A program made the position numbers and the translations under genes. DNA of 64,000 nt from Fidelibacterota bacterium (GTDB taxonomy: Bacteria; Fidelibacterota; UBA8477; JABMPR01), in contig JADHVL010000009.1 in the NCBI GenBank assembly GCA_016784025.1, forward strand, positions 62,001-126,000, given 5' to 3'. The number at the start of each line of letters is the position of its first letter. The first letter of the stretch is position 1. The notes under the pieces were generated by a model that saw only the letters and a program-made list of their open reading frames with translations, had not been told where the DNA came from and ran no database searches. Shown here one piece after another: positions 1 through 64,000 of the stretch.

Positions 1-527
1 ACACGGCTATTCAAAATGAGCGGGAGATGCCCATCTCTATCATCCACAACCATAAAACTCACATCGGCATCAAGGGAATCCAATAAATCACTCATGCGTG
101 AGAGTTGGTCTTTCAAGGAGGGCTGACCGAGAAGATCCTGGAGGTCTTTGCTGATATAACCTTCAAAGTCTGATGAAGCCAGCTCACTGAGCCCAGATAC
201 CATTTCTCGAATCTCCTCAGGGATGGGATCATCAATCTCTTCGATGGCTGCCAGGGTTGCTACAAGACGTTCAACTTCAAACTGGACACCCAAAGTATCC
301 TGTGCAACAATCATTAATCTACCATCAGCATAGTAGCGTTTGGCTTCCTGAATAAAATACTCTAACAGAAAATCATTATCTTCCAGGTCGATGGCTGGTT
401 TAATCATTTGCCCCATACTCAGCATACTGGGAACGGGCATTAGTTCAGCAGAAAAGCCCTGGGTCCCCATGAGTAAACTGAGGGTCAGAGCGAACTTTAT
501 TATTCGCGAAGGATTAGTTGAATTCAT
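1..527 (-). CDS. Secreted protein of unknown function, C-terminal part beyond the window
   Basis: The minus-strand reading frame opens at an ATG at 527 and runs without a stop to the left edge, giving the first 175 residues. It starts with MNSTNPSRIIKFALTLSLLM and continues into GTQGFSA, which looks like an Sec signal peptide cleaved near FSA/E. The rest is acidic and mainly helical in character, with no motif I recognise; a stretch near the edge reads SFMVVDDRDG. The neighbouring DUF2851 gene lies about 80 bases upstream on the same strand, so the two could be cotranscribed. The function is unknown; the reading frame and export signal are what I see. Confidence 0.7.
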   Translation of the reverse strand, partial: MNSTNPSRIIKFALTLSLLMGTQGFSAELMPVPSMLSMGQMIKPAIDLEDNDFLLEYFIQEAKRYYADGRLMIVAQDTLGVQFEVERLVATLAAIEEIDDPIPEEIREMVSGLSELASSDFEGYISKDLQDLLGQPSLKDQLSRMSDLLDSLDADVSFMVVDDRDGHLPLILNSR

Positions 528-608
528 AATGGGAGAGAAGATAGAATTAAGATTATTTGATAACAAGCTCAGAATCAAGCTCTTATAACTTTTATATCAT
601 CCTGTGAT

Positions 609-1658
609 TTAATTGATATGTGTTAAAGTATGATGGTATTGGGTCAAAGGGCAGTTGGAGCAGGATTGGGTCCTACAATAATTCTTTCTCCATGCCAGCA
701 ACCCCTGTTGTTCAACTACCACCCTTATTTTTGATAGACCCAGACGAGGCAGCATCTTCTTTTCCAGACCATAGTGTCTGAATATTTTCATACCTAGCCA
801 ATGTTCAAAACCTCCATCGTCTCCTATGAAGGGAGCAAGAATATTCACAAGCCATTCCCGGCATTGGTTTAGCGATAAACCAAAACTTCGCATCTCCATA
901 AACACATCTGACATGGAATCTTGGGGCAGAGTATACCAATCCTCCAGGCAAAATATATGAGACGCTTCCATAATTTTTTTTAATAGCAGTGCTTTCGAAG
1001 ATCCATCTGGATAGGATAGATTGCTCCCTTGCCAGGTTCGACAATCTGGCCAGTGGTTGAGGCCAAGAACCTGTGCGGCTTGATGTAACTGCTTGAAGCG
1101 AGAGCCCCCTGCCATGATAATTTCTATCATCCCCAGAAAAAGTGGACTGTACTCCTGACCCTCTTTGGCCAATAATTTCAGATGCTCCTGTTTCTTTTTG
1201 AATCTGAAAAATGCGTGAGCTACTAACTCTTCCGGTGTGATTTGTCGCTTTGCCAGGCATTCGCCAGCCCCCAGATGATTTTTGTCTACCTTCAAGGTTG
1301 GTATATCCGGTCCCGTGTCACCTTCCAGAACCACATGTAGTATCACATCATGATAGCGCACATCACACTGGTGCCCATGGACAAACCAATCTCCAGCCTT
1401 GAGGTGCATTTCCACAGCACCACTCATCTCAAAATCGTCCAGTAAAATCCGTGATCTGAATATATCCGGACCAGGGCCATGGTTGCACTGACCTGAATCC
1501 AGAACAGTTAAGCGTTCACCATCAACAGTGCATAGATTATCACTCAATTCAGCCCGTCGAAGCCACCACGCCACCAGATCCTTTTCCTTGGCATACCAAT
1601 TAAAACGATTCCCTTCAGCAATAGCATATTGCTGAAGATTCTCTTCATAATAAACCAT
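609..1658 (-). CDS. DUF2851 family protein
   Basis: A 349-residue soluble protein with the pattern I associate with DUF2851: NHGPGPDI near residue 60, then a run with AVEMHLKAGDW and VHGH, and YHDVILHVVLEGD around residue 105. Near the C-terminus is a small cysteine group, C-RTQSC-SNCPL, that could bind metal. Members are common in FCB-group bacteria and have no assigned biochemical role. There is no signal peptide, so a cytoplasmic location is inferred. It starts at an ATG with the frame closed just upstream, and stands at the edge of a 520-base gap. Identification rests on motif memory only; no function is claimed. Confidence 0.75.
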   Translation of the reverse strand: MVYYEENLQQYAIAEGNRFNWYAKEKDLVAWWLRRAELSDNLCTVDGERLTVLDSGQCNHGPGPDIFRSRILLDDFEMSGAVEMHLKAGDWFVHGHQCDVRYHDVILHVVLEGDTGPDIPTLKVDKNHLGAGECLAKRQITPEELVAHAFFRFKKKQEHLKLLAKEGQEYSPLFLGMIEIIMAGGSRFKQLHQAAQVLGLNHWPDCRTWQGSNLSYPDGSSKALLLKKIMEASHIFCLEDWYTLPQDSMSDVFMEMRSFGLSLNQCREWLVNILAPFIGDDGGFEHWLGMKIFRHYGLEKKMLPRLGLSKIRVVVEQQGLLAWRKNYCRTQSCSNCPLTQYHHTLTHIN

Positions 1659-2178
1659 CCATAATGTCCTTGTTTGTTTAAAGCGAATTTAAGCCAATAG
1701 ATCAATTGAGGAAGAAATATTTCACCTTTGCTATCAATATCAATGGCAAAACTACCTAACGATTAGAGCTTGTCCTTTGGACAATAACAACACCTGCTTG
1801 GTTCATACTGCTGCGTATAGGTTTTATTAGATAAACTTTAGGGACAACTTAAACTCTGAGCAATATCGGTGTTTGTGGGAAGCGTAGTATTGGGCCAAAA
1901 CACACGCATACTTAATCCCATTCGCAATTAATAATTGGTCATAACATGGATTTGTTCAATGGCGAAACTCAGAGCGCTAAACAAACATTTATGCAATAAG
2001 TGCAAAAATGTAGAATACAGGAGAGTACCAAGTTGCACTTTGTAATGTACCGATCCTTGTACGGTCTACTTCGATTACCCATATATCCAACTGGGCTATC
2101 GAACTCCTCTGTCATACCTGACAATTGAGCTCAACTGTGGCAATGTAACCGAGCGGAATACTGGTCAAATGTAGCGCT
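1659..2178. other. 520-base gap with no convincing gene
   Basis: No reading frame on either strand resembles a protein and no tRNA-like fold is apparent. The only local structure is a short perfect inverted repeat, TTGTCC-TTT-GGACAA, at 1770-1784, with no T-run beside it on either strand. The gap probably holds the promoter for the minus-strand DUF2851 gene at its left side and trailing sequence of the methyltransferase at its right side. Confidence 0.5.
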
Positions 2179-3090
2179 TTATTGGTCCATCTTGAGTTTT
2201 TGCTTAATGTCTATTAGTGTGCTCTCATCATCAGTACATATTGCCAATAAATCCAATGCAATGTTCAAGTTTTCAGTGCTGTAGAAGAGATCCTCAACCC
2301 CGTGTTCTTCAATGAAACGCGGGTCAATATTTTGATTTCCAGGTGAATTTGAGACAAAGAGCCTTCTCAAAATCCTTAACATAGAATCGGGCAACATTCT
2401 TTGTACAGCTGATCGAATATAATACAGATAATTGTAACCTAGCGTCTGTCTTTTTCTTGCGGTTTCAAGGTTTTTCTTGAGACGGTTTTTTTCAATTAAA
2501 TAGAGCGATTCCTCAGCAAAAAGACCCATGATTTGAGTGCTTGAAAAATACGAATTTAGCAGAGACTGAAGCTCGATGTGGTCATATTCATGAACATGAA
2601 ATTCATTCCATGGTTTCATCCCCGGATCCAGTCTGAGAAGGGCATTGGGAGTAGTAAAAAGTACTATTCCAGAGGGTGAAAGTACCCTTCTTACTTCTGC
2701 CAGGTATGCACTGCAATCAACTATATGCTCAATAACTTGACAGCTGATGATAAAATCAAACTCATTGTCTTCAAATGGAAGCCTTTTCCCGTCTATCAAT
2801 TGGAAGTCTAATCCCAGGTTATTGTATTTACTTCTAGCATACGATATAGCCTTCTCGGATACATCTACTCCAACTACCCTTTTTGCAGTATTGGACAGGA
2901 TTTCACTGCCATATCCTGTATTGCATCCTAAGTCGAGAACAGTTTTATTTTCGGCAAGTATCGATGCTTGCAGATATGCAAATGTGTGTATTAAATGTAA
3001 ATTGTACTGTTCTACTGTTCGAAAATTGCCTGCGTCAATCAAACCATGCTTTTCTGCCTGGATTCCAATCATTTCTTCGTGTGTTAACAT
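2179..3090 (-). CDS. Class I SAM-dependent methyltransferase
   Basis: A 303-residue protein with a Rossmann-type methyltransferase domain in its first two thirds. Motif I reads VLDLGCNTGYGSE from about residue 51. An acidic residue follows at the end of strand 2 (VGVDVSE), then DFIISCQVIEHI (motif IV region) and a strand reading GIVLFTTPN. This matches the UbiE/Methyltransf_11 type that acts on small molecules or lipid/sugar substrates. The C-terminal 100 residues are basic, then acidic, and have no recognised domain. The substrate cannot be told. It stands alone between two gaps of about 500 bases, unlike the dense gene packing elsewhere, so it could be a late arrival to this position. Confidence 0.8.
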   Translation of the reverse strand: MLTHEEMIGIQAEKHGLIDAGNFRTVEQYNLHLIHTFAYLQASILAENKTVLDLGCNTGYGSEILSNTAKRVVGVDVSEKAISYARSKYNNLGLDFQLIDGKRLPFEDNEFDFIISCQVIEHIVDCSAYLAEVRRVLSPSGIVLFTTPNALLRLDPGMKPWNEFHVHEYDHIELQSLLNSYFSSTQIMGLFAEESLYLIEKNRLKKNLETARKRQTLGYNYLYYIRSAVQRMLPDSMLRILRRLFVSNSPGNQNIDPRFIEEHGVEDLFYSTENLNIALDLLAICTDDESTLIDIKQKLKMDQ

Positions 3091-3591
3091 ATTTGTCTCC
3101 TAGTGTTCGTCGCCTGATGGACAGTGTTTGAGCTCCACGAAGGTGGCTGACTCATTTATCTAATATTTTGCGTATTTCAATATCATTCTTGTCTTGTAAT
3201 CAACTGCATGTAGATGAGTTCTAAACGTTTGCTAGAGTGAACAATTTTTCAAATCGAATCGAAAAAAAGCGAGATCTTTGTCCCACGAAAAACATCGTGG
3301 CATGTGATAAGAATCTTAGCAAGTGAGCTGGCAATGATATCGATATTTTAGCTCTAGGCTCAATCCTTTCGAAAACTGATTAAAAACCACTACTCTTTAA
3401 TGACATCTAGATTTCATATCAATCAGAGAGCTCAATCCACATCGCATCTGATACAAAATAATTTGTTCCTACACCACTCCTATTTATCAGATAGCTTTTC
3501 AACACTCCCCTATCATGGCCTTCCTGCAGCAATATTGCTCAAAGCCCCAATATCTAAAAACTGGGAACAACTAAAAAAAATAGCGCATAGA
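3091..3591. other. 501-base gap with no convincing gene
   Basis: Nothing here reads as a conserved protein. A plus-strand open frame at 3400-3627 runs into the 3' end of plsC and has no recognisable motif. A 6-bp inverted repeat, CCACGA with a 6-base loop and TCGTGG, lies at 3283-3300 but has no adjacent T-run, so I do not call it a terminator. The right-hand part must contain the 3' end of the plsC transcript and the left-hand part the promoter of the methyltransferase. Confidence 0.5.
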
Positions 3592-4308
3592 TTATTGCAC
3601 AGGGGCTTGGTAATGCTCAACAAATAAATCGTGGGTGTCCTCCACATATTGCTGTCGAGTCTCGCTACTATAGGCTTTGGGGTCCATTGGCGGTAATATA
3701 GATAAACTGATCGTGGTGGCCGTAATTCGACGTCCATTTTTTCTCTTAGCTTTATGCGCCCCATTAATGATCACTGGTACAATTGGGATTCCTGTGTCGA
3801 GAGATAAGATAAAAGCGCCCTTTTTAAATCGTTGAAGCTGACCATCCATGCTCCGCGTGCCTTCTGCGAAAATCACCAGTGAGTGACTTTTATCATCAGA
3901 CATCTGAATAGCAACTTGATCCATCATGGCTAAAGCAGCGCGATGATTTTTCCTATCAACAAAAAAGTGACCCGCTGCCCACATAGCCCAACCAAAAAAG
4001 GGCACATGTTTTAGTTGTTTCTTGGCCAGCATCCCATGTTTTTTCTTAATCCCCCAATAAATAGCCGGAATATCAAAAGCTGAAGTATGGTTACAGATAA
4101 TGATGTACTGCGAATTCTCGTCAATATTGTTAAGGCCTTCGACCTCCACCTTGACTCTGGAAATTTTTAGCACACCCCAGGCCCACCTCTGACCAAACCT
4201 GTGGGCAAGTCGACCACTCCCATCAACGATTTTTGCCAGGATTACAAAGGGAATGCAGATGGCGGTCCACACAGATATAGTACCAATAATTAAAAAATAG
4301 TGGAGCAT
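3592..4308 (-). CDS. plsC: 1-acyl-sn-glycerol-3-phosphate acyltransferase
   Basis: The protein transfers a fatty acyl group to lysophosphatidic acid to form phosphatidic acid at the inner membrane. At 238 residues it has the family's usual length. An N-terminal hydrophobic segment (about residues 3-25) should anchor it. The catalytic HX4D box is NHTSAFD at about 73-79, and the substrate-binding box reads FAEGTRS around residue 150, followed by GIPIVPVIING. It starts 4 bases after the end of serS on the same strand, so the two are probably cotranscribed. The family is clear; acyl-chain preference is not readable. Confidence 0.92.
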   Translation of the reverse strand: MLHYFLIIGTISVWTAICIPFVILAKIVDGSGRLAHRFGQRWAWGVLKISRVKVEVEGLNNIDENSQYIIICNHTSAFDIPAIYWGIKKKHGMLAKKQLKHVPFFGWAMWAAGHFFVDRKNHRAALAMMDQVAIQMSDDKSHSLVIFAEGTRSMDGQLQRFKKGAFILSLDTGIPIVPVIINGAHKAKRKNGRRITATTISLSILPPMDPKAYSSETRQQYVEDTHDLFVEHYQAPVQ

Positions 4309-4312
4309 GCTG

Positions 4313-5587
4313 TTACTTTAGGTGTATTCCTGCTGACCCCATGTAGGGCGCCAGAATCTCTGGTAGCAGAACGCTTCCATCTGCTTGTTGGTATGTTTCT
4401 AATAGTGCTACCAACAAACGCGGTGTTGCCACTCCTGATCCATTCAGAGTATGCAGCAACTGCACTTTACCACCACCCTGGGGTTTATACCGTATAGCAC
4501 CTCTGCGGGCCTGGAAATCTTCAAAATTAGAGCAACTCGATACTTCCAACCATCTCGCTTCGCCAGGTGCCCATAATTCAAGATCATAGCATTTAGAAGA
4601 GGCAAAGGAAAGATCCCCTGTAACCAACTCAATAACCCTGTATTCCAGACCGAGTGCTTCAAGGATATCTTCAGCATCACGTCTCAGTTTTTCCAATTCA
4701 TCGTAGGATTTATCGGGATGAGTGAATTTCACCAGCTCGACTTTATTGAACTGATGCAGACGCAAAAAACCACGCGTATCCTTCCCATAAGAGCCAGCCT
4801 CACGACGAAAACAAGATGAATAGGCGCAATAGCGGATAGGCAAATGTTCTTCAGGAATGATTTCCCCCTGGTGAATATTGGTTACCGGGACTTCAGCCGT
4901 AGGAATTAAATAGAGCTCATCTTGAGGCATCTTGTACATATCGTCTTCAAATTTTGGCAGTTGACCTGTAGTGGTCATACTTTTGGTATTGCTTACCACA
5001 GGTGGAAGCACCTCGCTATAGGCGTGTTTATCAATATGGAAATCCAACATAAAATTGATGAGAGCCCGTTCCAGTCGAGCGCCGTTGCCTGTAAATAGGG
5101 GGAATCCAGGACCAGCAATTTTGGTTCCTCGTGGAAAATCAAAAAGCTTTAGCGAATCACCCAGCTCTAGATGAGTGAGTAATTTAAAATCGGGTTGAAA
5201 TCGATCACCCCACTCCTTCACAACTGGGTTTTCAGAGGCATCTGCTCCAACTGGTGTAGAAGTATGAGGTAAATTCGGGATTTGGAGTAAAAGTTCATTT
5301 AACTGTGCTTCAACTTCCCGTTGTTGATCATCCAGGCTCTTAATCCGTTGACCAATATCCCTGGTTTTATCGATCAAATCAGAGGCATCTTCTCCATTTT
5401 TTTTCCGGGTTGCTACATCTTTTGAGACAACATTACGATCATGTTTGAGAACCTCGACGTCGGCAATCACACCACGTCGTTCCTGATCCAACTTCAAAAT
5501 TGCATCAATATCTATCTGGACATTCTTATTCTGAATACCCCTCTTGACAAGTTCTGGATTTTCCCTGATTGTTTGGATATCTAACAT
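4313..5587 (-). CDS. serS: Seryl-tRNA synthetase
   Basis: A class II aminoacyl-tRNA synthetase that charges tRNA-Ser (and tRNA-Sec where present). At 424 residues it has the normal bacterial length. The first 110 residues form the heptad-rich coiled-coil arm that contacts the tRNA. Motif 2 is visible as SSCFRREAGSYGKDTRGFLR, and motif 3 at the C-terminus includes NGSGVATPRLLVALLE. The active-site signature TAEVPVTN is also present. It starts at ATG and is followed 4 bases later by plsC. The upstream 350-base gap must hold its promoter; I see no T-box-like leader. Confidence 0.97.
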   Translation of the reverse strand: MLDIQTIRENPELVKRGIQNKNVQIDIDAILKLDQERRGVIADVEVLKHDRNVVSKDVATRKKNGEDASDLIDKTRDIGQRIKSLDDQQREVEAQLNELLLQIPNLPHTSTPVGADASENPVVKEWGDRFQPDFKLLTHLELGDSLKLFDFPRGTKIAGPGFPLFTGNGARLERALINFMLDFHIDKHAYSEVLPPVVSNTKSMTTTGQLPKFEDDMYKMPQDELYLIPTAEVPVTNIHQGEIIPEEHLPIRYCAYSSCFRREAGSYGKDTRGFLRLHQFNKVELVKFTHPDKSYDELEKLRRDAEDILEALGLEYRVIELVTGDLSFASSKCYDLELWAPGEARWLEVSSCSNFEDFQARRGAIRYKPQGGGKVQLLHTLNGSGVATPRLLVALLETYQQADGSVLLPEILAPYMGSAGIHLK

Positions 5588-5827
5588 CGTCTAAATCCTA
5601 GTCTGATTTTTTTACAAAACAAATTTTCAATAAATACCAATTCTGTGCTTCTAACCTTTACCTTTTTCCATCCTCTCGCGGAGAATAGAGAAGCGCAGAT
5701 GTTTTTTACTACAACCAAAATCTTCCTCTTGATACGCAGGCGAAGATACGGAGTCCGTTGCCGTTATCATTTTCAAACATAGCCTTCAAATCCGACTCTG
5801 CGCACTTTGCGAGAACCATTCACCTTC
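5588..5827. other. Gap upstream of serS, no gene seen
   Basis: Together with the adjoining heptamer array this makes 354 bases without a gene, between the end of the WbaP-type gene and the start of serS. No protein-like frame and no tRNA fold were found. A small perfect palindrome, ACGGA-g-TCCGT, lies near 5758. The serS promoter should lie here, but I cannot point to convincing -35/-10 boxes. Confidence 0.45.
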
Positions 5828-5943
5828 GACATCTTCTAACTCCCAACTCCCAACTCCCAACTCCTAACTCCTAACTCCTAACTCCTAACTTCTAACTCCT
5901 AACTCCTAACTCCTAACTTCTAACTTCTAACTTCAAAGATGTC
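5828..5943. repeat. Heptanucleotide tandem array (14 copies) bounded by an 8-bp inverted repeat
   Basis: Positions 5837-5934 are 14 consecutive 7-base units. Most read TAACTCC; copies 2-4 read CAACTCC, and copies 8 and 12-14 read TAACTTC. The plus strand of the array contains no G at all. The array is bracketed by GACATCTT at 5828-5835 and its exact reverse complement AAGATGTC at 5936-5943. The right arm overlaps the stop codon of the WbaP-type gene. In that gene's mRNA the array would be a G/A/U-rich loop closed by the 8-bp stem. It resembles the short tandemly repeated heptamers known from cyanobacterial genomes, but I cannot check whether this family recurs in this genome. Confidence 0.9.
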
Positions 5944-7345
5944 ACCTGCTTCCGGACCCCGTAAACATCACATACACTGTATACATAATGATTTTAAAAT
6001 CCAATCTTAAAGAAATATTTTCCAAATAAAAGAGATCATATTTCAATTTCAACCGAGAAGCCTCGAGCGTGGTATCATAACCCTGTTTGACCTGAGCCCA
6101 ACCGGTGATACCTGGTTTTACCTGATGTCTTCGCGGGTAAAGGGGATACAATTCAGAAATCTTGTCAACAAAAAATTTACGTTCTGGTCTTGGACCAACA
6201 AGGCTCATCTCATTGCGTAAAATATTTATGGCCTGGGGGATCTCATCTAACCTGAAATGTCTCAGGACCCCACCCACCTTGGTAATCCGAGGATCGGCTT
6301 CGGTTGCCCAGACCGGTCCAGTATCGACCTCAGCATCTTGAATCATCGTTCTGAATTTAATTACTCTAAATGGCTTACCATTTTTGCCTACACGTTCCTG
6401 TGCAAAAAGAACGGGACCTTTTGAATCCAACTTGATAGCAATGGCAATAATGAGCAGAACAGGTGAAAGGATAGTCAAGGCGAAGAGGGCTACACAGATA
6501 TCAAACAAACGTTTTGCGACTCGCTCCCATAGCGGCATATAATCAGGCATGATGTCAATAAGCGGGATACCATGGAGCTGTTGAGTTCTGGCTATCCCCG
6601 AAATGGCATCAAACATATCTGGATTCGTTTTAATGCCCACCATGTGACCCTGTAACAGGCGAATAATTTCTATGGTTCTATCATGATGATCGCGCTCCAG
6701 CGCTAAAACAACTTCATCAATGTTCATTTCGTTGATGATTCTGGAAATATCCTTCAATTCACCCAGGACAGGGATGTGTAGTTTGGAAGCTTCAATATCT
6801 TCCTCACCTTCCATCCGAATAAACCCTACTGGTTGATAACCAGAGCGGGGTTTGGGTAAGAAGGCATCCTGGACAATGAGGCCTCTACGATTGAGTCCAA
6901 CAATTAGTGTCTGTGCCAACCCCTTCCCCTTTTGCAGCAGGTTGAGGTGGGTTGAGCGAATAAGAATCCTGCCAAAGCTAACAGAAATAAGCAAGGTAAG
7001 TGCATAAAATATGAGGATACTTTTACCAAAAGTTACTGGGTTGTCCAGATCAACTGTAAGTAAATAGATCAGAAATGTGCCAATGAATATATATTTCGTG
7101 ATATTGATAAGTTCATCTGATCGAGAAATTGTTCGTTTGACCTTATAAAGACCATTCAGCATAAAGAGAGTAATCCAGAAAATCGAAAGCAGAGCTGAGG
7201 GGAATTGCATATCCGACCACACGAGTTGAATCGTATTATTATACATCCCCGATTCAAATCTGAGCAAGAAGATGACTACAAAACTCAGATTGATGCTGAT
7301 GAGATCAGACCCTATGAGCAATATTCTTTCCAACCAGCGTGGCAT
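5942..7345 (-). CDS. Undecaprenyl-phosphate sugar-1-phosphate transferase (WbaP/CpsE type)
   Basis: This enzyme starts glycan assembly by moving a sugar-1-phosphate from a UDP-sugar to undecaprenyl phosphate in the inner membrane. The 467 residues show four or five N-terminal membrane helices (about 8-135), a central nucleotide-binding-like domain (CoA_binding_3 type, about 145-265) and a C-terminal transferase domain after another membrane helix near 282-303. The transferase domain has the family motifs RVGKNGKPFRVIKFRTM, RLDEIPQAINI, SLVGPRPE and VKPGITGWAQV. It is the last minus-strand member of the polysaccharide locus but is separated from the others by the opposing Wzi-like gene, so it probably has its own promoter. 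Which sugar it loads (often glucose or galactose) is not readable. Confidence 0.93.
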   Translation of the reverse strand: MPRWLERILLIGSDLISINLSFVVIFLLRFESGMYNNTIQLVWSDMQFPSALLSIFWITLFMLNGLYKVKRTISRSDELINITKYIFIGTFLIYLLTVDLDNPVTFGKSILIFYALTLLISVSFGRILIRSTHLNLLQKGKGLAQTLIVGLNRRGLIVQDAFLPKPRSGYQPVGFIRMEGEEDIEASKLHIPVLGELKDISRIINEMNIDEVVLALERDHHDRTIEIIRLLQGHMVGIKTNPDMFDAISGIARTQQLHGIPLIDIMPDYMPLWERVAKRLFDICVALFALTILSPVLLIIAIAIKLDSKGPVLFAQERVGKNGKPFRVIKFRTMIQDAEVDTGPVWATEADPRITKVGGVLRHFRLDEIPQAINILRNEMSLVGPRPERKFFVDKISELYPLYPRRHQVKPGITGWAQVKQGYDTTLEASRLKLKYDLFYLENISLRLDFKIIMYTVYVMFTGSGSR

Positions 7346-7409
7346 GCTTTCCCATCTACTCCATCGTTCTCGCCAGGGATTGATTTCCCCGGGGTAGAAA
7401 AACGGAGTG

Positions 7410-7437
7410 AATATAATCGTTCACATCGAGATTCAAA
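7410..7437. promoter_or_regulatory. Possible back-to-back promoter between the WbaP-type and Wzi-like genes
   Basis: The 150-base divergent gap contains TATAAT on the plus strand at 7412-7417, suitable as a -10 box for the Wzi-like gene, although no good -35 lies 17 bases upstream. On the minus strand, TATATT (7410-7415) stands 16 bases from TTTGAA (7432-7437), facing the WbaP-type gene. A 5-bp inverted repeat, GTGAA...TTCAC, frames the shared -10 region. The boxes are seen; promoter activity is inferred. Confidence 0.35.
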
Positions 7438-7494
7438 GGTCACCATATCCTTGAATAGATCATGCATCTGCTTAAAACTATCTTATTTTTCACG

Positions 7495-9060
7495 ATGAAA
7501 AAACTGACTCTTCTGTTACTCCTGGTATCTCTGATTGTTGCACAAAATTTTCCTATCACCATGGATGATCCAGTATATGATTTCCTGGATAGACATGAAA
7601 GCCACGGACATATCAACGGGGAGAATTGGAGTACTCGGCCATACACATATTCTCAGATCAATTCAATGTTGATGGATATCGAGTCCCATTCCGCTGAACT
7701 ATCAGTTCGGGATTTGAAGCTGTTAAAGTGGTATCAGCAATTCTTTAATCGTAATTTCCCTGAGGAGACATTAAGCTACCCCTGGAGTCGTTCAAATTGG
7801 TCTCGAATATTGCGACCAGAGGGGTCCGATATACGCCCTCTATTCATGACCTATCAACAGGGCAATGCATCTGGATGGGTCAGTTGGTCCGAAACATTCC
7901 GCCTACAAAATAATGGAAAAGCTTCACGCGGTTATCATACGGACCACCTGGAAATTTCTGGATCAAAAGGTCTGATTGCGTTTTCCACCCAATACACTTT
8001 TTTCAGGGTCACTCGAAGTGATAAATTCTCAGAGTTACCTGATACCTATAAAGAGGGCTACCTACTAGATCGGGACTACATGAAATGGATCAACTGGGGC
8101 TATCCTACATCCTCATTGACATACACACATCCCGACTTCACTATTGGGATCCACCGCCAGCCTGTATACTGGGGCTACTCGAGCAACAACTCACCCATTC
8201 TCTCAAACAATGTCAATCCCCTACCCTATTTTGAGTGGACTACACAGATGCCCCATCTGCGTTTTAAATTTATGCATGCTCGATTGAGTCCAAATGAAGA
8301 AGTAAGACAGGACACCACCAATGAGCGCCGAAATCTGTCTGCTCATCGGGTTGAATTTGACCTGACACCCAATTTCGAATTTGCTTTTAATGAATTTGTC
8401 GTCTATGCATACCGGGATTTTGAATTGGGCTATCTAAACCCTGTCAACTTTCTCTTTGCTGAGGAGCAGGTACAGGGCGACCTGGACAACAAACTAATGG
8501 CAGTGGATTTTAAGTGGAAAATCATACCTGGTTTTACCAGCTATGGGACATGGTTTTTTGATGAATTGGATTTCTGGAAATTGTTTGACGGGTGGTGGGG
8601 AAATAAATTTGTTTTCCAACTAGGGGCTACCTACCATCCAGCAAGAAATCGACCTTCTATCACGCTGGAGTATACTGCTGCGAGACCTTGGACTTATTCT
8701 CATAAAAATCCTCTGAACAGTTTTACCGCTGCAGGTAAAGTTTTAGGATTACCGCAAGGCCCAAATTCTACATTACTCAGTCTAAAAGGGGAATGGCAAG
8801 TGAGTTCATCCGTGCATTTGTTTGCAAACTGGTATCGAGGAAAAAGCGGGAATTATATAGGCAGTGATCCTTTAGCGAGTTATGAATTGCGAGAGAGTGA
8901 ATTTGAAAACGCGGGAACATTTTTGGTGGGCGATATTGCAGTTAGGGATTGGTACACTCTGAGTATGGATTACCGCATCACGGAATCTTTGCAGTTCTTT
9001 ATCACGCGTAACACAAATTCTAGGGCAGTTTCCTCAGCTGGATTGACTATAAACTTTTAG
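7495..9060 (+). CDS. Wzi-like capsule assembly outer-membrane beta-barrel protein
   Basis: A 521-residue exported protein that resembles the capsule assembly Wzi family, which helps attach capsule to the cell surface. It begins MKKLTLLLLLVSLIVAQ, a signal peptide with cleavage likely before NFPI. An ATG at 7462 in the same frame would add 11 hydrophobic residues; neither start has a Shine-Dalgarno, and I chose the one giving a normal signal peptide. The early DPVYDFLDRHESHGHI segment and the later YLNPVNFLFAEEQVQGDLDN region fit the family, and the chain is rich in alternating aromatic strands and ends in an F (TINF), as outer-membrane barrels do. It is the only plus-strand gene of the polysaccharide locus and ends 5 bases from the opposing glycosyltransferase stop. 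Confidence 0.8.
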   Translation: MKKLTLLLLLVSLIVAQNFPITMDDPVYDFLDRHESHGHINGENWSTRPYTYSQINSMLMDIESHSAELSVRDLKLLKWYQQFFNRNFPEETLSYPWSRSNWSRILRPEGSDIRPLFMTYQQGNASGWVSWSETFRLQNNGKASRGYHTDHLEISGSKGLIAFSTQYTFFRVTRSDKFSELPDTYKEGYLLDRDYMKWINWGYPTSSLTYTHPDFTIGIHRQPVYWGYSSNNSPILSNNVNPLPYFEWTTQMPHLRFKFMHARLSPNEEVRQDTTNERRNLSAHRVEFDLTPNFEFAFNEFVVYAYRDFELGYLNPVNFLFAEEQVQGDLDNKLMAVDFKWKIIPGFTSYGTWFFDELDFWKLFDGWWGNKFVFQLGATYHPARNRPSITLEYTAARPWTYSHKNPLNSFTAAGKVLGLPQGPNSTLLSLKGEWQVSSSVHLFANWYRGKSGNYIGSDPLASYELRESEFENAGTFLVGDIAVRDWYTLSMDYRITESLQFFITRNTNSRAVSSAGLTINF

Positions 9061-9065
9061 GGGGG

Positions 9066-9875
9066 CTATTTTCTCAATCTGCGATACCCAAAATGTTTCA
9101 CTCGGGCTGGCGATAAGCGAAACAGAAGGGCACCGGCCTTAAATATATTTAATATTGGATTCAGAGTATTATAACTGTACCTCGCTTTTGCTTGCCGGAA
9201 AACTGCTCCAGGTTTAGATCTATTTTTAATCATATTGTCTGTACGAAAGTAAAGGATCGGATTTGAAATATTTGCGATCTTGATCTTACTCTTGAAGACC
9301 CTTGCCCAAAGTTCGAGATCCTGGTCTGTTAAAAATGTCTCATCATATCCAATGAGATGCCTGAAGACCCTAGCGTTAAACATGACTGATGCGTGAACAA
9401 ATGGATTCCTATAATGAAACCAACGTTTCATCTCTGGATAAGTCGTGGGCATTCTTTTCAAACGTCCCTGGTTTGGGTCCTGACCTGATTTGAATTCTAT
9501 GGCAAATCCACCTAAGATCATCACATCAGGATGTTTGTGAAAGTAGTCCAGCTGCAATTTCAATCGTTCTGTGTGTGAAATATCATCGGCATCCATACGC
9601 GCATAGAATTTCGTCGTACAAGCCCGTATACTCTCATTCAAAGCTGCCGGCAAGTTGGCCTCTCCTATGGCCAGCAAAACCATATTTCCGTTTACCTCAA
9701 GGATTGAATCCACAAGAGCTTTCAGTTCTTGATCAATAGGACCATTCTGAATCAAGTGGATTGTCTCTGCTTTAACTGATTGGTTTAATACGGAGTCAAT
9801 TGCTTCTTTTAGATGTACGGGATTTGAACCACCATAAAAGGGTATGCCCACGGTAACATTGGATTGATTTTTCAT
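9066..9875 (-). CDS. Glycosyltransferase family 2
   Basis: A GT-A fold transferase expected to add one sugar to the lipid-linked repeat unit on the cytoplasmic face. From the start I favour it is 269 residues. The start is an ATG at 9875 because AAGGA lies 5 bases upstream of it; an earlier in-frame ATG at 9896 has no such site. Visible motifs are VTVGIPFYGG at the N-terminus, the metal-binding YARMDADD (DXD) near residue 95, and a FLTDQDLELWAR stretch carrying the ED-like acidic pair. There is no membrane helix. It is the last gene of the locus in transcription order before the opposing Wzi-like gene. Donor and acceptor are unknown. Confidence 0.88.
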   Translation of the reverse strand: MKNQSNVTVGIPFYGGSNPVHLKEAIDSVLNQSVKAETIHLIQNGPIDQELKALVDSILEVNGNMVLLAIGEANLPAALNESIRACTTKFYARMDADDISHTERLKLQLDYFHKHPDVMILGGFAIEFKSGQDPNQGRLKRMPTTYPEMKRWFHYRNPFVHASVMFNARVFRHLIGYDETFLTDQDLELWARVFKSKIKIANISNPILYFRTDNMIKNRSKPGAVFRQAKARYSYNTLNPILNIFKAGALLFRLSPARVKHFGYRRLRK

Positions 9876-9949
9876 GGCCGTCCTTAAGCGATCCATACTG
9901 TTTGAGGATATGCAGCCATGGATAACCTTTTCATGAATTCCGTCATTTT

Positions 9950-11119
9950 TTAACCTTTTTTGACGTCTTCAGTAATAAGTTCGTATAACTGCTCAAATTT
10001 CATTCCCCAATCCATCTTTTCCTCAGCATTTTTTCGCATCACTTGCCTAACTTCATCTGTTTCTGAAACATTTCGATGGAACTGGATAATACTCTCGATA
10101 TCAACCGGTGATTCATCTGCTCTAATTTTCAGTGCATATGTTTCATCTCCTACTAGGTCAGAATCCTGATATGAGTATACAAAGGGGAGACCTCGGGCGC
10201 AATATTCTCTCGTTTTTAATACACAGGCTTCTCGCATACCATTCCGGTGAATTGCCAGACTACTGATACCAACATCCGCCACCTGGTACAAGGCATCCAG
10301 ATTATCGTTTAAGACAACACCATGTTTAACAATTTTTACCAGCCTACCCTCATTAAGCTTATCAATTTGCTGAAGCAGGGTCCGATTATGAATATTCCCT
10401 GCTAAATCGAGGTGAATGAGTAGGTCACCTGTGTACGCCAATAATCCACTGAGGAGGCGATCTAGCCCATGCCAAGCAGAAAAATTGCTGGCGATGAAAA
10501 GTATCCTTAATTCTCCTTCTTTTACTCCAGGGGGTCGTTGGATAGGTAAAATATCACTCACTCGAATACCATTACTCATTGTGAATCTGGATCCTGATTC
10601 TTTGAATGAGTGTGCGTAGCTAGCTATTTCGTTGGTTACACCGATCACACCACGAGTATATGCCATTATTTTTTTTCGGAGCCTCTTTTCCAGAGTTGAA
10701 ATTATTTTTGAGAATGTTGAGATTGCAAAAAAATCATCAATTTCCTGGGTTTCAATCGTGTGGTGTTCGGTGTAAATCTTTTTTCCGAATTTGGAGTAAA
10801 ATGCTGTCACTCCATAACCCAATGCCAGAGGATATCTTAGAATGTAAATATCATAATCTGGTCTGGATTCGATTGCACGCTGAATGTAGCGATATCGAAA
10901 GAGTTTTTGAAATAGGCCACGCAACAAAGCTACCTTTGGGAGCTTAATTTTAACAAATTCAAGATTAGCCTCATGTCTGGAAATAGTGCTATTTAACACG
11001 AGGAAATCGATAGGTATCTTTCGCTCTTTGACAGCTGCTGCCTGAAAGGCAATTTTTTTCTCCTTGAGATATTTGGGAGAAGGAATATAGTTTACATGTA
11101 GTATGCTAATTTCATTCAT
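9950..11119 (-). CDS. Glycosyltransferase, GT4-like (GT-B fold)
   Basis: A 389-residue protein with the two-domain GT-B layout: an N-terminal acceptor half beginning ISILHVNYIPSPKYL and a C-terminal donor half with LRILFIASNFSAWHGLDRLL, VADVGISSLA and EACVLKTREYCARGLPFVYS, where the spaced glutamates correspond to the EX7E element. It should add a sugar to the polysaccharide repeat unit. Its ATG overlaps the end of the preceding glycosyltransferase gene by 8 bases, so translation is probably coupled. Sequence similarity to the other GT4 of this locus is low by eye. Sugar specificity cannot be told. Confidence 0.82.
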   Translation of the reverse strand: MNEISILHVNYIPSPKYLKEKKIAFQAAAVKERKIPIDFLVLNSTISRHEANLEFVKIKLPKVALLRGLFQKLFRYRYIQRAIESRPDYDIYILRYPLALGYGVTAFYSKFGKKIYTEHHTIETQEIDDFFAISTFSKIISTLEKRLRKKIMAYTRGVIGVTNEIASYAHSFKESGSRFTMSNGIRVSDILPIQRPPGVKEGELRILFIASNFSAWHGLDRLLSGLLAYTGDLLIHLDLAGNIHNRTLLQQIDKLNEGRLVKIVKHGVVLNDNLDALYQVADVGISSLAIHRNGMREACVLKTREYCARGLPFVYSYQDSDLVGDETYALKIRADESPVDIESIIQFHRNVSETDEVRQVMRKNAEEKMDWGMKFEQLYELITEDVKKG

Positions 11120-12260
11120 GAGAATGATTAATGCTCCTGCTGGTCACCTGCAAATAGATTTTTTCTAAAAGTTCAATAATCGTTTCCGAGGAATACTCGG
11201 ACTTGATAAAATCATGCATGACCTCTGGAGTCGCATCAAGGTTAATTGCATTTCTGATAGCATTGGCGATGGATTGGCTGGTTCTATCAGAATGAATTCC
11301 ATAAACATTATTTTCAATAATTTTTTTATGATTCTCAGCAGTGACAACCACAGGGGTTCCACTAGCCAGGGCTTCCAGTACTGTAATGCCAAATGTCTCA
11401 ACCCTGCTCGCAGAAATATAGCAATCTGCATCTCGATAGTGTGACACTAACTCCTGGTTTGGAATCGAGCCCAATAGTCGAATATACTTTGAATTATTTT
11501 TGTAATCTTCTAGTGCTTCAAGACGCCCTCGATAAGGTCCCTCCCCTATAATTTCTAACTCGTAATCGGAGGTCGACCCATTCAAAATTGCTAAAGCCCC
11601 AATAATGAATTGGAAACCCTTATTCTCGTTAACATTTCCTACAGAGAGGAGCTTCACGCGTGGTTGTCCCTTTTTTAATCTTTGTGAAGATGAGGGGTGA
11701 AATTTTGAGATATCAATAAAATTTGGAACAACAGTGAAGGGCGTGGAATACAACTGCTCCATCTTCTGTTTTTGGGAATAACTCACAGCAATGTTCATGG
11801 TACTTCTGCGATAAAATGCTTTCGCGATAGCAAATTGAACGCGCCCGAGCCGGCGCCTGTCCATGGTTTTCGAATAATGTTCTGTGACCAAATATGGTAT
11901 TTTATATTTTCTGCTCAAATAGCTTACTAAAAATGCCTGTGAAAAGGTGTGGGCATGAATTATGTCAGGCAGTCCCTCTGTCTTCTTTATGGTCCCAAAG
12001 AGTAGATAACCTACAATAAACCGTAAAGCCATGTTTACCACTTCGAAGAACGGAATATTTAAGAATAAGCGAATATGTTCATATGCATGATACGTCATTG
12101 TATTTTTCAAATGAATTCTTTTAATACTAACTGGTAGAGCAGCTAATACTGTCACATTGTATCCAGCTTCCTTCATAAGCGAAACTTGCTCACGAATGAA
12201 AATGCCTGAATTCGTATTATACCTATTGGGAAACCAAGATGGTATAACCAAGACCTTCAT
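11112..12260 (-). CDS. Glycosyltransferase family 4 (GT-B fold)
   Basis: A 382-residue retaining glycosyltransferase. The N-terminal half has the typical opening MKVLVIPSWFPNRYN...GIFIREQ and a DIIHAHTFSQAFL segment. The C-terminal half has LLSVGNVNENKGFQFII, YELEIIGEGPYRGRLE and the donor-binding element SRVETFGITVLEALASGTPV with the two EX7E glutamates. It works on the cytoplasmic face of the inner membrane on the lipid-linked intermediate. The gene begins directly after the wzx stop (TAG-ATG) and overlaps the next glycosyltransferase by 8 bases, showing a tight operon. Substrate unknown. Confidence 0.92.
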   Translation of the reverse strand: MKVLVIPSWFPNRYNTNSGIFIREQVSLMKEAGYNVTVLAALPVSIKRIHLKNTMTYHAYEHIRLFLNIPFFEVVNMALRFIVGYLLFGTIKKTEGLPDIIHAHTFSQAFLVSYLSRKYKIPYLVTEHYSKTMDRRRLGRVQFAIAKAFYRRSTMNIAVSYSQKQKMEQLYSTPFTVVPNFIDISKFHPSSSQRLKKGQPRVKLLSVGNVNENKGFQFIIGALAILNGSTSDYELEIIGEGPYRGRLEALEDYKNNSKYIRLLGSIPNQELVSHYRDADCYISASRVETFGITVLEALASGTPVVVTAENHKKIIENNVYGIHSDRTSQSIANAIRNAINLDATPEVMHDFIKSEYSSETIIELLEKIYLQVTSRSINHSHE

Positions 12261-13550
12261 CTAAAGTATCCGTCCTTTTAGTTTCCATAATATGACCGAA
12301 TTATACAACAGGTTTAGAACGATTTGCAGGGCAGCCATTATTCCAAGCCCTAACAATAAATCTCCATGCATATATCCATAATAAATTCCACCTGCCTTAT
12401 TAAAGAGTGCAAATATTGTAAAATACAATGAGTATTTCTGGCCATCGAGAGCGATCATTGCTGAACTTGTGGAAGCTGAAATAAAGGCAACATAAGTCAT
12501 CAGTAGTAAAACTCGAATTATCTCTGCGCTGGTGAGCCAGCCATTGCCTAAAACAAAACCTATCAGCTCATGAGAATAAATAAATAATAGCAGAAAAGGT
12601 AATGCTCCAATCCCTCCAAGCATTTTCCAGGTAAATAATAGAATTCTGCGCGGGTTCGCCTCAAGTTTTAATTCAGATACAAACTTTTGGTAAAATGATT
12701 GTGATACTGCACTGCTAATCGCCGCAGTTGGAACACTTAACACGCGCTCTGCCATTGAGTAATAACCTGCAAGGGAGTCCCCGTATAATCCACCAATAAG
12801 AAGGATAGGTACCTGTTTGGCCACGACATCAATTATAGAAGCTGGCCAGAAATAAAGAATATAAGACAATTGTTTCTTCAATATTTTCAGGATGCTTCTC
12901 ATCGTTATAGCTCGCAAGTCCTTCCACTCTATTCCACTACTCAGTATGAAAAAAGAAACGGCTAGGCTAAATATTCTGCTTATGAGTAACATTTCCACAC
13001 TTGCCTGAAAAATATATCCTAATGTTATTTGGAGAGTGAAGGTAGAAGCCGCTAAAGTTATTTTCGCATTTGCTATCCGTTTAAAGTTCTGTAAACTGGA
13101 ATTGTAAAAATTTGCACTGTTCACCAGTCCCGTAAGTATGGCTAACACTGCCAGATAAGCAATGCTGGTCCTGCTAAACTTAAACTGCTCTATTTCAACC
13201 ACGGACACGGTCAGCACAAACATTGAGGTAAAGAGAAGTACCATTGGAATCATTAGCACTAAAAGTAGAGCAAACAAGGTAGAACGGTCCGAGTCGGTAG
13301 CAGGGACCAGGGCAAACTCAAGCTTAAATCCCGCGATAGTCCCAAAAATTGTTGCAATCGCGTAAATAATCGCGAATTGACCGATTGTTTCGGTTCCGTA
13401 TAACCGGGTGATAAACGGAATAGCGAAGAGGGGAATTATTTGCGCAATGCTTGATCCTTTAAACAAAGTCAATGTGTCAAGGATGTACTTTTTGAGGCTA
13501 TTCTGCAATATTTGGCTGGCGCGTTTTTTTAATAATAGCTTGGATAACAA
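12261..13550 (-). CDS. wzx: Oligosaccharide flippase (Wzx-type)
   Basis: A polytopic membrane protein of about 429 residues that should flip the lipid-linked repeat unit across the inner membrane (MOP/MVF superfamily). It shows the family opening GSSIAQIIPLFAIPFITRLYG followed by some twelve hydrophobic segments, and motifs such as LFGDSLAGYYSMAERVLS-like GGLYGDSLAGYYSMAERV near residue 250. The start is uncertain: the frame has no ATG near its beginning, and TTG at 13550, 13508 or 13472 are candidates. Using 13550 gives a 53-base overlap with the upstream polymerase gene; the others would shorten it to about 11 bases or abolish it. No clear Shine-Dalgarno decides between them. Confidence 0.88.
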   Translation of the reverse strand: MLSKLLLKKRASQILQNSLKKYILDTLTLFKGSSIAQIIPLFAIPFITRLYGTETIGQFAIIYAIATIFGTIAGFKLEFALVPATDSDRSTLFALLLVLMIPMVLLFTSMFVLTVSVVEIEQFKFSRTSIAYLAVLAILTGLVNSANFYNSSLQNFKRIANAKITLAASTFTLQITLGYIFQASVEMLLISRIFSLAVSFFILSSGIEWKDLRAITMRSILKILKKQLSYILYFWPASIIDVVAKQVPILLIGGLYGDSLAGYYSMAERVLSVPTAAISSAVSQSFYQKFVSELKLEANPRRILLFTWKMLGGIGALPFLLLFIYSHELIGFVLGNGWLTSAEIIRVLLLMTYVAFISASTSSAMIALDGQKYSLYFTIFALFNKAGGIYYGYMHGDLLLGLGIMAALQIVLNLLYNSVILWKLKGRIL

Positions 13551-14760
13551 TTGTTGCTAGAAGCAGAAATACGGGACCAGCAATATTTCGAAAATAAAAA
13601 GAGAAGAATGACATTAAGAGGCTTAGCGTCATTAACAACACAAAATAGAGGTTCGTATAATTGGGTTTTTCGAAATATTTAATAACGGAATATTTGGCAG
13701 TTCCACCCCAGATAAATGAAAATAAGAGTACACCAACAATTTGGAAATCTTCATACATCACTCGAACAAAAGTATAGGTATTAATGCCCATGTTTTTCCC
13801 GATCAGAACAAAATCTGGGTGCATTGAACGCACCTCCGATGTATCCCATATTCCTAACTTTGAAAGATACCTGAATACATCACGAAATATCGCTTGCCCG
13901 TATGTGTAGTTTATATGATGATTCGGATCATTTAACCACATGTCAAAGCTACTTACACTACCAACAAAGTAGGCATAAAGCGATTCATAAAAGAAGGTTC
14001 TAAGGTCCCCCCTATCAAAAGCTCTCATGTGAACAATGAAGTAGTTAAATCCATAAAATATCAGACCCAATATCAAAACCGTTTTCAGCATAGAACGAAA
14101 AACGGCTGCATTATCTTTGCGCTGGAAGGCCAAGGTAGTATACATGAACGACAATATCCAGAAGACGATACCCATGAGAAATAAATAACGCTGCAGGTTT
14201 GCAAATGATACAAATACATTGGAAACAAGAGGGAGAAAGGCCAATATTTTTTTAGTTCGATCTGTGGCAAAGAGGGCTCCACCAAATAAATTACTGAGGA
14301 CTCCCACACTTATAAAGAAACCCGCAAACCTATAAACAATCGGGACATTAGCTATCTCACCCTGACCAACAGCGACCGTCATGTCCCGCACATAACCAGG
14401 ATCGATAAAATAATACTTCGCCCCGCCAACAACTTGACTAAACACGTAAAAGAAGGCTGTACCGCCCAGTAGATAGAGGATAACAGTTATAAATGTTATT
14501 TTGTACAAAATCTTTTTGTTGAATAGTCCTTCACCATAATGATCTGGCAGACTTTCATTAAAGACAGTGTTTTTCCTAAATATTAATGAGACCAAAAAGT
14601 ATCCGGCATAGACTGCCAGAATCCCAGATATTAGTATCATCAGAGATCGATCATCAGCTCGATGGTAATTGAACCAGTTAAATGAGTACAGTGAAAATAA
14701 TGTACTCCAAACCAAAGTAAATGCCAATATGGGCGCATTGGCTAATGTTAGGCGTGCCAT
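13498..14760 (-). CDS. wzy: O-antigen/EPS polymerase (Wzy-type), putative
   Basis: A 420-residue integral membrane protein with about eleven hydrophobic segments and one long polar loop around residues 245-330, the layout of Wzy polymerases that join repeat units on the periplasmic side. Sequence identity within this family is always low, so the call rests on topology and on position between the chain-length regulator and the flippase. The loop includes FDRGDLRTFFYESLYAYFVG and the segment near RSMHPDFVLIGKNMGINTYT, which resembles the oligosaccharide repeat polymerase group. It starts 4 bases after the wzz stop. Linkage specificity is not readable. Confidence 0.75.
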   Translation of the reverse strand: MARLTLANAPILAFTLVWSTLFSLYSFNWFNYHRADDRSLMILISGILAVYAGYFLVSLIFRKNTVFNESLPDHYGEGLFNKKILYKITFITVILYLLGGTAFFYVFSQVVGGAKYYFIDPGYVRDMTVAVGQGEIANVPIVYRFAGFFISVGVLSNLFGGALFATDRTKKILAFLPLVSNVFVSFANLQRYLFLMGIVFWILSFMYTTLAFQRKDNAAVFRSMLKTVLILGLIFYGFNYFIVHMRAFDRGDLRTFFYESLYAYFVGSVSSFDMWLNDPNHHINYTYGQAIFRDVFRYLSKLGIWDTSEVRSMHPDFVLIGKNMGINTYTFVRVMYEDFQIVGVLLFSFIWGGTAKYSVIKYFEKPNYTNLYFVLLMTLSLLMSFFSFYFRNIAGPVFLLLATIVIQAIIKKTRQPNIAE

Positions 14761-14764
14761 GAAG

Positions 14765-15889
14765 CTATATTTTACTGGCTATCAACTCTTTATTAGATTT
14801 ATAATAATCTCTTGTAAGAATGTACATCAGAGTGAGAGATGCCGAAAAAAACAAGATGATGATCAATATTGAAAGTCGTTTTGGTTTGATCTTTCTATCT
14901 GGCACTTGTGGTGGGTCAAGCAGGTAAATATCAACTGTTCTTTTAAGTTCTTCTATTTTCGCCTGTTGCAGTTGAAGTGCGAGAAATTCTGATATTTTTG
15001 TTTTCACAGTAACATCCCTGAAATTTCTAAAATACCCAATGCTATTCTGAGGAATGTCTGCCGTAGCGAGCAAAAAACTTTCACCCCCCTGCTTCAGGCT
15101 TTCAATTTTCTGATCAACCACAGCAATTTCAATTTTTTTACTCTTTATTTCTGGATTCCCTAATCCTAACGTCTTCTCAAGGAACTCGAGTTCAATCTCC
15201 TTTTGAATCTTCATCATCTCAAGTTCACTTATTGAGTTGATAGTCGCAGTAATTTGATCCTCTAGTTTTATCACACCTGTGGTCATTTGGAAATTTGAAA
15301 AGCTGCTCTCACTGGCAACAAGATCATGTGCAGCAGTTTTATAGGCTTCCTCAATATATGTTCGATAATTTTTGGCAATGTTTTGATTTAACTCCAGGGC
15401 AATTTTTGTCAATTCTTCGTAAAAAGAAAACACAATATCTCTCGCCTTTTCTGGCTCATTATCATACAGATAAGATATAGTAAATGTCCCATCTTCTCTA
15501 TCATAGACACCGAGATTATCTAGAACTGCTTTATAGGTCTCAAACTTTGTTTCCTTTTCATACACTTTTTGCAGGTCATGTTTATCGATTATAACGTCTA
15601 AGACTCTGTGGGTATTCAAAATTCCCATGTATTTATCTAATTCACTCCCACCGCCAAAGCCCATAGAAAATGGCATGACCTCTGAGAGCATCGATGCCAG
15701 ACCAGCCCCTCCAGACTCATTCTGCACAGCAACGACAGCTGTCGATTGGTAGGTCAGGTCCAATGTAAAGAGATAAGCAATGGCTAATACAGCGATTATG
15801 GAATTTACAGCCAATAGCAATTTAAAATTACGGTAAATCAAAATTCCAAAATCAAGGAGTGGCGTTTCTTTTTTCTCAATGTTTTCCAT
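14765..15889 (-). CDS. wzz: Polysaccharide chain-length determinant (Wzz/PCP family)
   Basis: A 374-residue inner-membrane polysaccharide co-polymerase. It has an N-terminal membrane helix (about 23-48), a long periplasmic region with a coiled-coil middle (roughly 190-250), and a C-terminal helix near 338-358 preceded by the proline-rich motif DPPQVPDRKIKPKR. This is the Wzz architecture with no tyrosine kinase domain attached, and I see no separate BY-kinase gene in the locus. It should set glycan length and link the Wzy polymerase to the Wza exporter encoded on either side. The ATG is 45 bases after the wza stop. Confidence 0.9.
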   Translation of the reverse strand: MENIEKKETPLLDFGILIYRNFKLLLAVNSIIAVLAIAYLFTLDLTYQSTAVVAVQNESGGAGLASMLSEVMPFSMGFGGGSELDKYMGILNTHRVLDVIIDKHDLQKVYEKETKFETYKAVLDNLGVYDREDGTFTISYLYDNEPEKARDIVFSFYEELTKIALELNQNIAKNYRTYIEEAYKTAAHDLVASESSFSNFQMTTGVIKLEDQITATINSISELEMMKIQKEIELEFLEKTLGLGNPEIKSKKIEIAVVDQKIESLKQGGESFLLATADIPQNSIGYFRNFRDVTVKTKISEFLALQLQQAKIEELKRTVDIYLLDPPQVPDRKIKPKRLSILIIILFFSASLTLMYILTRDYYKSNKELIASKI

Positions 15890-15934
15890 AATGGATTGCT
15901 TCCAAATTATTTTAATATTTAAAACGTAAGTTTA

Positions 15935-17131
15935 TCATTTACCTGTTGCTGAGAGATAGGTCAAATAGATGGTTAACATTGCAGTAATAACACTCAGGAT
16001 ACTCATGTCGCCTATGTATATATCCTTGCGAGTGCGGGGTATGTATATCACATCTCCTCGTAACACCGGAGTCCTTAATCCCTTTTCAGTATCACCGTCA
16101 ATATGGGTAATGCTCACTAATCGAGGATTGCCATCCCTAGTGTTTCCACCAGCTAAGGCAATATAGTCAGAGACTGAATATCCTGGAGAATATGAAAAAC
16201 CGCCTGGATTTTGGACAAAACCGGTCACCAGGACTCCCCTTTCCCACATGAAATTTATTTCGTCCTGAGATTGTAAAATGGTGCTCTGGAATTCTTCTGG
16301 CAAAATCACCATATGGTTGATATTGCCATTTATCATGCGAGAAAGAGTAACATTTTTCAAATCAGCATTCTTCTCAAAGACTACCTGTCTTTGGATATAA
16401 TTACCCAGTGTCTCTTTTGGTGCAATAATATCATATCCTGCACCTGTTATTGACCCTCTAACCACAATCCCATTGAGATTTAGTTCGCCAAAGGGTACTT
16501 GTACATGGTCGCCTTCAATCAGCGTCGGATTTGATTCTAAATCACCAGCTAAAATGTACTTATGATAGTCAATCAATTCCTCTGTGCCATCCTTGTGAAT
16601 AATTCTAATTTCAAATTCTTTAGCCAATTGATGAAACCCGTCCACCTGATAAATGGCATCATCTAATCTGGAAACCGGTGTTTCAATCACAAAGCCAGGT
16701 GTCTGAACTGCCCCGGTTACCAAAACCTTAAAATATCTGGGTTTAAGGAGCGCTAAATACGTTTTGGCTCCAGGGAATGTATTATCTCTCACAAATTTTT
16801 GTACCGAAGACATTGCATCAGTTATGGTCAAACCAGCGACATGGCACACCCCAACTCCAGGAATAAACAAATCCCCGGTTGGAGTCACAGTAAGTGGGTA
16901 CGCGAATACTTCACTCGTTAGTATGCTCAAACCAATTTCATCCCCGGGACCCAATATATAGATGGTCGGATCAACAGCCTGCTCAAGAGCGGCGGGCCTC
17001 TCTGACAATTCCATATCAAATGAGGGAGATTCTTCTTTATCGACCTCAGGCTGCTTCATGCGCCCAAAATCTTGAGCCCACAAGCATGATATGAACAGCA
17101 ATAACAACAAAGACATCCTTAGATGTTTCAT
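15935..17131 (-). CDS. wza: Outer-membrane polysaccharide export protein (Wza-like)
   Basis: A 398-residue exported protein that would form the outer-membrane exit for the glycan. The start MKHLRMSLLLLLFISC could be a lipoprotein signal (cysteine after FIS) or a standard signal cut after WAQ. A polysaccharide export domain follows at about 50-130 (IYILGPGDEIGLSI...), then two SLBB-like domains: one near 135-200, one near 305-370 (VLVTGFVQNPGGFSYSPGYS, DYIALAGG). A final hydrophobic segment (SILSVITAMLTIYLTYLSA) may be the membrane-spanning helix. The gene's ATG shares its A with the end of the upstream dehydrogenase, so the two are translationally linked. Confidence 0.93.
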   Translation of the reverse strand: MKHLRMSLLLLLFISCLWAQDFGRMKQPEVDKEESPSFDMELSERPAALEQAVDPTIYILGPGDEIGLSILTSEVFAYPLTVTPTGDLFIPGVGVCHVAGLTITDAMSSVQKFVRDNTFPGAKTYLALLKPRYFKVLVTGAVQTPGFVIETPVSRLDDAIYQVDGFHQLAKEFEIRIIHKDGTEELIDYHKYILAGDLESNPTLIEGDHVQVPFGELNLNGIVVRGSITGAGYDIIAPKETLGNYIQRQVVFEKNADLKNVTLSRMINGNINHMVILPEEFQSTILQSQDEINFMWERGVLVTGFVQNPGGFSYSPGYSVSDYIALAGGNTRDGNPRLVSITHIDGDTEKGLRTPVLRGDVIYIPRTRKDIYIGDMSILSVITAMLTIYLTYLSATGK

Positions 17132-18453
17132 TAACCAGCTCCTAAAATTATCACTTTTGCGCTTTTATAATTTCCCGTAGCATTCCGTGTATCAACTATG
17201 AGTTTTGAGTTTTCAACAATAGCCTTGATATCATACTCGGAGTGATTGGTAGTGATCACCACACAATCATATTGATTGAGCTTATCCAGATCCATATTGA
17301 TGGTAGATTCTATCCTGGAGTCAAACTTGATCTCATCAACATAAGGATCATGAAAACTGACCCTGGCTCCCTTGGCTTCCAGAAGTGAATACACATCCAG
17401 AGCAGGAGATTCTCTCACATCATCGATATCAGGTTTATAAGCCATACCCAAAAGCAGGATCTTAGACCCATTGATACTTTTTGAGCTGCCATTTAATCCA
17501 TCAGATACCAGCTCAACCACATACTCAGGCATGGAAGCATTGATCTCACTGGCCAATTCAATAAAGCGAGCCTTGTAGTCAAGGGTTCGCATCTTCCAGG
17601 AGAGGTAATGAGGATCAATGGGGATACAGTGACCACCCAATCCTGGACCTGGTGTAAACTTCATAAAGCCGAAGGGCTTGGTTGCAGCAGCATCAATCAC
17701 CTCCCAGACATTGACACCCAGCTTGGCGCACATAATGGCCATTTCATTGGCCAGACCAATATTGATACTCCTGAAGGTGTTCTCAAGGAGCTTGGTGAGC
17801 TCAGCAGCCTCTGGTGAAGAGACAGGGATGAGTTTGTCCATAACATGACCATAGACAGCCATACCCAGCTTGAGACAGTTCTCAGTAACTCCTCCAATGA
17901 CCTTAGGGGTGTTAGTGGTATGATAAACAGGATTACCTGGATCAACACGTTCAGGTGAAAACAGCAGATAGACATCAGTTCCAACTTTGAGACCTGATTC
18001 CTCAATTGCTGGTTGTAGAAGTTCACGGGTTGTACCTGGATAGGTTGTACTCTCTAAAATGATGACCAGATCTTTGTGAACATACTTGATCAACTCTTTG
18101 TTCACATCCAGGATATAGGTGATATCAGGATCTTTGGTCTTACTTAAGGGGGTTGGAACTGCTATACAGATTGCATCGATGTGTTTGATACTTGAGAAGT
18201 CTGTGGTGGCTGTGAAGGTACCTGCATCAACCAGGGCTTTGAGCGCAGCATCATTTACATCCTGGATATAGTTTTCACCTGCATTCAACTGATCTACTCT
18301 ATCCTGGTTCACATCTATGCCAATGGTACGGATACCAGCATTACCAAATTCAACTGCGAGAGGCAGGCCTACATAACCTAGTCCCACAATACCTACTGTG
18401 ATATCCTTGTTCTCTATGCGCTTTAATAAATGTTCCAATATGTCATCCGCCAA
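17131..18453 (-). CDS. UDP-N-acetylhexosamine 6-dehydrogenase (WbpA/WecC type)
   Basis: This NAD-dependent enzyme oxidises C6 of a UDP-sugar to a uronic acid in two steps. The 440 residues show an N-terminal Rossmann domain (VGIVGLGYVGLPLAVEFG, about 20-37), the central dimer domain, and a C-terminal UDP-binding domain (ILLLGMAYKPDIDDVRESPA). The catalytic cysteine is in PGPGLGGHCIPIDP near residue 260; the HCIPIDP form is typical of enzymes using UDP-GlcNAc or UDP-ManNAc rather than UDP-glucose. With ugd just upstream, the locus has two different nucleotide-sugar dehydrogenases, suggesting a glycan with more than one uronic acid. The exact substrate is inference. Confidence 0.9.
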   Translation of the reverse strand: MADDILEHLLKRIENKDITVGIVGLGYVGLPLAVEFGNAGIRTIGIDVNQDRVDQLNAGENYIQDVNDAALKALVDAGTFTATTDFSSIKHIDAICIAVPTPLSKTKDPDITYILDVNKELIKYVHKDLVIILESTTYPGTTRELLQPAIEESGLKVGTDVYLLFSPERVDPGNPVYHTTNTPKVIGGVTENCLKLGMAVYGHVMDKLIPVSSPEAAELTKLLENTFRSINIGLANEMAIMCAKLGVNVWEVIDAAATKPFGFMKFTPGPGLGGHCIPIDPHYLSWKMRTLDYKARFIELASEINASMPEYVVELVSDGLNGSSKSINGSKILLLGMAYKPDIDDVRESPALDVYSLLEAKGARVSFHDPYVDEIKFDSRIESTINMDLDKLNQYDCVVITTNHSEYDIKAIVENSKLIVDTRNATGNYKSAKVIILGAG

Positions 18454-18473
18454 TTTTGTAATCTCTATAACAC

Positions 18474-19787
18474 TTATATGTTGCTACGACCTACATTCCT
18501 GTAGTTATAGCCAAATTCTTTTAACTGATCGATACTCAAAATATTGCGAGCATCAACAATATTTGGAGCTCTGAGATGTGTTTTCAATTCTTTTAATCCC
18601 AGTCCCCTCAGTTCATTCCACTCAGTCAGGATAATCACGAGATCTGCATCTTCAACTGTTTCCAATACGGTCTGGCGTGTATCCAATTCGGGAAGGAAAA
18701 ACTTCTTCATGTTCTCTGCAGCAATAGGGTCATAAGCTCTCACCACTGCTCCTGCATCTTCCAGACCCTGGATAATAGCCAGGGCAGGTGTATCTCGGAC
18801 ATCATCGGTATTTGCCTTGAAAGCCAGCCCCAGGATTGCCACTGTATTGCCACTCATGTCAGGGAGGAGTTCTTGAGCCTTAGCTAAGATCACATTTCTC
18901 TGATTTTTATTGGCTCCAATGGCAGCCTTGACAACCTTGAAATCGACACCGTGCTGTTCACCTGTATAAACCAGTGCTTCTGTATCTTTTGGAAAGCAGC
19001 TCCCACCATAGCCCGGTCCTGGATGAAGAAACTTTGAGCTGATACGACCATCAAGACCCATGGCTCTGGCAATAGTATGAACATCTGCCCCAACTTTATC
19101 AGCCAGATTGGCCATCTCGTTTATGAAAGATATTTTCACTGCTAGAAAGGCGTTTGAGGCATACTTGATCATCTCTGATGAAGGGACGTTTGTAATTACC
19201 ATGGGAGTTTCATTGATAAAGAGTGAGCGATAGACTTGCTTCATCACATCAGCAGCTCGTTCAGTATTTACACCCAGAACCACCCTATCAGGCAATAGAA
19301 AATCTTTGACAGCAGAACCTTCCCTCAAGAACTCAGGATTGGAAACCACATCAAATTCAAAATCAGATTCCTTTTCCTGGGTAATCAAGGCTTCCAGACG
19401 GGCACCTGTGCCTACTGGTACAGTAGATTTCGTGCAAATTATTTTATAGCTGTTCAGGTTTTTTGCAATGGTTCTTGCAACAGCTTCCACAGCCTTAAGA
19501 TCTGCTTCCCCGTTGTCACCCATTGGTGTACCTACAGCTATGAAAATGACTTCTGCATTCCTGACTGATGTTTCAACATCTGCACTGAATGCAAGTCGGC
19601 CAGCTTTTACGTTACGATCAACCAGTTCTTTGAGACCAGGTTCATAGATAGGAATTCCACCTGCTTGAAGCATATCGATCTTACTTTTATCGATATCTGC
19701 ACAAACAACAGAATTACCAAAATCTGCCATTCCAGCCCCGCTGACGAGACCCACATAACCTGTTCCAATAACACAAATATTTCTCAT
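18474..19787 (-). CDS. ugd: UDP-glucose 6-dehydrogenase
   Basis: Oxidises UDP-glucose to UDP-glucuronate, a precursor for acidic exopolysaccharides. The 437 residues carry the Rossmann motif ICVIGTGYVGLVSG at the N-terminus, the central domain, the catalytic cysteine in PGPGYGGSCFPKDTEAL near residue 260, and the C-terminal domain with VAILGLAFKANTDDVRDTPA. The GSCFPKD form is the usual one for UDP-glucose dehydrogenases. It is the first gene of the minus-strand polysaccharide operon and follows a plausible promoter at 19827-19855. GGGGAT about 7 bases before the ATG can serve as its ribosome binding site. Confidence 0.96.
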   Translation of the reverse strand: MRNICVIGTGYVGLVSGAGMADFGNSVVCADIDKSKIDMLQAGGIPIYEPGLKELVDRNVKAGRLAFSADVETSVRNAEVIFIAVGTPMGDNGEADLKAVEAVARTIAKNLNSYKIICTKSTVPVGTGARLEALITQEKESDFEFDVVSNPEFLREGSAVKDFLLPDRVVLGVNTERAADVMKQVYRSLFINETPMVITNVPSSEMIKYASNAFLAVKISFINEMANLADKVGADVHTIARAMGLDGRISSKFLHPGPGYGGSCFPKDTEALVYTGEQHGVDFKVVKAAIGANKNQRNVILAKAQELLPDMSGNTVAILGLAFKANTDDVRDTPALAIIQGLEDAGAVVRAYDPIAAENMKKFFLPELDTRQTVLETVEDADLVIILTEWNELRGLGLKELKTHLRAPNIVDARNILSIDQLKEFGYNYRNVGRSNI

Positions 19788-19826
19788 TTAATCCCCAAAA
19801 AATTATCCTTCTTAAAAAAGCACAGC

Positions 19827-19855
19827 AATATAGACGGCTTGCCATAGGGCAGAAA
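19827..19855 (-). promoter_or_regulatory. Putative promoter of the polysaccharide operon
   Basis: On the minus strand TTTCTG (19850-19855) and TATATT (19827-19832) are separated by 17 bases, and the expected start would give a leader of about 33 bases before the ugd ATG. The -10 region lies inside the 12-mer GCAATATAGACG (plus-strand reading, 19825-19836), which recurs exactly upstream of cmk at 27325-27336. The repetition in two equivalent promoter positions supports the call; activity is inferred. Confidence 0.5.
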
Positions 19856-19864
19856 GTTATTTCC

Positions 19865-21961
19865 CTATAAGAGACCGTTTCTACGTCGCCAGATCCATTC
19901 AAAAGTCAACAACACGACCATTGTTGCAAAGATGATAGGTGAGCGCACACCATTATACCTAAAGGAAGACTCTCTTTGGATCATTTCGATCGGTATATTG
20001 GGTAATTCATCCTCCCCGATTTGGATAACCTGCCCCCCACTTCGTGATGCCAGACGTGAGAGGAAAACCTCATCCACACCCCTGCTCTGATCTTCTCCAT
20101 TAAAGCTCATCAAGTGAATCCTACTCGTATCTCTACCCCATAGTTCCCCAAACCTATATGCTTCAGCGATGACCATCATCTCCCCAGGATGCTTGGTGTC
20201 AAGCTCTGTCTGGTAAATTCCATGCTCATCACGCGAGAGATTGAGGGATGTTTGCTTGCCGTGCTGGTCTTCCTGCCACGCCCTCAATTCAGCTGCTTTA
20301 ATGATTCGATTATCCAGATCCTTTATGGTCACATCGATTTTGACGTACGCCCCTGTTCCAGCTGTTTCAACAGGTAGATCAATCTGGACTGGGCTAAAAG
20401 ATGCTATTTCCTCCAAATAAGTGAGGAGGTAATCCCACAGTATCTCAAAAGAAGGCTTTGATTGAGGATGAAAAAACCATTTCCAAAATCCACTTCCTGA
20501 AAAAATTGCTCGAGGAGGCTGATCACTAATACTTAATACAGACGTTGCTGATGAACCAAAACCAGTTATAAGGAGTTGGTCTCCGTCAGAAGTGATACCA
20601 TAGGCTGGCACATCAACTGGCGCATACTCCATGAGGTCACCTGGAGTATACCTTTGCCCAATTAACCCCAGGTAAAAAGTATGTTCCTTGGAAGATTCGC
20701 TCCAAAAACTAGTCTGAGGACCTGTGGTACCATTCACACTAAGCCCCTTCACATCAAGCCATTCAATCCATTTTGGAGGTAATTTCTCAATTCCATCATA
20801 AAACAGAATCGTAGGGATTGTGGAAAAAGCAGTATTGTCCCATGTAGATTGGGAAATTGCTTTCAGGGCTTGATTGCCTGGATGATTGAGGACAATCAAA
20901 TCTAGTTTCTCAGGATTTATATTTATTTGAAATTGGGACCCCGCTCTCTGGGTACCATGCACAATGTGAACCTGGAAAGTTGAGTCAGAAAAACTCTGGA
21001 CCACAAATTTATGCAGCTCGTTGATTCTCTCACTTATGATTAACACATTTTTCTTGGTCTTGTCCTGCACTGTTTCAAGTAATTGTTCCGTAAGGAAGTC
21101 TCCACCTTCCATAAATACTTTTATTTTGACTAGCGTTGCAGTATTGTTTGTCGCTGGGAATGTCAATTTTATATCCTGAAAGCCCTGGTTGAGCGGAATA
21201 ATTTCTTCAGTCAATATTTGATCCAATTCCGTTAAAATTTGTACCGTAGCCTGTCGTCCAAAAAGACCATCCTGCTGCAATTTTCCCTGTATTAGAATTT
21301 CTCCATCGGAACCTGCACCAACCAAATAGCTTACATCAATTAGTTTTAGGGAGGTGTTTGATTTTGGCTTATGGGGATAAACTACGTTTACAGCAAGTGT
21401 TTTTGACCACGCTACATCCAGAGGAGATCGTCCCCCATTCAAGTGACCATCTGAAAACAGAAAAACTGCGGAGTAGATATCACTCATCTCTGGACCATTT
21501 GCAATGAGCGGGTTCCAGTTAAAAACACTTATACTGTCTTCGAAAGTGAACTTGTCAGAGCTGATCTCCTGCCCTCCCATGGTCCAGATATCAACAGTGG
21601 CATTTGTCTCGAGCTTTCCAATGGTTTGATCGATGGAATTTTGAAGATCCTCTTCATTGCCTTCCCAAGCCTTACCCATACTGCTTGACTGGTCTACAAC
21701 AACTGCCAGTCGCTTTGGAATTGAGTACTGTCGGAAAAGTGAAAGTTGAGGCTCAAAAAGTAAAAGGAGGAGTAAGAACAGTGCAAGAATCCGTACAGCT
21801 GGGATAATCCAGCTCAGCCAATAGTCGACCCTGGATGAACTATTTTTCCTAGGTTTGTTCATTGAAAAGGCAAAAATACTGCCCACTATGAAGAGAAGCA
21901 GGAAGAGATAACCGCCACCGCTGAAATCGGCTTCGAATGAAAAACCAAATGGAAGGTTCAT
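19865..21961 (-). CDS. Membrane-anchored VWA-like protein of unknown function
   Basis: A 698-residue protein with two membrane helices near the N-terminus (about 16-33 and 49-70), a von Willebrand A-like region starting LAVVVDQSSSMGKAW (residues about 85-100), where D-Q-S-S-S fits the metal-ion-dependent adhesion motif, and a large periplasmic-looking remainder. A final helix (IIFATMVVLLTFEWIW) is followed by the basic tail RRRNGLL. This layout recalls BatA/BatB-like and aerotolerance-type proteins, but no further domain is recognised. Its ATG directly follows the tsaD stop (TAA-ATG), so it belongs to a ybbR-tsaD-VWA operon. The role is unknown; surface or periplasmic protein binding is a guess. 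Confidence 0.72.
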   Translation of the reverse strand: MNLPFGFSFEADFSGGGYLFLLLFIVGSIFAFSMNKPRKNSSSRVDYWLSWIIPAVRILALFLLLLLLFEPQLSLFRQYSIPKRLAVVVDQSSSMGKAWEGNEEDLQNSIDQTIGKLETNATVDIWTMGGQEISSDKFTFEDSISVFNWNPLIANGPEMSDIYSAVFLFSDGHLNGGRSPLDVAWSKTLAVNVVYPHKPKSNTSLKLIDVSYLVGAGSDGEILIQGKLQQDGLFGRQATVQILTELDQILTEEIIPLNQGFQDIKLTFPATNNTATLVKIKVFMEGGDFLTEQLLETVQDKTKKNVLIISERINELHKFVVQSFSDSTFQVHIVHGTQRAGSQFQININPEKLDLIVLNHPGNQALKAISQSTWDNTAFSTIPTILFYDGIEKLPPKWIEWLDVKGLSVNGTTGPQTSFWSESSKEHTFYLGLIGQRYTPGDLMEYAPVDVPAYGITSDGDQLLITGFGSSATSVLSISDQPPRAIFSGSGFWKWFFHPQSKPSFEILWDYLLTYLEEIASFSPVQIDLPVETAGTGAYVKIDVTIKDLDNRIIKAAELRAWQEDQHGKQTSLNLSRDEHGIYQTELDTKHPGEMMVIAEAYRFGELWGRDTSRIHLMSFNGEDQSRGVDEVFLSRLASRSGGQVIQIGEDELPNIPIEMIQRESSFRYNGVRSPIIFATMVVLLTFEWIWRRRNGLL

Positions 21962-22975
21962 TTAGCCGCCAAAACTGAGTTTTAAATTGGGAACGGCTGC
22001 GATATCCAATGGATCAGATCCCTGGCTACCTGCTTTCCAATAGCCCATATAGGCTATCATGGCAGCATTGTCTGTACAATAACGCATATCAGGCTGGTAA
22101 AGTATTTTTTCATGTTCATTAGCGAGCTCTACCATCCTCTCCCTCAGTCTTGAGTTGGCAGCGACACCCCCAGCTAAGACTATCCGATCATGACCTAAAT
22201 CCCTTGCAGCTTTCATAGTCTGCATTGATAGTACGTCCACTACAGCCTCTTGAAAGCTAGCCGCAATATCAGGTAAATGGAGTTTGATAAATTCTGAATC
22301 TTGCTTCGAAATGTATTGAAGCACATTCGTTTTAAGTCCGGAAAAGGAAAAATCGTAACTGCCCTCAAACGAGCTTCGGGGAAAGTGATGGAATCTTGAA
22401 TTACCCTGTTTACTCATCTTATCGATAAGTGGTCCTCCTGGATAGCCGATACCCAGTAGTCTGGCGACCTTGTCGAAGGCCTCTCCTGCAGCGTCATCGC
22501 GGGTCTGCCCTATTAACGTGTAGTCTCGGGCGTTTTCCACATGAATCAGTTGAGTATGGCCTCCTGATACCAACAAGCATAAGAAGGGAGTTGGTAAGGT
22601 CTCTTGTCCAATAAAATTTGCAAAGATATGACCCTCAATATGATTGATCCCATACAGGGGAATGTCTAATCCCAATGCAAGCCCCTTGGCATAACTTAGA
22701 CCAACCAATAATGATCCAGCTAAACCGGGTCCTTGTGTTACTGCAATTCCCTCAACGTCCGATAAGGACATATCTGCCTGTTCAATGACTCCACGAACGA
22801 CTGGACCAAGCAACTTATTGTGTTCTCGAGAAGCATATTCAGGAACCACTCCACCATAGCTGGTATGCACAAGCTGGGTTGCCGTAATATGGTGAATCAT
22901 TTCAGGCCCGCGAAAAAGAGCTGCCGCGGTTTCATCACAGGATGTTTCAATCCCAAGGATTACAGTGTCTTGCAT
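21962..22975 (-). CDS. tsaD: tRNA N6-threonylcarbamoyladenosine synthase subunit TsaD
   Basis: Catalyses transfer of the threonylcarbamoyl group to A37 of tRNAs reading ANN codons, with TsaB and TsaE as partners (not in the window). The 337 residues match the family's length. Diagnostic elements are ILGIETSCDETAAAL at the N-terminus, YGGVVPEYASREH, the metal-binding NHIEGH near residue 113, CLLVSGGHTQL, and LAGGVAANSRLRE near residue 270. It is sandwiched without spacing between the YbbR gene (TAG-ATG) and the VWA-like gene, an operon arrangement with unclear functional logic. Confidence 0.97.
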   Translation of the reverse strand: MQDTVILGIETSCDETAAALFRGPEMIHHITATQLVHTSYGGVVPEYASREHNKLLGPVVRGVIEQADMSLSDVEGIAVTQGPGLAGSLLVGLSYAKGLALGLDIPLYGINHIEGHIFANFIGQETLPTPFLCLLVSGGHTQLIHVENARDYTLIGQTRDDAAGEAFDKVARLLGIGYPGGPLIDKMSKQGNSRFHHFPRSSFEGSYDFSFSGLKTNVLQYISKQDSEFIKLHLPDIAASFQEAVVDVLSMQTMKAARDLGHDRIVLAGGVAANSRLRERMVELANEHEKILYQPDMRYCTDNAAMIAYMGYWKAGSQGSDPLDIAAVPNLKLSFGG

Positions 22976-23932
22976 CTATTTTTGTACGATCTCTATTTTA
23001 TCAGGAATAAATCGGTTTACTCTTTTTACACCAACTGGTAGTATAGCTTCTGGCACATATAGCTGTTCATTCTGATTCCAATGTGCACGATAGTCGAAGC
23101 TTACAATAAAATCTTCAGGCTCCAGCTCTAGTAGCCTATCCATACCACCCTCTACCTCCAATCCAATAAACTGAGGGATCACGGAGATTTCTACATTGCG
23201 GGGGACATTCTCAAGTCTAATGGGAATGTTCAAAAATTCAACTGCTCCAATACTCTGAATATCGGCGCTCAAGGTTACGGCAGTAGTATCCAGAATATAT
23301 AGCTGAGTCGGTTCGAGTGATATGGGCAAGGATACAAAGACGTCTGCATCCACACCAGATACTTGAAAAGGTGGGACAGTGATACTGGTGAGTTCATTAA
23401 GTAAAGAAACAGGACCATGTACCATTACTTTGCTTGGCTCCACGCGGATATCCCCAACCAGCATATATCCCAATGCAGGTTCAATATCAGCTTGTACATA
23501 TACATTGAGTTCTTTATGAGCCATACTTTCAACACTCACCCAAATTGATTCTGGCTCAACAATATGCAATAGATCCAGTTTATAGTCTCTGGGCATAATG
23601 AATTTATCGGGATGCTCAGCAAAATACTGATTTAGATAATATACTTGAGTGTTTTTCGTTTTTGTCAAATCCAATACCAAACCAGTCTCTGACAAAGGCA
23701 TGGTCATGCTAGCCCAAAGAAGCGTGTGACCTTTCCCTCGGAATCTTGCTGTAATAAGCTCGGGAATTTCATTATTGAATGCTTTCTCTTCTGATAGCCC
23801 AGCAATTCGAAGAGGAATATCCAGATCGAAAAAATACTCAATGTCTGTAACAACAAAGAACCAGAGCAGGACAGCCAGGATCACCGATCCTACTTTTATC
23901 TGAATGTCCGTCGTGAATATTTTTTTTAGCAT
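22976..23932 (-). CDS. YbbR-like domain protein
   Basis: A 318-residue protein anchored by one N-terminal helix (VGSVILAVLLWFFVV, about residues 14-30) with the rest facing the periplasm. The body contains repeated YbbR-type beta domains. In Firmicutes a YbbR protein (CdaR) regulates the diadenylate cyclase CdaA, but no cyclase gene is present here, so that role should not be assumed. The gene lies after the rpsA terminator, and tsaD starts immediately after its stop. A TATATT sits just 6 bases before the ATG, and TTGAAG/TTTAAA boxes spaced by 17 bases lie slightly upstream, so its leader may be very short. Confidence 0.8.
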   Translation of the reverse strand: MLKKIFTTDIQIKVGSVILAVLLWFFVVTDIEYFFDLDIPLRIAGLSEEKAFNNEIPELITARFRGKGHTLLWASMTMPLSETGLVLDLTKTKNTQVYYLNQYFAEHPDKFIMPRDYKLDLLHIVEPESIWVSVESMAHKELNVYVQADIEPALGYMLVGDIRVEPSKVMVHGPVSLLNELTSITVPPFQVSGVDADVFVSLPISLEPTQLYILDTTAVTLSADIQSIGAVEFLNIPIRLENVPRNVEISVIPQFIGLEVEGGMDRLLELEPEDFIVSFDYRAHWNQNEQLYVPEAILPVGVKRVNRFIPDKIEIVQK

Positions 23933-24023
23933 TCTGTTAATATAAATTTAAAGCCCACAGGCACAAAGACTTCAACGCTTTTCATTGTGTTGATTTCAAA
24001 ACATTATTTCTAGTGAAAATGAA

Positions 24024-24060
24024 AAGGCGATGTACCCGAAAATAAGATAAACATCGCCTT
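24024..24060 (-). terminator. Rho-independent terminator after the cmk-rpsA gene
   Basis: On the minus strand a perfect 10-bp stem, AAGGCGATGT paired with ACATCGCCTT, encloses a 17-base loop and is followed by TTCATTTTC. It lies about 55 bases beyond the stop of the fused cmk-rpsA gene and before the YbbR gene, so it should separate the two transcription units. The loop is long and the T-run is interrupted, which lowers certainty about efficiency. Confidence 0.7.
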
Positions 24061-24113
24061 CATATTTCATACCAGGGTAGAAAACCTATCCCGATGAGAT
24101 TAGATCAGGAGTG

Positions 24114-27100
24114 TTACTCCTTGTCTCCCTCATCTGAATCAGCTGCTTCAGTTTCTGGGGCTTCCGGAGCCTCTTCAACTTTTTCAGGGGCTTCAACAAC
24201 TTCTGGAGTTGCCTCAACCTCTTCTACTTCCTCTATTTTTTCGACTTTTTCTACTTTTTTCTTTTTAGGAGCAGCCTTTTTCTTGGCTGGCTTCTTCTCA
24301 GCCTTCTCAGCCTTCTCAGCTTTCTCAGCGGGTTTTTCTTCAGTTTCACGGATTTTACTAAGAATGGCCTCTGGGATCTCGAGTTTATCACTTACATGGT
24401 CTTGACCACGGATGAACTCATCGATATCATTGCGTTCCTTATCCTTGATAGCTGACTCGTGGCTGACAACGACTTTTTTCTCAGTCGCATCAACTTCAAC
24501 AACCTTCACTTCAACTTCAGCATCCTGTTCAAACTGATCGAGGATTTCTTTGCGCTCTTTCTTACGGAAATTGCCCAGAGAAATTATTCCCTCTACGTCA
24601 GTGTCAGGAAAGCTAAGGATGACACCCTTTTCGAGAAGCTTGATAACAGTACCCTTATGAGAGGTATTCACAGCAAAACGATCCTTAAGCTCTGGCCATG
24701 GATTTTCCTGGGCCTGCTTGATTCCAAGAGAGATTTTGCGTTCACTCTGGGAAATATCAAGGATTTTCACCATAATTTTGTCACCACGATTCACAATTTC
24801 CTTGGGATGGCGAACTTTACTCGTCCATGATAGATCAGAAATGTGAACTAAACCGTCAATACCCTCTTCAAGCTCGATGAAAGCACCAAACTGGGCCAGG
24901 TTGCGGACAGTTCCCTCATGGACTGAACCGACGAGATATTTCTCTTCGATGGTTGTCCATGGATCGGGTTGTAGCTGTTTTACACCAAGGGAGATCTTGT
25001 GGTTTTCAGCATCCACTGAAAGCACAATGGCATCGATTTCATCACCTACATTGAAAACATCTGAAGGATGCTTAATATGCTGGGTCCATGAAATCTCTGA
25101 GATGTGAACCAGACCCTCAACACCAGCAGTCAGTTCAACAAAGGCACCATAGTTGGCAAGGCTAACAACTTTTCCATTTACAGATGTACCCTCTGGATAT
25201 TTGGCAACAACACTTTCCCAAGGATGGGGTTTGAGTTGCTTGAGTCCCAGCGATACCCTCTGTTTGGTTGTATCATAATCAATAACCTTGACCATGATGT
25301 CTTCATCCAGACTAACAACCTCTGAAGGATGATTGACACGACCCCATGAGAGATCTGTGATATGGAGAAGACCATCAATTCCACCAAGGTCAACAAACAC
25401 ACCAAAATCGGTGATGTTTTTGATCCGCCCTTCGAGAATCTGACCAACTTCAATTTCATCCAGGAGTTTACTGCGTTGTTCCTTCAGGCTCTCTTCCAGG
25501 AGTTCCTTACGGGAGACAACAATATTTTTACGAAATTCGTTGACCTTAACGATCTTAAATTCGAAAGATTTTCCAACATAAGCATCGAAATCTCTGATGG
25601 GTCTTACATCCAGCTGGGAGCCAGGTAAGAAGGCATCAACACCGAGGATATTTACAACCATTCCACCCTTGATACGACGGGAAATGGTACCTTCAACAGT
25701 TTCAGCATCAGCATATTTCTGCTTAACATTATTCCAGACACCCATGAACTCAGCCTTGCTTCTAGATAATACGGCCTGTCCAAGTTTATCTTCCATCCTC
25801 TCCAAGAAGAGTTCAACAGTTTCACCAACTTTTGGCTCATCATTCCCAAACTCATGACGTGCAACGAGACCTTCGGATTTACCACCAAAGTCTACCATAA
25901 CATCACGATCGCTTACAGAGATAATGCGAGCTTCAACCAGGGCCTGCTGTTCAATATTTTTAACGGTATGATCGAGTAATTCCTGTAAAGCAATAGCTTC
26001 TTTACTGGTAACTTCCTGCTCTTCAGGTAACTCACCCTGCTTCAAGGTTTTAATCTCAGCAAAAAGATCATTCATCAATGCACGTTTTCCCTGGGATACA
26101 TCAGGTGCATCTACTTGGGCTTCAGTTGGAGCAGCTTCTTCGGTAACTTCTGGTTCAGGAGCTACTTCGTCAGCGACTTCAGCTACTGGTTCCGCCTCAA
26201 CAACGGGCTCTTCTTCCACAGGGGCGGCAACTTCAGCTACTTCTTCTTTCGCTTCCTCGACTTCCTCTGCAGGTGCTTCTTCAACAACTTCTTCAGTTGT
26301 GTCTTTGGACACAGCTTCTTCAGTTGCTTCTTTAGCAACGTCTTCAGTTGCTTCTTCTTTAACTTCTTCTACAACTTCTCCAGTTGTGTCTTTGGACACA
26401 GCTTCTTCAGCTACGGCTTCTTCAGCAGGAGCTTCTGGGGTTTCCTCGGCGGGCGTCGTCTCGACGGCGTCTTGGGATTCAGCGGATACTTCAGCTGTTT
26501 CTGCTGTTGCTTCTTTAGCAACATCTTCAGTTGCTGCTTCAGCAACGTCTTCTTTTACATCTTCAGCTTTTGCATCCATGTCTTGTTTCTTGGTCATTAA
26601 GTTTCCTCCATTTGACTTCGCTGTCTCCACCCTGGAGACAATAAATTCTATCTGATCATCGATACTTAATTCTGTCGTATCGAGAGTAATTGCGTCTTTT
26701 GCAGCTTTCATAGGTGCCAATTTGCGTTTGGCATTATGTTCATCTCTTTCGAGAATCTCTTTTTCTAATTCTTCTATGGACTTCTCTATACCCTGTCGGG
26801 CAAAATCCTTCTGCCTGCGTAAAGCTCGAACCCGAGCATCTGCCACCATATAAATCTTGATATCCGCATCGGGAAAAACAACGGTGCCGATATCACGCCC
26901 TTCAAGCACAACATCGTGGGATTGGGCTACTTCACGCTGAACCCCTAGCAAACGATTTCTGACCCCGGCGATGGCGCTAACATCAGCCACCAGATCAGTA
27001 ACTTGAGGCGATCGGATTTCATCACCTAGCAGATTTCCATCCAAGTAGATTTCCTGGATATCTTTATTGAATGTGACTTTTAGATCAAGACCATCTAACA

Positions 27101-27272
27101 ATGTCTGCAGATCATCAAGCTTTGATAAGTCCATGTTTTCATTGATTATTTTTAAGGTAATAGCCCGGTACATTGCACCGGTATCGATGTGCCGAAAATT
27201 CAATTTTTGGGCAACACCGTGAGCCGTAGAGCTCTTGCCGGATGCTGCAGGGCCATCAATGGCAATAATCAT
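24114..27272 (-). CDS. cmk-rpsA: Cytidylate kinase fused in frame to ribosomal protein S1
   Basis: A single 1052-codon frame. Residues 1-220 are cytidylate kinase (P-loop AIDGPAASGKSST, then RHIDTGAMYRA, VVLEGRDIGTVVFPDAD), which phosphorylates CMP/dCMP. From residue 226 the frame continues as S1: an acidic Ala/Glu/Val-rich stretch (226-395), six S1 RNA-binding domains (about 446-970, e.g. GRIKNITDFGVFVDLGGIDG) and a Lys/Glu/Ala-rich tail. An ATG at 26597 in frame (MTKKQ) has GGAGGA 6 bases upstream, so S1 alone (827 residues) can probably be made separately. TAA overlaps this ATG in the +1 frame, so a one-base shift near the cmk end would restore two separate genes. In E. coli cmk and rpsA are neighbours but distinct. 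A true fusion, a gene with internal initiation, or a sequence error are all possible. Confidence 0.9.
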   Translation of the reverse strand: MIIAIDGPAASGKSSTAHGVAQKLNFRHIDTGAMYRAITLKIINENMDLSKLDDLQTLLDGLDLKVTFNKDIQEIYLDGNLLGDEIRSPQVTDLVADVSAIAGVRNRLLGVQREVAQSHDVVLEGRDIGTVVFPDADIKIYMVADARVRALRRQKDFARQGIEKSIEELEKEILERDEHNAKRKLAPMKAAKDAITLDTTELSIDDQIEFIVSRVETAKSNGGNLMTKKQDMDAKAEDVKEDVAEAATEDVAKEATAETAEVSAESQDAVETTPAEETPEAPAEEAVAEEAVSKDTTGEVVEEVKEEATEDVAKEATEEAVSKDTTEEVVEEAPAEEVEEAKEEVAEVAAPVEEEPVVEAEPVAEVADEVAPEPEVTEEAAPTEAQVDAPDVSQGKRALMNDLFAEIKTLKQGELPEEQEVTSKEAIALQELLDHTVKNIEQQALVEARIISVSDRDVMVDFGGKSEGLVARHEFGNDEPKVGETVELFLERMEDKLGQAVLSRSKAEFMGVWNNVKQKYADAETVEGTISRRIKGGMVVNILGVDAFLPGSQLDVRPIRDFDAYVGKSFEFKIVKVNEFRKNIVVSRKELLEESLKEQRSKLLDEIEVGQILEGRIKNITDFGVFVDLGGIDGLLHITDLSWGRVNHPSEVVSLDEDIMVKVIDYDTTKQRVSLGLKQLKPHPWESVVAKYPEGTSVNGKVVSLANYGAFVELTAGVEGLVHISEISWTQHIKHPSDVFNVGDEIDAIVLSVDAENHKISLGVKQLQPDPWTTIEEKYLVGSVHEGTVRNLAQFGAFIELEEGIDGLVHISDLSWTSKVRHPKEIVNRGDKIMVKILDISQSERKISLGIKQAQENPWPELKDRFAVNTSHKGTVIKLLEKGVILSFPDTDVEGIISLGNFRKKERKEILDQFEQDAEVEVKVVEVDATEKKVVVSHESAIKDKERNDIDEFIRGQDHVSDKLEIPEAILSKIRETEEKPAEKAEKAEKAEKKPAKKKAAPKKKKVEKVEKIEEVEEVEATPEVVEAPEKVEEAPEAPETEAADSDEGDKE
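26294..26410. repeat. Direct repeats inside the acidic linker of the S1 coding sequence
   Basis: A 30-base segment at 26294-26323 recurs exactly at 26381-26410, a spacing of 87 bases (29 codons), preserving the frame. It encodes the recurring EEAVSKDTTxEVVEE peptide. Related shorter repeats (EDVAKEAT) lie on both sides. This suggests the acidic linker grew by in-frame duplication or slippage. Confidence 0.85.
26595..26609 (-). promoter_or_regulatory. Internal Shine-Dalgarno and ATG for ribosomal protein S1
   Basis: On the minus strand the order is GGAGGA (26604-26609), a 6-base spacer, then ATG (26595-26597) opening MTKKQDMDAK. The site lies inside the longer cmk frame and is one of the best ribosome binding sites in the window. 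It indicates that S1 can be initiated independently of the kinase. Confidence 0.75.
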
Positions 27273-27326
27273 TTCAAAAAGCCGCTTTAATCAATATTAT
27301 TTTATATACTCGTTTCAAAGCGGCGC

Positions 27327-27355
27327 AATATAGACGACCATTAATGCCAACACAA
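27327..27355 (-). promoter_or_regulatory. Putative promoter of the cmk-rpsA gene
   Basis: Minus-strand TTGTGT (27350-27355) and TATATT (27327-27332) are 17 bases apart, about 55 bases before the cmk ATG. The -10 region is embedded in GCAATATAGACG (plus-strand reading, 27325-27336), identical to the element in front of ugd. A second AT-rich run (TATATAAAATAATATT) lies closer to the gene and could hold another -10. Confidence 0.5.
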
Positions 27356-27408
27356 CCCAGAATAGTTGACCTAAATAATTGAATTTTATAAGGGAGAGCT
27401 TGCAAGAA

Positions 27409-29118
27409 CTACTTGATGCGATAGCCTTTATCCTCATACTCCAGAACCCAGTTTACGATGATACCAATGTCCATGCGTTGGGTTGCTCCCAGAAAACGTC
27501 TGTTCCTGAAGTAATATGAAGAATAATCCTGTTTGGTTTCCTTCTCCATATCATCCCCCAATGCTGCAAGTCTTTCCTGCCATTTGATGATATTCGATTT
27601 CCGCAAATCCAGCCAGCCACCGCTGGTCCATTTCTCAATATTATCAGGGTTAACATCCAGTACAGTTCGTCCCTCAAAATTGGGTTCTGACATATCAGGA
27701 CCGCGCAAAAATGTGATACCATCCTTCAAAAGAATCGGTGTACCAACCGAGAGGATTGTTGAACGTAACTCTTTATTCGTGAGAATTTCCGCTTCCATTT
27801 GAGCGGCAAGCTCATCAGGATCAGCAGTTAACACGTCTGAAATATTTCCCTTGAGACGTTTGAGAATGTAGACTTCATACAATAGTTTTGTTAAACGCGG
27901 TGGACCCAATAACTCGAAAGCCACACTATCTTTCCCGGTTTCTTCCTCAAGAGCTTCCATTTTCTTCAGCGCATCCTTGCGGATCAGCCCGGCACGATAG
28001 GAAGGTGCCAGTACAGATGAATCAAGACTGGAGATGATATCATTACCTGTGTTTCCACCCATAATCTCAAGGAGTGTCAGATCTGCAATTTCTTCAGGGG
28101 TGACAAATTCCATTTGACCTTCCCCAGTCAAAACCGAGAATTCTCCAGCAGAAAAATAGCCATTCTCACCTGCATCTATATAAACTGACTCCAAAAACTC
28201 GTCTCCCAGCCGATCCCAGGTAGATTTTGGGGATTTACTCAGGGAGTCACCCAGTATGGTGGCTTCTCCTGGCAGGGAATCATAGAGGGGAATGTGACTT
28301 CCTCTTCTCACTACTTTTCCAAAGCCAATTTTTTTCCAGGCTATGGCTGCAGTAGGTTTGATTTCCTTGATGATCGGTGCCTGTGGTGTTCGTCCAAGCA
28401 ACCAGAGCAGCATGGTGTGAGCACCCGCCAGCGATGACTTACTCATCAGCATTTTTGAAGGTTTGTCTTCTGAATGGGTATAGGGAATATTAAAGCCCAT
28501 ACCACCTGTTCCACTGGTACCCACCTTCAAGTAGAGTTTTGTATCAGCCTGTCGCATACTTTCGATAAGAATCTGCACGTGACGAATTAATTGTGGAATA
28601 TATAGGGTTGAAATAATTCGCTCCACGGTCTCGATCAACTTATCGTCGGCAGTTTTACCCTTGCGAATTTCATTTATCTCCGCTCTGAGCTCAGCAACGA
28701 TCTGATAAACATTCTGATAGGCAAAGGCGGTGGCCGTGTTGATGCAATCAATGAGAATCTGAGGTTTATGGGTATCCATGATCTGGTATAATTTTGAATT
28801 ATTAATGATATCTGGACCGAGATCGTCGTAAATGTCATGAATCATTAATTCTACCTGTTCTGGTTTGGAATAAATATCCGCCTTTGATAAATAGGACAAT
28901 TCATTTCGTACAAACAGATCACCGTGTACAGAAATTATTTTTGTTCCCTGATTAAGGGGATGATTTTCAAGTATGGCCTGAATTTCTGCGGCCTCATTTT
29001 CCCGGAGAGATGTCACGATTAATTCAGATGGTTTTTCTTCAAGTAATTGTTTGGCAATGGCTTGACCCACCAGCCCCCAACCACCAAGTATTAATACTCG
29101 TTTACCTTTAATGTCCAT
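27409..29118 (-). CDS. Large Rossmann-fold protein of unknown function
   Basis: A 569-residue soluble protein. The N-terminus has a dinucleotide-binding motif, VLILGGWGLVGQAIAKQLL (GxxGxxG with a following basic/polar patch), as in short-chain dehydrogenases and epimerases. A later KLYLKVGTSGTGGMGFNIPYTHSE segment near residue 190 may be the substrate-side loop. The remaining 300 residues have no domain I know, so the protein is far larger than a normal SDR (about 250-350 residues). There is no signal peptide. Its start overlaps the end of the rluB gene by 11 bases, placing it at the end of the trpS-scpA-scpB-rluB operon. The reaction is unknown; NAD(P) use is inferred. Confidence 0.7.
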   Translation of the reverse strand: MDIKGKRVLILGGWGLVGQAIAKQLLEEKPSELIVTSLRENEAAEIQAILENHPLNQGTKIISVHGDLFVRNELSYLSKADIYSKPEQVELMIHDIYDDLGPDIINNSKLYQIMDTHKPQILIDCINTATAFAYQNVYQIVAELRAEINEIRKGKTADDKLIETVERIISTLYIPQLIRHVQILIESMRQADTKLYLKVGTSGTGGMGFNIPYTHSEDKPSKMLMSKSSLAGAHTMLLWLLGRTPQAPIIKEIKPTAAIAWKKIGFGKVVRRGSHIPLYDSLPGEATILGDSLSKSPKSTWDRLGDEFLESVYIDAGENGYFSAGEFSVLTGEGQMEFVTPEEIADLTLLEIMGGNTGNDIISSLDSSVLAPSYRAGLIRKDALKKMEALEEETGKDSVAFELLGPPRLTKLLYEVYILKRLKGNISDVLTADPDELAAQMEAEILTNKELRSTILSVGTPILLKDGITFLRGPDMSEPNFEGRTVLDVNPDNIEKWTSGGWLDLRKSNIIKWQERLAALGDDMEKETKQDYSSYYFRNRRFLGATQRMDIGIIVNWVLEYEDKGYRIK

Positions 29119-29848
29119 GTGCCAATTCCTTCAATTTTGCGATCTCGGCAGCTGATAATACCCGATATTTACCCAGGGAAAGATCATCCACTCTTAAAAA
29201 TGCAAATTGCTCTCTGTGGAGTTTCACCACCTTGTGACCCAGAGCCATAAAAATTCTCTTTATTTCGCGTTTACGACCCTCTCTAAGGATGAGTCTGATT
29301 TCTGTAAATCTATCGAAATAGTTGTAATCAAGAACCTCTGCGATTGCTGGTGTTTTAGCTTCAATATTTATGCCAAGCGGCAGACGATCCAGATCCTCCG
29401 AGCTCACCTGCCCCAACACGCGTACAGCATATGTTTTGGGAATTTGAAATTTTGGATGGGTCAAACTATAGGCCAGATCTCCATCATTGGTGAGAATAAT
29501 CGCCCCTGTCGTATCAAAATCCAATCTCCCCACTGGATAAATTCTATCCTTTGATGGAATTAAATCAATTATTGTGGTCCTGCCATAGGGATCATTGGTA
29601 GTGCTGATGACCTGTGTAGGCTTATTGAGGAGAAAGTATTGATAGTCTGGTTCGAGTATGATCTGCTTCCCTTGAAAGACAACCTCGTCTGATAATGGAT
29701 TTACACGTGTAGCCGGATTGCTCTCAATCTGACCATTGATTGTCACCAAACCTTTTTGAATAAGGTCATCACAGACCCGTCGTGAACCCAGACCAGCCAT
29801 TGCCAGATAGCGATTGAATCGTATCTGCTCTTCAGATTTTTCAGACAT
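29108..29848 (-). CDS. rluB: 23S rRNA pseudouridine synthase (RluB/RsuA family)
   Basis: Converts a specific uridine of ribosomal RNA to pseudouridine. From the ATG at 29848 it is 246 residues: an S4 RNA-binding domain (RFNRYLAMAGLGSRRVCDDLI, about 8-60) and the catalytic domain, with the active aspartate in VGRLDFDTTGAIILTNDG around residue 105, and the family element REGRKREIKRI near residue 195. The frame could start at a TTG at 29884, which would add 12 residues with no family match. Gene order scpA-scpB-rluB is widespread in bacteria and supports RluB over RsuA. Confidence 0.9.
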   Translation of the reverse strand: MSEKSEEQIRFNRYLAMAGLGSRRVCDDLIQKGLVTINGQIESNPATRVNPLSDEVVFQGKQIILEPDYQYFLLNKPTQVISTTNDPYGRTTIIDLIPSKDRIYPVGRLDFDTTGAIILTNDGDLAYSLTHPKFQIPKTYAVRVLGQVSSEDLDRLPLGINIEAKTPAIAEVLDYNYFDRFTEIRLILREGRKREIKRIFMALGHKVVKLHREQFAFLRVDDLSLGKYRVLSAAEIAKLKELAHGH

Positions 29849-29892
29849 ATCACTCAAGATTTTGGTCGTGATTCCAGGGATCAATTGGCTGA

Positions 29893-30447
29893 TTAAACCA
29901 ACTCGTTGTCATCCTCAGCCAGAATATCCTCTACTTCTCTCAGTCGTGGTAAATCTTTGACGGAATTAAGACCAAAATACTGTAGAAACTCCGTACTGGT
30001 CCTATACAAAAGGGCACGACCCGGGCTATCCTCACGACCTCGAATTTCCAATAATTTCCGATCGAGGAGTGTTCTCAAGGAAGAATCAGAGCTGACACCA
30101 CGAATGGACTCAATATCATTTCTGGTGACAGGTTGTTTGTAACTCACAATAGCCAGTGTTTCCAGAGCAGCCTGAGACAATCGGAGTTTCCCAGATTTGG
30201 AGAAAAGGCCCTTAATGTAGGATTCAAACTCTGCGTTGGTCACTATCTGATATCCACCAGCAACTTCTTTGATAAAGAATGCTCTCCCGGACTTCTCATA
30301 ATCTGAAGCCAGTTCGCGAATGACTTCCTGAAGGGGTATTTTGCTGCCACTGTCGCCGAGACAGGTATGAAAGCGAGCTTCTGTCAAAGGCTCTGGTGTG
30401 GCAATCAACAAAGCTTCAACAATCTGTTTTAGTTCATTAATTTCCAA
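29893..30447 (-). CDS. scpB: Segregation and condensation protein B
   Basis: ScpB is a winged-helix kleisin-binding partner of the SMC complex that compacts and separates chromosomes. I place the start at TTG 30447, which has AAGGGG 8 bases upstream and gives MEINELKQIVEALL, the usual N-terminus, with 184 residues in all. An upstream ATG at 30477 would add MIYLYQGVAL without a ribosome binding site. Family motifs include EALLIATPEPLTEARF, KLRLSQAALETLAIVSYKQPVTR and IESIRGVSSD. The start lies within the scpA 3' end, so translation should be coupled and the two subunits made together. Confidence 0.92.
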   Translation of the reverse strand: MEINELKQIVEALLIATPEPLTEARFHTCLGDSGSKIPLQEVIRELASDYEKSGRAFFIKEVAGGYQIVTNAEFESYIKGLFSKSGKLRLSQAALETLAIVSYKQPVTRNDIESIRGVSSDSSLRTLLDRKLLEIRGREDSPGRALLYRTSTEFLQYFGLNSVKDLPRLREVEDILAEDDNELV

Positions 30448-31171
30448 AAGTGCTACCCCTTGATATAAATAGATCATCAAACAATTTAGATTGTTTTACT
30501 TTTACCTGACGATTCCTCAACATCTCAAGAATGGCCAGAAAAGTGACAACCACCACCAACCGAGATTCGAATTTCTCCAACAGACCTGCAAAACTCAATT
30601 TGGCTTTTGCCTGAAGCAAGCCATTCAGAAATCCTACCTGTTCACTTAGCGTAACTTCTTCAACAGCAACCGAATGAGTGGCAGGTTCTTCATAGTTTTT
30701 AATGAGATATTGAAAAGTAAGCATGATATCATACAGTTTTACATCTTCTAAAATAGCCGTATTGTCTTCCTGCTGGGGATTCCATGTGGCTGGGATATGA
30801 TAATAGTGTGGTCGTTCAAATCTTTCCATTTCAGAAAATGTTGATGTTGCTTCTTTATAGCGCTTGTATTCGAGCAACATATTCATCAACTCGGTGCGTG
30901 GATCTTCAATCTCATCATCACCATTGGCCTCGATAGGCAACAACATCCGGGCTTTGATTTTCATCAGTGTGGCCGCCATGAGAACAAAATCACCAGCGGA
31001 GTAAAGTTTCAGTTCTTTGGCCAGATCAACATAATCAAGAAAATCCTTAGTGATTTGAGCGATGGGTATGTCATAAATATTTAATTCATCACGCTTTATT
31101 AAAAACAATAACAGATCCAGTGGACCTTCAAACATTTCCAGATCAATACGATGGAGTTGATTCTTCATCAC
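30437..31171 (-). CDS. scpA: Segregation and condensation protein A (kleisin)
   Basis: The kleisin subunit that bridges the SMC heads, here 244 residues. The N-terminal domain has the hallmark FEGPLDLLLFLIKRDELNIYDIPIAQIT (first 40 residues, seen across 30437-31171), then FVLMAATLMKIKARMLLP, and a C-terminal winged helix with SRLVVVVTFLAILEMLR. The first codons overlap the trpS stop by 4 bases (ATGA), and scpB begins inside its 3' end. The smc gene itself is not in the window. Confidence 0.94.
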   Translation of the reverse strand: MMKNQLHRIDLEMFEGPLDLLLFLIKRDELNIYDIPIAQITKDFLDYVDLAKELKLYSAGDFVLMAATLMKIKARMLLPIEANGDDEIEDPRTELMNMLLEYKRYKEATSTFSEMERFERPHYYHIPATWNPQQEDNTAILEDVKLYDIMLTFQYLIKNYEEPATHSVAVEEVTLSEQVGFLNGLLQAKAKLSFAGLLEKFESRLVVVVTFLAILEMLRNRQVKVKQSKLFDDLFISRGSTFGN

Positions 31172-32190
31172 GACCGGCCGGCAGGTACAAATCCTAATTT
31201 TCGATAGACTTTACTGATGGTTTTTGAGGCCATCTGTCTGGCTCGAATAGCGCCTTCATCCAAAACTCCAGAGAGATAACCTTTGTCGCCCATGATTTTA
31301 TCATAGCGTTGTTGAAATGGCTCTAAAAAGGCAACGAGGGAATCTGCCAGCTCGCCTTTAAAACTGCTATACTGCTGGCCTTCGAAACGTAAAGCAACTT
31401 CTAGAGGCTGCAGATCATTCAGAACAGAAAAAATTGTCAGCAAATTCCCTATACCAGGTTTTTTCAGAGAGTCGGGTGTGATCTCTCTTGCAGAGTCAGT
31501 GACGGCACGCTTGATTTTGCGTCTTAATACATCTGGCGGATCAAGGAGAGATATGTAATTATTTTCATTACTATCAGATTTAGACATCTTTTTGTCAACA
31601 TCTTGAAGACTCATTATTCTCGCTCCTGCTTGGGGGATAAATGGCTCAGGAACTTTGAAGGTTGGACTGTAAGTATTGTTAAATCGATTCGCAATATCTC
31701 GGGTCAACTCAAGATGCTGTTTTTGGTCCGCACCTACAGGAACAAGATCTGTTTGATAGAGCAAAATATCGGCGGCCATCAAAGCTGGATAGGCATATAG
31801 ACCTGCGTTGACATTGTCCTCATGTCGCTTTGATTTATCCTTAAACTGGGTCATTCTATTCAATTCACCCATATAGGTATAGCAGTTTAGCACCCAGGCG
31901 AGTTCAGCGTGTTGAGGTACATGAGATTGAATAAATATGACATTTTCTTCTGGATTAATATCCGCCGCCAGATATTGTGCAGCAAAGGATAAGCATCTGT
32001 TTCTTAAATCTGCAGGTTTCTGGCGAACTGTGATTGCATGCATATCTACAACCATAAAAATGCCTAGATAATCTTGCTGCATCTGCACCCAATTTCGCAT
32101 TGCTCCAACATAATTCCCCAGGGCTAAGTGTCCTGAAGGTTGAATACCTGAAAGCAGAATTGGTTTTTTATCTTTTTGTACGTTGCTCAT
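31168..32190 (-). CDS. trpS: Tryptophanyl-tRNA synthetase
   Basis: Class I synthetase charging tRNA-Trp; 340 residues, the normal bacterial size. The HIGH-type element is PSGHLALGNYVGAMRNW (about 17-33), the KMSKS loop is KKMSKSDSNENN near residue 195, and VPVGADQKQHLELTRDIA is the usual tryptophan-site segment. It starts 20 bases after the NlpC/P60 stop and leads into scpA by an ATGA overlap, so it is part of the trpS-scpA-scpB-rluB unit. Confidence 0.97.
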   Translation of the reverse strand: MSNVQKDKKPILLSGIQPSGHLALGNYVGAMRNWVQMQQDYLGIFMVVDMHAITVRQKPADLRNRCLSFAAQYLAADINPEENVIFIQSHVPQHAELAWVLNCYTYMGELNRMTQFKDKSKRHEDNVNAGLYAYPALMAADILLYQTDLVPVGADQKQHLELTRDIANRFNNTYSPTFKVPEPFIPQAGARIMSLQDVDKKMSKSDSNENNYISLLDPPDVLRRKIKRAVTDSAREITPDSLKKPGIGNLLTIFSVLNDLQPLEVALRFEGQQYSSFKGELADSLVAFLEPFQQRYDKIMGDKGYLSGVLDEGAIRARQMASKTISKVYRKLGFVPAGRS

Positions 32191-32210
32191 AATTTAGACA
32201 TCTTCAATTT

Positions 32211-33002
32211 TTATATGACCCGGATGGTTCTGGTATATGTTTTTTCATATTTCTCAAGATAAAGATCAGGATGATCAGCGTTCATACTATTCATTTTTAC
32301 AAAACCTGATGCATGAATAAAATCGCCTTGACCCAGCGATATAGCAACATGGGTAATCTTATCTGAATTCTCGGTAAAGAAGATCAAGTCGCCAACTTCC
32401 CAATTTGAAAAATCATCGTCAACGATGGTACCCACATCAGCTTGCAGGTAGGCATCACGGGGGAGTCGTAACCCATTTAAACCATAAACGGTTTGGACAA
32501 AGCCAGAACAATCAAAGCCCTTTGGAGATCGGCCACCCCAAAAATATTGAATTCCCTGAAACCCAAATGCGGTTTGAATGAGTCGCTCAACGTCAACAGA
32601 ATCCACGAGAGGTCGCGGACTTTTTTGAACCCATCCTTCCACACCATCAGGGAGCAGCAGTTGTACCCATCCCCCATCTTGGTCAAGCAATGGAAGTCGT
32701 GATAGGAGAGTAATATCACGAATAGTATTTGATTGGGTGTCAGGACTCTGAAATATCCAGGAAATCTGTTCGCCATGATAATAAAAGGTGTGATTCTCCC
32801 ATGAAGCAGGTTTATCAATGACAAAAAACCGAGCTACCCAGCCCTCATATTTGTCTTCTTGTCTCACCCTAAGCCAATCACCCCTATCCTCCAGCACTTC
32901 TAATGTCTCACCCAGGTGAGTCTGTGAAGTCGCTTCAGATTTAAAAGCCGCATCCCGGTATATGAATGCAATACTGACATTTGTTAACAACTGTAAGGCC
33001 AA
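32211..33002 (-). CDS. NlpC/P60 endopeptidase with SH3 domains (YkfC-like)
   Basis: A predicted gamma-D-glutamyl-diamino-acid endopeptidase of peptidoglycan stem peptides. Two bacterial SH3 domains (about residues 1-60 and 65-135, with GDWLRVRQEDKYEGWVARF) precede the NlpC/P60 catalytic domain: cysteine in SPKGFDCSGFVQTVYG near residue 170, histidine in ITHVAISLGQG, and a third polar residue in FIHASG. The two-SH3 plus NlpC/P60 layout is that of YkfC-type murein-recycling enzymes. I choose TTG at 33002 (263 residues) because AGGAGG stands 6 bases upstream; the SH3 domain then starts at once and there is no signal peptide, hinting at a cytoplasmic enzyme. A longer frame from 33053 has no ribosome binding site. 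The chosen site is masked by a hairpin. Confidence 0.85.
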   Translation of the reverse strand: MALQLLTNVSIAFIYRDAAFKSEATSQTHLGETLEVLEDRGDWLRVRQEDKYEGWVARFFVIDKPASWENHTFYYHGEQISWIFQSPDTQSNTIRDITLLSRLPLLDQDGGWVQLLLPDGVEGWVQKSPRPLVDSVDVERLIQTAFGFQGIQYFWGGRSPKGFDCSGFVQTVYGLNGLRLPRDAYLQADVGTIVDDDFSNWEVGDLIFFTENSDKITHVAISLGQGDFIHASGFVKMNSMNADHPDLYLEKYEKTYTRTIRVI

Positions 33003-33027
33003 AATGCCCCTCCTTTGCGAGGAGGAA
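33003..33027 (-). promoter_or_regulatory. Hairpin occluding the Shine-Dalgarno of the NlpC/P60 gene
   Basis: In the minus-strand mRNA, CCTCCT pairs exactly with AGGAGG (33009-33014 against 33020-33025, loop CGCAA); two flanking T-G pairs can extend it to 8 bp. AGGAGG is the gene's best ribosome binding site, 6 bases from the TTG start. The stem should hide it when folded, a layout typical of translational control such as RNA thermometers. No stretch of Ts follows, so it is not a terminator. Confidence 0.6.
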
Positions 33028-33130
33028 TTTAATCGATGATAACGGTGAAACAAGGGTTGCTAAAATCTGGTATCTCTACAAAACTCAATGTACTGATTGT
33101 GTGGAAAATAGTGTTTGCCCACCTCTAGGC

Positions 33131-33159
33131 TTTACAGTAAATAGTCGCCATGTTAGATG
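33131..33159 (+). promoter_or_regulatory. Weak candidate promoter for the menaquinone operon
   Basis: TTTACA (33131-33136) and TAGATG (33154-33159) are 17 bases apart on the plus strand, about 60 bases before the menF ATG, in the gap between the divergent NlpC/P60 and menF genes. The -35 matches 5 of 6 bases of TTGACA and the -10 only 4 of 6 of TATAAT. Confidence 0.3.
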
Positions 33160-33221
33160 AAACACTTCAACTCTTTCGGCGATATCCCGCATCTACATTC
33201 TGAGAAGTAAAACTGACTAAT

Positions 33222-34589
33222 ATGGACCCATTCGCATTTTCTACTGCTAAACTCCGCCTTCTTGAACAAATTCGAAATGCCTGTTCGGAATCTGAGTCTC
33301 ATGATGCACCTCGAATGATTCGCTGTAAGGTGGAAGTCGAGAATGTGGCTGCTATGCAATGGCTGGCTTGCCAATCCATTCCTATCAAGACTTACTGGGC
33401 CAACCGCAACCAGGAATTCAAAATGGCCGGGCTTGGGATTGCCCATGAAATTTCAGGACAGCAAACTCCAGACCTGACCAAACTCTTTACTGAATTGCGC
33501 GTCCTCCTGGATCCAAAGTATCCAGATCTTAGATACTATGGTGGTTTCCAATTCAATCAAGGCAGCAAACCCTCTCAAGAGTGGAAAAGTTTTGGCGCCT
33601 ACCGCTTCATTATTCCCCTGTTCGAGCTGCATCGTTCCGAAGAGGGAACCTTTCTGGTCTGTAACTTTCTCCAGAACATTGAAAATTGTAATCCTCCAGA
33701 GGCCATCGTTAAGCAACTCGAGGATGTTCAATTTGAACTTACCATGAGTGACTGGGAAGAACGAACCATATTACACCGCCGAGATATCCCAGACCGTGCA
33801 GAGTGGCAATCCTCACTTGATACTGCACTTGAAGAAATGGAAACAGGTAAATACGAGAAGGTGGTTCTAGCAAGAAAAGCTACTTTAACCTTCAATGATC
33901 CAGTTGATCCTGTTGCCTACTTGCTTCGTCTGAGGAGAATGACTGAAGAAACCTTTAATTTTTATTTCCAGGCTGACGAAGGTCATGCTTTTTTGGGAGC
34001 CACACCTGAAAGGTTATTCAAACGCCAGGGGCGCACACTCCACACAGAAGCCATCGCAGGTACTCGCCCCAGGGGATTAACAACCCGTGATGATGAACGT
34101 TATGCCAGGGCATTGCTGAATTCGGAGAAAGAAGTCAGAGAGCACAGCATAGTTGTTGATATGATCAAAAATGTCCTTGAGAAGTACTGTCATAACCTGG
34201 TAATGGATGAAGAAGTTCAAATCACGCGACTTTCCCATGTCCAACATCTCTGTAAACATTTCAAGGGTGAATTGGATCCCGAAACCAGTGACGCAGATTT
34301 GATCAAAGCTTTGCATCCCACACCTGCTATGGGTGGCTATCCCACCGATATTGCGCTGGAGGCAATTGAAGATCTTGAGCCATTCAATCGGGGCTGGTAT
34401 GCTGCTCCCATAGGATTTGTGGGACATGATCATACCGAGTTTGTGGTAGCAATTCGCTCTGCTCTTATTGAGAAGGAACGAGTTTCCCTTTATTCAGGTG
34501 CCGGGATAGTATTAGGTTCAGATCCCGCCGAAGAATGGCAAGAGATAGAAGACAAGATCAGCAAATTTTTAAAAGCACTGGATCTCTAA
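33222..34589 (+). CDS. menF: Isochorismate synthase
   Basis: First committed enzyme of menaquinone synthesis, converting chorismate to isochorismate. At 455 residues it carries the chorismate-binding domain in its C-terminal half: EKVVLARKATLTF, HTEAIAGTRPRG near residue 285, SEKEVREHSIVVDMI, HPTPAMGGYP and GAGIVLGSDPAEEWQEIEDK. The N-terminal half is the less conserved helical/beta part. It opens the plus-strand men cluster. Other chorismate enzymes (EntC, salicylate synthase) share the fold, but the neighbouring menD-H-B-A-C-E fixes the role. Confidence 0.95.
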   Translation: MDPFAFSTAKLRLLEQIRNACSESESHDAPRMIRCKVEVENVAAMQWLACQSIPIKTYWANRNQEFKMAGLGIAHEISGQQTPDLTKLFTELRVLLDPKYPDLRYYGGFQFNQGSKPSQEWKSFGAYRFIIPLFELHRSEEGTFLVCNFLQNIENCNPPEAIVKQLEDVQFELTMSDWEERTILHRRDIPDRAEWQSSLDTALEEMETGKYEKVVLARKATLTFNDPVDPVAYLLRLRRMTEETFNFYFQADEGHAFLGATPERLFKRQGRTLHTEAIAGTRPRGLTTRDDERYARALLNSEKEVREHSIVVDMIKNVLEKYCHNLVMDEEVQITRLSHVQHLCKHFKGELDPETSDADLIKALHPTPAMGGYPTDIALEAIEDLEPFNRGWYAAPIGFVGHDHTEFVVAIRSALIEKERVSLYSGAGIVLGSDPAEEWQEIEDKISKFLKALDL

Positions 34590-34719
34590 ACTCACCCCCT
34601 CCCCGGGTTTACCGGTTATCTCGTAACCATGTTTTGTCACTTTATTCAAAGTCCTTCTTCATTAGATTATGGGCTATGAGATTATTTCATTTAACCCCAT
34701 TTAATTGGTCTACTGATCT

Positions 34720-36441
34720 ATGATCACCAACCTTGATGTAGCTCAGATAATTATTGAAGGGCTCTCTCGAGTGGGAGTCACTCAATTTATCATCTCCCCT
34801 GGATCCAGATCCACACCACTCACCATGGCAATTGCCAGGCATCCAAAGGCAAAGACCATTATCCACTACGATGAACGCGGAGCAGCATTCTTTGCTTTGG
34901 GTTATGCACGGGCTACCCGTATGCCAGCAGTTCTGGTTTGCACTTCAGGAACGGCGGTCGCCAACTATTTTCCAGCGGTAATCGAAGCTTCCATGGACAA
35001 TATACCCATGATCATCCTCAGTGCAGATCGTCCTCCTGAGCTTATTGATGTAGGTGCGAATCAGGCAATTTTTCAGGAAAATATTTATGGAGTATATCCT
35101 CGACTTGCACTGAATCTTCCACCTCCTGAGACTGGAACCATAGCAACAGATATCCTCGGCCAGGTTGATGAACTGTTTGATAAAAGTACTGGAGACCATC
35201 CAGGTCCAGTACATCTGAATTGTCAATTTAGAGAGCCCTTATTACCTGAGAGGATTAAAGGTTCTGATTCACCAACCTTTGATTCTGAATGGGCTAATAA
35301 AAGCTCAAGTGACGTGTCGGAGTCTCCATCCTCTTTAGCTTTGTCAGCTGAAAAGTTGCAACTCGTGGTACAGAACCTGAAAAATTTCAAAAGAGGTCTC
35401 ATCATTGTGGGCCGGTCGCTGAGCAATGCCTGCACAAATTCGATTCTGCACTTCTCAGAAACCTTTGACTTACCTGTTTTCCCAGATGTTCAATCAAAAC
35501 TGAGATTTGGTGGCCATCCGCTTGCTATCAATCATTTTGATCTGGCCCTTCTTTCTGATGCCCTACAGCTATTAAAACCAGACTATGTTATTCATTTTGG
35601 AGGGGCATTTACTTCAAAACGGCTCCTGAATTATCTGGATGATTCAAACATTTTTTATGTCTCAGTAAAAGAAACTCCTGAGCGAATTGATCCAAACCGC
35701 CAAGTGAGTGTTGAGTTTCAAACTGATGTTAAAGAATTTTGCCAGAGCCTGGCCGCTCACAAGATTGACAGGGATGATCAATGGCTATCATCATGGCAAC
35801 GGATTGATGAACAGATTGGCCTCTCCATTTCAAATCTGCTAAAAGATGAGTCCCGAATCTCCGAACCTGGAACGAGTTACCAACTTTCGAAATTGATTCC
35901 CAGTAACCATGCACTCATGTTGGCCAATAGCATGTCCATTCGAGAGATGGAGATGTTCGCATCCACAGGTCATTTCGAAGGTGATATCTTCGTAAATCGA
36001 GGCGCGAGCGGAATAGATGGCCTATTAGCTACAGCAGCTGGATATAGTGCTGGCTCTGATCATCCAGTCACCCTTCTTATGGGGGATCTGGCATTCCTCC
36101 ATGATTTGAATTCACTCCAATTGATCAAAACAGCCCAACAGCCTATCATCCTGGTGGTAGTCAATAATAATGGGGGCGGCATCTTCAGCTTTCTACCAGT
36201 GCGGAATGAGGCTGATGTCTTTGAACCATATTTTGGGACTCCCCATGGGCTAACCCTTGAACATGCTGCATCTATGTTTGGTCTGGCATATTCAAATCCT
36301 GCAGATATGGATGAATTTAAGACCACCTACACCAAAGCGAGTAAACAGGCTGAATCCATCCTCATTGAGTTGGTTACTGATCGAAGCGAAAACCATGGAT
36401 TCCACCAACAGATTTTCGAAAGTCTTCGTGAATCCTACTAG
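34720..36441 (+). CDS. menD: SEPHCHC synthase
   Basis: Thiamine-diphosphate enzyme joining isochorismate and 2-oxoglutarate to give 2-succinyl-5-enolpyruvyl-6-hydroxy-3-cyclohexene-1-carboxylate. The 573 residues are of usual length. Signature pieces are FIISPGSRSTPLTMAIA (about 21-37), the cofactor-activating glutamate in HYDERGAAFFALGYAR, VNRGASGIDGLLATAAG and the ThDP/Mg site GDLAFLHDLNSLQL followed by VVVNNNGGGIF. A 130-base gap separates it from menF and contains no gene. The next gene, menH, starts inside its 3' end. Confidence 0.97.
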   Translation: MITNLDVAQIIIEGLSRVGVTQFIISPGSRSTPLTMAIARHPKAKTIIHYDERGAAFFALGYARATRMPAVLVCTSGTAVANYFPAVIEASMDNIPMIILSADRPPELIDVGANQAIFQENIYGVYPRLALNLPPPETGTIATDILGQVDELFDKSTGDHPGPVHLNCQFREPLLPERIKGSDSPTFDSEWANKSSSDVSESPSSLALSAEKLQLVVQNLKNFKRGLIIVGRSLSNACTNSILHFSETFDLPVFPDVQSKLRFGGHPLAINHFDLALLSDALQLLKPDYVIHFGGAFTSKRLLNYLDDSNIFYVSVKETPERIDPNRQVSVEFQTDVKEFCQSLAAHKIDRDDQWLSSWQRIDEQIGLSISNLLKDESRISEPGTSYQLSKLIPSNHALMLANSMSIREMEMFASTGHFEGDIFVNRGASGIDGLLATAAGYSAGSDHPVTLLMGDLAFLHDLNSLQLIKTAQQPIILVVVNNNGGGIFSFLPVRNEADVFEPYFGTPHGLTLEHAASMFGLAYSNPADMDEFKTTYTKASKQAESILIELVTDRSENHGFHQQIFESLRESY

Positions 36442-37243
36442 CTCCACCTCTGAATGGAAATACCGGATTGTAGGAAATACAGGGGGGTATCCCCTGCTCT
36501 GGCTACATGGATTTATGGGCGGAGGAGATGATTGGCTTGATCTTGCCCAAACTCATTTCTCAGACTATTGTAACATTCTCCTGGATTTACCAGGCCATGA
36601 TGGCTCAATAATTCCAAGCGATACAATATTCGAAACTATGCTAACTGCCCTTCCCAGGCAACTCTCCAATTCAGGAGTTGAAAAGTTCATTCCTATCGGA
36701 TACTCCATGGGAGGTCGTATTGGATTTCATCTTCAGAAAATTATACCAAAAAATATCCCAGCACTGGTTTTTCTATCGAGTGCTCCTGGACTAAAGACCA
36801 GGAATGAACGAGAACAACGCACCATTGATGATGTTCACTTAATGGACAAGCTGGATACAATAGGAATTGCTCACTTCCTGAAGGAGTGGTATTCATCTGC
36901 CTTATTTGGTGAAATCAAGAATAATTCAACCCTTTTCACTGATTTGTGCCATAAAAGATCAAACAATGATACTAAACAGCTACGCCAAGCTCTGGTATTG
37001 ATGGGAAATGGAGCGTTACCTTCCCTCTGGGATGACCTGAATGATATTACCATTCCAACTTTGCTTGTGACAGGAGAGTTGGACTCAAAATATCATCAAC
37101 TTAATCAGGAGATAAATCTGGGAATAGCTGGAAGTATCCATCATCAGATTGCCGATGCTGGTCATGCCTTTCATTTTGAAAAACCATTGGAAACAGCTCG
37201 TATAATTAGACATTTTCTGAGCGAAATAATTGAAGGAGAATAG
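36395..37243 (+). CDS. menH: SHCHC synthase, alpha/beta hydrolase
   Basis: Removes pyruvate from the MenD product to form SHCHC. I start it at ATG 36395 ([10 protein letters not shown], 282 residues); the open frame extends further left but only through menD coding sequence. It has the alpha/beta hydrolase layout: [17 protein letters not shown] (oxyanion region, about 36-52), the nucleophile elbow [26 protein letters not shown] with the acid, and the terminal histidine in [12 protein letters not shown]. The 47-base overlap with menD and immediate menB downstream imply coupled translation. Other hydrolases share the motifs, but context is decisive. Confidence 0.92.
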
Positions 37244-37244
37244 C

Positions 37245-38066
37245 GTGACATCTATAAAGTGGGAATCTGCAGGCGAATACACCGATATTCGTTATCATAA
37301 GTACAATGGAATTGCCAAAGTAACTATCAATCGGCCAGAAAAGCGTAATGCATTCAGACCTCTGACAGTCATGGAAATGATCAAAGCATTTGAGAATGCT
37401 CGTGAAGATCCTGAAATAGGCGTGGTTATTCTCACAGGTGAAGGGAAAAAAGCCTTTTGCTCTGGTGGTGATCAATCCATTCGTGGAGACTCGGGATACG
37501 AAGATGGGGAAGGTGTACACAGACTCAATGTCCTCGATCTTCAACGTCAGATTCGAACCCTTCCAAAACCTGTTATTGCCATGGTAGCCGGATACTCCAT
37601 CGGTGGTGGGCACGTCCTTCACCTTGTTTGTGACCTTACCGTGGCTGCTGATAATGCTATTTTTGGTCAGACCGGACCGAAAGTTGGGTCCTTTGACGGT
37701 GGTTATGGATCCAGTTATATGGCACGCATTGTGGGTCAGAAAAAAGCCAGGGAAATCTGGTATCTTTGTAAACAGTATTCCGCTCAGGAAGCTCTTGATA
37801 TGGGGCTGGTAAATACGGTGGTTCCTACCGCAGATCTTGAAAAAGAAACTGTGGCCTGGGCCGAGAGAATCCTGGAGCATTCTCCCCTCTCGATCCGATT
37901 ATTGAAGTCAGCTTTTAATGCCGATGTTGATGGACAAACTGGTCTTCAAGAACTTGCAGGCAATGCGACCCTCTTGTACTACATGTCCGAGGAAGCTCAG
38001 GAAGGGCGAAACGCTTACAATGAAAAGCGCAAACCAAATTTTAAGAAATACCCCTGGCGCCCTTGA
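37245..38066 (+). CDS. menB: 1,4-dihydroxy-2-naphthoyl-CoA synthase
   Basis: Crotonase-fold enzyme that closes the second ring of the naphthoquinone from o-succinylbenzoyl-CoA. The start is GTG at 37245 with AAGGAG 6 bases upstream, right after the menH stop, giving 273 residues. Family-specific parts are [12 protein letters not shown] (about 70-82), [37 protein letters not shown], and the MenB C-terminus [20 protein letters not shown], which ordinary enoyl-CoA hydratases lack. The stop overlaps the TTG of menA. Confidence 0.97.
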
Positions 38067-38956
38067 CCACTTCAAGTAAACCTGGATTTACTGTATGGGT
38101 TCAGGCTGCACGGCCATGGACGCTGGGTGTTGCAGTATCCCCTGTTCTTATGGGGACGACGATTGCACATACAGAAGGTGGCATTCAATGGCTGGCTGCC
38201 ATAGCTGCCTTGCTTGGGGGGATATTCATTCAGATTGGGACAAATCTGGCCAACGACTATTTTGATTTTAAAAAAGGAGCTGACAGCGAATCAAGAGTTG
38301 GACCCCAACGGGTCACTCAGTCTGGGCTCATTGCCCCAGAGTCAGTAAGAAATGGCTTCATTGCCTGCTTTGGGCTATCCTTTGTCCTAGGTATTTATTT
38401 GGTCTACCTGTGGGGTTGGCCCATCGTTGTCATTGGCCTGCTCTCACTCTTATTGGGTGTGATTTACACAGGAGGACCTTTCCCACTGGCCTATTATGGT
38501 CTGGCAGAACTTCCAGCCTTCCTTTTTTTTGGGCCCATCGCCTGCGCCACAACGACTTTTGTCCAAACAGGAACCTGGAGCACCACTGCTCTGATTGCTG
38601 GCATCTCGGCTGGATTCTTTTCAGTAGCCCTACTCTCCATCAATAATCTTCGAGATTATCAGGAGGACAGGAAAGTTGGGAAACGGACTTTAATCGCACG
38701 CTTCGGTCGTCGATTTGGTGTCATAGAATATGGTTTTTCAGTCTTGTCAGCAACACTGATGCCCTTATTGTTCCTCTACTTTACACCAACCCATACCATG
38801 ATAGGAATTACGGCTATTTCAAGTCTCATGGCACTCCATGCGCTTCGGATTACTATCAACTACAGAGAGGCTTCTGAGTTATATGCGGTTTTAAAAATGA
38901 CCAGCAAATTGCAGGTTATCTTTACAGTCATTTTCATAATCACCTGGGTGATATAG
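38063..38956 (+). CDS. menA: 1,4-dihydroxy-2-naphthoate polyprenyltransferase
   Basis: UbiA-family integral membrane enzyme that attaches the polyprenyl tail to DHNA, giving demethylmenaquinone. The 297 residues show about eight membrane helices and the two aspartate motifs: [16 protein letters not shown] (around 70-86) and [17 protein letters not shown] (around 195-212). The likely start is TTG at 38063, whose bases overlap the menB stop (TTGA). Having menA inside the men cluster gives this locus all membrane and soluble steps except DHNA-CoA thioesterase and the final methyltransferase. Confidence 0.95.
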
Positions 38957-38972
38957 GGGAATCTTCAATAGT

Positions 38973-40130
38973 ATGGAATTTCATACCCCAAATTTTGCAG
39001 GAATCACCCTATTACCCCAATTTCAGGATATTCCCCTTGAATTAAAATCTGCCCGTATTTTCAAGTATTCTCTACCTTTTAAAAATTCTCTGGTATTAAA
39101 ACATACCACTCTCACGGTGAGAGAAGGTCTCATTCTTGTACTGACTGATGTAAATGGGAAAACTGGTATGGGTGAGATTAGTCCTCTCCCTGGATTTAGC
39201 CGTGAAACTCTGGAAACAGCTTTACTCAACACAACCATGCTCCTGGATAAAATGGTTGGGTCAGGTGAATTTACGGCACATTACTACTCCAAGAAAAAAG
39301 GAGGATGGCAAGATAGTGTCGCTCCTGCAATAGCACATTTTGGGGTAGAAACTGCCATTTTATCCCTCCTCTCCAATTCGAAAAATGTAGGTGGAGGTGA
39401 ACTAATTTTTGGGAAATCCAGTGATAGAGTACCTATCAATGGATTGATTCGAGGTTCACTTTCAGATTGGGTTCCAGAAGCTGAGAGAATGATTAGGGAC
39501 GGCTATAAAACACTAAAAATCAAAGTAGGTCGAATAAACAGTACTCTTGAAGCCAGAGGCATTCAGGATATTCGTAAGTTTGCAGGTCCTGAAATTAAAT
39601 TGCGATTGGATGCGAATCGAAGCTGGGATCTGGCAACTGCCATAGAGTTTGGCAAGGCTGTGGAGCCCTCCAATATTGAGTACATAGAAGAACCCCTCCA
39701 GGAGCCAGTCGATCTTCCAAGATTTTTTGATGCATGCGGTGTGCCCTTCGCCTTTGATGAAACATTGCACCAGATTATGGATCCAACCATTTCATTTGAA
39801 TCCTACACAGGGTTACGAGCCCTGGTTTTAAAACCTACCCTCATTGCCTGCACTGCCAGGCTCATCTCATTGGTCAATCAGGCAATAGAAAAGGGTGTAC
39901 TCCCCGTATTGTCTTCAAGTTACGAAAGTGATGTCGGTTTGACCACACTGGCACAGCTGGCAGGTTCAATCAGTGGAGAGAATATTGCTGCCGGATTGGA
40001 TACCCGATCTGCATTTACTGCAGGGACCACCAAATCACCAACTGCAATTCATGATGGATGGATGTCTACGCGATCAATAACCACACAGGATTTGGACCTT
40101 AGCCATTGTGAATTACTCTACCAAAGCTAA
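38973..40130 (+). CDS. menC: o-Succinylbenzoate synthase
   Basis: Enolase-superfamily enzyme that dehydrates SHCHC to o-succinylbenzoate. Of 385 residues, the first 130 form the capping domain and the rest the barrel. The catalytic and metal ligands are readable: lysines in TLKIKVGR (about 175), aspartate in LRLDANRSWD, glutamate in YIEEPLQEP, aspartate/glutamate in FAFDETLHQ, and the second base lysine in LVLKPTLI. It lies 17 bases after menA and overlaps menE by 23 bases. Confidence 0.93.
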   Translation: MEFHTPNFAGITLLPQFQDIPLELKSARIFKYSLPFKNSLVLKHTTLTVREGLILVLTDVNGKTGMGEISPLPGFSRETLETALLNTTMLLDKMVGSGEFTAHYYSKKKGGWQDSVAPAIAHFGVETAILSLLSNSKNVGGGELIFGKSSDRVPINGLIRGSLSDWVPEAERMIRDGYKTLKIKVGRINSTLEARGIQDIRKFAGPEIKLRLDANRSWDLATAIEFGKAVEPSNIEYIEEPLQEPVDLPRFFDACGVPFAFDETLHQIMDPTISFESYTGLRALVLKPTLIACTARLISLVNQAIEKGVLPVLSSSYESDVGLTTLAQLAGSISGENIAAGLDTRSAFTAGTTKSPTAIHDGWMSTRSITTQDLDLSHCELLYQS

Positions 40131-41562
40131 GCAAGTCAATCAGCATCCCCTTCTGAAGACTGCCCTGAAGTATCCTTCCAGACCTGCAGTTCAATTCGGA
40201 GATTTGACGCTCACATATTCTAATCTTTATTTAAAAGCAAAGCAATTGGCGACAGGTTTGTCCTTGAGAGGAGTTCAACAAGGCCAACTGATTGCCTTGG
40301 GCGATCTTCAAATTAAGGATATGGTCGTATTGGTTTGGGCTTGCATACTTGGTGGCTATATCGCTTTCCCTTTAAATGTACGTTTCCCTGTGTCCTCACT
40401 AGCGCAGATACTCACAAATATCAAGCCTACACTCATCATTTCCAATTCTTCTTATCCACATCACACTTCAGTGGTATTTAGCGAATTAGAAAGGGATGCT
40501 GACCAACAGGGCTCTATCGATCTACCGCCTTATGATTCCCAAAAGGCTGCAACTCTCCTCATGACCTCTGGCTCTTCTGGGGATGTCAAATTTGTTCAAC
40601 ATAGTCATCACAATCATATTGAAAGCGCTAGAGGTTCAAACAGAAATATCGAACTTAATTCCTCCGACAGCTGGCTATTGAGTTTGCCACTCTATCATGT
40701 TGGCGGACTTTCTATTCTTTTTCGAGCAGGTTTATCCGGTGCTGTAGTCATTATTCCCGAGGAAAAAGATTCGCTACTTGAGGAAATTGACGAATATGGC
40801 GTCACCCATATTTCCCTGGTAGCGACACAATTGCAAAGACTTCTTAAAGACGAGGCAGGTCCCAGGATTCTCAAAGGGATGAAAGCTATACTTTTGGGTG
40901 GGAGTGCTATCCCTCCGACACTCATTCAACAGGCTTTAAATCACGATCTACCCATTCATGTAAGTTATGGATCCACTGAAATGGCCTCTCAGATTACAAC
41001 AACTTTTGGGAGTAATCGTGAGTCAGCCCTGCAGAATTCAGGGAAAGTGCTCCCTGGTAGAGATTTGATCATTTCTCATGAAGGGGAGATCCTTACCAAG
41101 GGGGAAACCCTGGCTCAGGGTTATTTATTGAACTCAAGCCTCATTGATCTGCGTGACGAGGCTGGGTGGTTCCATACTGGCGATGTTGGATACACAAATG
41201 TTCAAGGAGAATTGACTGTTACAGGAAGGATGGACAATCAGTTCATCTCAGGTGGCGAGAATGTGCAGCCCGAACATATAGAACGGGTACTCTGCAAAAT
41301 TCCAGGGATTCATAATGCAATTGTCATCCCGCAACCTGATGAGGAATTCGGGGCCAGGCCAGTTGCATTTCTTGAAATTGAGGATGATGCTCCTAATGGT
41401 GAAGAAATTAGCCAACAGCTTAGAGGCCACCTGCCAGGATATATGCTCCCTGTGGCGTATTATGAGTTTCCAGTGATGCAAATAGACAATAGTTTTAAAA
41501 TATCTCGACAAGAACTGATTAATCAGACACAAGCGGGAAACATTGATTTGCACTCCCTCTAA
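40108..41562 (+). CDS. menE: o-Succinylbenzoate-CoA ligase
   Basis: Adenylate-forming ligase that activates o-succinylbenzoate with ATP and CoA to supply MenB. The 484 residues include the P-loop-like AATLLMTSGSSGDVKFVQHSH near residue 145, SYGSTEMASQITTTFG near 290, the hinge region GWFHTGDVGY, and GRMDNQFISGGENVQPEHIE. The C-terminal lysine lies in DNSFKISRQEL. The start is GTG at 40108 inside menC, with no strong ribosome binding site, so coupled translation is likely. It closes the men cluster. Confidence 0.94.
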   Translation: MNYSTKAKQVNQHPLLKTALKYPSRPAVQFGDLTLTYSNLYLKAKQLATGLSLRGVQQGQLIALGDLQIKDMVVLVWACILGGYIAFPLNVRFPVSSLAQILTNIKPTLIISNSSYPHHTSVVFSELERDADQQGSIDLPPYDSQKAATLLMTSGSSGDVKFVQHSHHNHIESARGSNRNIELNSSDSWLLSLPLYHVGGLSILFRAGLSGAVVIIPEEKDSLLEEIDEYGVTHISLVATQLQRLLKDEAGPRILKGMKAILLGGSAIPPTLIQQALNHDLPIHVSYGSTEMASQITTTFGSNRESALQNSGKVLPGRDLIISHEGEILTKGETLAQGYLLNSSLIDLRDEAGWFHTGDVGYTNVQGELTVTGRMDNQFISGGENVQPEHIERVLCKIPGIHNAIVIPQPDEEFGARPVAFLEIEDDAPNGEEISQQLRGHLPGYMLPVAYYEFPVMQIDNSFKISRQELINQTQAGNIDLHSL

Positions 41563-41582
41563 TAATTATTATTTAGTCCCTA

Positions 41583-42968
41583 ATGAAAAACACCAACACA
41601 AATTCGAAATCTTCTCGTCTCGACTCCTTTATAGCAAACCCTCGAAAAGCCATCTGGACACTGGGTTTACCTGTGATGACTGGAATGGCTGTTCAAACTT
41701 TATATAATATCGTGGATATGTTTTTTGTCGCTCGCATATCTGTAAATTCTATCGCTGCCCTGGGATTTAACCTACCCCTTTTCTGGATGGCCATGGGTAT
41801 CAGCTTTGGTCTTGGTACAGGAGTCACTGCCGTGATCGCTCGCTTTATCGGCGCCAAGGATCACGAAGCTGCTACCAATGTTGCTGAACATGGACTCCTT
41901 CTTGGATTGATCATTGGAGGGATGTTCAGTGCTGCAGGCCTCCTCTTCGGGGAAGAAATCTTAATCCTTCTTGGTACACCAGATGAACTGATGCCGGACA
42001 CGCTTGCCTATTTCCAGGTGATTGCAGGTGGATTTATCTTTATGATCACCGGTATCTTTCTCCGTTCCATCTTTAGTGGAGAGGGTGACACAAGAACGCC
42101 TGTTAAAATTCAGGTCACCAGTACCGTCTTAAATATCATCCTGGACCCTATTCTAATTTTTGGGTTTGACATGGGTGTACGTGGTGCTGCTCTGGCTACT
42201 GTGATTAGTATGATCGTCGCAGTTATCATGTATAGCCGGGTAATTCTATTTAAGAAGTCAACGTTGCTCCAACTGGATTTTAAGATTTTCAAATTTAAGC
42301 CAAAATACATCAAGGATATCTTCCGTATTGGAATCCCTTCTTCGCTCTCTATGATCATCATGTCACTGGGAGGTGCACTATTTAACTGGATTTTGGTTCA
42401 CTATTCACCAGAAGTCGTTGCAGGCTACCAGATTGCAGGTCGACTGGATCAGATATTTTTCTTGCCCATCATGGCCATCGCAGGCTCACTCGTCACACTG
42501 GTGGGCATGTTCTATGGAGCCCAGCGTTTTGACCTCATAAATAATGTCATCAAGGATGGACTTCGATATGGGATTTTTATTGGCTTTGGAAGCGGAATAA
42601 TCTTTTACATCATTGCGCCATATGTATTTAGAATATTTACTGATGACCCAACAGTACTTGCTGTTGCAGTGAGTATCATTAGGACATTTTCACCGGTTTA
42701 CTGGCTCATCGCCATTGGTATGATTTCAGGTCGGGCACTACAGGGTCTGGGAACTGGAGTTCCCTCGTTGGTCATAACTGCCATCCGTGTCGCCGTGGTC
42801 AGTGGACCCCTCGCCTACTATTTTGCCGTAGTTCTGGAGAAACCTTATGTCTGGGTTTGGTATGCCTCTGTCATTGCAGTTTTTATAGCAGCAGGAACGT
42901 CATTAACCTGGTTGTATATTCGATCTAGAAGGGTACAACGAGAAGTTAAGGCCCAGGCCGCTTCCTAA
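41583..42968 (+). CDS. MATE family efflux transporter
   Basis: A 461-residue multidrug and toxin extrusion (NorM/DinF-type) exporter of the inner membrane, normally driven by Na+ or H+. Around twelve hydrophobic helices are visible, with the usual pseudo-repeat: the first half opening AIWTLGLPVMTGMAVQTLYNIVDMFFV and a second half opening FRIGIPSSLSMIIMSLGGALFNW. It follows menE by 20 bases and may be cotranscribed. The last 4 bases overlap the convergent rmuC gene. Its substrate cannot be predicted. Confidence 0.92.
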   Translation: MKNTNTNSKSSRLDSFIANPRKAIWTLGLPVMTGMAVQTLYNIVDMFFVARISVNSIAALGFNLPLFWMAMGISFGLGTGVTAVIARFIGAKDHEAATNVAEHGLLLGLIIGGMFSAAGLLFGEEILILLGTPDELMPDTLAYFQVIAGGFIFMITGIFLRSIFSGEGDTRTPVKIQVTSTVLNIILDPILIFGFDMGVRGAALATVISMIVAVIMYSRVILFKKSTLLQLDFKIFKFKPKYIKDIFRIGIPSSLSMIIMSLGGALFNWILVHYSPEVVAGYQIAGRLDQIFFLPIMAIAGSLVTLVGMFYGAQRFDLINNVIKDGLRYGIFIGFGSGIIFYIIAPYVFRIFTDDPTVLAVAVSIIRTFSPVYWLIAIGMISGRALQGLGTGVPSLVITAIRVAVVSGPLAYYFAVVLEKPYVWVWYASVIAVFIAAGTSLTWLYIRSRRVQREVKAQAAS

Positions 42969-44269
42969 TCATCATCTCCTGAGTCAAGTTCAAGCTGGGT
43001 AGCACCTGGTGTCAGCGCTTCTTTTTTCTGAAGTTCAAGAATCTTGTTAACGGGTCTATCCAGAGCCCTTTTCCGAGTTGAAATCAGATCCTGGAACTGA
43101 CGAACCGCAACGTCAAGATTCTTCCCTGTTTTGTCCATCACATCAGTAAATTTATCCCACTGTTGCTGGAACTTGACCACTTCGTTCATGATTTCGGAAG
43201 CACGTTGTTCCATCATAAAATTGGATGTTGCCTGATTCAAAAGGGACAATACCGCATATAAGGTGATGGGAGAGCACAGCATGATCTTTTTGCTCAAAGC
43301 CTCTCCAATAAAATCAGGATCTTCCTGGTTGATAAATCCATATATGGATTCATTGGGTATAAACATCATGGCGTAATCTACTGTGCCTTTAGCCGTATCG
43401 ATATAACCCCGTTTGCTGATCTCATTCAGGTGCTTGCGGACATCCTGAAGAAAAGCCTTTTTCTCCATATCCTGCACCTGGACATCATTGCTACTGAGGA
43501 AATTTTCGTAATGAGCGAGTGGGAACTTGACATCCATATTGATTTCACGGCTCTTTGGCAGTTTGAAGGTATAGTCAGGTCTTTGTCCATCGTCCATGGT
43601 TGACTGCTTGGTATAATTGATATTCTCCTGTAAACCGACATAGTTCAAGATGTCTTCAACCAAACGTTCACCCCATTGTCCGCGCTTCTGGGAGCTGGCC
43701 AGCAATGTCTGCAGCGTCTCCGTCGTGGTACGGAGCTTTTGAGTTTCATCCTTTGAGGTTTCCAGCTCAGTTTTCAATTCTGTGGAGCGTTGGACAATAT
43801 CTTTCAGCCGTACATCCATGTTTTCCAGGGATTTTTGAATCAATTGTTCCTTTTCGCCAAGGTGAGATTGATTCTGTTTACTCTGATCTTTAAACTTTTC
43901 ATCAGCAAGACGCAAAAATTCTTTCTGGCTGCTTCGAAGGACATCCTGGGATAAACTTTTAAAGCTGTCCTGGAGTTGTTCCTTCATCTCTAAAAGACGT
44001 TTCTTTTCTTCTACCAGACGATCTTTGGAATCTTCTAAACGGGCAGTAATGGTGGCATTGCTCTCCCTCAATTCAAGGGCTTCAGAGCGCAGTTTGTCGA
44101 GCTCGTTCTCTGCTCGTTCTAATTGTTCCTGAAGATTGCCTCGCTCCACCTCCAGTCGGGTAATGGCTTCACGATCCTTAGAATCTCCAGCTCCCTGGGT
44201 CAATCTTGCAATAATAAAAGTGACAGCTGCTGTGAGTGCAGCAATCAGAAGGGTATAGACTATTTCCAT
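42965..44269 (-). CDS. rmuC: RmuC family DNA recombination protein
   Basis: A 434-residue protein with an N-terminal membrane helix (about 3-22), a long coiled coil (about 30-190) and the RmuC nuclease-like core (roughly 200-370), including QKRGQWGERLVEDIL, YTKQSTMDDGQRPDYTF, INMDVKFPLAHYENF and DYAMMFIPNESIYGF. RmuC limits inversion of short DNA repeats in E. coli and the core resembles restriction-endonuclease folds. The D...K-type residues of such a core are present. The gene converges on the MATE gene, overlapping by 4 bases at the stops. Confidence 0.92.
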   Translation of the reverse strand: MEIVYTLLIAALTAAVTFIIARLTQGAGDSKDREAITRLEVERGNLQEQLERAENELDKLRSEALELRESNATITARLEDSKDRLVEEKKRLLEMKEQLQDSFKSLSQDVLRSSQKEFLRLADEKFKDQSKQNQSHLGEKEQLIQKSLENMDVRLKDIVQRSTELKTELETSKDETQKLRTTTETLQTLLASSQKRGQWGERLVEDILNYVGLQENINYTKQSTMDDGQRPDYTFKLPKSREINMDVKFPLAHYENFLSSNDVQVQDMEKKAFLQDVRKHLNEISKRGYIDTAKGTVDYAMMFIPNESIYGFINQEDPDFIGEALSKKIMLCSPITLYAVLSLLNQATSNFMMEQRASEIMNEVVKFQQQWDKFTDVMDKTGKNLDVAVRQFQDLISTRKRALDRPVNKILELQKKEALTPGATQLELDSGDDD

Positions 44270-44310
44270 ATTTACCTATTCAGGAATTGCTCTCTGGGAA
44301 AGCGGGTTGA

Positions 44311-45546
44311 TTATAGTTTATCTGCCAGGTCCTGCTCAGCAACAAACTTGACTTGAATTTTATCAAGTCTTTCGATTTCATCATAGCCTACAACAATAGA
44401 ATATTCATAGACTTGCTGCACTTCCTGTGCAAAAATACGTAGAGCATCAACACCAGGGATAGCCAGGAGTAATTGCTTGAATTTTCCTTGATTGTAATAA
44501 TACTCACCAGGCGATTCTATGGGTCTAGGGAAGGAGTGATAGAAGACCCGTCTAAATGGGAGCTTCTCAGGTCCCATGGTGATGATAGGTACTATTCTCC
44601 AATCACCGCCGGCCACTTCACGAGTGAAATCAGCATCGATATAGCCCAAATCCATGAACGCGTGCCCTTCAAAAGATTCAGTTTGGCCTACCAGACCTGA
44701 GCGTGTTTTGCTGAAATGTTCAATTTCATCAAGAATGCGTGGATTAATACGATAACCAACTTTGAAATTTACGAGAACACTGTCTGGTTCTGCCTGTAAA
44801 CGCAATGTATGAATATCATGGATGTTGGCCAGATAAGGATCATATGCGATGTCATGCCACAGGGCTTCCAGTTGGGCACCAAGTTTCATTCTGGATTGCT
44901 GTTCATATTTCTGTTGTAGATCTTCGGTTTGGTTCTGCTTTTTTGTATCAAAAAGGGTCGTCAATTGATCTCTGAGAGCCACTCCTGGCAAAGGAGTTGC
45001 ATCCTGATTAGGCATCTTAATGTCTTTCTTAGAACTCATGGCAGGATCATCTTTGAGACGAAGACTGGCTAATGTCCACTCTGACAGCTTATTTTTCCAG
45101 GTGAGTAATTTTGTATATGGGACCTTATCCTCAAATCGGGCCAGAACTTTCGTATCTCTCAACGACAATAGATCCAATTGGACTGTAAGCTCACCCTCCA
45201 TGTAGTTGTAGCGACCCAGGATCAGATACGATTCATAGCCTGGATCAACCTGTCTTTGAAAAACTGATTTCCAAATCAGATCCTGGAGTTTGTGGGGTCT
45301 ATCCACCAAATCATTTTGAAAGTCAGGGATAGTGTATGCATAGAGATAATCGGTTTCAGCCAGACCAGCTTTTAAAAAGCCTGGAAAGCCCTGTTCTAAC
45401 CAACCTTGCTCACCTCTGGGGCTGTGATTTTCAAATGGTTCTATAAACACCAGAATGTTGTTGTTTGAGACAGGTAATATCTCTTGACCAAAAACGCCAA
45501 CGACAAGCATCCCTGCAATGATAAATAGAACTAACTTTTTATTCAT
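44311..45546 (-). CDS. Secreted protein with a TolB-N/FlgO-like domain, function unknown
   Basis: A 411-residue exported protein; MNKKLVLFIIAGMLVVGVFG is a clear signal peptide, with cleavage likely before QE. The first 150 residues (VFIEPFENHSPRGEQGWLEQ, then ESYLILGRYNYMEGELTVQL) follow the pattern of the nucleotide-free TolB-N/FlgO/CsgG-like domain. A charged helical stretch (about 205-235) and a final alpha/beta region with no recognised match come next. It lies 42 bases upstream of rmuC on the same strand. The domain assignment is by pattern only and the role is not known; periplasmic location is inferred. Confidence 0.6.
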   Translation of the reverse strand: MNKKLVLFIIAGMLVVGVFGQEILPVSNNNILVFIEPFENHSPRGEQGWLEQGFPGFLKAGLAETDYLYAYTIPDFQNDLVDRPHKLQDLIWKSVFQRQVDPGYESYLILGRYNYMEGELTVQLDLLSLRDTKVLARFEDKVPYTKLLTWKNKLSEWTLASLRLKDDPAMSSKKDIKMPNQDATPLPGVALRDQLTTLFDTKKQNQTEDLQQKYEQQSRMKLGAQLEALWHDIAYDPYLANIHDIHTLRLQAEPDSVLVNFKVGYRINPRILDEIEHFSKTRSGLVGQTESFEGHAFMDLGYIDADFTREVAGGDWRIVPIITMGPEKLPFRRVFYHSFPRPIESPGEYYYNQGKFKQLLLAIPGVDALRIFAQEVQQVYEYSIVVGYDEIERLDKIQVKFVAEQDLADKL

Positions 45547-45639
45547 AAGCTCCCCAGATTATTCAGATTACTTGCCAAGAAAATAATTCTTTGCTCGTCA
45601 AGTTTGCAAGCACCATTACAGAAACAGATTTTCAAAACC

Positions 45640-47358
45640 CTATCGGGAATTTCGGGCAATCCTCGCCCAGCTATCCCGGAGGGATACTATTCTGTTAAAA
45701 ACAGGATGATCATCCGTACTATCCTGGTCAACACTAAAATAGCCGACCCGTTCAAACTGATAGCGCTCGCCTGACTTGACAGTCCTCAATGCAGGTTCAA
45801 CTTTTGCATGCTTGATAATTTCAAGTGAATCAGGATTAATATTAGATCGAAAGTCCTTTCCTTCTTCAACTTTATCAGGATGTTCAACACTAAATAGACG
45901 GTCGTAGAGACGAATTTCAGCATCTAGACTTTTCTCGGCGGAAACCCAATGGATGACACCTTTCACTCGTCTATCAGTAGGCTGTTTGCCCAAAGTATCT
46001 GGATCAATGGTGCAACGGAGTTCAACAATCTCGCCAGCAGCATCCTTGATTACGTCTTCGCATTTGAGGATATAACCGTAGCGCAATCGCACTTCTTTTC
46101 CAGGGGCGAGACGGAAATATTTCTTCACAGGTTCTTCCATGAAGTCATTATGATCAATATAGAGTTCCCGGGTAAAAGGTACACTTCGAGTACCAGCACT
46201 TTCGTCTTCGGGATTATTTACAGCCTGGAGTTCTTCCACCTGGCCTTCGGGATAGTTTTCAATAACCACCTTTAAAGGATTTAGAACAGCCATGACGCGT
46301 GGCGCGATGGCATTGAGATGTTCCCGCACATGATTCTCAAGAATGGTAACATCAACCACGCTATTGTGTTTAGCCACACCAATATATTCACAAAAATTGC
46401 GAATGGATTCAGGTGTATAGCCCCGACGTCTTAATCCAGAAATGGTGGGCATCCTGGGATCATCCCAACCACTGACAAAGCCCTCATTGACAAGGGTCAA
46501 AAACTTGCGCTTGCTCATCACCGTGTACGTGAGGTTTAGACGGGCGAATTCGATTTGCTGAGGATGGTGAATCTCAAGTTTATCACAGAACCAGTCATAG
46601 AGTGGCCGATGATTCTCAAATTCCAGAGTGCAGATGGACTGAGTAATTTTTTCAATGGAGTCGGACTGTCCATGGGTAAAGTCATACATGGGATATATAC
46701 ACCAATTATCACCTGTTCGATGATGATGACCATGAAGAATTCGATAAATGACTGGATCTCTCATGTGGAAATTGGGATGAGCCATATCAATTTTGGCTTT
46801 TAGTGTCCGGGTGCCATCTGGAAATTCACCAGCTTTCATCCTAGCAAACAAATCCAGATTTTCCTCAACTGAGCGATCCCTATAGGGACTATGCTTTCCA
46901 GCTTCAGTTGGTGTACCACGGTACTCCCTACCTTCTTCCAGGGTCAGATCACAGACATAAGCCAGTCCGTCTTCTATGAGCTTCACTGCCCAATCATAGA
47001 GTTGATCAAAATAATCAGAAGCATAGTATTCCCGATCTTCCCAATCAAATCCCAACCACTTGATGTCTTCTTTGATGGAGTGAACATACTCTTCTTCTTC
47101 TTTACTGGGGTTGGTGTCATCAAAACGAAGGTTGCACACCCCCCCATACTTTTCGGCCAGACTGAAGTTTACAGCGATTGATTTTGCATGTCCAATGTGG
47201 AGATAGCCATTGGGTTCTGGAGGAAAACGCGTATGGACAGTCTGGCCAAAACGACCAGATTTTAGATGATCATTTATGATTTCTTCAACAAAATTCAGCG
47301 ATTTTTCTGGAGTTGTGGCAGCACTCTCACTCATGTCTGCGTTTACGTTCGCACCCAT
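45640..47358 (-). CDS. glnS: Glutaminyl-tRNA synthetase
   Basis: Charges tRNA-Gln directly. Length 572 is close to E. coli GlnS (about 550). The class I HIGH element is [20 protein letters not shown] (about 46-65), the KMSKS loop is VMSKRKF near residue 265, and the two C-terminal beta-barrel anticodon domains are complete, ending [14 protein letters not shown]. The first 18 residues ([18 protein letters not shown]) are not conserved; the true start may be the internal ATG giving [10 protein letters not shown]. It lies 120 bases downstream of gltX on the same strand. Direct charging means this tRNA need not pass through the GatCAB route. Confidence 0.96.
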
Positions 47359-47478
47359 ACTATCCTCATATCTATAGCCTGATTTTTCAGGGCTTGGTCA
47401 AAAAAACTAATCAGCAAATAACATACATTTTCATCCACAGCTTAGCCATGATGAATTTTGCTCAATCCTGTGCTAGAT

Positions 47479-49062
47479 TTATTGTTGTTGGGCAACCAGC
47501 TGGAGTGCTCGATCAATGCGATTCATGCAGCTATCTTTCCCAATGATGGCCATAATTTCGAATAGACCAAAACCTACAGCTTTACCCGTAATTGCCACAC
47601 GAATTGCATGGACAATCATCCCCATTCCCACACCTTCCTGTTCGACGAAAGTATGCAGGAATTGATCTAGGTTTTCAGCAGAGAAATCTTCAACTTCAGG
47701 TAAGACATTTCTCAGTTTAACCAATAACTCACGCTGAGCTTCAGCATTGACCAGACGTTTTCTGAATGCTTTTTCTTCATATTCAATAGCATCTTCAGTT
47801 TGAAAAAACTCGGCATAATCGAGGATATCCCCTGCAAATGATATGCGTTCATTGGCAGCTCCGAGAATCGCTTTGACCTTGCCTGTTGTTTCCTCAGAGA
47901 CTGGGGTCGTTAAAAGTCCAGCTTTCTCAAGATACGGCAAGACCATCTCCATCTTTTCATCCATCTCCAGTCGCCACATATAACGACTCTGGAATGATGT
48001 AAGTTTTTGGGGATCAAAACTGGCAGGCGCTTTATTGATTCGATCCAGACTAAAATTCTGAATCATCGCTTCACGGGTAAAATCTTCAGTCTTATCGTCT
48101 AAGGACCAACCAAGAAGAAGTAAATAGTTAACAATGGCATCAGGAAGGAATCCAATTTCACGGTAGAAATCAACAATTACAGGGTTGAAAGTTTCAGGAG
48201 AAGCAGAAAATCCAATTTTTGAGGCTATGCTTTCACCATGATCGTATAGAACCTTGAAGTCTCTATTCTTTAAATATTTGTCCAGTTTTCTCTTGCTCAG
48301 TTTATTTGAGCTTCCAGGCTCAGCCACAAAAGGAAGATGGGCATAAATGGGCAATTCAAGCCCGAGACTCTGGGCAATAAATATTTGACGTGGCGTATTG
48401 GGCAAATGCTCAATAGCTCGAATTACATGACTGATTTCAAAGGCACCATCGTCTACCACACTGGTCAAATGATATAAACAGGATCCATCCTTGCGTTGAA
48501 TAACGTGATCTTGTTCTCCACCCCATTCAAAGGACATATCTCCACGAACCAAATCATGAAATTCACATTTGCCTGCTCTGGGCATTTTGAGGCGAACGAT
48601 AGATTCTCTACCCTCTGTCTCAAATTTCTTGGCATCTTCATCTGTTTCAGCCATCCAGGTGCGACTATAAATGAACTGGCGCTTTTCTTTCTCAGCAGCT
48701 TGACGCTCAGCTGCGAACTCTTCCGTTCTTGAGAAATCTCTATAGGCGTAACCGTCATGAAGTAGCTTCTCTACAGCTTTTGCATAAATATCAGATCGTT
48801 GTGATTGGAAGTAGGGAGCGTGGGGTCCACCCATACCGGGACCCTCATCCCAATCAATACCCAGCCATTTGAAACCGTCCATAATAGGTTGCAGGGCTTC
48901 GTGGACATTTCTGGCCTGATCTGTATCATCAACACGGAGAATAAATTTGCCACCATGATGACGAGCAAATAGCCAGTTAAACAGGGCAGTTCTCACCCCA
49001 CCAATATGTAAATAGCCAGTAGGACTGGGGGCGAAACGGACGCGGACTTGTGAGGGTGCCAT
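47479..49062 (-). CDS. gltX: Glutamyl-tRNA synthetase
   Basis: Charges tRNA-Glu; 527 residues, slightly longer than the E. coli enzyme. The HIGH element is FAPSPTGYLHIGGVRTALFN at the N-terminus, the KMSKS loop is SNKLSKRKLDKY near residue 275, and the helical anticodon domain occupies the last 180 residues. Because glnS lies just downstream, this enzyme is more likely discriminating (tRNA-Glu only); that is inference. An inverted-repeat element lies immediately upstream at 49106-49193. Confidence 0.96.
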   Translation of the reverse strand: MAPSQVRVRFAPSPTGYLHIGGVRTALFNWLFARHHGGKFILRVDDTDQARNVHEALQPIMDGFKWLGIDWDEGPGMGGPHAPYFQSQRSDIYAKAVEKLLHDGYAYRDFSRTEEFAAERQAAEKEKRQFIYSRTWMAETDEDAKKFETEGRESIVRLKMPRAGKCEFHDLVRGDMSFEWGGEQDHVIQRKDGSCLYHLTSVVDDGAFEISHVIRAIEHLPNTPRQIFIAQSLGLELPIYAHLPFVAEPGSSNKLSKRKLDKYLKNRDFKVLYDHGESIASKIGFSASPETFNPVIVDFYREIGFLPDAIVNYLLLLGWSLDDKTEDFTREAMIQNFSLDRINKAPASFDPQKLTSFQSRYMWRLEMDEKMEMVLPYLEKAGLLTTPVSEETTGKVKAILGAANERISFAGDILDYAEFFQTEDAIEYEEKAFRKRLVNAEAQRELLVKLRNVLPEVEDFSAENLDQFLHTFVEQEGVGMGMIVHAIRVAITGKAVGFGLFEIMAIIGKDSCMNRIDRALQLVAQQQ

Positions 49063-49105
49063 ATTATTAATATTTACTTTCTATTTTTTTTGAACCAAAC
49101 TCCAT

Positions 49106-49193
49106 GGTCGTCACACCGAGGGGAATCGAGGTGCACAGAATTCGGAGTTGGGATATTTCCTGATCCCTCGACTCCGCTTGGGATGACGAGGAC
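49106..49193. repeat. Imperfect inverted-repeat element upstream of gltX
   Basis: Two arms of about 26 bases face each other in the 143-base gap: GTCGTCACACCGAGGGGAA followed by TCGAGG on the left (49107-49131), and CCCTCGACTCCGCTTGGGAT followed by GACGAGGACC on the right (49164-49193). Most positions of one arm are complementary to the other. It has the look of a dispersed intergenic palindrome of the CTCGACTCCGCTTGGGATGA type seen between genes in various bacteria. A second copy was not noticed in this window. Confidence 0.6.
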
Positions 49194-49205
49194 CAGAACT
49201 AATAT

Positions 49206-49838
49206 TCAATTGAATCTGATAGTCCCCATATGATGACCAGCCAGATCCAAACTCACTTCATCTCCTGAATTCAGGACACCCACGCCTTCAGGCGTGCCAG
49301 TGAAGATAATATCGCCAGGTTGCAAGTCAGTATATTCCTCCAGATAGGCTGGAATCTTTTCAAATGGGAGAATCATCTGACTGCTGTCTCCCCGTTGTCT
49401 GATTTCACCATTTAGAAGCATGGTAAAACGTATTTGATTCAGGGATGGAATTTCATTCACTGAAATAAAACGGCTGACGATGGCAGCCCCATCAAAGGAT
49501 TTAGCCAGTGTCCAGGGTTTACCGGCTGTTTTAAGCTCACTTTGCAGATCACGTAGGGTTAAATCCAGACCTAATCCAATAGCAGCGATGAAAGATCCAC
49601 TCTCATTGCGATCCATGAGTGCAACAATTTCGGTTTCATAATGGACTTCACCATGACCGGGAAAAAGGGGTTGGGTACTTTGCATCGGTACCAGAGCATT
49701 GAGCCCCTTCTGAAACACCAGAGGTCTTGCCTCAACAGCATTTCCCAGTTCTTCAGCATGTTTGGCATAATTTCTCCCCAGGCACCAGATGGTACGTGGC
49801 TGAATCCCTTTTTCTTTCTCTGTAAAATCAAAGGCCAT
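49206..49838 (-). CDS. Fumarylacetoacetate hydrolase (FAH) family protein
   Basis: A 210-residue YcgM-type member of the FAH fold, a family that includes acylpyruvate hydrolases, oxaloacetate decarboxylases and related enzymes acting on 2-oxo acids. Metal ligands are the E-x-E pair in VHYETEIVALMDR (about 70) and a downstream aspartate near DLTLRDLQSEL; GDIIFTGTPEGVGVLNSGDEV is the usual C-terminal signature. The ATG shares a base with the uvrC stop (TGATG), so the two are cotranscribed though functionally unrelated. The substrate is not determinable. Confidence 0.88.
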   Translation of the reverse strand: MAFDFTEKEKGIQPRTIWCLGRNYAKHAEELGNAVEARPLVFQKGLNALVPMQSTQPLFPGHGEVHYETEIVALMDRNESGSFIAAIGLGLDLTLRDLQSELKTAGKPWTLAKSFDGAAIVSRFISVNEIPSLNQIRFTMLLNGEIRQRGDSSQMILPFEKIPAYLEEYTDLQPGDIIFTGTPEGVGVLNSGDEVSLDLAGHHMGTIRFN

Positions 49839-51664
49839 CAGCTTAATCCTTCTTTTATGCGTGTCGCCATGGTGAGTGAAATCCCTGGAACATGGGCAAT
49901 TTCTTCCACACTGGCATTTTTAATGTTCTTCAAAGATCGGAAATATGTGATCAAAGCGACACGACGCGATTGACCTATCCCTTCAATATCATCAAGGGCT
50001 GAGTGTACCATGGCCTTCCCCCTTCGATTCCTCTGGAAGGTGATGGCAAAACGATGAGCTTCGTCTCGGATACGCCGAAGCAATATGATTGAGCCACTGG
50101 TTTTAGGTATTCCCAATGACAGTGACTCACCAGGTAAAAAAACTTCCTCCAGACGCTTTGCAAGACCAAGAATGGGTATATGAGCCATGCCTATCCTCTC
50201 GAGTGCCCCGATGGCCGCACTAAGCTGCCCCTTACCACCATCAATGAGAATGAGATCTGGTTCGGACAGACCTTCAGTTTTTACTCTTGTATAACGCCGA
50301 TGAATGACTTCTTTCATACTGGCAAAATCATCGATACCATCCACAGTTTTGATCTGAAATTTGCGATATTCACGTTTGGCTGGTTTTCCATCAATAAAAC
50401 AGACCAAAGAAGCTACAGTTTCAGTTCCACCCAGATGTGAAATATCGAAACCTTCTATCCGCCGTGGCGGTGCAGAGAGATTGAGGTCCTCCTGTAGGGA
50501 TCGAACCATTTTGGGAACAATTTCTACCCGTTGTGCCTGTTCCAGTGCCCAATCTTTCAAAACCAGCTCAGCATTGCGGTCTGCCAAATCCAGTAGAGTC
50601 TTCTTCTCACCTATCTGGGGAATTACGAAGTTGATTTTAACTCCTGATACATCCTTAAGCCAGGCATGGATCATATCTATATCTGCGATTTCATCTGGAA
50701 CCAATATTTCCCGCGGGATGAATGATGCATCTTCATAGACTCTGGTTATCATACGACTCAAAATAGTGGGTAATTCTTCGTCCTCTGTTCCTCGAAAGCG
50801 AAATTGTTCTTTGCCAATGAGTTTACCTGCTCGGATTCGAATCAATATTCCACAGGTCAGATTGTCTTGCCGAGCAACACCCAGAACATCTCTGTCCTCA
50901 AAATCACTGGTTTTCAAACGTTGCCGACTCACATAAGAGCGAACTGCTTCCAGCTGATCCCTATGGCGTGCTGCCTGTTCATATTCCATATTTTCTGCGG
51001 CGGATTGCATCCGGGCATCCAGGTAATCATCTACGGGGTCCGTTCTCCCCTTCAGGAAATCTTCCACCCTTCGAATCATTTCTGCATATTGAGCCTTACT
51101 GATCAAACCCTGACAGGGACCATCACATTTTCCGATATGATAGTCCAAGCAGAGCTGAACTTTTTTGGCTGCCACAGATTCATCATCCATTCGATAGTTG
51201 CAGCTTCGTATGGTGAATATGCGTTTTATGACAGTGAGAGCAGCTCTTAAGCCCTTTACATTGGTATAAGGACCATAATATATGGACCCGTCTTTAACGA
51301 TGTTACGAGCTACGAACACCTGGGGGTAATCTTCATTGGTGATGCGGATATATGGAAAGGTCTTATCATCCCGTAAATCGATGTTGAACCTTGGACGATG
51401 TTGCTTGATCAGATTTGCTTCTGTGAGCAAAGCTTCCACTTCTGTCCGGGTTACCAGAGTCTGAAGATCCCAGATACGAGCGATGAGTCTGGCGGTCTTA
51501 GGGCTATCTGGAGTTCCGGTGAAGTATGATTTTACGCGGTTCTTTAATACCTTGGCTTTGCCAATATAAATAATCTTGCCATTTTTATCATAGTAGAAAT
51601 AAACTCCGGGCTGGGTTGGTAAATCTTTGAGCTTAGCCTTGTAGGGGGCTTCTGTTGTACTCAT
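49838..51664 (-). CDS. uvrC: Excinuclease ABC subunit C
   Basis: Makes both incisions in nucleotide excision repair together with UvrA and UvrB. The 608 residues show the GIY-YIG nuclease domain (QPGVYFYYDKNGKIIYIGKA, about 18-37), a cysteine-rich region (LCLDYHIGKCDGPCQG near 165), the UVR domain (about 205-240), the RNase H-like nuclease (IEGFDISHLGGTETVASLV, then DLILIDGGKGQL) and a C-terminal helix-hairpin-helix pair (ALDDIEGIGQSRRVAL, VAHVPG-type AHVPGISLTMA). It is complete and typical. Confidence 0.97.
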   Translation of the reverse strand: MSTTEAPYKAKLKDLPTQPGVYFYYDKNGKIIYIGKAKVLKNRVKSYFTGTPDSPKTARLIARIWDLQTLVTRTEVEALLTEANLIKQHRPRFNIDLRDDKTFPYIRITNEDYPQVFVARNIVKDGSIYYGPYTNVKGLRAALTVIKRIFTIRSCNYRMDDESVAAKKVQLCLDYHIGKCDGPCQGLISKAQYAEMIRRVEDFLKGRTDPVDDYLDARMQSAAENMEYEQAARHRDQLEAVRSYVSRQRLKTSDFEDRDVLGVARQDNLTCGILIRIRAGKLIGKEQFRFRGTEDEELPTILSRMITRVYEDASFIPREILVPDEIADIDMIHAWLKDVSGVKINFVIPQIGEKKTLLDLADRNAELVLKDWALEQAQRVEIVPKMVRSLQEDLNLSAPPRRIEGFDISHLGGTETVASLVCFIDGKPAKREYRKFQIKTVDGIDDFASMKEVIHRRYTRVKTEGLSEPDLILIDGGKGQLSAAIGALERIGMAHIPILGLAKRLEEVFLPGESLSLGIPKTSGSIILLRRIRDEAHRFAITFQRNRRGKAMVHSALDDIEGIGQSRRVALITYFRSLKNIKNASVEEIAHVPGISLTMATRIKEGLS

Positions 51665-51710
51665 GGTTAAAATCTAAAATGAAGCCTGAAGAAAGCGAGG
51701 CGTAATAGTG

Positions 51711-52115
51711 CTAGCTCTTTTCACAAAGCTCGATGAGGACACCACCCGCTGATTTGGGATGAATAAAAATGATACGCATATTGTGGGCACCTAATTGGGG
51801 TTCGTCGCTTAGGAGGACAATATCGGCTTCTTTCAACTTCAGAACATAATCATCCAGTCCTTCCACCTCCAGAGCGATATGGTGCAAACCTGGTCCCCGC
51901 TTGTTTAAAAACTTACCTACTGGGGTTTCTGCTGAGAATGGCTCCAATAACTCAATGCTGGATTCACCAGCCTCATAAAAATGTGTGGTAACGCCCTCTC
52001 GCTCCACTGTCTCAGAACCACTAAAGTCAAGACCGAGAATATCATGATATAAAACCTTTGCCTGCGCCGGGTCAGAGCCAGCAACAGCTATATGACTGAT
52101 TTTCTTAACACGCAT
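51711..52115 (-). CDS. mce: Methylmalonyl-CoA epimerase
   Basis: Interconverts the 2R and 2S forms of methylmalonyl-CoA, linking propionyl-CoA to succinyl-CoA. The 134 residues form two glyoxalase-type modules with metal ligands in KISHIAVAG (His near 7), SSIELLEP (Glu near 55), GLHHIALEV (His near 77) and VLIELCEK (Glu near the C-terminus). This is the standard length and pattern. The methylmalonyl-CoA mutase genes are not in the window. It follows dacB by 5 bases. Confidence 0.93.
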   Translation of the reverse strand: MRVKKISHIAVAGSDPAQAKVLYHDILGLDFSGSETVEREGVTTHFYEAGESSIELLEPFSAETPVGKFLNKRGPGLHHIALEVEGLDDYVLKLKEADIVLLSDEPQLGAHNMRIIFIHPKSAGGVLIELCEKS

Positions 52116-52120
52116 TCTGT

Positions 52121-53635
52121 CTACTCCATCTCTGAGATGATGCTGGCAACCTGATCCTGTATATATCTAACCTGGCTGGTAGGAATCGTAAAATGATTTG
52201 CCATGATTGAGAACATGATCGGTTCACCGGATTGGGTCCAGGTATATCCAGATAGTGAACTCACATATCCAATTGTACCGGTCTTAGCTCTCACATTTTG
52301 CTCAGCAACTGTCCCTATCATCCGCTTGCGTATCGTACCGGTCAACCCGGAGAGAGGTAGTGATTCTATAAAATAGCTCCGATAGGGATGCTCCCACATC
52401 ATCTCCAGCAAAGAAACCGTTGTATTGGGAGAGACGAGATTATGCCGTGATAATCCAGAGCCATCCCGCAAGCGCAAGTTCTCAATATTCATCCCAAGTG
52501 AATCGTAAAACATCATTTGAACTTTTCGACCTGCTCTGGATGAACCCTCTTCTCCATATTCTGCACCAAGAGTTTTCTGAAGCATTTCAGCGATAAAGTT
52601 TTGACTGGGTCTATTGACTTTGGAAATTATGTCCAACATGGGATGAGAATAGTAGGTAAATAGTAGGTTTGTTTTCTCATAATCCAGGGAATCAGTCAGA
52701 TCATCAGCATCCACAGGGCTCCCACTTACTGAGATACCTGCTTCCTCCAGTCTCTCCTTGAGAACATGCACAGTAAAAAGGGTTGGATTATGGATGGTGA
52801 TGGTGGATTCAGCTTCCCCCTTTTCAACGCGGTAGTCTCCTTCAAACCAGGCATTATTGGTCTGCCGCTCACGGTCGTAGTTCCACCTTGTTGCCGTATC
52901 GCTACTCACTGTGACCAGATCATTGCGCAAATTCATATATGTGGTGCGTGGGTTGGGTTCAATGATAACGGGACTACCCAAATTCAGGGTATCTGGAATG
53001 AGATTATAATCAATGTAGTTTTCGCTATAGGATAGGCCTGAAATCTGGGCAGCATAATAGTAGGTTTCATCATCCCAGGACCACCCATATCCCAGGGACT
53101 GATCATCGAAAATATTGTCGTCCCCAATGATATCACCCTTGATCTCTGTTACCCCATTTAGTTTCAATGAATCAACAAATTTCACCATGACTGAATCATA
53201 GTTTTTATCATAAAAACGCCATGACCAGGAAGGATCACCACTGCCTTTGATGATCAGATCTCCATTTATTATTCCATTTTCATCCAGATTCCCATTGGTG
53301 ACGAAATCTGTGGCATAGCGGTATTGAGGCCCCAGCAGACAGAGGGCTGCTGCGGTGGTATACATTTTCTCATTGGAAGCAGGCATAAACATTTTGGCTG
53401 CATTTCGCTCATAAAACACTTCACCCGTATTGGCATATTGAACCTTTATTCCCCACCACCCCATTTCAGTAGGTGCATGATTCAGGAGTGTATCAATCTC
53501 GTAAGCAGCCTGTTGCTGGGCACTGCGCATAAATTGATGTTTTGGAAGCGCTGTGGCATTTGGAGACCGAGTTGTGCAAGCTGTCACTAAGATGATAACA
53601 ACAATGAGCATAATTTGTCGTGTTAAGGTTTTCAC
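52121..53635 (-). CDS. dacB: D-alanyl-D-alanine carboxypeptidase/endopeptidase (PBP4 family), lipoprotein
   Basis: A class C penicillin-binding protein that trims peptidoglycan stem peptides or cuts cross-links. The 504-residue chain starts with a lipoprotein signal, MLIVVIILVTAC (cysteine about residue 20). The active-site motifs are SNEK (SxxK) near residue 88 in MPASNEKMY, SRHN (SxN) in DGSGLSRHNLVSP near residue 390, and KTG in RAKTGTIGYVSSLSGY near residue 450. The insertion domain between the first two motifs is the large one of the S13 family. Gene neighbours include a dipeptide epimerase, consistent with peptidoglycan turnover. Confidence 0.92.
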   Translation of the reverse strand: MKTLTRQIMLIVVIILVTACTTRSPNATALPKHQFMRSAQQQAAYEIDTLLNHAPTEMGWWGIKVQYANTGEVFYERNAAKMFMPASNEKMYTTAAALCLLGPQYRYATDFVTNGNLDENGIINGDLIIKGSGDPSWSWRFYDKNYDSVMVKFVDSLKLNGVTEIKGDIIGDDNIFDDQSLGYGWSWDDETYYYAAQISGLSYSENYIDYNLIPDTLNLGSPVIIEPNPRTTYMNLRNDLVTVSSDTATRWNYDRERQTNNAWFEGDYRVEKGEAESTITIHNPTLFTVHVLKERLEEAGISVSGSPVDADDLTDSLDYEKTNLLFTYYSHPMLDIISKVNRPSQNFIAEMLQKTLGAEYGEEGSSRAGRKVQMMFYDSLGMNIENLRLRDGSGLSRHNLVSPNTTVSLLEMMWEHPYRSYFIESLPLSGLTGTIRKRMIGTVAEQNVRAKTGTIGYVSSLSGYTWTQSGEPIMFSIMANHFTIPTSQVRYIQDQVASIISEME

Positions 53636-53689
53636 ATGGAGCTCCTGAAAGATTCGGGTTCAATCACAAAATATTTATTAATGTCTGGT

Positions 53690-54718
53690 TTATCGTTTTT
53701 CAATTCCCAGACCAGGTTTATCCAGCAAAAGAATCTCACCAGACCTATTTCCAACACCTAGAAAAGGATCTTCCGCCAAGAGTACATTTCCATCCAAATC
53801 CAACCAACGGGCATAGGAAGCAAGTTGAGACATAGCGGTTATTCCAATTGAGGTTTCCACCATACAGCCCATCATGATATCAAAATTGTGTTTAAGCGAT
53901 AGCTCAACCATGCGGCGAGCATTGGTGAGTCCACCACATTTCATCAATTTGATGTTAATTCCATCGTAGGCACCAACTAAACCTGGTAGATCCTCAGGGC
54001 GAACCGAGTTTTCATCGGCAACCAGAGGCAGGGGTGAGAATTCTCTTAGCTCAGCAATATCATCCAGTTGATCTGATGGCATGGGTTGTTCCAGAAATTC
54101 AACATTCTCTTCCGCCAACCATTCCGTCCCACGCTTGGCCTGATCCACAGTTTTCCAACCCTCATTTACATCCACCCGGAGCACTTTATCTGTTTGGGCT
54201 CGGATTGCTTGCATAATGTCATGGTCATAATCGGTGCCCAGTTTGATTTTTAGAATGGGATAGGGGGTCGCTTCTTTGATTTTTTCTGGAATCACACTCA
54301 AATCCGAGATTCCAATTGTATAGGAAGAAGTGACCAAGTTCTTGCTTGCACCAAATAATTGCCAGAGGGGCTCACCCACTCTCTGTCCCAGTAAATCCCA
54401 AAACGCCGTATCAATTGCCGCCTGTAAGGAATAACTCTCTGGAAATACTCGTTCCAATGCATCTTGTCTGGACTCAGCATCTTCAAGAGGCAAAGCTAGT
54501 ATTTGGGATTTCCGCGCTTGGAGCAATTCCAGTATGGCATCGGGTCCTTTTTCATAACGCTTGGATGGAGCAGCTTCCCCGTAGGCGAGATGCTCACCAT
54601 CACTTAATTCCAGTATCACAACGTCATAATAACTTTCAGCACTCCGAGCAATTTTAAATTCAAATTTGGTAGTGATGCGTTTGATGTACCATTTCAATGA
54701 TAGAGTTGTAGTATTCAT
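53690..54718 (-). CDS. Dipeptide epimerase / N-acyl-D-glutamate racemase-like (enolase superfamily)
   Basis: A 342-residue enolase-superfamily enzyme of the L-Ala-D/L-Glu epimerase (YkfB/YcjG) type. The readable catalytic residues are the K-x-K in LKIKLGTDYD (about 155), metal ligands in LRVDVNEGW, EFLEQPMP and LVADENSVR, and the second base lysine in INIKLMKCGG. The C-terminal D-L-D (WLDLDGN) recalls the residue pair that binds the dipeptide amino group in such epimerases. It begins 7 bases after the DUF1611 gene. The same pairing is described for DgcN-DgcA of marine bacteria, where the epimerase-like partner racemises N-acetyl-D-glutamate; so either substrate is possible. Confidence 0.88.
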   Translation of the reverse strand: MNTTTLSLKWYIKRITTKFEFKIARSAESYYDVVILELSDGEHLAYGEAAPSKRYEKGPDAILELLQARKSQILALPLEDAESRQDALERVFPESYSLQAAIDTAFWDLLGQRVGEPLWQLFGASKNLVTSSYTIGISDLSVIPEKIKEATPYPILKIKLGTDYDHDIMQAIRAQTDKVLRVDVNEGWKTVDQAKRGTEWLAEENVEFLEQPMPSDQLDDIAELREFSPLPLVADENSVRPEDLPGLVGAYDGINIKLMKCGGLTNARRMVELSLKHNFDIMMGCMVETSIGITAMSQLASYARWLDLDGNVLLAEDPFLGVGNRSGEILLLDKPGLGIEKR

Positions 54719-54725
54719 AGTAATC

Positions 54726-55769
54726 CTATAAATTCTTTTCTGGGATGAGGTCTCGTAGAACCTTTTCAGCGATTATTCTCTTTGGTGCCTTCACCATGTC
54801 TTCAACAGGTAAACCTGTTTCTTCATAAATCGATTCGCAGGCTGTTTGACTTTCTCCATCGCTTAAGTCTTTCGAGTATAGATTTATTCCCAGCACAGAG
54901 GAGTCTTTGAAGGGTTTCATCAAGACTTCGTGAAGATGTATCACATCGCAGATACCAGGCAAAGGATGATCATAGTCATCAGTCAACCGACTTGGTTGGT
55001 GAGCCAGGACAAAGGCATCAGGCATAGAGCCGTGTATAAGACCCATGGTAACCGCGCTATAGCCCATATGTGTCACAGCGCCCTGGCCTTCAACTATGAT
55101 CAGGGGTGCCTGACCATCGACCTTATCTATTTCTGCCTCTGTGGCGCCATTGACGAAATCTGATATTACTGCATCAACCGCTACCCCCCTTTCAGATATC
55201 ATCATACCGGTTTGACCTGTACCGACAAATATTGAATCCAGTCCAATATCTTTCAAATGTTGCTGCAGGGTTAATGCCGTGGTCATTTTACCAACATTGG
55301 AATCAGAACCAATAGTGAGGATGACTTTTGATTTTCTTTGACGCCAATGGCCTTGAGCGATTTTCAAACCAGGAGGAGCTTTGCGAAGATCCCAAATAAG
55401 GTGATTGAATTGGCTTAATTCCTCAATATCACCAAGAAATTGATGTAAGCCCGCCCATACCTTTACTCCAGCCTCTAATGCAATTTTGAGTTCGGGAATC
55501 CAGTCAGGATCGACTGCACCCCCAATGGGAGCGATGCCAACTGCCAATGTGTCCGGTTTATAGTCCATAGCTTCTGACATATGGGCTACGATGGGAATGG
55601 GACCCCCATATCCCAAAACATCCTGTGCAGTCTGGCCTGCCTTGCTGGCGTCAACGAGGACACGAATTTCGTCATTTCTAAATAGAATCAATCCGTTAGC
55701 TGTTTTACTACCCAGAGCATGGAGACGATTCTGGGCGTAGAGAACGAATCTTCGTCGTTTTTGAACCAT
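54726..55769 (-). CDS. dgcN: DUF1611 family protein, probable DgcN-type D-glutamate N-acetyltransferase
   Basis: From the ATG at 55769 it is 347 residues: an N-terminal Rossmann-like half (LGYGGPIPIVAHMSEAMDYK, VGIAPIGGAVDPDW) and a P-loop-like half (ILTIGSDSNVGKMTTALTLQ near 190, then LIIVEGQGAVTHMGYSAVTMG). This is the DUF1611 layout. DgcN, a family member reported from marine bacteria, acetylates D-glutamate, and its partner DgcA (an enolase-superfamily racemase) inverts the product; the epimerase gene directly downstream here matches that pairing. An in-frame earlier start at 55886 would overlap the crotonase gene by 107 bases and adds residues with no family match. The family is firm; the exact reaction is inference. 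Confidence 0.8.
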   Translation of the reverse strand: MVQKRRRFVLYAQNRLHALGSKTANGLILFRNDEIRVLVDASKAGQTAQDVLGYGGPIPIVAHMSEAMDYKPDTLAVGIAPIGGAVDPDWIPELKIALEAGVKVWAGLHQFLGDIEELSQFNHLIWDLRKAPPGLKIAQGHWRQRKSKVILTIGSDSNVGKMTTALTLQQHLKDIGLDSIFVGTGQTGMMISERGVAVDAVISDFVNGATEAEIDKVDGQAPLIIVEGQGAVTHMGYSAVTMGLIHGSMPDAFVLAHQPSRLTDDYDHPLPGICDVIHLHEVLMKPFKDSSVLGINLYSKDLSDGESQTACESIYEETGLPVEDMVKAPKRIIAEKVLRDLIPEKNL

Positions 55770-55779
55770 CTGAGAAGAC

Positions 55780-56556
55780 TTAGCGATTTCTAAATTTTGG
55801 AGGGCGCCGCTCGATAAAGGCGGTGGCACCTTCGATTCGATCTTCGGTTTTAAAAACATCTCGAAAAGCCGAGGCTTCTTCCTCAAGACCTTCGATCAAG
55901 GTAGCTTCAATTCCCTGATAGACAGCTCTTAGGGTCAAAGCTTGCGCCTTTGGACCCTGAGCCATGAGCATTTCTGCATATTCCTCAACCTTTGATAACA
56001 ACTCTGCCTGAGGAAAAACGCCATTGACCAGACCCATCTGCAGTGCTTCATCAGCTTTGATCATTCTGCCGGAAAGCAGTAAATCCAATGCCCTGCCTCT
56101 ACCAATTAGACGTGGTAAACGTTGGGTTCCACCATATCCCGCAATGACACCTAGTTTTACTTCTGGTTGACCAAAAAGTGCGTTATCAGAGGCGAATCTT
56201 AGATGACATGAAAGGGCCAGCTCGCAACCTCCACCTAGTGCAAAGCCATTAATAGCAGCGAGGACAGGCTTAGAGCTTGATTCGATAAGCGAGAAAACAG
56301 TCTGACCACGTTTTGCGAAGTCCTGAGCCTCTTCAGGCGACATGGAAGGAAACTGGGTGATATCAGCCCCTGCGACAAAAGATTTTTCTCCTGCTCCTGT
56401 GACGACAATAACACGAACCGCCTCATTGCCCTTCAATTCCTGGAACGTTTCCTCCAGCTCATTGAGTACCACAGCATTCAAAGCGTTCAATTTTTCCGGC
56501 CTATCAAGTGTTATTGTAGCAATTCCACCTTTTATCTCAAGCTTAACGAAATCCAT
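55780..56556 (-). CDS. Enoyl-CoA hydratase/isomerase (crotonase) family
   Basis: A 258-residue crotonase-fold protein. The start is the ATG at 56556 (MDFVKLEIKG) with GGAGGT a few bases upstream; it shares its A with the trkH stop. The oxyanion-hole segments are KSFVAGADITQF (about 60-71) and ALGGGCELALSCHLR (about 105-120). Both catalytic glutamates of true hydratases are present, in GGCELA and GQPEVKLGVIAGYGGTQRL. It could serve beta-oxidation or butyryl-CoA metabolism; no other gene of those routes lies nearby. The gene sits between trkH and the DUF1611 gene without clear functional logic. Confidence 0.92.
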   Translation of the reverse strand: MDFVKLEIKGGIATITLDRPEKLNALNAVVLNELEETFQELKGNEAVRVIVVTGAGEKSFVAGADITQFPSMSPEEAQDFAKRGQTVFSLIESSSKPVLAAINGFALGGGCELALSCHLRFASDNALFGQPEVKLGVIAGYGGTQRLPRLIGRGRALDLLLSGRMIKADEALQMGLVNGVFPQAELLSKVEEYAEMLMAQGPKAQALTLRAVYQGIEATLIEGLEEEASAFRDVFKTEDRIEGATAFIERRPPKFRNR

Positions 56557-58052
56557 CAGGACCTCCAAAAATGACGATTAAATAAGACGACTACAGTAAG
56601 AACCTCCAAACGACCCAACATCATCACAAATGCCATCGCCCACTTCTCAAAGTCGCTGAAAAAGGAATAGTTATCAGTGGGACCAACATTTGCCAGACCA
56701 GGTCCGATGTTACATAACATGGATATAGATGCTGTAGCGCTGGTAACTAAATCATGGCCGAATCCAGTGAGGAAAAATGCAAACCCTACAAATATCACCA
56801 TGAAGAATAGGAGAAATGTGGTTGTATTACGAACGGCATCATCATCAACGAATTGATTGCGTAGTTTAATTGGTAAGTAAGCTCGGGGATGGATCATCCT
56901 TCGAAGCTCTGTGATAGCCATCTTGGTAAAAAGTAGAATTCGAATAGCCTTGATACCTCCGCCAGTCGAGCCGGCCATACCACCAACAAACATGAGTCCA
57001 AATAGAATAAATTGGGCATAATATGACCATTGTTCAAAATCAGCTGTAACAAATCCCGTTGTGGTAATAATAGAAACAACTTGAAAAGCAGCTTGTCTCA
57101 GGGGTTCCGCTTTGAAAGCCAGAATTGCCATACTTTCCCCTTCATAAAAGGAAGAGAGATAGAAATCCGCTAACATAAAAGCCAGGGCCATGCCCATGAT
57201 ACTCATCCAGAATTGCCATTCACGACTCCTGAAATAGCGTATGACCTTGCCCTGTAGCCCAAAATAGTGAAGCGAAAAGTTGGTTCCTGCGAGAACCATG
57301 AAAAAGATGATCACCCAGTCGACATAGGCGCTCTGAAAATGAGCGATGGATGCGTTTTTAGTCGAAAAACCCCCAGTGGCCATGGTACCGAATGTATGGC
57401 AGGCGGAATCGAACCAATCCATGGGACCAATCCATAACGCAATAAATTCTGCTACTGAGATGAGGGCATAGACGGCATAGAGTAATTTAGCGGTTTCAGA
57501 GATCCTGGGAGTGATTTTGTCACTCACTGGACCAGGAGCCTCAGCAGCGAAGAGCAAAGTTCCACTTCTTCCTGACAGGGGCATGACAGTCACCGTAAAA
57601 ACAATAATCCCCATCCCACCTAACCAGTGGGTAAAACTTCTCCAAAAGAGTATCCCATGGGGTAAACTCTCAATATCTGTCAAAATGGATGCCCCAGTGG
57701 TGGTGAATCCTGACATCGCTTCGAAAAAGCAATCTGTATAGGACATATCTGTGACAAAAAACATGGGAAGTGCACCAAAGAGGGAGGCAGACACCCAGCT
57801 TAAGCTAACACTGAGAAAGACCTGCCGAGGAGCCAGGACATGCTTATGGCGAGTGAAAATATACCCGAGACCACCAACGGAAAGTGTGATGATCATTGCT
57901 TCTAGAATTGCAATACTGTCTCCATCACCATATGCCAGGGCAACCAATAGCGACAACCCCATAGATAACCCGATAAAAAGGGTCAGGGCAGACAACACAT
58001 TCAGTGTTGGGATGAGGCTGAAACGTTTAGTTGAATAGTGCTTCGACATCAT
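56556..58052 (-). CDS. trkH: Trk-type potassium uptake membrane subunit
   Basis: The K+-conducting inner-membrane subunit of the Trk/Ktr system. Its 498 residues contain about ten membrane helices arranged as four pore modules; selectivity-type segments are readable as SGFTTTGASIL, GTMATGGFSTKNASI, ITTTGFVTADFEQW and the last near LCNIGPGLANVGP. The partner regulatory subunit TrkA is encoded just upstream with a 26-base overlap, and the stop shares a base with the crotonase start. The pair is complete. Confidence 0.95.
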   Translation of the reverse strand: MMSKHYSTKRFSLIPTLNVLSALTLFIGLSMGLSLLVALAYGDGDSIAILEAMIITLSVGGLGYIFTRHKHVLAPRQVFLSVSLSWVSASLFGALPMFFVTDMSYTDCFFEAMSGFTTTGASILTDIESLPHGILFWRSFTHWLGGMGIIVFTVTVMPLSGRSGTLLFAAEAPGPVSDKITPRISETAKLLYAVYALISVAEFIALWIGPMDWFDSACHTFGTMATGGFSTKNASIAHFQSAYVDWVIIFFMVLAGTNFSLHYFGLQGKVIRYFRSREWQFWMSIMGMALAFMLADFYLSSFYEGESMAILAFKAEPLRQAAFQVVSIITTTGFVTADFEQWSYYAQFILFGLMFVGGMAGSTGGGIKAIRILLFTKMAITELRRMIHPRAYLPIKLRNQFVDDDAVRNTTTFLLFFMVIFVGFAFFLTGFGHDLVTSATASISMLCNIGPGLANVGPTDNYSFFSDFEKWAMAFVMMLGRLEVLTVVVLFNRHFWRS

Positions 58053-59379
58053 TTACTCGTGAAGCTCTGGCAAATACAATGGCACGATCACCTGCTTCGA
58101 TAATACTTTTCCCTGTGGCAATTTCCTCATGCGCCCCTTTTATAATACCCCCAACAACGGCATCTGGTGGAAAATCAACTTCTTCAAGGGGAACACCAAT
58201 AATTTTACTGTTTGGCGAGGGTGAAAGTTCGATGACCTCCGTATCAATGCCTTCAAGCATCATGACAGAGTGAACTTGTCCTCTCACTACGTAGCGCATA
58301 AAGGCGTCAACAGTTGAAAGGTTTTTACTGACTACAGAATTTATTCCCAATCCTTTTACCAGCGGTAAATAGTCTGGTGAATTAATATGGACGATAACCT
58401 TGTCTACGCCCTTCTTCTTGGCAATCAAACCGGCAAACAAGTTGGTCGTCTCATCATCAGTCAAGGTGATCAATGCATCAAAATCGCTGATACCTTCACT
58501 CTCGAGAAAATCTACATCCAGGCCATCTGCATGAAGGAGCAGTACATCAGGCAATTCCTTAGCAGCTTTAAGTAATTTCTCTTTCCGGTGGTCTACCAGG
58601 CGGACGCTAAACTGATCTTTCAAATTAGAAGCTACGAGCCGACCTAATTTTCCAGCTCCCATGATCAGAACTGTCTTAATCATTTTCTTCTGTTTAAAAC
58701 CACAAAGTCGATACATGTCTTTGAGTTTATCCTTCAAACAGACGATGAATATTTTATCACCAGGTTGAAAGACATGATCACCACCAGGAATGATGGTCTC
58801 TCCGTCTCTATCGATAGCCACAGTGCGGAATGGTAGCTCAGTATATGTAGCTCCCAATTCCCTCAGAGATTTATGCATCAAATCGCAGGTATCAGTTGGG
58901 GTAAGTGCTACCATGTAGACCCGACCATGATTATATGTCATGATTTCCTGGGCTGTGGCGTGCTGTATGAGGTGTTGAATTTCCCGGGCGGCGATTTGCT
59001 CGGGATTAATGACTTTTTCAATTCCCAGCTCAGCCAAATCCAGGAGAGCATCCTTCTTCTGGTAATCACCACTTCGGACCCGAGCCAATATTTTGGCATC
59101 AGGATTCATTTTATTCGCCTTCATAGAGGCGATTATATTGATTTCATCGATTCGAGTTACGGCTAAAAATAAATCAGCACCCGCTACCTGAGCATCTTCC
59201 AAGGTGTTGGATTGAGCGCCATTACCCTCGATTACCAGTGCATCAAGTTCCTGTTTGGCTCTCTGCACTTTTTCAGGGTCAACATCAATAATGCTGATGT
59301 CATTCCCCATTTCAGCCAGAGTTTTGGCCAGGTAAAACCCAACACTTCCAGCACCGACGATGACGATCTTCTTTTTCAT
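58027..59379 (-). CDS. trkA: Trk potassium uptake regulatory subunit
   Basis: A cytoplasmic nucleotide-binding regulator that forms the gating ring of TrkH. The 450 residues are two tandem RCK units, each a Rossmann (TrkA-N) plus TrkA-C domain: the first opens KIVIVGAGSVGFYLAKTLAE (residues 4-23), the second opens TVLIMGAGKLGRLVASNLKD near residue 232. Conserved GNGAQSNTLEDAQV and EEATNLFAGLIAK-like DDETTNLFAGLIAK stretches are present. It overlaps trkH by 26 bases, so the two are translationally coupled. Confidence 0.96.
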   Translation of the reverse strand: MKKKIVIVGAGSVGFYLAKTLAEMGNDISIIDVDPEKVQRAKQELDALVIEGNGAQSNTLEDAQVAGADLFLAVTRIDEINIIASMKANKMNPDAKILARVRSGDYQKKDALLDLAELGIEKVINPEQIAAREIQHLIQHATAQEIMTYNHGRVYMVALTPTDTCDLMHKSLRELGATYTELPFRTVAIDRDGETIIPGGDHVFQPGDKIFIVCLKDKLKDMYRLCGFKQKKMIKTVLIMGAGKLGRLVASNLKDQFSVRLVDHRKEKLLKAAKELPDVLLLHADGLDVDFLESEGISDFDALITLTDDETTNLFAGLIAKKKGVDKVIVHINSPDYLPLVKGLGINSVVSKNLSTVDAFMRYVVRGQVHSVMMLEGIDTEVIELSPSPNSKIIGVPLEEVDFPPDAVVGGIIKGAHEEIATGKSIIEAGDRAIVFARASRVNDVEALFN

Positions 59380-59381
59380 AA

Positions 59382-60407
59382 TTAACCTAACACTTGTTTA
59401 AGAATTTCGATGGAGCGGAGCAGCTGTTCCTGGTGAAAGTCGAGGTGAGTAACGAGACGAATTCGATGATCATTGACCACCGACACCAACAAACCTGCTT
59501 GTTTGAATTTCAGCTCTACCTCTGCTGTATTGCCATCTGGAAATGCTAATAAAACAATATTCGTCTGGGTCCAGGCAATATCATTTTCCAGATATCCCAT
59601 TTCCAGGCAGGTTTCTGCCAGAGTTTTTGCACGCTGATGATCATCAGCAAGGCGTTCAATATGATGATCGAGAGCATATAATCCAGCAGCTGCCAGAATT
59701 CCAATTTGTCTCATTCCACCACCAAACATTTTTCGAAATCGATGCGCCCTATTGATACACCCAGCATCACCTACCAGAACAGAGCCCACAGGCGCCCCGA
59801 GGCCTTTAGATAAACACAGACTTACTGAATTAAAGTGATCCCCGAATGCACTGGGATCAAGACCACTTGCTATGACAGCATTCATGAGACGCGCACCATC
59901 AAGATGCATGCGAATATTCTGGCTAGCTGCATAAGCGGCAATGTCCTCAATGACCGGCAAGGGATAGACCACTCCGCCTGCTCGATTGTGAGTATTTTCC
60001 AAAGTAATGAGTCTGGTCTGGGCATAATGATGATCAGTAGGTCGCATTGCCCCTGCAATCTGTTCCAAGGTAAGTATGCCGTGGTCTGCCAGAAGAGGAT
60101 GTAGCTGGACACCACTTAGCAGGGCTGGTCCCCCACCTTCGTAATTGAAAATGTGTGAATTATACTCACAGATGACCTCATCGCCAGGTTGGGTCTGGCT
60201 ACGTATTGCCAGCTGATTGCTCATGGTTCCTGAGGGTACAAATAGCCCAGCTTCTTTCCCCAGCATATTGGCGACACGCTCCTGAAGCTCATTGACGAGA
60301 CGATCTTCTCCATAAACATCATCTCCAACCTCTGCCTGATACATGGCAGTTCGCATGCCCCCAGTGGGACGCGTGACTGTATCAGATCGTAGATCGATAT
60401 AACTCAT
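59382..60407 (-). CDS. ltaE: Low-specificity L-threonine aldolase
   Basis: PLP-dependent enzyme that splits L-threonine/allo-threonine into glycine and acetaldehyde. The 341 residues match the family. Recognisable parts are IDLRSDTVTRPTGGMR at the N-terminus, GDDVYGEDRLVNELQERVA, ENTHNRAGGVVYPLP, HLDGARLMNA and the PLP lysine in LCLSKGLGAPVGSVLVG near residue 200. The ATG overlaps the stop of the cohesin-like lipoprotein gene (TAATG) and it is followed by trkA after 2 bases, placing it in a long minus-strand unit. Confidence 0.95.
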   Translation of the reverse strand: MSYIDLRSDTVTRPTGGMRTAMYQAEVGDDVYGEDRLVNELQERVANMLGKEAGLFVPSGTMSNQLAIRSQTQPGDEVICEYNSHIFNYEGGGPALLSGVQLHPLLADHGILTLEQIAGAMRPTDHHYAQTRLITLENTHNRAGGVVYPLPVIEDIAAYAASQNIRMHLDGARLMNAVIASGLDPSAFGDHFNSVSLCLSKGLGAPVGSVLVGDAGCINRAHRFRKMFGGGMRQIGILAAAGLYALDHHIERLADDHQRAKTLAETCLEMGYLENDIAWTQTNIVLLAFPDGNTAEVELKFKQAGLLVSVVNDHRIRLVTHLDFHQEQLLRSIEILKQVLG

Positions 60408-60895
60408 TAGCGATTAATCTTCAGCTTTGCGTGTAAAACAGGAATTTCATAGGCAATGGCGCTGGGTCCTGCAAAGATGGCATCTTTGAACGCCAGTGTG
60501 AAAACTGATGCATCTGGATCAGTAATTCTCACAGGGATCATCATGATGGTGGGATCTGATGTATTGAAGACATCACCCGTCATGCTAAATATGAGGACTT
60601 TCATCTCGCCCCGACCGCCCTCGCTAGCTGAAATGGTGAAACTGGGATTTGTTGCTGTTAAGCTGGGCTTGATTACCTGACCAACATTTGGGTCCCAGGT
60701 GAGGGTGAATTGCATACCCTTGATAATATCCTCTGTTTTCATCAAGACAGGAATATCTACTCCTTCATCAGCGGCATTAATGCTGGAAGCTGTGACCCCA
60801 AAACCGGGATTACTCAGTTCAACCTGCTGAACTTCCTGTGAACAGGATAGAAAAATTAATAGTGTTGTGGCAAGTAAGCTAATTTTCAGGCGCAT
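60407..60895 (-). CDS. Small lipoprotein with a cohesin-like domain
   Basis: A 162-residue protein that starts MRLKISLLATTLLIFLSCSQ, a lipoprotein signal with the modified cysteine near residue 18. The mature part reads VDIPVLMKTEDIIKGMQFTL, followed by TWDPNVGQV and later PTIMMIPVRITDPDASVFTLAF, the beta-sandwich pattern of cohesin-type domains (as in anchoring proteins of cell-surface enzyme complexes, and commonly found alone in FCB secreted proteins). It lies 6 bases after recN and overlaps ltaE. No dockerin-bearing partner is visible here. The function is unknown. Confidence 0.75.
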   Translation of the reverse strand: MRLKISLLATTLLIFLSCSQEVQQVELSNPGFGVTASSINAADEGVDIPVLMKTEDIIKGMQFTLTWDPNVGQVIKPSLTATNPSFTISASEGGRGEMKVLIFSMTGDVFNTSDPTIMMIPVRITDPDASVFTLAFKDAIFAGPSAIAYEIPVLHAKLKINR

Positions 60896-60901
60896 GTGAG
60901 A

Positions 60902-62593
60902 TCAATCCTCTTGTATTAGTAATTCTTTTGCAGCCAGGAGAGTCGTCTCTCCAGGGGCTCCATCACCGATGAGTGTGGCTATTTCATTTATCCGTTCGTT
61001 TTCATCTAGTCTTTTAACCCGGGTAACCGTTCTCTCATTGATGAGATGTTTTTCAACTCGGAAATGGCTATCTGCCAAACTCGCTATCTGGGGTAAGTGT
61101 GTAATACTAATGAGCTGGTGATGTCGTCCAAGATCTTTAAGCTCAGCACCAACGACGCGGGCTATTCGACCGGAAATACCCGTATCAATTTCATCGAAAA
61201 TGACGGTTCCAATCCCATCTTTGCCAGACATGGCCGACTTAATGGAAAGCATGATGCGACTAATCTCACCACCTGAAGCAATGCGGGCCAGCGGTCTTAA
61301 GGGCTCCCCAGGATTTGCCTGCATCCAGAATACAATTTTGTCCATACCATTCACATCAGCTTTGAATTGTTTGCTCTTGAGCTCAACCAGTCCACCTGCT
61401 TGCTCTTCCTGGCTTACTTCAATTTCAAACCGGGCTCTTGGAATGCCAAGATGGCTCAATTTTTCCACCACAGCCTTAGATAAAATTGAGGCTTCTTTTT
61501 TGCGATGGTCACTCAATGCATGGCAGGCTTTAGAATAAGCTTGTGTGTGTTGCTTGATTGATTGAGTGAGTTCTTCCTTGCTCCAGTCCGGGTCATCCTG
61601 TTTTTCAAGTCGAATTCGAATCTCTTCCCAATAGGTCAGTAATTCAGGATAGGATCGATTGTACTTCTGGCATAGTCTACCCAATATTCTGACGCGAGAC
61701 TCAACTTCGCTCAAGCGTTGCGGGTCAGCTTGAACTTCTTTTTCGTATTCAGATGCAAAATCAGCTATTTCCTGCAAAGTGACGCGGGCAGCCAGTGCCT
61801 CAGGTAAAAATGTGGCAGCAGTCCCGGTGTAGGTACTTAAACCCTCCAATTGTCTAATAATGGTGTTCAAGCGTTCCAGGGCGGAGCCATCCGAACCATC
61901 AACCTCTTTAAACAGAGCAGAGGCTTGTTCGCTGATCGTCAACGCATTTTCCAGAACACGACGTTCTTTTTCCAGCTCATCCAACTCATTAGGCTGAGGA
62001 TTAATTTCATTCAGCTCCTGGAGTTGAAAAGCATAGAGTTGAAATTGTTCATTTCTGCTCGAAGCCGTTTTTTCTCTTTCGTGCAATTCCCGAATCAGAG
62101 CACTCAGGGTGTGATAATTATCGGCAACGGATTGTTTTAAGTCATTGCTTTCGGCAAACTGATCTAAAAAATCAACATGGTGTTCTTCATTAAGCAGATA
62201 TTGATGCTCGTGTTGACCGTGGAGGTCTACCAGTAGATCACCCAATTCCTTGAGTTCCTGAACTGTGCGAGATTGGCCATTGATCCAGACTTTAGAGTTG
62301 CCTTGAAGTCGAATCTCTCGCTTTACTGTGATGGTGCTGACATCGAATCCCTGGGAGGCGAGTTTTTTCAATTCAGATGGTTTTACTTCAAAAACTGCTT
62401 CCACAATCGCATTGGGATAGCCATCACGTATGAAATCTTTGAAGGCTCTCTCCCCCAGAACAATGCTCAAGGCATCAACAATGAGTGATTTTCCTACTCC
62501 GGTTTCACCGGTAATCACATTCAAGCCCGTGTCAAAACTTACATTGGCTTCATCTACAATGGCAAAATTTTCGATATGTAGACTTTTAAGCAT
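60902..62593 (-). CDS. recN: DNA repair protein RecN
   Basis: An SMC-like ATPase that aids double-strand break repair. The 563 residues have the Walker A motif GETGVGKSLIVDALSIVLGE near 30-50, a long coiled coil (about 150-350), the signature segment LRPLARIASGGEISRIMLS near 435, and Walker B as TVIFDEIDTGISGRIA near 465, followed by LISITHLPQIASLAD. The ATG overlaps the end of the VanZ-like gene by 8 bases. It is complete. Confidence 0.96.
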   Translation of the reverse strand: MLKSLHIENFAIVDEANVSFDTGLNVITGETGVGKSLIVDALSIVLGERAFKDFIRDGYPNAIVEAVFEVKPSELKKLASQGFDVSTITVKREIRLQGNSKVWINGQSRTVQELKELGDLLVDLHGQHEHQYLLNEEHHVDFLDQFAESNDLKQSVADNYHTLSALIRELHEREKTASSRNEQFQLYAFQLQELNEINPQPNELDELEKERRVLENALTISEQASALFKEVDGSDGSALERLNTIIRQLEGLSTYTGTAATFLPEALAARVTLQEIADFASEYEKEVQADPQRLSEVESRVRILGRLCQKYNRSYPELLTYWEEIRIRLEKQDDPDWSKEELTQSIKQHTQAYSKACHALSDHRKKEASILSKAVVEKLSHLGIPRARFEIEVSQEEQAGGLVELKSKQFKADVNGMDKIVFWMQANPGEPLRPLARIASGGEISRIMLSIKSAMSGKDGIGTVIFDEIDTGISGRIARVVGAELKDLGRHHQLISITHLPQIASLADSHFRVEKHLINERTVTRVKRLDENERINEIATLIGDGAPGETTLLAAKELLIQED

Positions 62594-62984
62594 GCTTTCT
62601 TAGGTGCTCCAAAAAGGGAATTTTCATGAGTAGGGAGAAAGTAATAATGGAAAGAATAACACCAAATATATCTGCAACCACATCTTCTATGGTTGAGTAG
62701 CGGCTAGGTATAAAAGACTGATAGAATTCATCAGCCATAGCTGAAAGTGCTCCGATACTCACAGCAAGACGATAAGATGGTTTTAGTTCACTCCAGGGTT
62801 TATCTCTCATGACAGCCCAGATCAATGTCACACCGTAGAGATTGTATTCTACTAAATGAAGGAGAAAATCATCAAATCCCCAGGAATAGTTGGATACCAC
62901 GCGCTGATTCAGACTGGATAATGCAAAAATGAGGATCACATACAAAACCGCTGGAGAATAATATTTAATTCGGTAGGGCACCAT
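62586..62984 (-). CDS. VanZ-like membrane protein
   Basis: A 132-residue protein with about four membrane helices (roughly 9-25, 36-60, 75-92, 103-122) and the VanZ-like pattern: FALSSLNQRVVSNYSWGFDDFLLHLVEYNLYG near the front (H-x-E like pair in DFLLHLVEY) and LSAMADEFYQSFIPSRYSTIEDVVADIFGV at the back, where DEFYQSFIPSR is the family's best-kept segment. VanZ of enterococci gives low teicoplanin resistance, but most relatives have no known role. It overlaps recN by 8 bases and the NnrD-type gene by 20 bases. Confidence 0.85.
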   Translation of the reverse strand: MVPYRIKYYSPAVLYVILIFALSSLNQRVVSNYSWGFDDFLLHLVEYNLYGVTLIWAVMRDKPWSELKPSYRLAVSIGALSAMADEFYQSFIPSRYSTIEDVVADIFGVILSIITFSLLMKIPFLEHLRKHA

Positions 62985-64000
62985 ACTCCTTCAAAGCCTC
63001 TGGGAGTGCTTCCACGATATCACCGGCGATTAATCCCAGGACACCTTTATAAGGCTGGTTTAGCTCGGCAGCTTTACCATGGATGTACATGGCGAAATTT
63101 AGAATGTCAGGTTCGTCCATCCATTGTGACCACAATGAAGCTATAACTCCACTGAGCACATCACCACTACCTGCAGTAGCCATTCCGGCATAGCCGGTAG
63201 AGTTAACAATGACCCCACCTGCAGGACCTGCTATGAGTGAGGGCGCACCTTTTAAAAGGAGGGAGACACCAAATTCTTTAGCAAATTTTTGGGCATCTTC
63301 CCAGGTTGGTTTATAATCGTCAGTCCTGTTTAAAAGTCGCTTAAACTCCCCTGCATGCGGAGTAAGTATGCTGGGACCGGGTCTGGAATGCAGAATGGAG
63401 GGGTCTTCGCTCAAGGCGAATAAGGCATCTGCATCAATCACCAGGGGTTGCTTCGTCTCTTTTACTATTTTTTTTACAATTTCCATGGTTTCAGAATGCC
63501 GACCCAATCCAGGACCAATCACGACTGTATCAGCCCACACACATCCCATTTGAAGGTTCTTCAATGCTCCAAGGGCAATTCCATGATCTTCAGTTTCAGG
63601 GACATAATCCATCACGGTTTCAAGGGAGTGAGCTTCAGCAATCGAACCCAATGATTCAGGAATGGCTAACCTGACCAATCCAGCACCAGATCGTAGAGCA
63701 GCAGTTGAGGCCAGGAGAGCTGCTCCCGTAAATCCCTGTGATCCAGCAATTATAAATACTTTACCTGCAGTATATTTGTGAGTGTGGCTAAGTCGGCTGT
63801 ATTTAGATTTTGGATAGTCAGCTGCCTCATTTTGTCGAAGGACTTCTCCATTAACCTGATCCAGACTATCCTCAGGGAATCCAATGTCTACTGGTATTAC
63901 GGTCCCAGAAAATGATCGAGCTGGTTCAAAAAGGCAACCCTGTTTGCCAAAACCCATACTCACGGTTAGCTCCGCGCTGATACAAGGTTCCAGGACTTCA
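62965..64000 (-). CDS. nnr: Bifunctional NAD(P)H-hydrate repair enzyme, N-terminal part beyond the window
   Basis: Repairs hydrated NAD(P)H: the C-terminal dehydratase acts on S-NAD(P)HX with ADP/ATP and the N-terminal epimerase handles the R form. The frame runs off the right edge without a start. The first visible residues, including CISAELTVSMGFGKQGCLF and VIPVDIGFPEDSL, match the end of the YjeF_N epimerase domain, so I treat the GTG at 63963 as internal. The dehydratase domain follows: HKYTAGKVFIIAGSQGFTGA, PLVIDADALFAL, ILTPHAGEFKRLL and the ADP site MATAGSGDVLSGVIASL. The end overlaps the VanZ-like gene by 20 bases. Confidence 0.92.
   Translation of the reverse strand, partial: EVLEPCISAELTVSMGFGKQGCLFEPARSFSGTVIPVDIGFPEDSLDQVNGEVLRQNEAADYPKSKYSRLSHTHKYTAGKVFIIAGSQGFTGAALLASTAALRSGAGLVRLAIPESLGSIAEAHSLETVMDYVPETEDHGIALGALKNLQMGCVWADTVVIGPGLGRHSETMEIVKKIVKETKQPLVIDADALFALSEDPSILHSRPGPSILTPHAGEFKRLLNRTDDYKPTWEDAQKFAKEFGVSLLLKGAPSLIAGPAGGVIVNSTGYAGMATAGSGDVLSGVIASLWSQWMDEPDILNFAMYIHGKAAELNQPYKGVLGLIAGDIVEALPEALKEYGALPN

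Follow-up and report, generated by a model that had tools for sequence, protein, structure and literature searches.

Two genes, those for cytidylate kinase (cmk) and ribosomal protein S1, occupy a single reading frame in the DNA studied here, a stretch of 64,000 nucleotides that we call the window. This raises the question of what the frame encodes. The first-pass annotation allowed three readings, i.e. a genuine fusion protein, one transcript giving both a kinase-S1 fusion and free S1, or a one-base error that hides an ordinary gene junction. We have examined the locus and its relatives with these in mind.

The continuous frame and its parts

The cmk-rpsA frame runs without an internal stop for 1052 codons at positions 24114-27272, kinase first and S1 second, in agreement to the base with the frame and coordinates first described. 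It lies on the minus strand, as do all the features discussed below. The kinase part comprises codons 1-225 (26598-27272). The Pfam family Cytidylate_kin (PF02224) covers residues 3-216 of the fused protein, the (d)CMP kinase model TIGR00017 is passed with 218 bits (cut-off 136), and the match to PDB 2h92 has an E value of 7e-46. Residues G7, G12, K13 and G125-T130, in the P-loop and GRDIGT segments, are invariant in 14 fused proteins. Judged by profile and by these conserved segments, the N-terminal part is a cytidylate kinase.

The C-terminal part contains six tandem S1 stretches in a repeat region at residues 437-937 (24462-25964), seen in the profiles and in a structure model, and it passes the full-length bS1 model NF004952 (669, cut-off 524); on this basis it is ribosomal protein bS1. 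Two other bS1 models were narrowly missed (NF004953, 713 vs 720; TIGR00717, 558 vs 577). No IspH domain is present among the six Pfam families found in the fused protein, and NF000907 scored below its cut-off (491 vs 624). A search of the organism's own genome (86% complete) with the whole protein returned the fused locus and, elsewhere, a single partial match resembling S1; neither a separate kinase nor a second full S1 was found.

The S1 core is preceded by an acidic N-terminal extension (26034-26597) that is predicted to be disordered, with pLDDT values below 50 over residues 222-422. The structure model places kinase and S1 modules around this low-confidence linker; it is based on a shallow alignment of 14 sequences, with a mean pLDDT of 68 and a pTM of 0.34. 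An acidic extension occurs in both fused and split loci, with D+E near 28% in each. Its median length is 132 residues in 34 fused loci (measured from where the kinase core ends) vs 68 in 109 split ones.

The comparison with sister genomes proposed in the first-pass annotation was carried out on 17 loci of the same genus, and the same open junction is present in 16. In 14 the kinase runs into S1 (one of these, G008, ends later at a contig end), two are open and cut by the end of the contig after the junction, and one (G017) is split. All 16 open junctions share AAC TTA ATG ACC AAG AAA CAA, with a Shine-Dalgarno (SD) sequence that is GGAGGA in 15 and GGAGGT in G018. Named records with the open junction span the label series SI036, SI053, BH, Tobar, CSMAG, Dive96 and GMC6.

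The internal start of S1 and the RNA around it

The start codon of S1 is the in-frame ATG at codon 226 (26595-26597). It is preceded by GGAGGA (26604-26609) with a six-base spacer, AACTTA, and the 16S tail of the same genome contains CCTCC. A TAA at 26597-26599 lies in the +1 frame relative to the cmk-S1 frame. The start, the SD with its spacing and the TAA are thus all found as noted at first pass. The frame has 14 ATG codons, and that of S1 alone follows a 5-base SD; two others follow a 4-base SD. The calculated duplex with the anti-SD is -9.3 kcal/mol, equalled by the first ATG of one in 44 open reading frames of the window, where taking the first ATG is a crude rule. The cmk start has no SD, and its duplex with the 16S tail is only -2.3 kcal/mol.

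These figures, together with the recurrence of the open junction in relatives, place the site beyond a chance occurrence. The same pattern is seen at 36 fused or open junctions. The median duplex energy is -9.3 kcal/mol there vs -2.4 at 484 in-frame ATGs elsewhere in these frames (rank-sum p 7e-23, relatedness ignored), with the 16S tail of a single genome (G000) applied to all. In each of the 10 genera the junction duplex is stronger than those of the other in-frame ATGs, and in 34 of the 36 cases no ATG of the frame has a better one; genera within one clade might share an ancestral junction, and they are therefore not fully independent. The weakest genus for the internal site is f26.g53, with a moderate duplex of -6.2, and two genomes (G173 and G077) have other in-frame ATGs whose context equals or exceeds that of the junction. 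The start codon is kept at all 36 junctions, as ATG except for GTG in G024.

We note that a 5-base SD precedes the first ATG in just 5 of 50 long open reading frames of the window (again by the crude first-ATG rule) despite the CCTCC of the 16S tail, so that the S1 start is an exception. It recalls the bS21 gene of Flavobacteriales as an SD exception (PMC9976891). Since SD use in the genome looks limited, the duplex energy may overstate initiation.

The junction is also conserved at the level of the nucleotide sequence. In 13 fused frames of the genus (L126, with a cut S1, was excluded here and from the pooled test below) the mean pairwise synonymous difference is 0.439 over 583 usable codons. 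Over codons 222-230 it falls to 0.019, and none of 200000 amino-acid-matched draws was as low. This range was set after viewing the alignment columns, having been shifted from codons 218-226, for which the first test gave p 0.00012. The ranking of codon windows was not chosen in this way, and the ten lowest of 512 all start at codons 207-225. The junction is the most synonymously constrained stretch of the frame in this genus. The first codons of cmk are unconstrained (p 0.20). As a positive control, the true S1 starts of four split genomes of genus f6.g17 give a like signal (p 0.004), and addition of the fused G077 to these four gives p 0.00025. The signal is weaker in other genera (f6.g7, p 0.039; f2.g3, p 0.001 from just three sequences). 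When families f1 and f2 are pooled (18 sequences) the lowest windows lie away from the junction, perhaps because the f2 junction sequence differs.

Upstream of the internal SD there is a 9-bp RNA hairpin, TTGTCTCCA-GGG-TGGAGACAG (26621-26641), identified by folding and by pairing within the genus. It is kept in all 17 same-genus junctions, including the split one. The folding z score is -3.8, and 100% of cells are paired in the 14 distinct rows given by 16 same-genus sequences, with no double changes among these rows. The six usable codons within 211-219, the region of the hairpin, are codon-invariant. The 5′ arm contains TCTCC, which might also pair with the SD, a candidate pairing.

A second element of 30 nucleotides, GACGCCGTCGAGAYGACGCCCGCCGAGGAA, lies in the linker (26442-26471). 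In 18 sequences of families f1 and f2 its Ala269, Val270 and Pro274 codons are invariant, while outside the element no column is codon-invariant for Ala (0 of 17), Val (0 of 32) or Pro (0 of 14). Changes inside it alter the amino acid, so that in f1 and f2 it is conserved by nucleotide and not by amino acid. It is found in single copy in each of 21 of 199 genomes of the phylum, all of them f1 and f2; the two f1 genomes that lack it (G005 and G013) also have no cmk match. The element might possibly form a small hairpin. The proposed pairing shows one double change, as many as in 44 of 500 shuffles and 2 of 6 slid versions, and has a z score of -0.95. Some of the changes preserve a wobble pair or are located in what may be a GNRA-like loop. 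Several of the element's variable sites would be silent in frame +2, but an overlapping gene was rejected as the source of the conservation, because stops interrupt that frame within some 35 codons in 20 loci. A search of Rfam over 24000-29200 gave three hits (E 0.17-4.5), none of which reached its gathering score or lay at the junction.

Junction states across the phylum

Judging from its closest named relatives, the genome of the window belongs to the Neomarinimicrobiota, a phylum known chiefly through environmental DNA. Among 149 kinase loci of this phylum, 34 are fused, 112 split and three cut (one of these, G198, ends before the junction). The loci were fetched from 179 genomes with a kinase match, out of 199 genomes of the phylum that were searched, and the genomes include MAGs; as about 30 were left unfetched and long open frames were favoured, 34:112 is not an unbiased rate. 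A fused locus occurs in 10 of 71 genera, and two genera (g1 and g17) contain both states. A quick tree of 142 of the loci, with 32 of the 34 fused ones, requires at least seven changes of state; support is low (0-68) at several of its nodes, and no direction is inferred from it. The fusion is absent from 63 loci (L049-L111) within the best 80 of 351 kinase loci of the genome collection, a set that includes a few Neomarinimicrobiota or near relatives; S1 was located on 56 of the 63.

The form taken by the junction in the nearest split loci differs from the TAATG overlap suspected at first pass, being instead an in-frame TGA directly before the ATG. The split member of the window's genus (G017) reads GGA GGA ACT AAC TGA ATG, and the four split genomes of f6.g17 read GGA GGA AAA TGA ATG. 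In the fused G077, of the same genus as the latter, the sequence is GGA GGA AAA TTA ATG, so that split and fused states differ by one substitution (TGA vs TTA) within a genus. G019, from another genus of the window's family, is fused with GGA GGA AAC TGG ATG; both TGG and TTA can be reached from TGA by a single substitution. In two further loci of f6.g17, L189 (G059) and L275 (G089), the kinase continues past the ATG of S1 in another frame, which constitutes a third junction state. The simplest account of the sequences would be an ancestral in-frame TGA touching the ATG that was lost more than once; the direction of each gain or loss of the stop is an inference, and G017 may have kept its stop or regained it.

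At split loci the median duplex at the S1 start is -5.9 kcal/mol (n = 110, again with the G000 tail; the starts were assigned by a rule that may err at some loci). A value of -8 is reached in 12 of 34 starts that abut or overlap the kinase stop vs 3 of 76 at a distance of 1-110 bases. From this difference, a strong SD may be a precondition for tolerating loss of the stop.

Predicted products of the frame and comparison with known systems

We consider it probable that this is an inherited cmk-S1 fusion created by loss of the cmk stop with the S1 start kept, and that it gives a minor kinase-S1 protein and a major free S1. Loss of the stop codon would merge the kinase frame with S1 while leaving the downstream start in place. 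Ribosomes initiating at the weak cmk start would make a minor 1052-residue kinase-S1, and those binding the strong internal GGAGGA would start from codon 226, the major product being an ordinary S1 of 827 residues (24114-26597), predicted from the internal ATG and the profile matches. With one weak and one strong start, every kinase molecule would therefore be joined by a long flexible linker to a tail of S1, and most S1 would be free. The two products and their ratio are suggested by the duplex energies of the two starts together with differing demand, S1 being required at the level of ribosomes and the kinase at that of an enzyme. The kinase may by this route become attached to ribosomes. 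Of the readings offered at first pass, that of one transcript yielding both proteins has the best support, which comes from conservation of the SD and start and from the synonymous constraint.

The alternative that survives best has somewhat less than an even chance, and it shares the two-product mechanism, differing only on benefit, so that its odds overlap with those of the preferred explanation. Stop loss would be tolerated by virtue of S1's own start, the fused product would bring no benefit, and the junction would flip at random. The occurrence of both states inside two genera and the repeated changes on the tree would be expected of such drift; against it, the junction is open in nearly all loci of the genus despite an average pairwise difference of 0.44 at usable codons.

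A fusion protein alone, the first of the original readings, is unlikely. Every S1 would then carry a kinase, the 1052-residue protein would be the sole product, and GGAGGA-ATG would be a relic of the split pair. The open frame, the single kinase locus and the failure to find a second full S1 in the genome are consistent with this. However, a relic would be expected to lose its sequence at synonymous sites, yet it falls in the most constrained stretch; the start codon and an SD-like site are kept in 10 of 10 genera with the fusion; and for a ribosomal protein the cmk start would be a weak one.

Still less probable is a +1 frameshift, stimulated by the in-frame SD, that would bring ribosomes to the TAA at 26597-26599 and free the kinase. 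The TAA does lie just past the SD-like site, an arrangement resembled by RF2-type frameshifting, but the shift site here has no in-frame stop, and genus f2.g3 has no +1 stop (TTC ATG GCA or CCA) yet retains fusion and SD. Finally, a sequencing or assembly error concealing a normal stop can be dismissed as refuted for practical purposes: one same-genus genome, G017, does carry a stop at the junction, but the other 16 all keep this frame open, with the identical AAC TTA ATG, in records of several label series, and in-frame fusions occur in nine other genera.

The two-product explanation can be extended, as a doubtful though possible proposal, to one in which the cmk stop acts as an evolutionary switch. 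The TGA would be lost repeatedly, an RNA-structured start would continue to make S1, the kinase would be carried on ribosomes as a minor isoform, and the linker would hold a regulatory element in the order to which the window belongs.

Natural relatives whose junctions differ by a single substitution indicate how an operon may become a fused gene with its downstream product retained, and that a strong internal start can render a stop codon dispensable. It also carries a warning for annotation, as a fused frame reads as one bifunctional protein while S1 is probably mostly free. If it is true that the minor form binds ribosomes, the supply of CTP would be physically linked to translation.

The gene order is that of E. 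coli, where cmk precedes rpsA, and there too a structured region lies near the S1 start. A canonical SD is missing from the rpsA start region of several gamma-proteobacterial families, and introducing one abolishes autogenous control (PMC10931766). By contrast, the S1 start studied here has GGAGGA with its strong duplex, and so differs from an autogenous leader of the E. coli type.

In-frame pairs with two starts are found in CheA (long and short), IF2 (alpha and beta) and ClpB. Those are two lengths of one protein, whereas here the short form would be a complete ribosomal protein to which the long form adds an enzyme. As judged from the sequences, the cmk-S1 frame is a candidate internal-initiation pair, having an in-frame start and SD under nucleotide-level conservation. 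In two-form genes of Salmonella the alternative starts have a stronger SD context than the annotated ones (PMC11005335), which is the pattern of the cmk-S1 frame.

Enzymes joined to S1 repeats have been described before. IspH-RPS1 fusions occur in anaerobic Firmicutes, and CMP-IspH-RPS1 in Candidatus Arthromitus, with role unknown (PMC4746011); these likewise join a metabolic enzyme to S1 repeats, while the frame studied here has no IspH domain. The terms 'start codon' and 'stop codon' are both absent from the main text of that paper. The closest likeness is TP0279 of Treponema pallidum, annotated as one gene for a bifunctional cytidylate kinase/ribosomal protein S1 (PMC3373638); the phrase 'bifunctional cytidylate kinase' is also present in PMC3570794. 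Compared by annotation, both loci have the two domains in one frame, with no separate copies found in ours, and Treponema belongs to another phylum. Among the matches listed in our literature search, with most subscription papers outside its scope, none dealt with Neomarinimicrobiota fusions, repeated stop loss or an internal start in such a fusion. The kinase-S1 fusion itself is already annotated in Treponema, and what is new is the probably recurrent loss of the stop over a preserved internal start.
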